A stretch of DNA of 25,784 nt from positions 1 to 25,784 of the IMG/VR virus record IMGVR_UViG_3300033388_005991; one strand, given 5' to 3'. The stretch is from a virus. Positions 1 to 25,784 of the stretch are shown piece after piece. Below the pieces are notes generated by a model, which saw only the letters and a list, made by a program, of their open reading frames with translations, did no database searches and was not told the origin of the DNA. The position numbers and the translations under genes are program-made. Positions within the stretch are counted from its first letter, which is position 1, and every line of letters begins with the position of its first letter.

Positions 1-738
1 AACTTGTTCACCCTCAACGTCAACTGCCCAAGTCTGGTCTGGAGTACCCTCATCCACAACACTTAAAATTTTCCCACCTGTAACAAGAGGAGTGCTAAAC
101 ATTTCTTGTGCCATAAGTGCAGTATAAAGCTTATCTCTGATTTTCATGGTCCAGTAAAGAGTTATGTATTCCCCGGGCACAACATTTGGTTGTTCCTCAT
201 AATGTACTTCAGTAGGATATACAGGAGCCATCCAATAATCACCTCCATCCATTGGAATCTCTCCTTCAACAGGAATCCTAAAAGACTTAACAATAAAGGG
301 ATAAATGGGATTGATATTAAATGGATTCTGACCAGTAATAGTTGAGTTATCCCATAGACAGCCAGCACAATTGTCTTGGGGATTACTCCAGTCTATTTGG
401 ATATATTGTGCAGGTACTTCAAAAGCAGTCAATGGACGTAACCAAGATAGCTCCGCTCCATCCCATAAACAATCTATAATAGCAGCATCAGACAAACCAT
501 CTTTAATTAATGGAATCTGGATGATTCTGTGAGGAATTTCACAATCATCAATACCATCAGCATTCACATGTTTTATAGGTACAGTAGCTTCCGCCACTAC
601 AGTCTCATTATACGGCCACGCTTTATCTACCCTTGTTACAAGGGAAACAGATATCTCATCTATAGGATCATCTGGCTCAATAGACTCAAAGGGAACGTCT
701 TTAGGACACAAGTAGACTTTTATGTTCTCGTCTGCCAC
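1..738 (-). CDS. Tail-tip or virion protein, C-terminus cut by window edge
   Basis: The frame reads open for 246 codons from a GTG at 738-736 to the left edge with no stop, so the gene continues outside the window. The GTG overlaps the TAG of the gene before it (TAGTG), and a GGAGG lies 7 bases upstream; translational coupling is likely. The protein begins VADENIKVYLCPKDVPFES and is acidic and rich in beta-forming residues, Pro, Tyr and Trp. It has a Cys-x2-Cys (DNCAGCLWD) near residue 140. I see no signal peptide or membrane segment. I do not recognise the family. Its place at the end of a run of tail-tip genes suggests a virion surface or adsorption protein, which is inference from position only. 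Confidence 0.7.
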   Translation of the reverse strand, partial: MADENIKVYLCPKDVPFESIEPDDPIDEISVSLVTRVDKAWPYNETVVAEATVPIKHVNADGIDDCEIPHRIIQIPLIKDGLSDAAIIDCLWDGAELSWLRPLTAFEVPAQYIQIDWSNPQDNCAGCLWDNSTITGQNPFNINPIYPFIVKSFRIPVEGEIPMDGGDYWMAPVYPTEVHYEEQPNVVPGEYITLYWTMKIRDKLYTALMAQEMFSTPLVTGGKILSVVDEGTPDQTWAVDVEGEQV

Positions 739-1535
739 TATTCTTCCTCCTCAGTCATGATGGGAATAGTGAACTTGTCATTTTTGATAAAATCTAAGTC
801 GGATGTAACATAGTCCAATGCAGAAGTTCTTATTTCATAAGATACACCTGTTTTAACTTTGTCAATTGCAGAAAAAATACCATTTTCATCCGTAGTTCCT
901 GTGCCTATTCCTGCAATTGTTACCGTAGCATCAGGAATCGGATCACCAGTACACATGTCAAGTACCTGTACTTCTAACGATACGTCTATTGGAACTGCCC
1001 CACGATCAAAATTTACTGTTGTGGAAATATTATCATCGTCACTGTATATGGCAACACAAAGGACAGGGTATTCATCATCTGTAAAAACAGCATTGGATAA
1101 TTTAAGTCTATCTCCCATAGCTTTATAGGAGCAACTTAGGATACCAATAACCTCGGAAGGTAAAGTAATTAAACTATTTGAAAATAAAGGAGTACCGCCA
1201 TTATTGCCTATCCATCTGTAGGTGACTTCACCATGAGGAGTATATTTTAACTCTCCTGTTTTCTCAATTACAAAATTAATTTCTTCCTCATAATCATAAA
1301 GAATATTTGAATTTGCCAAAGACAAATCACCTAAACTTGATCCCAAGGTATATGGTTTAGTGGCAGCATTAGGAAGTAATTTTAAGTATGCAATCTCATT
1401 AGGATCAAAAGTGGACTTTGTTTCATCTTCTCCCAAATCATATACGGATCTGTTATAATCATCATCCAAGGATATGTCAGCAGACTCAGAAGAGGATGTT
1501 AATCCAAAATTTACTGTTGTTGATGTATGTGTCAT
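738..1535 (-). CDS. Tail-tip protein with C-terminal Ig-like (CarboxypepD_reg-like) domain
   Basis: This is a 265-residue acidic protein. Residues from about 185 to 260 read as a carboxypeptidase-regulatory-like or Ig-type beta sandwich: SLEVQVLDMCTGDPIPDATV, then GTGTTDENGIFSA, then a G-x-SYEIRTSALDY strand pattern. This fold is common as a decoration on phage tail proteins and usually binds surfaces weakly. The N-terminal 180 residues are not recognised. It ends in an acidic TEEEE tail whose codons also supply the SD (GAGGAGGAAG) for the next gene. Its ATG overlaps the TGA of the gene before it (ATGA), so the two are probably translated together. A role in host contact is inferred from the domain and the neighbours. 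Confidence 0.72.
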   Translation of the reverse strand: MTHTSTTVNFGLTSSSESADISLDDDYNRSVYDLGEDETKSTFDPNEIAYLKLLPNAATKPYTLGSSLGDLSLANSNILYDYEEEINFVIEKTGELKYTPHGEVTYRWIGNNGGTPLFSNSLITLPSEVIGILSCSYKAMGDRLKLSNAVFTDDEYPVLCVAIYSDDDNISTTVNFDRGAVPIDVSLEVQVLDMCTGDPIPDATVTIAGIGTGTTDENGIFSAIDKVKTGVSYEIRTSALDYVTSDLDFIKNDKFTIPIMTEEEE

Positions 1536-2095
1536 GATGCTAATCCTACAACCACTATCACAATTGGGTAGGGTTCATCCACTGGCCAATCAATAGGAAT
1601 TGAATCCTTTCTTATAGAAAAACTCCAATAATGAGATGTATAACTTGCATCGTATACCCCCGGAGCAGCTATGGATGCTTTGGCTTTTGACGGATCAGCC
1701 GGATCTAAAGTAACTGAACCAGATGGATTACTTCCAACTGGTATTCCCGTAGCAATAAAATCAGAGTACACAGGAAAAGCCAAGGAAGCCACATTATCTT
1801 CAATTACTCCTCCATGTGATTCAGGAGGTTCATTAAATTCAAGGTATTCTTGATTCTCAAAAACTGCATCTCCTTCTTCATAGGATGTAATAACTCCATC
1901 GGAAGCAAAACAGGTTATATCAACACCTGATAATGGGTTTGTGAATACTCTAAAAAATGCTTCATCCCCAAAAATAAAAGATGAAGTTCTTCCATTTGCA
2001 GCTTCATTTTTTACATCATCCATATCAATTGAAAGCTCAATTGGATCATCCGCTAATGAAGAGGAGAATGAAATAGTTACTGATTGTTTAGCCAT
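1532..2095 (-). CDS. Hypothetical beta-rich tail-tip protein
   Basis: This is a 187-residue protein when begun at the ATG at 2095 (MAKQSVTISFSSSLADDP). That ATG has AAGGAGG nine bases upstream. The frame is also open further upstream to an ATG at 2164, but the extra 23 residues lie inside the preceding gene and lack a comparable SD. The sequence alternates polar and hydrophobic residues, with few predicted helices, and ends in a hydrophobic YPIVIVVVGLAS strand. No catalytic motif is visible and I do not recognise the family. It overlaps the previous gene by 8 bases and the next by 4, so it belongs to a coupled set of small tail-tip genes. Confidence 0.7.
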   Translation of the reverse strand: MAKQSVTISFSSSLADDPIELSIDMDDVKNEAANGRTSSFIFGDEAFFRVFTNPLSGVDITCFASDGVITSYEEGDAVFENQEYLEFNEPPESHGGVIEDNVASLAFPVYSDFIATGIPVGSNPSGSVTLDPADPSKAKASIAAPGVYDASYTSHYWSFSIRKDSIPIDWPVDEPYPIVIVVVGLAS

Positions 2096-2348
2096 CTGTG
2101 TATACCTCCTTAGTAATAATACTATTTCCTGTAAGTCCTGTTTCTTGTGTAATAAATCTTTCACCAGAACTCAATTTGCTTATAAGAACTTTAGCTCCAA
2201 CAACAAGAGGGTTGCCACTGGTGTTAAGTGCCCTCCTATCAACTCCTGCTACAGTAACAATATAGATTTGATTACCCTCTATTGTTTTAACTTCTCCAAG
2301 TTCTATGAACTCGGTATTTGAGGGCAATAAATTATTTAAACTCGCCAT
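2088..2348 (-). CDS. Small beta-barrel-like tail-tip protein
   Basis: This 86-residue protein starts inside the last codons of the 957-residue hub-like gene (13-base overlap) behind an AAAGGTG SD, so its translation probably depends on ribosomes finishing that gene. Residues 15-70 show short alternating beta strands (GEVKTIEGNQIYIVTVAG, then VVGAKVLISKL) as in OB-fold or SH3-like small barrels. Small OB-fold proteins next to the hub occur in several phage tail tips, but sequence alone does not prove that fold here. No Cys or His cluster and no membrane segment are seen. A structural role at the tail tip is inferred. Confidence 0.68.
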   Translation of the reverse strand: MASLNNLLPSNTEFIELGEVKTIEGNQIYIVTVAGVDRRALNTSGNPLVVGAKVLISKLSSGERFITQETGLTGNSIITKEVYTDG

Positions 2349-5209
2349 TGTATCACCTTTAAAGTATTTTCAACTCTACCGCCAGAAATAGTGATTCCTA
2401 CGTCAGCAATATAATAATTTCCTGAGGAACCTATTCTGGAACAATCAATCCATGCAATATTGCCATCTAAAGATAAGTCATTATAAGGACTTTTAAAACT
2501 ATGCTCAAAAACATCATACTTATTATCGTCAATCCAGGCTTTCCCTCTTTCAACTGCTGCTGAAGAATCTTCCCGTAAGTTGTTAGTTGAAATAGAATCC
2601 CCAAATTTATCAATTAATTCACCATTTTCATCAAGGGCAATTGGTGGAGTAATTACTGTGATGGATAAATTAGCAAAATCGGTGTAGTAAAAAACAGCCA
2701 ATAACTCTTCTACACTATGACCACTTAATTCATATCTTTGATATTCAACTGTATAGGTAACTTTCGCTAATCTCCAAGCATCAAGATTCTCCAAAGTCAG
2801 AGTTTTCCCATAAGAATTCCAATCAACAATAACTCCAGGATCTCCAATCCATTCTACATTAGCAAGGTCAAGATCAAAAATGGGATATGTAGTGTCTCCA
2901 ATACCATCATTAAATTCTACTATTTCTGTAAATTCCTCCTGAAAAGACCCATTGACAAAAGGACCTGTTACTTTGGATATAGTTCCATCAGTAACATATG
3001 TTCCCTCAACCTCTGGACTTGAATCCACCCAGTATACTTTTACAAAACTCGTTGTACCAACTGTTCTTGCGGAACCTTCTTCTAACTCTTCAATCTCTAT
3101 TGTGGGTAACAGGCTGTCAGCATTAATTGAATTGACGTTAACCTTGTTATAATGATCTCCAGTAATTATAGAATGTCCAAAATCCACAACTTGATTGGCA
3201 TTGTAAGTTATATCCTCAGTGGCGGAACTCATATTAATTGGACGAACTGTATATTTTTTACGTATAAGAAAACTTCCGTCATCTTGTGCCCTAACAATCC
3301 CGCCAATTTCTTGTGCAATTGAACTTAAAATCTCAGACGGAGTTCCTATAGCTTCAAATGTTTCTGGTAAAATCCAATCATACAAATCTGGGTCCCAATC
3401 AACTGCTGAATAAACTGGAATAGATTCAACTACCTCAGAGGCTAATTGTGGATCACTTAAATAAACACTATTTGATAGTGCCCAAGGAGAGCTATCCCTT
3501 GCTGTTTGATCTCTACCCCAAAATGAAAAATTCTCTCCAGAACCAGTTCTTGTTTCCACCAAGAAAAACAAAACTCTCCCACCCACATGTACCTCAATTC
3601 GTGGAGTGCCTGGATTAATATCAGGATCGGCTAAATCAAATAATTCCTGAGATATGGATGATATTGTTATTTGGTTATGTATACTATTTTGGGTAAACGA
3701 CATTTCAACAGTATTTGCACCAATTAATCTATTGATCTGAATATTATCCAGATATATATTTGTTTGAAAACTATAAAATAATGTGCCGAGTTCTTGCAAG
3801 CTGTGTTTAATGAACAAATAGCTTGATGCGTAGTCAACAGTATCTAAAGTATTCAAAACGGCTTGTATGGCTATAATTTCATCGTCAGATAACGTATTTT
3901 TGATAATTTCATTGCTTACAACCCCTTCTGCAATCAATTGTAGTAATGATTGTGTGCCTTGTATATCCTCAGGCAGATTATTTAGAAGCATCTGTGTATC
4001 GAATGCAATATCTCCCCTTACCAATGCATTTCTAAGAATGGAAACATTGTCAGAAGTCTTACCTTCCCTGATTCCTTTAACCTCATTTAAAATAATCTGA
4101 ACAGCATCAAGAAATACACCCAACTGAAAGGCTATAAACTGATAGTATGCATCCTTTATAGGCTGATTCAATAAGAAAATAGAACTGTCCCCAATTGATT
4201 TTCTTATAAGTTGGATGCCTTGTTCTGGAGGACTCCAAAATTCAACCGTTACAGCATTACCATTACTGAATACGGAAGTGCTTGTGAATTTACCTATAGG
4301 AGCTATTCCCGCTATAGAGCCGACTTCAAATATAGCTGTAGTTTCAAAAGGAACAGGATTATGTGACGGAGGAGGAGGAGAGTAAGGAAAAGAATATTCA
4401 AAGACATCATGATTACCTTTACCTAACATCAACAAAGATCCATTGCTGAGTCCTATATCTAATGAATAAGGATGGAAATCCTGTGACTGAGTTATAAAGT
4501 ACTCATCAGCAGTATCTCCATAAGTTGCTGTGGTCAAATCCCATGGAGTACTTAAAACATGCAAGGATATTACATCTTGACCATCAGAAACAATATACAT
4601 GTATGTGCCTGTTGAATCAATCCAAATATCATTTGGATTATAACACCTGTTATAAGTTGCAGTAACATCATTAAAATCATATGTCTGCCCTGTATCAAAT
4701 GCCATTCCCGTAAGACTCCACGCATTTGTAGTGGAATACCTATGAATTAAACCAGCATTACGATCAATAATAAAGATTTGTTTCCCGTCTGGTGATACAT
4801 GTAATCCATATGTATTGGCAAGAAGACCTGATAAATCAAATTGCTGAGTATATGTGGCAGTAGAAATATCCCAAGCAACAGACAATGCCCATTCCTGTAT
4901 ATAATTAGAGACATAATCAGTTTTGTACATTGTTAACCCATCAGGGCTTATGGCAATGCCTCTTGCAGAATATCCATCACCAGTTAAAAGTACAAATTCA
5001 CCGGAATCATAAACAGCAGTACTGACATCAAAGGGAGTACTGAGATTGTATACCGTTACTTGAGGGGGCCATGAACCATCATCCCACTCTCCAAGAACAA
5101 ACATTTTAAGACCGTCAGGCTTAAACGTAAAACAATTCTCATTCATGGAACGATCAGTAACATCTATACTTCTGCTGGTATAAGTTAAATCTCCAGGATT
5201 AAATGACAC
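2336..5209 (-). CDS. Tail hub-like protein fused to N-terminal beta-propeller repeats
   Basis: This 957-residue protein starts at a GTG (5209-5207) six bases after AGGAG. Residues about 20-275 hold five repeats of roughly 45-55 residues, each with a DG or TG turn followed by a hydrophobic strand (FKPDGLKMFVLG, ISPDGLTMYKTD, VSPDGKQIFIID, IDSTGTYMYIVS, and a weaker fifth). Several also carry LSxxWDxSTATY. This is the pattern of NHL/WD-type propeller blades. A Pro-rich linker (SPPPPSHNPVPFE) follows, then a mostly helical stretch to about 490. Residues about 490-957 resemble the tail hub (gp27-like or Tal-like) region: a VEMSFTQNSI start, VHVGGRVLFFLVETR, FSFWGRDQTARDSSPWA, and ILSSIAQEIGGIV with DDGSFLIRK. 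The hub assignment rests on pattern and position. The propeller may bind a host surface polymer or shield the tip. Confidence 0.68.
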   Translation of the reverse strand: MSFNPGDLTYTSRSIDVTDRSMNENCFTFKPDGLKMFVLGEWDDGSWPPQVTVYNLSTPFDVSTAVYDSGEFVLLTGDGYSARGIAISPDGLTMYKTDYVSNYIQEWALSVAWDISTATYTQQFDLSGLLANTYGLHVSPDGKQIFIIDRNAGLIHRYSTTNAWSLTGMAFDTGQTYDFNDVTATYNRCYNPNDIWIDSTGTYMYIVSDGQDVISLHVLSTPWDLTTATYGDTADEYFITQSQDFHPYSLDIGLSNGSLLMLGKGNHDVFEYSFPYSPPPPSHNPVPFETTAIFEVGSIAGIAPIGKFTSTSVFSNGNAVTVEFWSPPEQGIQLIRKSIGDSSIFLLNQPIKDAYYQFIAFQLGVFLDAVQIILNEVKGIREGKTSDNVSILRNALVRGDIAFDTQMLLNNLPEDIQGTQSLLQLIAEGVVSNEIIKNTLSDDEIIAIQAVLNTLDTVDYASSYLFIKHSLQELGTLFYSFQTNIYLDNIQINRLIGANTVEMSFTQNSIHNQITISSISQELFDLADPDINPGTPRIEVHVGGRVLFFLVETRTGSGENFSFWGRDQTARDSSPWALSNSVYLSDPQLASEVVESIPVYSAVDWDPDLYDWILPETFEAIGTPSEILSSIAQEIGGIVRAQDDGSFLIRKKYTVRPINMSSATEDITYNANQVVDFGHSIITGDHYNKVNVNSINADSLLPTIEIEELEEGSARTVGTTSFVKVYWVDSSPEVEGTYVTDGTISKVTGPFVNGSFQEEFTEIVEFNDGIGDTTYPIFDLDLANVEWIGDPGVIVDWNSYGKTLTLENLDAWRLAKVTYTVEYQRYELSGHSVEELLAVFYYTDFANLSITVITPPIALDENGELIDKFGDSISTNNLREDSSAAVERGKAWIDDNKYDVFEHSFKSPYNDLSLDGNIAWIDCSRIGSSGNYYIADVGITISGGRVENTLKVIQWRV

Positions 5210-5221
5210 TATTCTCTCCTT

Positions 5222-6661
5222 CTATATATCATCAAAGTATATATTATTCACTAATAAGGTTTCAAGATCAAGTATTTCTTTTAGACTAAAGAAAGACACA
5301 AATCCCACAATCGTATCATCTGGAGTATCACTATCATATACAATTAAACCAGAAGATGGTTCAATATTCGCTCCTGATGCAGCAAGTACTATATCCTCAA
5401 AAGTAACCCTGCTAAGATCCTTTGTCTCATTTATAATCTGTGAAGTAAAAACAAGAGGTACATGAGAAGAACCCAAACTCTCATATGGAGAAATATCAGC
5501 CAAAATAGCTGATGAGTCCTTATCAAATACAAAAGATGCATTTACCAAAACAGCCAGAAGGTTGTCAGAAGTTAAATCAATTAATCCTAACTGTCTTTGA
5601 AATTTATAATGATTTGAGTGGGAACTTATATTTAATTCTACAATTGCTATGACACCAGTTTCCAAAGTACCCACAACTTCAAAAGCAGGAGGGGATACAA
5701 TAGGAGGAAGTGGAAGTAGATTTAATCTTTCTTCATCTTCTACATTGGAATCAGTATGCTCAGATATAACTCCATCAAATATCAAATGTGAATCAGGAAT
5801 TGCCTCGTCATAAACAGTGGAGGTTATACTCTGACTTGATATGTGAATTTTAGTAGTTTTAATGCCCCTATCAGTATCGTTACCAGAATTGTGTGCATTA
5901 TTTATCCTGATTTCATCAAAGGTAATTTCCTCATTGAATACACAAATTAATCTTTGATCTTCTGGCGGGAAAGTTTGTTCTGAATACCATTCTTCACCAA
6001 CAGGACTGCCAAGTTTATCCAATGATGTATCAAAAGCATTACTTGGAATATAGTTCCCATCAAAGTTTGTAGTTGCATATGCCACAAAATCAGTAGTAGC
6101 CAAATTGGTAATCTTAGATCCTTCAAACCAGAAGTCGATTGATCTTACTGCCAAATAAGTACTATCTTCCCACCCATCAGCAATATCAAAAGTAATTGAC
6201 TTGGCTGTAATCTGTTGTGGTACTCCTATACGAAGAACATCAATAGTACCCACAACTTCAAATGCAGGAGGGATTACAATAATAGTGCCTGTGTCATGAA
6301 AAACAATAGCCTCAAGAGTACCCACAACCTCAAATGCAGGAGGAGATATTTCTATATCCATTACGATAGTAGCAAGTAATGTTCCCACAACTTCAAAAGC
6401 TGGTGGAGTTATTTCTATATCTATTGCAAGAGTAGCAACCAAAGTGCCCACAACCTCAAATGCAGGAGGGGATACAATAATAGGTGGTGAATATGCAGGA
6501 GTTGCAACTAAAGTGCCCACAACTTCAAATGCAGGTGGAGTCACACTAATAGGACCCTCACCCTCCCCCATGACAAAATCAATACTATCCTTTGTTGGAG
6601 GAGTATACCCTGTTGTTAAAACAAAATCTATGCTATCTTTTGTTGGAGGAGTATAAGCCAT
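5222..6661 (-). CDS. Repeat-rich tail protein with PPAFEVVGT repeats, discoidin-like and tail domains
   Basis: This 479-residue protein starts at the ATG at 6661 behind AGGA. It opens with two copies of YTPPTKDSIDFV (residues 3-14 and 19-30). Five tandem copies of PPAFEVVGT follow (from residues 42, 65, 86, 107 and 131), with a sixth at 324-332. Residues about 140-315 between these resemble an F5/8-type C (discoidin-like) carbohydrate-binding domain: FDIADGWEDSTYLAVRSIDF, NAFDTSLDKLG, then FDEIRINNAHNSGNDTDRG. Residues about 345-465 (HSNHYKFQRQLG, ILADIS, IEPSSGLIVYD, DDTIVGFV) match the 142-residue protein encoded at 7992-8420. The layout suggests a fibre-like virion protein with binding modules. 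Repeat counts are seen directly; domain names are pattern-based inference. Confidence 0.75.
   Translation of the reverse strand: MAYTPPTKDSIDFVLTTGYTPPTKDSIDFVMGEGEGPISVTPPAFEVVGTLVATPAYSPPIIVSPPAFEVVGTLVATLAIDIEITPPAFEVVGTLLATIVMDIEISPPAFEVVGTLEAIVFHDTGTIIVIPPAFEVVGTIDVLRIGVPQQITAKSITFDIADGWEDSTYLAVRSIDFWFEGSKITNLATTDFVAYATTNFDGNYIPSNAFDTSLDKLGSPVGEEWYSEQTFPPEDQRLICVFNEEITFDEIRINNAHNSGNDTDRGIKTTKIHISSQSITSTVYDEAIPDSHLIFDGVISEHTDSNVEDEERLNLLPLPPIVSPPAFEVVGTLETGVIAIVELNISSHSNHYKFQRQLGLIDLTSDNLLAVLVNASFVFDKDSSAILADISPYESLGSSHVPLVFTSQIINETKDLSRVTFEDIVLAASGANIEPSSGLIVYDSDTPDDTIVGFVSFFSLKEILDLETLLVNNIYFDDI
6245..6538 (-). repeat. Five tandem PPAFEVVGT-coding repeats (sixth copy at 5666-5692)
   Basis: Each unit encodes PPAFEVVGT followed by a variable hydrophobic linker rich in Ile, Val and Ala. 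The period is 21-24 residues. On the plus strand the copies read as variants of cccacaacttcaaatgcagg. Codons differ between copies at wobble positions while the peptide is identical, so the amino-acid motif looks selected rather than freshly copied. The isolated sixth copy follows the discoidin-like domain, which therefore appears to sit between repeat copies. Confidence 0.9.
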
Positions 6662-6664
6662 AAT

Positions 6665-6943
6665 TTATCCTGATAAACCGTCATAAATTTCTGAGTTCTC
6701 ACCATCATTTCCTACAGCAATAATCATGAATTTGTCGTGTGTACTACCGGGCATAGTTAAAGACCAATTACCGGAACCATCGGAATCCGTCTCGTAAGGT
6801 ATACTGGGGGCAGATTTTTTATATCCAATTAAATGTCGAATAACTCCGGTAGCATCAAGTTCAACCGTTCCAGAAAAAGTGACAATTCTTATATTTGCCC
6901 CTAAAAATGGCTCGGAAAGTATACCGCCTTTGAGAATAGCCAT
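6665..6943 (-). CDS. Small Ig-like/carboxypeptidase-regulatory-like tail protein
   Basis: This 92-residue protein starts at the ATG at 6943 with AAGGGAGGT five bases upstream; that SD lies within the final codons of the preceding gene. It reads as one small beta-sandwich domain. The visible pattern is IVTFSGTVELDATGVIRHLI, then YETDSDGSGNWSLTMPGST, then DKFMIIAVGNDGENSEI. The SDxxGxWxLxxPG core followed by a hydrophobic strand and NxxIxDxxx is a common module in phage tail-fibre and tail-tip proteins. No catalytic residues are seen. It probably decorates or caps a neighbouring tail protein, based on domain type and context. Confidence 0.72.
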   Translation of the reverse strand: MAILKGGILSEPFLGANIRIVTFSGTVELDATGVIRHLIGYKKSAPSIPYETDSDGSGNWSLTMPGSTHDKFMIIAVGNDGENSEIYDGLSG

Positions 6944-6944
6944 G

Positions 6945-7982
6945 TTATACCTCCCTTACTGCACCGGGTCTACCTGAATAAGATTGAAAAGTCCTCCATT
7001 GTGTGCCATCATCTTCCACAAGTACATCCCCGAAAGCAAATACACTCGCCACAAATGCCACCCTTTTTACACGCATTATACCACACCCACCTACACTGGT
7101 CTGTGTTACGTGCAGAGTTACCAAAGGAAATCTACCTTCGTATTGATCAGGATCATATGCGGCAGCGGTAGGTGCGTAATATGTAGGTGCAACGAATACT
7201 GCACCTAATGACCCCCCTGGACCTATCAACATGTATCCTGTATTTAGAGGCTGATTGCTATTCATACAATAGTATCCTACATGATCAGAAAGCTTAGAGC
7301 CAGTGGTATAGGAATTTACTAAATCAGCAGTAATTGTATTTCCAACCAACGTCTTTATTGTTATTTTCTCAATTTTAACAGTACCCATAACATCGTTGTG
7401 GGTTGTCCTAATAAATACTTGCTTATCTACAGCCCAATTAGCAGGAACAGCATCCAAAACAATAGACACATCAGATCCAGCCGTTAAGGTCGTGTTGCAA
7501 GTGCCGACAGTCTGGGAAACATCATCGTATTCCGGTAAAAGTTTGCCGAATTGGATGCCATAGGCGTTAATGAGCAACAAGTCTTCCATTGAAAAAATAA
7601 AATCCAAATCCCCATAAATCCATAACTTTTTGGTGCCTGCATCTAATACAGTATAATTATTGGTTGGGTTGAATTTATTGGCACCTGTATGTGCAGTGGC
7701 ATCCCAGGATTGATATCCCTCTACTTTGATAAAATTGCTTATCCAAGTAACCTCAAAGTACAAATCCTCGTCCCCACTTTCTCCTGGAGAGTATATTACA
7801 AACCAATCATTAATGGCACAATTATCCTCATCCGTAGCATAGGATGAATCAAACAGAGTCCATCCTATCCCTGTTGCGGAATAATCATAAGTTCCATTTC
7901 GTTTGCAAATGAAGTCACGAAAACGTGTAAAGAACTCATTTTTATCCGCACAAGCAACATCAATTAAGTTTCTATAAGCCAT
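6945..7982 (-). CDS. Tail-associated virion protein, unrecognised family
   Basis: I place the start at the ATG at 7982 (MAYRNLIDVACADKNEFFTR), six bases after AGGAG, giving 345 residues. A TTG two codons upstream directly abuts that SD and is unlikely. The N-terminal 100 residues include FFTRFRDFICKRNGTYDYS and ATGIGWTLFDSSYATDEDN, a pattern I associate with phage tail-tip proteins that begin by describing a small slice or assay-like region, though I cannot name a family. The middle is beta-rich (GTVKIEKITIKTLVGNTITA). The C-terminal end contains ITQTSVGGCGIMRVKRVAFV-like strands. Neighbours on both sides are tail proteins, so a structural role is likely. Confidence 0.65.
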   Translation of the reverse strand: MAYRNLIDVACADKNEFFTRFRDFICKRNGTYDYSATGIGWTLFDSSYATDEDNCAINDWFVIYSPGESGDEDLYFEVTWISNFIKVEGYQSWDATAHTGANKFNPTNNYTVLDAGTKKLWIYGDLDFIFSMEDLLLINAYGIQFGKLLPEYDDVSQTVGTCNTTLTAGSDVSIVLDAVPANWAVDKQVFIRTTHNDVMGTVKIEKITIKTLVGNTITADLVNSYTTGSKLSDHVGYYCMNSNQPLNTGYMLIGPGGSLGAVFVAPTYYAPTAAAYDPDQYEGRFPLVTLHVTQTSVGGCGIMRVKRVAFVASVFAFGDVLVEDDGTQWRTFQSYSGRPGAVREV

Positions 7983-7991
7983 AACCAACTC

Positions 7992-8420
7992 CTATGCATC
8001 ATTAAGTGTAACTGCATTTATCTGAAAACTGGTTCCATCTGTTACTGTGAAATCTTCTTCATAGTCTATGCATCCAATAACCGTATCATCAGCAGTGGTG
8101 TCATCGTAAATAATAGCGGCACCAGACGGACCTATATCACCACCAGAGGCTGAAAAGATAACATCATCATAAATGATAACAGCTTTATCGGCAGTATCAT
8201 CCTCAGTATGCGAATCAACCACAAGAGTTTCATCATTCTGTGTGTATCCATTTTCTGTGGCTAACTGATCTGCTGTTACATCCGCAAGAGTGGCATGGGC
8301 ATCAGGATCAAAGGTAAAAGTAGTATTCATCAAAATGATTTTGAGTGTGTCTGTAGCCAGGTTAATTGCTCCTAATTGTTTCTGGAACTTATAGTGATTA
8401 GAGTGTACGCTTGTTGTCAT
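7992..8420 (-). CDS. Small tail protein, paralogue of the end of the 479-residue protein
   Basis: This 142-residue protein starts at the ATG at 8420, eight bases after GGAGG. It carries HSNHYKFQKQLGAINLATDT, ILMNTTFTFDPDAHATLADV, a D-rich middle, then DIGPSGAAIIYDDTTADDTV and a final VIGCIDY strand. The family is familiar from siphophage tail clusters, where it is annotated simply as a structural or tail protein. Residues about 345-465 of the product of 5222-6661 have the same order of motifs with changed residues (FQRQLGLIDLTSDN, FDKDSSAILADIS, IEPSSGLIVYDSDTPDDTIV). One copy therefore probably arose by duplication and was fused to the repeat protein. Confidence 0.75.
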   Translation of the reverse strand: MTTSVHSNHYKFQKQLGAINLATDTLKIILMNTTFTFDPDAHATLADVTADQLATENGYTQNDETLVVDSHTEDDTADKAVIIYDDVIFSASGGDIGPSGAAIIYDDTTADDTVIGCIDYEEDFTVTDGTSFQINAVTLNDA

Positions 8421-8456
8421 TTGTCAATCCTCCATATTTAATTTATTATATATATC

Positions 8457-9902
8457 TTACTCTGTATAGTAACCAAGCACAAGAAGATTATTAGATTCTT
8501 GTGCAGTTAAAGCGGGAACAACTTCTTTAAGCCATATTGCCTTAGATGCAGGGTGTAAAGAGAAAACAATGGTATCTCCAGACAGCCATGAACCTCCCCA
8601 ACCAGCAGAAAGTAAAGTGAATAATTTTACTCCTGTTTCAGGATTAGTAGGCTCACAAACGGCTGAAATCAAAAAACCAGTTCCTAAAGAACCCATATTT
8701 GTTCCTGCTACTGAAAAAGTTGTAGGAGAAGTAAAAGTAATTGTAATTTCATCCTCTTCAGCACCATCATTATGAGGAGTAACAGGATAAGTAGTTTCAT
8801 CATATGTGCCGGATACAGAAGTTTCTACCCAATCCTCAATTAAAGAAGTAACCTCATCAGCATATACACATCCACCTGCAAAAGTGTTGGCTACAGCATA
8901 GGGATTACTTACTGTTGTATCAAGGAAAATAGAGCATTCATTTGAACTATAAGAAAAAGGATTTTCTCTATAAGTGCAAGTAATATCCGCAGAAGTTTTT
9001 GGGGCTGTGTCCCATACAGGAGTTATTGTCCATGTCCCATCTGCCATGTTGAGTTCACCAGAAACTCCATTGCCCTGAGTAGGATCTACTGTTCCATCAG
9101 GATAAAGATACATGGTTAAAACAGCATCTCCACTATCAAGGGAAGATATAACAGGTAAGTAATCAGCCGCTTGATGTACTCCCATAGCAACATTTGCTAA
9201 AGTGGATAAGGTTGGATTGGTGGAAGCATTTCCAGTTCCAATGGATTCATCTGTGGTAACTCTGTCTGCAATCTCAAGCCACTCTTCCTTTGTGGTTGGC
9301 TCCAAAGTGAGAACTTTGCTATCACCTAAATAAGCACCATTAGGATAAGTAATAGAAGAAGTGGAAGTAACCTTTTCCCATGTATCGACTATAAACTGAA
9401 CACTATCTCCAACAGCTACTGTGGAACCAATAGTCTGTGCAGTTTTTACCTTGTCAGCAATATGCAAAAGTGTTCCAGTTTCAAATACAAAATCATCACT
9501 TTCCATATCCAGTTTCACCAGTACTTCACCACCGGACAAAACTGTATTCAATGCACCGGTTCCAGTCCATAAAGGAACTTGTCCTGTGGCTGGGGTGGTC
9601 AATGACCCCTGTACATCCGTTTGATCACCTTCTTTTAAATAGAAACGATCTCCCGCATTGCTGATTGTTTCCAACCATTGAAGAACACCATAAGCAATTT
9701 CATCAGAAGAATTTTCATTATTCCAAAATTCTTTCCTGTGCCGGATAACTCCATTTGTTCTTTCTGTTTTTGTCACCCTTGGAAATAATGCGTGTCTCGC
9801 TCCTGATATCACAACGTTATTGCTTTTTCTTCCACCATTAGAAGAAAGATCAGATACAGCCCTTGACTTTGTGTATTTTATATCATTTACCGTTACTGAC
9901 AT
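8457..9902 (-). CDS. Tail-tip protein of the NDIK..SNGGR type
   Basis: This 481-residue protein starts at the ATG at 9902 behind AAGGAGG. The N-terminus (VNDIKYTKSRAVSDLSSNGG, then RKSNNVVISGARHALFPRVT, then RTNGVIRHRKEFWNNEN) matches a block I have seen in uncharacterised proteins encoded just after tape measure genes in several phages. I know of no proven function. The rest is beta-rich with many Thr, Ser and Gly, including repeated VxLDMESDDFVFETG-like strands, and a C-terminal LKEVVPALTAQESNNLLVLG segment. No enzymatic motif, signal peptide or membrane span is seen. A structural tail-tip role is inferred from family memory and position. Confidence 0.65.
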   Translation of the reverse strand: MSVTVNDIKYTKSRAVSDLSSNGGRKSNNVVISGARHALFPRVTKTERTNGVIRHRKEFWNNENSSDEIAYGVLQWLETISNAGDRFYLKEGDQTDVQGSLTTPATGQVPLWTGTGALNTVLSGGEVLVKLDMESDDFVFETGTLLHIADKVKTAQTIGSTVAVGDSVQFIVDTWEKVTSTSSITYPNGAYLGDSKVLTLEPTTKEEWLEIADRVTTDESIGTGNASTNPTLSTLANVAMGVHQAADYLPVISSLDSGDAVLTMYLYPDGTVDPTQGNGVSGELNMADGTWTITPVWDTAPKTSADITCTYRENPFSYSSNECSIFLDTTVSNPYAVANTFAGGCVYADEVTSLIEDWVETSVSGTYDETTYPVTPHNDGAEEDEITITFTSPTTFSVAGTNMGSLGTGFLISAVCEPTNPETGVKLFTLLSAGWGGSWLSGDTIVFSLHPASKAIWLKEVVPALTAQESNNLLVLGYYTE

Positions 9903-9914
9903 TTTAAATCCTCC

Positions 9915-10292
9915 TTAGATTTGCATCAATTTTAAAACTATATTATTATAATAATCTGTGTCTGCTGCATTTGACCTTTTAATTAAACTATCTCCAAATA
10001 TAACAGGACTATCTTCAGACATAAATCTAACATTATAAACAGTTCCTTCATAGTTTAATTCATAGTAAGCTCCTATCACATCTGCAAGAGCATGTAAAGC
10101 TTTCATAGTAGTTCTATCCAACCAACCCCAATCAGAACCACCCACGAAAATAAGCTCCTTAAATTTTACAGTCTCCTCATAAACAATAAGAGAGCCGTCA
10201 TTGGCAATTTGTGAAACACCTGTTACATTGGTAAGAAATTCGGATTCAATAACGAGTCCAGTAATATCTATTCCTTCTAATGTTATACTCAT
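9915..10292 (-). CDS. Distal tail protein candidate after tape measure
   Basis: This 125-residue protein starts at the ATG at 10292, overlapping the tape measure stop as ATGA. A GGGAG lies seven bases upstream. It is a compact alpha/beta protein: MSITLEGIDITGLVIESEFL, then a central FKELIFVGGSDWGWLDRTTM and helix TMKALHALADVIGAYYELNY, then strands GTVYNVRFMSED and a C-terminal NIVLKLMQI. In siphophages the gene right after the tape measure usually encodes the distal tail protein or a minor tail protein that starts the tip. The size is smaller than typical Dit proteins, so the exact role is open. Confidence 0.62.
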   Translation of the reverse strand: MSITLEGIDITGLVIESEFLTNVTGVSQIANDGSLIVYEETVKFKELIFVGGSDWGWLDRTTMKALHALADVIGAYYELNYEGTVYNVRFMSEDSPVIFGDSLIKRSNAADTDYYNNIVLKLMQI

Positions 10293-13200
10293 CTGTTGAC
10301 TCCCATTAGATTCATTTTAGTTAAATGAGAAGTAAGTTCCGAAACAACATCTTTATGGACAATAGCAGGAACTTTAACTTTTCCAGTCTCTAACTGTACT
10401 GTACCAAAATTTGATAAAGCACCAAGCATAGAAGATCCTGTTTTTACTGCTGAAGAAACTACGGCTTTTGCTGGTCCTCCATTGGCAAATTTTGGTAATG
10501 TCATATTATTTATGGAGTTCATAAAACTATCTCCAAATTTTCTTACAGCAAATTTATTAATAACCCATTCACCATCTTCCAATAAGGACATGTTTTTATC
10601 TCCACCACCAAAACCAGGAAGTCTGCCACCACCTGCAAATTTATTTGCATCCGAGGAGCCTGATGTTTCAGTTTTAATGACTATTGGCTTTTTGGCTAAA
10701 TCCCTTAACGTCTTCAATTTTTTAATAAGTCCATCAACGGCATCCTTTCCAGCTTCTGCATTAACAACAATATCAAATACTTTATCCGTAAGGGATATCT
10801 CCACTAATGAATCTTTGAGTTGATCCACCCTTGCTACCTCTTCCTCTTCTGGTGCAATATCCCCAAGATCCGTTTCCTTTATTGATTCGGAAACTCTTGC
10901 TATCTCCTGAGAAGTTTTCGTGGCAGTGGTTGCTACATCCTCATAACTCTTTTCCAACCCTTTATTTGCAGTAGCTGCCGCATTTGTGAATGTTAATATG
11001 CCTTTCTCATCTCTGGAACTTGTGATTTGATCATATGATTCTACGATCCTTTTATTGGCTTCCTCCATGGCTATTTTTTCTTGCTTGGACTTTTCCAATA
11101 ATCTTATATTTTCATCTAATGCATCGTTTTCAATATTGATTTTATCTGCAAGTTCATCAGAAATGGTAGTATCTGGAGTTTCCCCTGATAAACGAATAAG
11201 TGCCTGTGCAGCCTTTAGCTTGAGTAGATACACGCCCAATTCCTTTAATTGGTTTTGCATCTCTATTCTATGACGTTCTTCTTCCTTGGCTGTAATTTTA
11301 GTGATTACATTGGTTGCATTTGTTAACTTGGTATCATAGTCTTGCTTGGCTTCAATGAGCTTTTTATCTCTCTTGGCTTGCTCCTCTTTTGCTTTTGTAA
11401 GTACTTTCTGATCTGCAAGTTGTTTCTCAATTCCGGATACATTCTTTAATTCAGAGGTTACATCCCTTATTACGGAAATAGCTTTACTTTGATCCTTGAA
11501 AGCACTGACCATGCCCAAAGCGTCTTTAAGAAGCTCCTTACCATTCTGGACACTTACCTCATCACCCTGTCGGATTAATTCCCTACCTTCTGCTATTTTG
11601 GCAAGTGCTGCGGCACGTTGGGATGCTAATTTATCATCTTCGGACAGAGTTCTTTCTTTTACACCTCTTATAAGGTCTTCTGCATTCAATGATAGATCAT
11701 ATTCATCCTGAATATTGGCTTGTTTATTTTTAGTGAGGTCTTCTTCCAGCTTCTTTTTGGCAGCAGCAGTGTCTTCCGCAATTTTAAGTTGCTTGGATGC
11801 ATAGTTCTCTTCTATTTTTAATCTTTCTTTGGCGGACTTATCCGTTATATCAGTAAGATTATTGGCGTATTTTTTTTGTTCCTTAATAAAATCATCATCC
11901 AATTTGGATAATTTTTTCTTGACATCTGCTTCAGCTTTATATCCCTCAAGAAGTTTCTTCGTTCTTTCCTGATAATTCTTATCCTCAACCTCTTTAATTA
12001 CAGCTAATCCTTTCTTGGTATTTTCTCCAGTTTCATCCTCACCTCTTCTTACCTTGGCATAAAAATCATTAGCTGCTTTTAATCTATCAGCATAGAATTT
12101 TTCCTCAACAGCCAACTTCTCTGCGGGAATACCTTCCGCACCTTGTGCTTCCAATAAACTAAGTTCAACAAGATTTTGCTTCTTTGCAGCTTCCAGATCC
12201 TTTAAATGTTTTTTATATGCCTTTTCCTCTTCAGCATAATCAATTTGTCCACCTTCTCCTACTATAGCTGCGGATTTCTCAAACTCTTTGTTTATTTTGG
12301 ACACTTCTACTGCTAATGCCTTACTGCCTTTTTTATAGGTTGCTATGGCTTTTGCCATTGAGTCTTCTCTTGCTTTATTTATTCTACCTAAAGCAATCAG
12401 GTTCTGTGCCACTTCGCTTTCAACTATCTTCTTATTGAGTAGGGCTGCTTCTTCATCTAATGCTTCTTTTATGGCAATATACCTGTTGTGTATGACTGCT
12501 TTATCTTTGCCATTAGCAATCATCTGTGCAGTTTCTTTTTCTAATATATCCTGTTTTAATTTTAAAGATGCCTGTGCAGCTTCTATACCAAGAATATCCT
12601 CTTTACTGGTTGCTTCAAATGGATCTTTTGATTCGTCAAATTCCTTCACAAGAGCAGCGTATTGATCAATCAAATCTGACATGGACTTCTCTCCCTGTTT
12701 AGCCCATATGTCGATCAAATTACTTGGGGAAGCCTGATTTGCTTTTTTGAGTTTTTCAAATTGTTGTACCATGGACTCAAGAACACTATCAGTTCCACCT
12801 ATTTCTCCTGCAAGACGTTTAAAGTTTTCCACTGTATCATGTACATTTACATTACCCATTTTCTCCATAGTGGTAATGTTCTTTGATGCCTGTAAATCTA
12901 TAGCAGCAAGACTTGCTTGACGTTCCTTATCTGCTGAGGATGCTTTACCTGTCTCATCATTCATCCGAGCAACAGCCTCTTGCATTTTTTGGTAATGTGT
13001 TAATTGATCCTTACCCTTATCAGGATTAAAAAGGATGAAAGGATCGGATGCTACATTTGTTTCCGCAAAAGCTGCATTAAGTGCTTCATTGGCTTCAATG
13101 AGTTTTTGTAAATTCATTTCTTCCAATTTTTTATTATACGCATCAATAGCAACTCCACCATCTTTGATTTTTCCTGTCAAAGGATCAATACTTAATCCTG

Positions 13201-15265
13201 CTGCAAGTGCCTCTGTGGACATATCCTCAAAATTTCGGGCTGTATCAAATAGACCGTCCCTTAAATTTTTATTGGCTTCATTAAACTCTTCGGAATTTTT
13301 TGTTAGTGTAGCAGTTTTAAGTGCGTAATCCTCAACATCTTTTGTTAACTGTTTGTATTTGTCGGATACCTTTGCTGTTTCCTCTGCTGCTTTTTTTGCT
13401 CTTCCTAACCACCATACTAATCCAGTTACGGCAGCAACTACGGCAGCAATAGCCAATCCTACTCCAGTAAAAGCCAGTGCAGTAGTTGCACCTGTTACAG
13501 CAAGAGTCAGAGTTTCAAAAGCTGCTCCCAAAGTCAAAACACCAGTTACCATTGCGGATACAGCAGCTTCCGTCTTTAAAAGTTTAAAAGCGGCTGTTAC
13601 TGTCCCCAATGTTGCTGTTATCAATAATAAACCCACAACTACTTTTCCAAAAGTGGTATCAACCAAATAAGTTAAAGCATCAATTAATACTCTTACCACA
13701 TCCACAAAGATTTTCATTGCTTTACCAACACCTGCATTACCTATGGCAATTGCCAAAAGACCTGCTTTATCTCTCATATTCTTAAAAGATACACCAAGAC
13801 CTTCCATCTGTATGGATGCCTGTAAAGCTGCTGTACCTGATTGTCCTATTGTGGTGAGCATGGACTGAAATTTTGATCCTTCACTTGTCAATGCTAAAAC
13901 AGCGGATGCACCTCTTTTACCAAATACATCAAAGGCAACTGAGGCATCATTCACTACAACACCCAAATTGGATAGAACACTCTGGAGACTATTCACTCTT
14001 GGATCAAGATCAGCTAGAGCAACACCTGATTCTGCTACGGCTGCTCTTAACTTCTTAGATGGATCAATTAGTTCTGCAAAAACTCGTCTAAGTCCTGTAC
14101 CGATTGTGGATGCCCTTAAACCTGAGTTGGCAAGAGTTCCCATTGAGGCTGCGAGTTCTTTAAATGATACCCCTGAATCCCTTGCAATTGGACCTACATA
14201 GTTCATTGCAGTACGGAGTTTATCAATTGTAAGTTTGGATCTATTGACTGCATTTGCAAAAACATCCGCTACTTCTGCGGATTGGGATGCATCAATACGG
14301 AATACTCTCATTGCAGTGGTCACAAGATCAACAGTTGTACTCATATCGGACAAAGTACCTGTCGCAAGATCGGAAACGGCTTGCATTGTTTCTACCGCTT
14401 CGCTTGCACTGAAACCTGCCTGACCGATTGTTCTCATACCTGCGGCAACCTCAGATGCACTAAATTTCGTGGTTGAGGCTACTTCTAGTATCTTAGCACC
14501 CATTTGAGCTACTTCAAGGGCTGTGGCACCTGTAATGGCTTGTAAATCTTTTAATGCCTGATCATATTCAATTATTGCTGTTATCCCTTGGGTAATGGCA
14601 TTATTAACAGCCATTAATCCAGCAGAGATGAGTCTAAACTGGAAAACTGTTCGTAACTTGTCACCAAAAGATCCAAACCGTGATTCAGCAACTTGTGCAG
14701 TTTCTCCGGACTGTTTCATGGCAGTATCGACACGTTTTATATCCCCTGCAACTTTGGTTAAATTTATTTTGTTCAGATTTCTTAATGTAGAGGAAAGCTT
14801 GTCCAGATTAATAGCACCTAATCGCTGCAAGCCCTTTTCTAAAATTCCAATTTTGGATGCAAATGCACTTAAATTGGTATTCAGAATGGTTTTGAAACCA
14901 GTTGCTATCTGTCCAAGATTGGGTAGTTTTATCCCCTGTAGTGTTTTTAATTGCGTGGCAAATGGTTTTAAATCAGGAATTTTACCGGACTCAGCTATGG
15001 CACCTAATTTCTGAAAACCTACAGCAATCTTATCGAGATTGGGAGCTTTAATCTGATTCAACGTTTTAAGGGATGTGACAAACGTATCAAATGACTTAGG
15101 AACAGTTATTTTGTTCAGAGTTTGTTGTAATTTGGTTACAGAAGCGGTGGTGGCATCAACAGCTTTTGTGATACTTTCAAATGCGGATAAAACTGTCTTT
15201 AGGGACTTGGTATCAGCACCCACAATTTTTAATGCAATTTCTACCGTTTTTTTAACGTCAGCCAT
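10289..15265 (-). CDS. Tail tape measure protein
   Basis: This 1658-residue protein starts at the ATG at 15265 after AAGGA. It sets tail length and fills the tube before DNA ejection. Residues about 40-190 contain leucine-spaced repeats of the form LxxLxxIxxPNLxxIAxGF. Residues about 205-410 match the TP901-type tape measure core (FSASEVAAGMRTIGQAGFSA, RSKLTIDKLRTAMNYVGPIA). Residues about 535-640 hold hydrophobic stretches (VVVGLLLITATLGTVTAAF, VGLAIAAVVAAVTGLVWWLG) often linked to membrane passage. Long Lys/Glu/Ala coiled coils run to about 1500. The end has GGGRLPGFGGGDKN and LLEDGEWVINKFAVRKFGDS, typical of tape measure C-termini. At about 0.15 nm per residue the tail would be near 250 nm. 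No muralytic domain is visible. Confidence 0.95.
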   Translation of the reverse strand: MADVKKTVEIALKIVGADTKSLKTVLSAFESITKAVDATTASVTKLQQTLNKITVPKSFDTFVTSLKTLNQIKAPNLDKIAVGFQKLGAIAESGKIPDLKPFATQLKTLQGIKLPNLGQIATGFKTILNTNLSAFASKIGILEKGLQRLGAINLDKLSSTLRNLNKINLTKVAGDIKRVDTAMKQSGETAQVAESRFGSFGDKLRTVFQFRLISAGLMAVNNAITQGITAIIEYDQALKDLQAITGATALEVAQMGAKILEVASTTKFSASEVAAGMRTIGQAGFSASEAVETMQAVSDLATGTLSDMSTTVDLVTTAMRVFRIDASQSAEVADVFANAVNRSKLTIDKLRTAMNYVGPIARDSGVSFKELAASMGTLANSGLRASTIGTGLRRVFAELIDPSKKLRAAVAESGVALADLDPRVNSLQSVLSNLGVVVNDASVAFDVFGKRGASAVLALTSEGSKFQSMLTTIGQSGTAALQASIQMEGLGVSFKNMRDKAGLLAIAIGNAGVGKAMKIFVDVVRVLIDALTYLVDTTFGKVVVGLLLITATLGTVTAAFKLLKTEAAVSAMVTGVLTLGAAFETLTLAVTGATTALAFTGVGLAIAAVVAAVTGLVWWLGRAKKAAEETAKVSDKYKQLTKDVEDYALKTATLTKNSEEFNEANKNLRDGLFDTARNFEDMSTEALAAGLSIDPLTGKIKDGGVAIDAYNKKLEEMNLQKLIEANEALNAAFAETNVASDPFILFNPDKGKDQLTHYQKMQEAVARMNDETGKASSADKERQASLAAIDLQASKNITTMEKMGNVNVHDTVENFKRLAGEIGGTDSVLESMVQQFEKLKKANQASPSNLIDIWAKQGEKSMSDLIDQYAALVKEFDESKDPFEATSKEDILGIEAAQASLKLKQDILEKETAQMIANGKDKAVIHNRYIAIKEALDEEAALLNKKIVESEVAQNLIALGRINKAREDSMAKAIATYKKGSKALAVEVSKINKEFEKSAAIVGEGGQIDYAEEEKAYKKHLKDLEAAKKQNLVELSLLEAQGAEGIPAEKLAVEEKFYADRLKAANDFYAKVRRGEDETGENTKKGLAVIKEVEDKNYQERTKKLLEGYKAEADVKKKLSKLDDDFIKEQKKYANNLTDITDKSAKERLKIEENYASKQLKIAEDTAAAKKKLEEDLTKNKQANIQDEYDLSLNAEDLIRGVKERTLSEDDKLASQRAAALAKIAEGRELIRQGDEVSVQNGKELLKDALGMVSAFKDQSKAISVIRDVTSELKNVSGIEKQLADQKVLTKAKEEQAKRDKKLIEAKQDYDTKLTNATNVITKITAKEEERHRIEMQNQLKELGVYLLKLKAAQALIRLSGETPDTTISDELADKINIENDALDENIRLLEKSKQEKIAMEEANKRIVESYDQITSSRDEKGILTFTNAAATANKGLEKSYEDVATTATKTSQEIARVSESIKETDLGDIAPEEEEVARVDQLKDSLVEISLTDKVFDIVVNAEAGKDAVDGLIKKLKTLRDLAKKPIVIKTETSGSSDANKFAGGGRLPGFGGGDKNMSLLEDGEWVINKFAVRKFGDSFMNSINNMTLPKFANGGPAKAVVSSAVKTGSSMLGALSNFGTVQLETGKVKVPAIVHKDVVSELTSHLTKMNLMGVNR

Positions 15266-15320
15266 ATCATTTTCCTTGCTTAGACATAAAATTCAGGTTA
15301 CTGCTGTCTTTGCTTCTGCT

Positions 15321-15337
15321 GGGGACATAATGTCCCC
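15321..15337 (-). promoter_or_regulatory. Perfect 7-bp hairpin between tail chaperone and tape measure
   Basis: On the transcript this reads GGGGACA-UUA-UGUCCCC, a G/C-rich 7-bp stem with a 3-base loop. It lies 9 bases after the stop of the frameshifted chaperone and about 55 bases before the tape measure start. No U-run follows, so it does not look like an intrinsic terminator. It has the same 17-nt, 7+3+7 shape as the hairpins around the scaffold gene but not their UGAGG core. A role in mRNA stability or in separating translation of the two genes is possible. Confidence 0.55.
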
Positions 15338-15345
15338 CTGCTGTA

Positions 15346-15729
15346 CTATTTCTGCTTTGCCATAAAGGAAGCTAATCTTTTCCAATCTTTATTGACTTCT
15401 TCCACTGGTATTTCTGGTGGCTTATCATCAATTTTGGTACCCAGAAAACCCAACACCTCTTTTAATCCATCAAGAGTTAAGTTGTTGCCCTGCCAAATAT
15501 CGGTAATCGTCTGAGCTTTTTTATCCCTTTCAAGTAGTACTACTGCCTTGAAAAAAGTTCCTATTTCAGCTAATGTGTACTTTTTAATGCTCGACCAGTG
15601 ATGTCCATTTGCAACTAACGTTTGAATTGCAAATGTTATTTCCCTGTTTTCTTCGGGGGAGTCTTTGGACCTTTGTCCTTTGTCTCCTCTTTTGGAGTCG
15701 GAAATAATAGACTGATCAAGCTCTTGAAG
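15346..15729 (-). CDS. -1 frameshift extension of tail chaperone (gpGT-like T part)
   Basis: After a -1 slip at codons 123-124 of the chaperone, reading continues for 127 codons from 15729 to a TAG at 15348-15346. The fused product would be about 251 residues. There is no ATG early in this frame; the first Met lies near the end (SFMAKQK), so independent translation is unlikely. The peptide has a clear protein-like core: ITFAIQTLVANGHHWSSIKK, YTLAEIGTFFKAVVLLERDK, ITDIWQGNNLTLDGLKEVLG, and PVEEVNKDWKRLASF. The aromatic-rich WSSIKKYTLAEIGTFF segment fits a folded T domain that binds tail tube subunits in G/GT systems. It follows from frame analysis and family knowledge; it has not been tested. 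Confidence 0.85.
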   Translation of the reverse strand, partial: LQELDQSIISDSKRGDKGQRSKDSPEENREITFAIQTLVANGHHWSSIKKYTLAEIGTFFKAVVLLERDKKAQTITDIWQGNNLTLDGLKEVLGFLGTKIDDKPPEIPVEEVNKDWKRLASFMAKQK

Positions 15730-16100
15730 TTTTTTTCCAATGATTCCTTGGATTTAATGTTAACTTCAATTACTTTTGTCAAAATGTCCACAATAGGCTC
15801 AAGGGGTAATTTTTTCAAATCTGCAAGAGCTATATTGGAAGCTTCCTCAAGTACACTCGGAATATTATCAATAAGGACAATAGCCAATTTGGGTATATTC
15901 TCAGCGGTATTAAAATTTTTAAGGGTGATTTTTTGTTCTGCAAGGATTCCACTGATGCCTACAAGTTTTTTGGAAATGTCTGATATTTCCTCAAGACCCA
16001 ATGGTTTAACTGTGAGTACTTGTGTTCCTATAGTTACTGTAGCACCAGGAAATAATGAATCTAAGTCTATGGTAAGGGTCTGTCTGTTTTTTTCTGACAT
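15636..16100 (-). CDS. Tail assembly chaperone, short (gpG-like) form
   Basis: The zero-frame product has 154 residues and starts at the ATG at 16100 after AAGAAGGAAAG. The N-terminus (LTIDLDSLFPGATVTIGTQV, then VKPLGLEEISDISKKL) is a small beta region followed by helices, as in many siphophage tail chaperones. The C-terminal 30 residues are Lys/Pro/Thr-rich (KDKGPKTPPKKTGK) and probably disordered. The gene lies between the tail tube and the tape measure gene, where lambda G/GT-type chaperones are encoded. Such proteins coat the tape measure and recruit tail tube subunits, and are absent from the finished virion. A canonical slippery site at codons 123-124 yields a longer form (see 15346-15729). 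Confidence 0.85.
   Translation of the reverse strand: MSEKNRQTLTIDLDSLFPGATVTIGTQVLTVKPLGLEEISDISKKLVGISGILAEQKITLKNFNTAENIPKLAIVLIDNIPSVLEEASNIALADLKKLPLEPIVDILTKVIEVNIKSKESLEKNFKSLISLLFPTPKEETKDKGPKTPPKKTGK
15729..15749 (-). promoter_or_regulatory. -1 programmed frameshift site A AAA AAC with upstream SD-like element
   Basis: The heptamer A AAA AAC occupies 15735-15729 in the exact X XXY YYZ phase (GAA AAA AAC, codons 122-124). This is one of the most efficient bacterial -1 slippery sequences. AAGGAA at 15749-15744 lies 8 bases upstream of it, similar in layout to the internal SD that stimulates frameshifting in Escherichia coli dnaX. I find only short stems downstream (for example UCAA-GAGC-UUGA), no strong pseudoknot by eye. 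The open -1 frame after it supports function. Confidence 0.85.
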
Positions 16101-16132
16101 GGTTCTTTCCTTCTTTTCGGATAGTGTTTAAT

Positions 16133-16171
16133 GGTCTGGTGGACTTTTTTCTTTGTTTCGTCCACCAGACC
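16133..16171 (-). terminator. 12-bp perfect hairpin after tail tube gene
   Basis: The arms are GGTCTGGTGGAC (16133-16144) and GTCCACCAGACC (16160-16171), perfectly complementary around a 15-base A-rich loop (as RNA). It lies 25 bases after the tail tube stop codon and about 30 bases before the chaperone start. No run of U follows on the transcript, so a classical Rho-independent terminator is doubtful. A 3' stabiliser, processing signal or attenuator that separates the abundant tube message from the less-needed chaperone is more likely. The arms are seen directly; the role is inferred. Confidence 0.6.
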
Positions 16172-16196
16172 TATGACTAAGCACTAAAGGTTTATA

Positions 16197-17237
16197 TTAT
16201 GTGGCTTCCTGATCCATAATAATATTCATGTATGGGGACAGGGGATGATTTGTTTCGTCTTTCAGGATTTCTCCTGTGAAGCCGAGAGTGGACCAGTCAT
16301 CACCAATCAATGCTGTATCACCGGCAGGGATAAGTGAAACTGACCATACTTCCAATTCCTGCTGTTGACCTGCTGGATTATCAGAAACGAATCTCAATTG
16401 ACCAACAACCTGAGTATTGGCAAATGCTGAGATTTGGGTCCAGGTAAGAGCATCATACTGATAAGTGACATGCAGAACTTCCGATGCAGTAATGGAACCT
16501 GTTTCAATAATTCTGATACGACCAATTTTGTCATCACTTAAAGTGGTGTCAACTTCATAATCAGTTCCAGCAACGTAGGTTACTGTGTCTGCTTCATCCT
16601 GTACAAGAATGCCGGGAGTACCAACAGTCTGGGTTCCGCCAGTTGCAGAGTCAACATCAGCAATACCGGCTGCACCACCTGTCAATGTTTCATCATCAAT
16701 AAAGTCAATGGCGTTTGTTCTTGCAATCTGTAGAACACCTGCGGTTGCATCACCAGTTATTTTGGTAACAACTCCAGTAGCACCACCGCCACCTGTTACA
16801 ACTTCACCGACAACAAAAAGTACATTGTCCGCTGCTATATCATCATAAGGGAGATCCCAAGAGATAATACCTCTTTTTTCGAGTCCAACCCTGTTACCAA
16901 GAACCGCAGGACCGGCAACCACTTCTGCTGTGGCTGATCCAAGTGTCTGTGTTTCAGTAGTTGTATCGCCCAAAGTAAGTAGGGCAAGATTCTCTTTGTT
17001 TACTTCATCAAGGGTAAATGCAAGACCCGGAGTAATCTGGGAAATGATTTCTTTATCCTTGGCTTTCAACCCACCACGGGAACTAAAATGCTCCAGTGTT
17101 TCAAGGGCAATGTTAAATGTGAATGCAGGAGCATTCCCTAAATCTCTTTCTCCCTGATATACACCAGAAATAAGTTGATCGAAGAATACTACACCTTTTC
17201 CAAGGGTATAATTGTCAGTATTCGGTGATGTGGCCAT
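16197..17237 (-). CDS. Major tail tube protein
   Basis: This 346-residue protein starts at the ATG at 17237, seven bases after a strong AGGAGG. It would polymerise into the tail tube. The N-terminal part (YTLGKGVVFFDQLISGVYQG, RDLGNAPAFTFNIALETLEH, FSSRGGLKAKDKEI) follows the tail tube pattern of siphophages. The C-terminal part returns to it (QLRFVSDNPAGQQQELEVWS, VSLIPAGDTALIGDDWSTLGF, TGEILKD). Between about 140 and 205 there is a Gly-rich beta insert (VVGEVVTGGGGATGVV, LTGGAAGIADVDSATGG), a module also seen in other phage structural proteins. A further beta region to about 275 may also be inserted and exposed. The gene lies between the tail terminator candidate and the chaperone, as expected. 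Confidence 0.85.
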   Translation of the reverse strand: MATSPNTDNYTLGKGVVFFDQLISGVYQGERDLGNAPAFTFNIALETLEHFSSRGGLKAKDKEIISQITPGLAFTLDEVNKENLALLTLGDTTTETQTLGSATAEVVAGPAVLGNRVGLEKRGIISWDLPYDDIAADNVLFVVGEVVTGGGGATGVVTKITGDATAGVLQIARTNAIDFIDDETLTGGAAGIADVDSATGGTQTVGTPGILVQDEADTVTYVAGTDYEVDTTLSDDKIGRIRIIETGSITASEVLHVTYQYDALTWTQISAFANTQVVGQLRFVSDNPAGQQQELEVWSVSLIPAGDTALIGDDWSTLGFTGEILKDETNHPLSPYMNIIMDQEAT

Positions 17238-17264
17238 TTTGTGTCCTCCTAAAAGTTTGTGTTA

Positions 17265-17293
17265 ATTCTATATATATGGTTTTCTGGAATCAC
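17265..17293 (-). promoter_or_regulatory. Weak sigma70-like promoter candidate before tail tube gene
   Basis: TAGAAT at 17270-17265 is a good -10 and lies in an A/T-rich run (ATATATATAGAATTAA). A 17-base spacer separates it from GTGATT at 17293-17288, which matches only 3 of 6 bases of the -35 consensus. The -10 is identical to the one in the stronger promoter before the coat gene. It would start transcription about 20 bases before the tail tube SD. The weak -35 makes this only a candidate. Confidence 0.3.
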
Positions 17294-17296
17294 GAA

Positions 17297-17755
17297 TTAC
17301 ATTACATCATCCGTATATACTAAATCCAAAACCAAGCTCATTCCCAAAATATCAGGCAATCCATAACCTGTCGGACCTTCTGTTCTGCTTTCCTGAATAC
17401 TTCCAGTCCTGCCTGAAGGGAGTAACCTTGCATTGTAAACAGGAGGATCAGTATTTCTTTCCGTAAAAACAATCCTTCTCAAATCTCTCAAAAGAGTTTT
17501 GATTTCAGTGTCTTTTGTTGTAATCAATTCAAGAGTGACTTCCAAAACTCTTCTAACAGGGTATCCTGCATTGTTCTTGCTTGAGTGTACAATTACGTTG
17601 TCTACACCTTCAATCATAACTACACAAGGCAAATCATCGTCTTTAATTGGCTCTGTGGGTGTCTGTTTGAAAGAAGCAAGACCAAGCTCAGTCCTATTTG
17701 CCTTGATTCGTTCATACAGTTCCGTTAAGGAGTCTTCTCGATTGTCATAGCTCAT
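17297..17755 (-). CDS. Tail terminator (tail completion) candidate
   Basis: This 152-residue protein starts at the ATG at 17755, overlapping the stop of the gp10-like gene by one base (TAATG). The helix-first layout (DSLTELYERIKANRTELGLA), the central DLPCVVMIEGVDNVIVHSS strands and the VRRVLEVTLELITTKDTEIK strand-helix match the alpha/beta design of tail terminator proteins, which cap the tail tube and join it to the neck. The C-terminal part (NARLLPSGRTGSIQESRTEG, then LGMSLVLDLVYTDD) fits the final strand pair. The place directly before the tail tube gene supports this. No diagnostic single motif exists for the family, so confidence is moderate. Confidence 0.65.
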   Translation of the reverse strand: MSYDNREDSLTELYERIKANRTELGLASFKQTPTEPIKDDDLPCVVMIEGVDNVIVHSSKNNAGYPVRRVLEVTLELITTKDTEIKTLLRDLRRIVFTERNTDPPVYNARLLPSGRTGSIQESRTEGPTGYGLPDILGMSLVLDLVYTDDVM

Positions 17756-18249
17756 TATAAAAACCCCTTTACAAATTTATCTGCAAATTCCTGAGTAAAC
17801 TTATCTGTATATTCCGCCATAGCATTTGCAATTGGACCACCTTTTGCTTTACTTCCTAGGTGTTTTTTACCTGCCCAAATTTTACCGTCATGGGCTACAA
17901 GCTTACCAGTCTGCTTTGTATACTTCCCCTTTTTATCCCTATGAGGGAAATACCAAGGAGCAGTTACAGGATCAGCACCAAATGCTATATGGTGTCCATA
18001 GTCTGGAGTGCTGTTCTTAATAACAAGAGTTGCTAATGATTTGCTACCAGAAAGCCGTGGGTGTCCAGCTACCCAATTCTCCTTAAAAACAGTATCATCA
18101 ATAGTACGTGGATCACTGTCTACAGGAGAATATTTTTTTAATAACGCAATTAACTTCTTATCCTCTTTGTACAAAATAGAAGACACAAGTGCTTTTGAAC
18201 CTGTTGATACCCTCTCCTTTATGTCGCTTATGAATTTTTTAATTTTCAT
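17755..18249 (-). CDS. HK97 gp10-like neck protein
   Basis: This 164-residue basic protein starts at the ATG at 18249, two bases after the stop of the gene before it. A basic N-terminal helix (KIKKFISDIKERVSTGSKAL) leads to LIALLKKYSPVDSDPRTIDD and FKENWVAGHPRL. The last two correspond to the 'A..tPvdtG.L..sw' pattern of the HK97 gp10-like family, involved in head-tail joining. A VIKNSTPDYGHHIAFGADP block and the GKYTKQTGKLVAHDGKIWAG segment follow, then a C-terminal helix. The family is usually the gene right before the tail terminator, as here. No enzymatic role is expected. Confidence 0.72.
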   Translation of the reverse strand: MKIKKFISDIKERVSTGSKALVSSILYKEDKKLIALLKKYSPVDSDPRTIDDTVFKENWVAGHPRLSGSKSLATLVIKNSTPDYGHHIAFGADPVTAPWYFPHRDKKGKYTKQTGKLVAHDGKIWAGKKHLGSKAKGGPIANAMAEYTDKFTQEFADKFVKGFL

Positions 18250-18250
18250 G

Positions 18251-18616
18251 TTAGACTTTCCTTAAAAGAAGAGTGTATATTACATCCATTGGATCAAGAT
18301 CATGTCCTTCAACAGTATATTTATCAGTGCCAAACATTATATGACCCTGAGTGGACATTTCACTGTTTACCACATCAACTGAAGGAACTAATCCTTTAAT
18401 ATCCTGTGGTTGGATTAACTCAGAGAACGTGAGAAGTTCCACATCCTTTGCGGTAAATTTCTCAAAAATACACCTGATGTCATCAGTAGCAGTTGTTGGA
18501 AGATCAGTGAACCCATCATCGGTTATCACTACATACGTTCCAGCTTTAACTGCTTCTTCAAACGTCTTAAAAAGTGTTTCAACACCTTTCAGGAATATGT
18601 GTCTAAGTTTTGCCAT
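18251..18616 (-). CDS. Head closure (stopper) candidate
   Basis: This 121-residue protein starts at the ATG at 18616, two bases after the preceding stop. It has a short N-terminal helix region (LRHIFLKGVETLFKTFEEAV), then strands YVVITDDGFTDLPTTATDDI and RCIFEKFTAKDVELLTFSEL, and ends with DKYTVEGHDLDPMDVIYTLL and basic RKV. A small beta barrel in which the last strands carry the 'Y.V......D..v....L' pattern is typical of head closure proteins that plug the connector before tail joining. Gene order (adaptor, this, gp10-like, terminator) supports the call; the sequence itself is weak evidence. Confidence 0.58.
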   Translation of the reverse strand: MAKLRHIFLKGVETLFKTFEEAVKAGTYVVITDDGFTDLPTTATDDIRCIFEKFTAKDVELLTFSELIQPQDIKGLVPSVDVVNSEMSTQGHIMFGTDKYTVEGHDLDPMDVIYTLLLRKV

Positions 18617-18617
18617 A

Positions 18618-19118
18618 TTATGCTCTCAACAACCTAACCACTCCACCATTATTTAGAGTCAAGTCAGAAATAATATTACTGACATGGGAAGGTATGACTT
18701 TGGCATTGGTTTGATTTGGTTTTTCTGCTCCGGCTTTAATCATAAGGGAACCAGCTTTAAGCTGCCCTATTCCTGCTAGAGGATCATCGGTTGTGCGATC
18801 ACTTTCAATACTTGAAAAGGCTAATTCAAACACAGCCGTTTTGACCTCTGGTGGAATGACATTATTTTCAATAGTCCTTCCATCTGGACGTATTGCCTCG
18901 GCTCTAGGCCATTGCATGGATTGTTCAGAAGTGTATTTATAACCCTTCCACGTAGTATACCAATCCAACATTTGTGAGGCAGAGATCAAAAAGGGATCTT
19001 GATCCGATACAGAATCCCAAGAGGAGGAATGCATTCGATCAGTAAAATATGCATCCGCTTCCTCTGTAGTAACGTAGGAGTTGGCAGTAGCTGAACCTAT
19101 TTCGGCATCTAAGGCCAT
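18618..19118 (-). CDS. Head-tail adaptor (connector) protein
   Basis: This 166-residue protein starts at the ATG at 19118 after AAGGAG. It opens with the family signature ATANSYVTTEEADAYFTDRM, followed by LISASQMLDWYTTWKGYKYT and QSMQWPRAEAIRPDGRTI. The EADAYF helix and the QxxxWPR segment recur in head-tail adaptors of many siphophages, sometimes mislabelled as DnaT-like. A helix PPEVKTAVFELAFSSIESDR follows, then a C-terminal strand region. The adaptor docks on the portal after packaging and receives the head closure protein. Its place between coat and closure genes agrees with this. Confidence 0.8.
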   Translation of the reverse strand: MALDAEIGSATANSYVTTEEADAYFTDRMHSSSWDSVSDQDPFLISASQMLDWYTTWKGYKYTSEQSMQWPRAEAIRPDGRTIENNVIPPEVKTAVFELAFSSIESDRTTDDPLAGIGQLKAGSLMIKAGAEKPNQTNAKVIPSHVSNIISDLTLNNGGVVRLLRA

Positions 19119-19128
19119 TTAAATCTCC

Positions 19129-19425
19129 TTATTTTCTTTTGAACTTTTTGGGTTTTTTATCATCATCGGAAGCAGCATCAGTGGCTTGGGCATCTGCATC
19201 CGCTTTGGCATCTGCGTCCTCTGCGTCCCCTGCTTTGGCTTTAGCTTCCGCTTCGGCTATGGCTTCTTCCACTTCTTTGGCTTCAGCTTCTTTGATTATT
19301 TTGTCTGCTGCTTTCAATTTGGCTTCAGCTATTTTATCCGTCTGACTCCATCCAGCTTTAAGACAAATATCAAGTTGGTCTTTGTCTACAAACTCCATAA
19401 CTCTTTTACCTTTAAAAAGCTTCAT
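19129..19425 (-). CDS. Small Ala/Asp/Lys-rich head protein
   Basis: This 98-residue protein starts at the ATG at 19425, with AAGGAG ten bases upstream. Residues 1-30 form a small ordered segment (RVMEFVDKDQLDICLKAGWS). Residues 32-75 are Ala/Glu/Lys-rich and probably a single long helix. The end is acidic (DAEDADAKADADAQATDAAS) and finishes with basic KKPKKFKRK. The N-terminal 'VDKDQL...L.AGW' pattern recurs in small phage genes next to coat genes; their role is unproven, with minor capsid or connector functions proposed. Low sequence complexity makes database matches unreliable. The strong hairpin before it may lower its expression compared with coat protein. Confidence 0.65.
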   Translation of the reverse strand: MKLFKGKRVMEFVDKDQLDICLKAGWSQTDKIAEAKLKAADKIIKEAEAKEVEEAIAEAEAKAKAGDAEDADAKADADAQATDAASDDDKKPKKFKRK

Positions 19426-19462
19426 AATTTTAACGCTCCTTCTTTTTTCTAAAAATCAGTTA

Positions 19463-19493
19463 AGTTAACCCAATCCATAGGACTGAGTTAACT
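19463..19493 (-). terminator. 14-bp hairpin after coat gene, leaky terminator candidate
   Basis: On the transcript 5'-AGUUAACUCAGUCC-UAU-GGAUUGGGUUAACU-3' forms a 14-bp stem with two G-U pairs and a 3-base loop. It starts 20 bases after the coat stop codon. UAACUGA and then UUUUU follow, so the U-run is displaced by 7 bases and termination is expected to be partial at best. A partial stop or a 3' stabilising structure here would let the coat message be more abundant than the genes downstream. The next gene's SD is 26 bases further on. Confidence 0.6.
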
Positions 19494-19513
19494 CACTTAA
19501 TTTAAGAATGTGT

Positions 19514-20674
19514 TTATACTGATTTATCTCCAACCAATGTAATACGCCTTGGATCAAGGGCAAAACCGCCACAAAGAAGATCAAGGGACATGGTTGTTTT
19601 CTTGGTAGAAAGATCATAACCTTTAACAATACGGATACTTACACCGTTATTGGCTACTGTTGCCGCAACTCTGTCTTCGGGAAGATCAAGAATTGGGAAA
19701 GCGATTGCCAAAGAACGATCATCCATGATAACGCCATGATGCTGGAGATTTTTACCAGAACCAAGCACTGTAACAGCAGCACCATCAGGAATAATTTCAG
19801 TGATGGGATCAACAAGCACAATTTCAGTGGTTGCGGTTGCATCAGCAACGGCTGTTTTAACGATCAATGGACGCCTTACACCTGCAATAGCAAGTCTGCA
19901 ACCTGCAACGAGAGTCAAGGCAGAACCGGCAGCATCAATGCTTAGAATTTTATCACCGATGAGATTCTCAGTACCGGAGTTGTTGTCAGTAGTGGTTACA
20001 AGAGTACCTGTAACGGCTGCGGATGCTTCAGTCGGAAATGCGATACTGGAGAAGAAATCCATCCCCATTACACGCCCCATATCAGCTTCACGGAGAGTTT
20101 TTTCACCATCTCCACCACGTGTCTGTGACTGGTTAAACCATGTCTGACCCAAGAGAGTCGCTTCAATGTCCAGATCGACCAGACAGAAACGATTCATTGC
20201 AAGCTGTTGCAATGTTGCATTTTTTCTTGCAAGAGCGATATCAGCAGCAGTTTCAAACAATGCTGTGCTGTAATATCCACCAGCACCTTGAAGAAGTTTG
20301 GTGCCAATATAGGTGTCAACTTTTTCTGCCAGTTTATACGTAGCAGGTTTGATGATCTGATCCACAAAAGAATCAAGATCCAGGGATTGTTCGGCTGCTG
20401 TGATAGCAACTGAAATATCGAAATGTTTTTCGATCTCAAGAGGACGTGTACTGGATGTAACATCCTGTGTGGAGATAGTGGTTGTAAATTCATCAACCTC
20501 ATATTCTCCATGAGTTCTAAAAGATACCGTGTCACCGACTTTCCAGCCGTTTGACTTGGTGGTGAAATCACTGGTTTTGTCTTTCGCACATAGAGGAGCA
20601 ATTACAAGAGCATCCTCCAGATGTGTTAAAGCTTCCATTGCGATTACTGAGGGATGTTCCCAAATGTTTGCCAT
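19514..20674 (-). CDS. Major capsid protein, P22 coat-like
   Basis: This 386-residue protein starts at the ATG at 20674 (MANIWEHPSVIAMEALTHLE), seven bases after GGAGG. An in-frame GTG at 20710 would add 12 residues that include the SD, so it is rejected. The order of segments follows the P22 coat family: an N-terminal helix region, WKVGDTVSFRTHGEYEVDEF, LEIEKHFDISVAITAAEQSL, KLAEKVDTYIGTKLLQGAGG, and a C-terminal block LAIAFPILDLPEDRV, GVSIRIVKGYDLSTKKTTMS, LDLLCGGFALDPRRITLV. A beta-rich stretch at about 225-310 probably corresponds to the inserted domain seen in P22 coat. It has its own promoter and leader upstream and a hairpin downstream, fitting a very abundant product. Confidence 0.88.
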   Translation of the reverse strand: MANIWEHPSVIAMEALTHLEDALVIAPLCAKDKTSDFTTKSNGWKVGDTVSFRTHGEYEVDEFTTTISTQDVTSSTRPLEIEKHFDISVAITAAEQSLDLDSFVDQIIKPATYKLAEKVDTYIGTKLLQGAGGYYSTALFETAADIALARKNATLQQLAMNRFCLVDLDIEATLLGQTWFNQSQTRGGDGEKTLREADMGRVMGMDFFSSIAFPTEASAAVTGTLVTTTDNNSGTENLIGDKILSIDAAGSALTLVAGCRLAIAGVRRPLIVKTAVADATATTEIVLVDPITEIIPDGAAVTVLGSGKNLQHHGVIMDDRSLAIAFPILDLPEDRVAATVANNGVSIRIVKGYDLSTKKTTMSLDLLCGGFALDPRRITLVGDKSV

Positions 20675-20706
20675 TTTAAATTCCTCCAAATTATAATTAA
20701 ATTCGC

Positions 20707-20781
20707 TCACCCGGCTTTAAGTGAAAAGGGCCGGTGAAACCTTACTAAAAATCTTAATAATGTTTTCCGACCCCCAAGGTC
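20707..20781 (-). promoter_or_regulatory. Structured coat-gene leader (two further stems)
   Basis: Two more stems lie between hairpin 20791-20807 and the coat SD. The first is GACCU-UGG-GGGUC at 20781-20769 (5 bp with one G-U). The second pairs UCACCGGC-type arms at 20737-20730 and 20715-20707 (8 bp with one bulged base), around a 14-base loop. The region 20675-20859 has no gene. The leader from the promoter at 20826-20854 would be about 145 bases long, unusually long for this compact operon, so translation or stability control is plausible. Confidence 0.4.
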
Positions 20782-20790
20782 TTCAAAACA

Positions 20791-20807
20791 GTGTTCCTCA
20801 GGAACAC
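20791..20807 (-). promoter_or_regulatory. 17-nt UGAGG hairpin in coat leader
   Basis: The transcript reads GUGUUCC-UGA-GGAACAC, a perfect 7-bp stem with a UGA loop. It would begin about 12 bases after the predicted transcription start of the coat promoter, a position where 5' stem-loops often protect mRNA from decay. It shares its loop and the following GG with the two hairpins at 21657-21697, while the arms differ. Confidence 0.6.
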
Positions 20808-20825
20808 CTTTATACTTTTTCCGAC

Positions 20826-20854
20826 ATTCTAAATAATTAAATTCAGGATGTCAA
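20826..20854 (-). promoter_or_regulatory. Strong sigma70-like promoter for coat gene
   Basis: TTGACA (20854-20849) is a perfect -35 and TAGAAT (20831-20826) matches 5 of 6 bases of the -10, with an optimal 17-base spacer that is A/T-rich. It begins six bases past the TAA of the scaffold gene, so it lies wholly in the gap before the coat gene and points along the operon. Transcription would start near 20819. Extra transcription from here would explain how coat can be made in large excess over portal and scaffold-gene neighbours. It may be read by the host polymerase without phage factors. Confidence 0.7.
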
Positions 20855-20859
20855 GAACT

Positions 20860-21636
20860 TTATTTCTTTTTATACTTCGCTTTCAGGGCACGATATGCGT
20901 CAGCATCTCCTGAGGCTGCTACTGCTTGCAATTTAGCTGCTTGATCGGATTCTGGTCCACTGGAACCACCTTGTGCTCCTGCACCTTCTGAACCAGGCCA
21001 GTAATGAGGAGATGTTTCTTTTAATCCCTCAATCCAGTTTTCGGTTGTCAGGACTTTTTTATCCTCAGTAACAGCCAATTTACCTTCTTTATCACGTGCT
21101 TCAATTTGCTTGTTGTCATCCAAGGAGAATATACTTCTACCACGGAGGACTGCATCCTCAACTGCTGTGGGAAGCATGTCAGCTTTTACGGCTGCTGCAC
21201 GGACACCGTCATCTATTACCTTTGCTTCAAAAAGACCCTGATAACTGGCTCCATGGGTTGTGGCTGTTGTCAACTTTCCATTAAGTTCCGTGATCTGTGT
21301 TTCAAAATCGGAAGTTATCTGAGAAGTTTTCTTTTCAATCAATTCCTCAACAGTTCCGTCTTTCAGGAATTCAGCATCTTTATTCTTTGTATAGAAATCG
21401 GTTGCTGTTTTAAGTGTTTTTGGATCGAAACCATCAAACGTTTTAAGAGTTTCCTGTAAGGTTTTTTTCTCACCAATAATTTCCTCGTTTTTGGTCTTTA
21501 GACCGGATACTGCTTCTTCCACTACTGTTTTGTTTGCATTGGTCAGATCAACTGTAACTTTGTCCACTGCAATTTTGTGTGCGTCCTCTGCTTTTGCTCT
21601 AAGGTCTGTGTCTTCAATAAAATCAAATTCTGGCAT
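20860..21636 (-). CDS. Scaffold protein
   Basis: This 258-residue protein starts at the ATG at 21636, seven bases after GAGGAG. It is highly charged and helical. Residues about 10-130 form likely coiled coils (AKAEDAHKIAVDKVTVDLTN, VSGLKTKNEEIIGEKKTLQE, FETQITELNGKLTTATTHG). A middle segment (GVRAAAVKADMLPTAVEDAV) is followed by a Gly/Ser linker at about 215-228, and a short basic helix AYRALKAKYKKK ends the protein. A basic C-terminal helix is the coat-binding part in P22-type scaffolds. The gene lies between portal and coat, the usual place. The protein should guide procapsid assembly and leave before packaging. I see no protease domain. Confidence 0.82.
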   Translation of the reverse strand: MPEFDFIEDTDLRAKAEDAHKIAVDKVTVDLTNANKTVVEEAVSGLKTKNEEIIGEKKTLQETLKTFDGFDPKTLKTATDFYTKNKDAEFLKDGTVEELIEKKTSQITSDFETQITELNGKLTTATTHGASYQGLFEAKVIDDGVRAAAVKADMLPTAVEDAVLRGRSIFSLDDNKQIEARDKEGKLAVTEDKKVLTTENWIEGLKETSPHYWPGSEGAGAQGGSSGPESDQAAKLQAVAASGDADAYRALKAKYKKK

Positions 21637-21656
21637 TTTCGTTCTCCTCGAATTTC

Positions 21657-21697
21657 GGAATCCTCAAGATTCCAGTTTGTGGGAGCCTCAGACTCCC
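21657..21697 (-). promoter_or_regulatory. Tandem UGAGG hairpins between portal and scaffold genes
   Basis: Two 17-nt hairpins stand 7 bases apart. On the transcript the first is GGGAGUC-UGA-GGCUCCC (21697-21681) and the second GGAAUCU-UGA-GGAUUCC (21673-21657). Each has a 7-bp stem (one G-U pair) and a UGA loop, with UGAGG at the same place. The second ends seven bases before the scaffold SD, where a bound protein or stable fold could affect ribosome access. No U-run follows, so these are not typical terminators. Confidence 0.6.
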
Positions 21698-21706
21698 GTT
21701 AGGTAC

Positions 21707-23338
21707 TTACTTCTTGGTTCTATTACGTACTTTTCTATCAACCTCTTTTCTTTTTGCTTTTTTCTCCTTTGCTAACTTATCCGCTTTTTTCTTTTCCTTT
21801 GCTTTTTTATCTTTTATTTTTTTATCCGCTGCTGCGGCATCTTTGGATGTCTTCTTTTTCTTTGTAACATCCGTGGTATCCTTTTTCTTCTTTGCTCCAA
21901 TAAGATTGCCTTTATCATCTTTAAGAGAAAGATCACCTTCATCTTTGTTTGCATTTATTGGAGCAGTTTTAAGCTGTACAACATATTCCTCATAACCCAC
22001 AGTCTGATCCAACAAACCTGAATATACAAGGTATCTATGTATAACTTCCAATGGCACAACCCCTGTAACAAATCCTTCAATAATCTCATTGAGAATGGAA
22101 GCATCTGGTATACCTTGAGTAAGGGAAGAGGGTGCATCCAGTACAACTTCTTCTTTATTATATCCATGCCAATCACACATTGCTTCAAGACCCTGTTTTA
22201 TTGCATTCATGGCAGCAAGAAAAACAGAGTATATTGAGGCTGATTGAGTTGATTGACGTATTCTTAATGATTCAGCAGCTTCAACACCCTTACGAGCATC
22301 TAAGATGGCAACACCGTGACGTATCGCCTCTTCGTACAGGTCTGTTATGTGAGATTTTACGTGTGTGAGTGCTGCGGTATCGGTTTCTGTATAAAAAATA
22401 CGTGCTTGGTCATTAGGAATTACCATCATTACTGAAGATCCTACAACGTTCGGAAGATTACTGTCATTACTGGCACCGACTATACATAAGGTAGGATTAC
22501 AAGACAAGTATTCAGAGTTTGCCAAATCAGCTTCTTTCCTGTATATCTGGATTGAACAATTGGCAACTGAAACAAGAGGTATCGGCTGCATGTCAAAGGA
22601 GTTATTTATGGAACCTGCAAGAAACAGGGGAATTCTATCAAGTTGTTTTCCACGTAAATTTGGAGTTACACTGGTATCTGCTACTTGTGTTCCATCATCA
22701 TTATATAAAGCAGTGACATATTTACCGCTTTTGTCCAATTCCAGGACTCTGTAAACATCTTTAGTTGTATGAGAGAATTTATCTTCCGAATCAGGCACAG
22801 CCTCCTTTAAAACTCCTAAGGTTAGACTTTTTTCCTCTTTGACTATGCTTGATTTCCAATTAATAAATTCCTCTGCCGTATAATCCACAAATCTGCATTC
22901 ATTTTTAGCTGCAATCACATCAACTAATAAAGGACAACGACCTGTTTGGAATATTTCAATAATCATGTCCAGAAATAACTGATTCAGGGAACGTCCATCT
23001 TTGGTAGCAGTTTTCAATATGTATTCAAGTTTCGATGGAACATTGAAATCAGGGAGTTTTGTAATTACGATACCTAATGCTCCAGAAAGAGCATAAGAAG
23101 TGACAAGAGGAAAATGGGCACGTTCCAAATAACCATCATATGCTTTGGCATAATCACCTGCCATGCCTGAAGGTCTTGGGAGATACTTTTCTGTTTTGGA
23201 TTTAATTACATCTTCACCATCCATGCAATCCCTGACTCTTTCCCACGGAGTTACATTCTTTTGATAATCAGGATGAACTGTATCAACCGCTCCCAATTTT
23301 TTAGTATCCTCTTTTTTGGTGTATTTCTTTTTTGCCAT
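21707..23338 (-). CDS. Portal protein (DUF4055-like) with Lys-rich C-terminal tail
   Basis: I start at the second of two adjacent ATGs (23338; six bases after AGGAG), giving 543 residues; the ATG at 23341 would add one Met. It would form the 12-subunit ring for DNA entry. The N-terminal region HPDYQKNVTPWERVRDCMDG, VIKSKTEKYLPRPSGM, then YDGYLERAHFPLVTSYALSG follows the DUF4055 portal pattern. A long alpha/beta middle leads to a helical ALTHVKSHITDLYEEAIRHG and a crown-side region with GVVPLEVIHRYLVYSGLLD. The last 63 residues are extremely basic, with about 27 Lys (AKKKKD, TKKKKTSKD, DKKAKEKKKADKLAKEKK) and likely unfolded or a long helix. The large terminase gene lies 10 bases upstream. Confidence 0.85.
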   Translation of the reverse strand: MAKKKYTKKEDTKKLGAVDTVHPDYQKNVTPWERVRDCMDGEDVIKSKTEKYLPRPSGMAGDYAKAYDGYLERAHFPLVTSYALSGALGIVITKLPDFNVPSKLEYILKTATKDGRSLNQLFLDMIIEIFQTGRCPLLVDVIAAKNECRFVDYTAEEFINWKSSIVKEEKSLTLGVLKEAVPDSEDKFSHTTKDVYRVLELDKSGKYVTALYNDDGTQVADTSVTPNLRGKQLDRIPLFLAGSINNSFDMQPIPLVSVANCSIQIYRKEADLANSEYLSCNPTLCIVGASNDSNLPNVVGSSVMMVIPNDQARIFYTETDTAALTHVKSHITDLYEEAIRHGVAILDARKGVEAAESLRIRQSTQSASIYSVFLAAMNAIKQGLEAMCDWHGYNKEEVVLDAPSSLTQGIPDASILNEIIEGFVTGVVPLEVIHRYLVYSGLLDQTVGYEEYVVQLKTAPINANKDEGDLSLKDDKGNLIGAKKKKDTTDVTKKKKTSKDAAAADKKIKDKKAKEKKKADKLAKEKKAKRKEVDRKVRNRTKK

Positions 23339-23350
23339 CATTATCTCCTT

Positions 23351-24814
23351 TTATTGGTGGACTACCCTACGTTTCATAGCTGTTAATCTCCGTGCCAACA
23401 TGTATCTCAATGAATCCATAAGGTGATCCTCAAGTTCGGTATCAATATCCTCTGGCTTCTTTTTATCCCTTTGCATCTGTGGCAATGTGCGTATGTGATG
23501 TTCTGCTGGAGCAAAGAAGTAAAGGTGAGGGGATTCTAATTCTCCTCTCTTAGCGGCTCCTAACATTTGTCTAATAATAGCCCACCCTGCAATTCTCGAC
23601 CCGGACCCTTTATAAGCTCTAGTCCATTTACAACCGTGTTTTTCTAACTGTGCCCCAATAGATGTACCATCCCGCACTTCGTAAATGGATGTATCTGCTG
23701 GACCTGGAATACATTGAGTATTGTATTCTGTTAATAATGCGTTGTCAACACCTAAAACACGACTAGCTATTTGTGAGGAAGTAGCTTGATCGCCCTCATT
23801 AGCAGTACCGTTCCATCCATATATCTCATTAGGAATAATTACAGAGCCTTTTGGAATGTATGGAAGTTTCATACCACCTAAATGTCTCGTATCAGGTTGT
23901 TCCCCATTTGCCTCAAACCCATAAGAAACGCCCCAAGGCTTGGAAGAACCCCAATCAAAACTTCTCATAAGTCTCCAAGATACAGGCACTTTGAACGTTG
24001 GTAATATATGAATATCCTTGTCCCATACATCAGTAAAGAAACCACCAATGATCAAATCCCATGACCCATCTATCCAAGCTTTCCTCAACATTTCATCATC
24101 TTGAGTTAAAGAGTAAATTTTTGCCATATATGTAGGATCGGCTGTCATTAAGGATAAGTTCTCTGCCTGAAAGGATCTTATATGTGTTCTTGAAATGGAC
24201 ACATGTTGGGTCACATCATTACCCTGTGCATCAGGATAAGTAACTTCTAATTCTTCTTTAACTATTTTCTCCGGTGGTCCTTGATCAATGAATCTTGATT
24301 TAACCCATTGATGGCCTGGACCGGATGGATTGCATGTCGCTCTATATTTTCTCGGAATATTAGGATTTGATGATCTGTTACATGACATGATTTTAAGATA
24401 GACTTTATTCGTTGCATGGTTGGTGAGTTCTTCCCAACCGATCCATGGATACTCATGCCCATGATATTGTTCATAATCGTCTTCGACTCTTGCGTAATTG
24501 AGCCAGAGGGTTTCTCCTCCTTCAAATGTCCAGATTTTCTTTTGATTATTGAAGTTGGCGGTGGGGAATATACGAGGTATCCATTTCTTAGTCTTCGTGA
24601 TAACATCACCCAACTCTGTTGTCGCTTCTCTAAGGAGCAATCCTTTGTAATCAATTCCATGACCTACTCCTACTTCTTGTAAATAATCCATTAGAAGAAC
24701 GTCTGTCTTGCCACCGCCACGATTACCATGGAGCAATAATTCATCAACGGGACAAGACATGAATCGTTCTTGGGAACCGGGATAGGGTTTCCAAATCTCA
24801 AGAGGCTTTGCCAA
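23351..24814 (-). CDS. terL: Terminase large subunit
   Basis: This 487-residue protein starts at a TTG (24814-24812), seven bases after AGGA; a stop lies directly before it in frame, and the next Met is residue 19, so TTG is the best start. It packages DNA by ATP-driven translocation and cuts it. Walker A is GNRGGGKT at 30-37. Walker B is PWIGWEE at 123-129 with the catalytic Glu at 128 or 129. The coupling motif is TCNP at 160-163. The nuclease half has RSFDWGSSKPWG with Asp287, GPADTSIYEV with Asp374, and LEDHLMDSLRYML with Asp463 or Asp467, giving the usual three acidic positions. The gene is full length and followed closely by the portal gene. Confidence 0.95.
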   Translation of the reverse strand: MAKPLEIWKPYPGSQERFMSCPVDELLLHGNRGGGKTDVLLMDYLQEVGVGHGIDYKGLLLREATTELGDVITKTKKWIPRIFPTANFNNQKKIWTFEGGETLWLNYARVEDDYEQYHGHEYPWIGWEELTNHATNKVYLKIMSCNRSSNPNIPRKYRATCNPSGPGHQWVKSRFIDQGPPEKIVKEELEVTYPDAQGNDVTQHVSISRTHIRSFQAENLSLMTADPTYMAKIYSLTQDDEMLRKAWIDGSWDLIIGGFFTDVWDKDIHILPTFKVPVSWRLMRSFDWGSSKPWGVSYGFEANGEQPDTRHLGGMKLPYIPKGSVIIPNEIYGWNGTANEGDQATSSQIASRVLGVDNALLTEYNTQCIPGPADTSIYEVRDGTSIGAQLEKHGCKWTRAYKGSGSRIAGWAIIRQMLGAAKRGELESPHLYFFAPAEHHIRTLPQMQRDKKKPEDIDTELEDHLMDSLRYMLARRLTAMKRRVVHQ

Positions 24815-24818
24815 TTAT

Positions 24819-25031
24819 TTATCCTTTTTCCATGATACTGTATTCAACTGTCACTTTAAATTTATAAGCAGGTACAACACAATATATATCCGCTTCAATG
24901 GGATCATTAATTCGTGTGATATTTACCTGTTTTCCTTTTAATTTATCCCCTGCCTTTTTCAGAGACTTTACAAATAATGCCCCTTTCTTTTCCGCTGCCT
25001 TTAATGTGGCTCCATAAAAATAAATTTTCAT
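24819..25031 (-). CDS. Small basic hypothetical protein
   Basis: This 70-residue protein starts at the ATG at 25031 behind AAGGAGAAG and ends four bases before the TTG of the terminase gene, whose SD lies in its last codons (ATGGAAAAAGGATAA). The N-terminal half is a Lys-rich helix (LKAAEKKGALFVKSLKKAGD), the second half is strands (KQVNITRINDPIEADIYCVV, PAYKFKVTVEYSIMEKG). I do not recognise it. It might be a small DNA-binding or packaging helper given its position, but nothing in the sequence proves this. Confidence 0.6.
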   Translation of the reverse strand: MKIYFYGATLKAAEKKGALFVKSLKKAGDKLKGKQVNITRINDPIEADIYCVVPAYKFKVTVEYSIMEKG

Positions 25032-25042
25032 TGGTCTTCTCC

Positions 25043-25276
25043 TTATATTTCGATTTCAATTGTCTTCCTACGTTCTACATTTCCATCTTCATCAGTATAT
25101 TTATAACGCCTGAATCGAACAAACTTGCCCTTTCCAAACATTATTTCATATTTTATTCTGAGTTTGTTGCATTCCTCGTGCAATCGAGGATAAGTATGTC
25201 CTACTTTTGCCCATGCCCAGAACCTTGTTTTTGATCTTTTTTTATATTCTCTGATATATGTATCAGTGATTTCCAT
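25043..25276 (-). CDS. Small basic hypothetical protein
   Basis: This 77-residue protein starts at the ATG at 25276, overlapping the gene before it by 14 bases, with GAGGG in front. It is rich in Arg, Lys and Tyr/Phe (REYKKRSKTRFWAWAKVGHT, FGKGKFVRFRRYKYTDED) with a C-terminal ERRKTIEIEI strand. The helix around YPRLHEECNKLRIKYEIMF looks amphipathic. Such basic, aromatic-rich small proteins may bind nucleic acid, but no known motif is present and the function is unknown. Confidence 0.6.
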   Translation of the reverse strand: MEITDTYIREYKKRSKTRFWAWAKVGHTYPRLHEECNKLRIKYEIMFGKGKFVRFRRYKYTDEDGNVERRKTIEIEI

Positions 25277-25520
25277 GCTCTAACCCTCTTTCATACCAAG
25301 ATTTCTCTACTGCTCCTACTACACCCATGCAACGAGTGCATATAAACCGCCTACTCATATTGGGACTTGGATGAGGTTCAAATTTATGAAAGGAACAACT
25401 ACGTAACAAAACATTGTTTGCTTTTACTTCTATCCAAATTTCATGTATTGTCTTTTTAGACAAACCACTGATCTTGGCTAAAGCATCCGATCCTTTTTTA
25501 CCTTTCTTGAGCTTGGGCAT
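25263..25520 (-). CDS. Small protein with zinc-ribbon-like Cys/His motif
   Basis: This 85-residue protein starts at the ATG at 25520, overlapping the previous stop as TAATG, with AGGAG eight bases upstream. The N-terminal third is basic (MPKLKKGKKGSDALAKISGL) and contains ALAKISGLSKKTIHEIW, which could form a helix-turn-helix. The second half has C42-x2-H45 and C61-x2-C64 (CSFH, then CTRC), a plausible zinc-binding ribbon. It may bind nucleic acid. Because no other small terminase gene is visible next to the large one, this is one candidate for that role, but its length is well below usual. Confidence 0.62.
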   Translation of the reverse strand: MPKLKKGKKGSDALAKISGLSKKTIHEIWIEVKANNVLLRSCSFHKFEPHPSPNMSRRFICTRCMGVVGAVEKSWYERGLEHGNH

Positions 25521-25784
25521 TATAACATCTCCTGTACATATAAATAAGCAGAACTATTAATATCACATCCTTCCCAATCCAGACATTGTTCCCCTGCCAA
25601 TCTTGCACAAACTGCATTGTCAAAATCTTTGTACTGTCCAAGGTATTTGACTTTCTCATTTAATTTGATATGGGCTTGCCATCGTCCATCTTTTTTATTC
25701 CAGTAAACACCTTTTACCCCCCTGGTATTGTCTTTTCTTAGTCCTATATTTCGCATATTACATTGCTGTGATCTTTCCCTAAGA
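25520..25784 (-). CDS. HNH-type homing endonuclease, C-terminal AP2 part, cut by window edge
   Basis: The first visible ATG (25756) gives 78 residues, but the frame is open upstream to the window edge and reads LRERSQQCN before that Met. Together, LRERSQQCNMRNIGLRKDNT matches the end of the HNH region of HNH-AP2 homing endonucleases ('N.LRE.s..qN..Nr...kNNtSG'), so the ATG is probably internal and the N-terminal catalytic part lies outside. RGVKGVYWNKKDGRWQAHIK and KYLGQYKDFDNAVCARLAGE form the AP2 DNA-binding domain (GVYW, RWxAxI, LGxY). Such selfish nucleases are common next to terminase genes. The catalytic half cannot be judged from here. Confidence 0.78.
   Translation of the reverse strand, partial: LRERSQQCNMRNIGLRKDNTRGVKGVYWNKKDGRWQAHIKLNEKVKYLGQYKDFDNAVCARLAGEQCLDWEGCDINSSAYLYVQEML

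Follow-up and report, generated by a model that had tools for sequence, protein, structure and literature searches.

Tailed phages must produce scaffold and coat proteins in the right ratio, and the locus described here raises the question of whether RNA hairpins in the leaders of the two genes help to set it. The window, a 25.8-kb stretch of an IMG/VR record, carries its structural genes on the minus strand in the order terminase, portal, scaffold, coat. The module is P22-like, with a coat of the P22_CoatProtein family and a scaffold gene between portal and coat. An initial annotation had described three short hairpins bracketing the scaffold gene, two in the scaffold leader and one in the coat leader, and this placement on the mRNA (minus) strand holds on the sequence (Table 1). 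The hairpin set looks like a control device balancing scaffold and coat. It belongs to a little-known group of bacterial viruses, and neither the RNA-family library nor the literature searched contained a match.

Table 1. Capsid genes of the window and the RNA and promoter elements in their leaders. Hairpin loops are in parentheses.
Feature	Sequence	Position	Strand	Remarks
Portal gene		23341-21707	-	phrog_145
Scaffold-leader hairpin 1	GGGAGU(CUGAG)GCUCCC	21681..21697	-	Directly 3' of portal stop
Scaffold-leader hairpin 2	UGGAAUC(UUGAG)GAUUCCG	21656..21674	-	3' end 6 nt from scaffold SD
Scaffold SD	GAGGAG	21644..21649	-	
Scaffold gene		20860..21636	-	258 aa; phrog_206; predicted long helices and C-terminal helical hairpin
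Sigma-70-like promoter	TTGACA-17-TAGAAT	20826..20854	-	Between scaffold and coat, after scaffold stop
Coat-leader hairpin A	GGUGUUC(CUGAG)GAACACU	20790..20808	-	
Coat-leader hairpin B (helix 1:2)	GACC(UUGGG)GGUC	20769..20781	-	Flanks GUUUU/AAAAC; putative antiterminator
Alternative helix 2:3	Arm 2 GGGGGUCGG (20775-20767); arm 3 CCGGCCC (20734-20728); then UUUU (20727-20724)	20724..20775	-	Intrinsic-terminator-like; excludes hairpin B
Helix 3:4	CACCGGC (20736-20730) with GCCGGGUG (20715-20708)	20708..20736	-	Third mutually exclusive helix
Coat SD	GGAGG	20683..20687	-	In the folding model only, pairs with arm 1 of hairpin B once helix 2:3 has formed
Coat gene		19514..20674	-	P22_CoatProtein family; PF11651, 63 bits; phrog_283

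Within the window, TGAGG is flanked by a stem of more than four pairs at only these three sites, both strands included. Dinucleotide shuffles of the two gaps contained on average 0.005 YUGAG hairpins with a stem of 5 or more pairs, compared with the 3 observed, and none of 5000 shuffles reached 3. Over the whole mRNA strand, the 3 such hairpins compare with a shuffled mean of 0.37 and a maximum of 2 (200 shuffles). The 7-bp stems ascribed to the hairpins are present, provided that U-G wobbles adjoining the loop are counted among some of the pairs. The coat leader also contains a fourth family member, hairpin B, which the annotation lacked. Nor did the annotation include the coat promoter, the wider definition of the loop, the terminator-like helix that competes with hairpin B or the SD-enclosing hairpins of relatives, all described below.

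For comparison, metagenome-derived sequences of related uncultured phages were gathered by a coat search (52 loci) and a portal search (36 loci). In those with coat identities of 53-85%, the same gaps carry the same hairpins, with stems that are rewritten yet still pair. Across 16 scaffold leaders, 98.7% of the cells in the two hairpins are paired, and two-sided compensatory changes are seen in 11 of the 14 pairs (6 of 7 in hairpin 1 and 5 of 7 in hairpin 2). The covariation score of these leaders is 0.761, versus 0.381 after shuffling, with slid versions scoring far lower, and their loop-closing pair is C-G or U-G only. For hairpins A and B in 20 coat leaders, 98.1% of cells are paired and 7 of 13 pairs show a two-sided change; taken alone, hairpin A has 5 of its 8 pairs changed on both sides (20 relatives). 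The arms of the relatives are thus paired and covarying, so that one outcome named in the annotation as refuting its idea, relatives without paired arms, is not what is seen.

The UGAGG proposed as the core was too narrow, relatives showing UGG, AGA, AGG and UGU triloops. It was ruled out as the defining core by an unbiased census of triloop hairpins in 80 gap sequences, which counted 117 on the sense strand, 51 on the antisense strand and 25.8 in shuffled sequence, and every one of the top six sense classes conforms to Y-[UA]G[AGU]-G. The true motif is a pseudo-triloop, Y-[U/A]G[A/G/U]-G, carried by a stem of unconstrained sequence; pairing of the Y with the last G can leave just three loop bases. 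Among 120 hairpins with a YNGNG loop, position 2 is U in 92, A in 19, G in 7 and C in 2, position 4 is A in 63, G in 46, U in 11 and never C, and 62 distinct 5-nt stem arms are found; this search imposed the pyrimidine and the two Gs, whereas the triloop census imposed none of them.

In both gaps the core hairpins are confined to the sense strand; all antisense counts trace to the window's own sequence in the opposite orientation. A second sample, collected with a scaffold profile and overlapping the coat and portal sample in part, gave 161 sense hairpins and 1 antisense at 67 distinct loci, and the hairpins are retained at scaffold identities down to ∼38%. One of the three hairpins is a near-perfect DNA palindrome (GTGTTCCTGAGGAACAC), as might be expected of palindromes arising by chance or of an element acting at the DNA level, for instance the site of a DNA-binding protein. 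However, the shuffles and the 161 to 1 strand bias oppose this reading, and the wobble pairs present (81 G-U cells in stems and 55 loop-closing U-G pairs) are tolerated by RNA alone. We consider it extremely improbable, and in practice it is refuted by the strand bias and the covariation. The motif was noticed first and then tested on related sequences, with antisense, shuffle, slide and permutation controls to guard against over-reading. That a conserved RNA family exists is, in our judgement, virtually certain.

The family is tightly confined. Ten long related records (∼700 kb) were scanned between genes for hairpins whose second loop base is U or A and whose stem has at least 6 pairs; nearly all of these surround scaffold and coat, with a few scattered others. 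A covariance model of the scaffold leader, R1, gave one match of 65-80 bits in each record of the training group, these being training members, as is the hairpin 2 region of the window (75.4 bits); the next match was at the same place in an independent record (E 3e-5), and thereafter there was noise. Searched for in IMG/VR, the exact hairpin sequence occurs near scaffold only in this phage group and elsewhere is isolated, with no portal, scaffold or coat nearby. Rfam 15 returned just a spurious 8.5-bit tmRNA match for window positions 19400-23400 at E-values up to 5, and no family matched eleven related loci at the gathering score. A nucleotide search against known phages gave no match. No such hairpins were present in the inspected scaffold/coat gaps of eight phages chosen for a distantly related coat or portal (CV-1-33, Ab105-2phi, Pkon1, 033B, AcoS-R7M, P22, VvAW1 and VanLee), and an R1 search of their records found nothing. 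A literature search yielded nothing on such leaders, nor on P22 gene 8 autoregulation. In a host search, coat relatives were found in the genomes of only two species, on contigs that are possibly phage contigs binned with MAGs, and scaffold was present in 1 of 125 genomes of the phylum of the first of these species.

Repeats of a different family were seen elsewhere in record G003, where three strong hairpins between genes share the loop CGGUG, GUUUCCUA-CGGUG-UAGGAAAC (33274-33294, 34255-34279 and 36760-36782).

In the scaffold leader, the tandem hairpins lie at about -62 and -40 from the scaffold start, with a fixed start-to-start pitch of ∼22 nt, and occupy the region 6-48 nt 5' of the SD. 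About twenty more distant loci have an SD-enclosing hairpin at about -24, for example UCUC(UUGAG)GAGA. Since the hairpins fall inside the scaffold ribosome footprint, ligand binding would repress scaffold translation. A leader of this kind could also act with no ligand, its loops serving as SD-like standby sites or the leader itself as a thermosensor or a purely kinetic switch; GAGG is present in many loops, and the coat SD is predicted to be paired in the default fold. We regard such effects as improbable, because many loops, among them CUGGG, UUGUG and CAGAG before A, do not resemble an SD, and such effects give no role to tandem hairpins at a fixed 22-nt pitch.

The coat leader appears to have its own promoter, a promoter-like sequence being found at the same place in most relatives. 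Further downstream, the 3' half of hairpin B is also arm 2 of an alternative helix, so that helices 1:2 and 2:3 are mutually exclusive. Helix 2:3 is recovered by the consensus fold of the coat leaders, with 95.6% of cells paired and a two-sided change in 5 of 9 pairs, and cognate pairing of arm 2 with arm 3 in 28 leaders gives -15.4 kcal/mol versus -12.9 kcal/mol when permuted (0 of 5000). A U-rich run comes after the helix, with 5.5 U in 10 nt versus 3.0 expected across 45 leaders, and the U count observed in the first 6 nt was reached in none of 5000 random placements. Based on the shared arm 2 and this U-rich run, helix 2:3 is terminator-like and hairpin B antiterminator-like. In two relatives, L224 and L226, the sequence at helix 2:3 resembles a textbook terminator. 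The terminator-like hairpin has a long, partly self-paired loop (∼35 nt), and a simple terminator scan allowing loops of 3-8 did not list it. Helix 3:4 was read by eye and was not counted formally, since two stem types exist.

In the folding model, helix 2:3 is more stable than 1:2 by some 2-13 kcal/mol, and formation of 1:2 would therefore depend on binding or on kinetic trapping. The coat SD has an unpaired probability of 0.15 in the default fold and 0.36 with hairpin B forced, and when 1:2 is forced the SD becomes more open in 21 of the 27 leaders and less open in 2, these values being model outputs for leaders that are related to one another. A coat switch acting on translation only was our first idea, and was judged secondary once the U-run 3' of helix 2:3 had been recognized. 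Attenuation of coat is rather likely. It would not be universal, since one clade (L031, L032, L037, L040, L050 and L052) has the hairpins and no clear terminator-like helix.

Several further features of these leaders were observed. In the same clade and in L041, an outer helix such as AUCCC...GGGAU encloses two YWGNG hairpins, which suggests a three-way junction. The coat SD of L033, L037 and L050 lies within a palindrome, for example AAUUC-UUUGGAG-GAAUU, and that of the window sits in a weaker one, AAUU-UGGAGG-AAUU (20679-20692). In L035 (3303-3870, with a similar case in L084), an insert with what reads as an HNH/AP2-like endonuclease gene splits hairpin B; it sits right after GACCUUGG, with an intact hairpin B downstream, and a homing element may thus target this hairpin. 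Between scaffold and coat, L015 (2262-3836) carries a large inserted endonuclease-like gene, of 477 aa, as do L010, L011, L012, L014, L018 and L148. A conserved RNA-like element, GAGGGAUAGGGU(A/C)GCUCCUGAA...ACUCA...UUUUCCCUC, lies 5' of genes of this type and had no match in an Rfam search. The window itself has a 78-aa minus-strand ORF at 25520-25756, possibly a homing endonuclease remnant, whose match to the AP2 domain is weak (E 5e-5) and falls short of the Pfam cut-off.

What might read the hairpins? A fixed loop on changing stems, strand specificity, tandem sites at a fixed pitch and an arm shared with the terminator switch point to a sequence-specific RNA-binding ligand, and we think it probable that the hairpins are protein operators. 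The annotation's proposal of protein-binding sites tuning the two genes gains good support from the covariation, the strand bias, the invariant loop on a variable stem and the restriction to two leaders; its P22 parallel is indirect. It had also offered mRNA processing or decay, in which the hairpins would protect 5' ends or guide endonuclease cleavage between the portal, scaffold and coat messages. Such a role would suit hairpins that sit between genes, one of which, hairpin A, starts ∼20 nt past the predicted coat start site. A generic stabilizer, however, needs neither an invariant Y-W-G-N-G loop on free stems nor SD-containing copies nor a terminator-like helix, and the idea, which gained no support, is in our view quite unlikely, mRNA decay being the less likely explanation of the pattern.

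Returning to the operators, we lean slightly towards the hairpins being cis-acting recognition sites through which one ligand represses scaffold translation and antiterminates coat. The two leaders would share a single RNA-binding ligand, most probably a phage protein, that binds their hairpins. In the scaffold leader it would act on tandem hairpins within the ribosome footprint, with the SD inside one of them in many relatives. In the coat leader, transcribed from its own promoter, binding would hold 1:2 and block the terminator-like 2:3, and with 2:3 prevented, coat mRNA would be made and the coat SD would be less paired. The best guess for the ligand is the scaffold protein, favoured because P22 scaffold limits its own synthesis and because the sites occur only at scaffold and coat; we offer it tentatively, as somewhat short of likely. 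The scaffold structure model has no recognizable RNA-binding fold and no PDB match, and the predicted helical protein with its C-terminal helical hairpin neither supports nor excludes RNA binding.

The reader of these same operators could instead be a host protein, the coat protein or some other RNA-binding protein of the phage. No computed result singles out scaffold, and the conserved loop shows only that something recognizes it, whereas the restriction to scaffold and coat leaders is more easily explained by a dedicated phage ligand than by a general host factor. We rate a ligand other than scaffold as doubtful but worth keeping in view. The complete scheme for scaffold, in which it reads one hairpin code as repressor on its own mRNA and as antiterminator on coat mRNA and thereby sets capsid stoichiometry, is unlikely to be correct in every part. 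If it were, the scaffold-to-coat ratio would be coupled to free scaffold: a tailed phage would gauge free scaffold and set its capsid stoichiometry through RNA, by a new protein-RNA pair and a compact leader combining repressor and antiterminator. With a highly covarying 17-nt RNA element, present about four times per genome and confined to two leaders, the scaffold/coat ratio question becomes directly testable.

Among known systems, CsrA/RsmA hairpins likewise have a G-rich loop near SD sequences. CsrA requires GGA, which is absent from loops such as CUGAG before A, CUGUG and CAGAG before A, and a search of 17 phage records for CsrA (PF02599) gave no match; CsrA was therefore rejected as a candidate, the loop sequence and its absence from the phage records both disfavouring it as ligand. 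The MS2/R17 coat-protein operator is a short conserved-loop hairpin at which a structural protein is the translational repressor, but it belongs to an RNA phage and has a bulged A, a four-base loop and an unrelated sequence.

P22 has the same gene order and coat family, and its scaffold (gene 8) limits its own synthesis post-transcriptionally; to our knowledge, the RNA target of this autoregulation has never been mapped. P22 is not a direct parallel: no gap separates its gene 8 from gene 5, and no such hairpin turned up within the initial 8 kb of the P22 record. That this precedent for scaffold autoregulation lacks the element counts against the proposed scheme.

In the BglG/LicT RAT antiterminators, a protein-stabilized mRNA-leader hairpin shares an arm with an intrinsic terminator. 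Hairpin B is predicted to share an arm with a terminator-like helix in the same way, and in sequence and predicted structure the coat leader has the RAT arrangement of a promoter followed by an antiterminator hairpin that is exclusive with an intrinsic-terminator-like helix. The loop and stem here differ from the RAT sequence, and the same hairpin family also stands in tandem before the SD of another gene.

The nearest described design is the T4/RB69 gene 43 operator, in T4 an 18-nt conserved-loop hairpin ∼40 nt upstream of the start at which the gene's own product, gp43, binds and represses translation (PMC3014915). That operator is a single hairpin with a UAAC loop, rather than YWGNG, and serves a DNA polymerase gene, not a capsid gene, with no second leader bearing an attenuator. 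The likeness lies in a short conserved-loop hairpin near the start of a phage gene: here, too, conserved-loop hairpins stand close upstream of the scaffold ribosome-binding site, and in distant relatives they overlap the SD itself.
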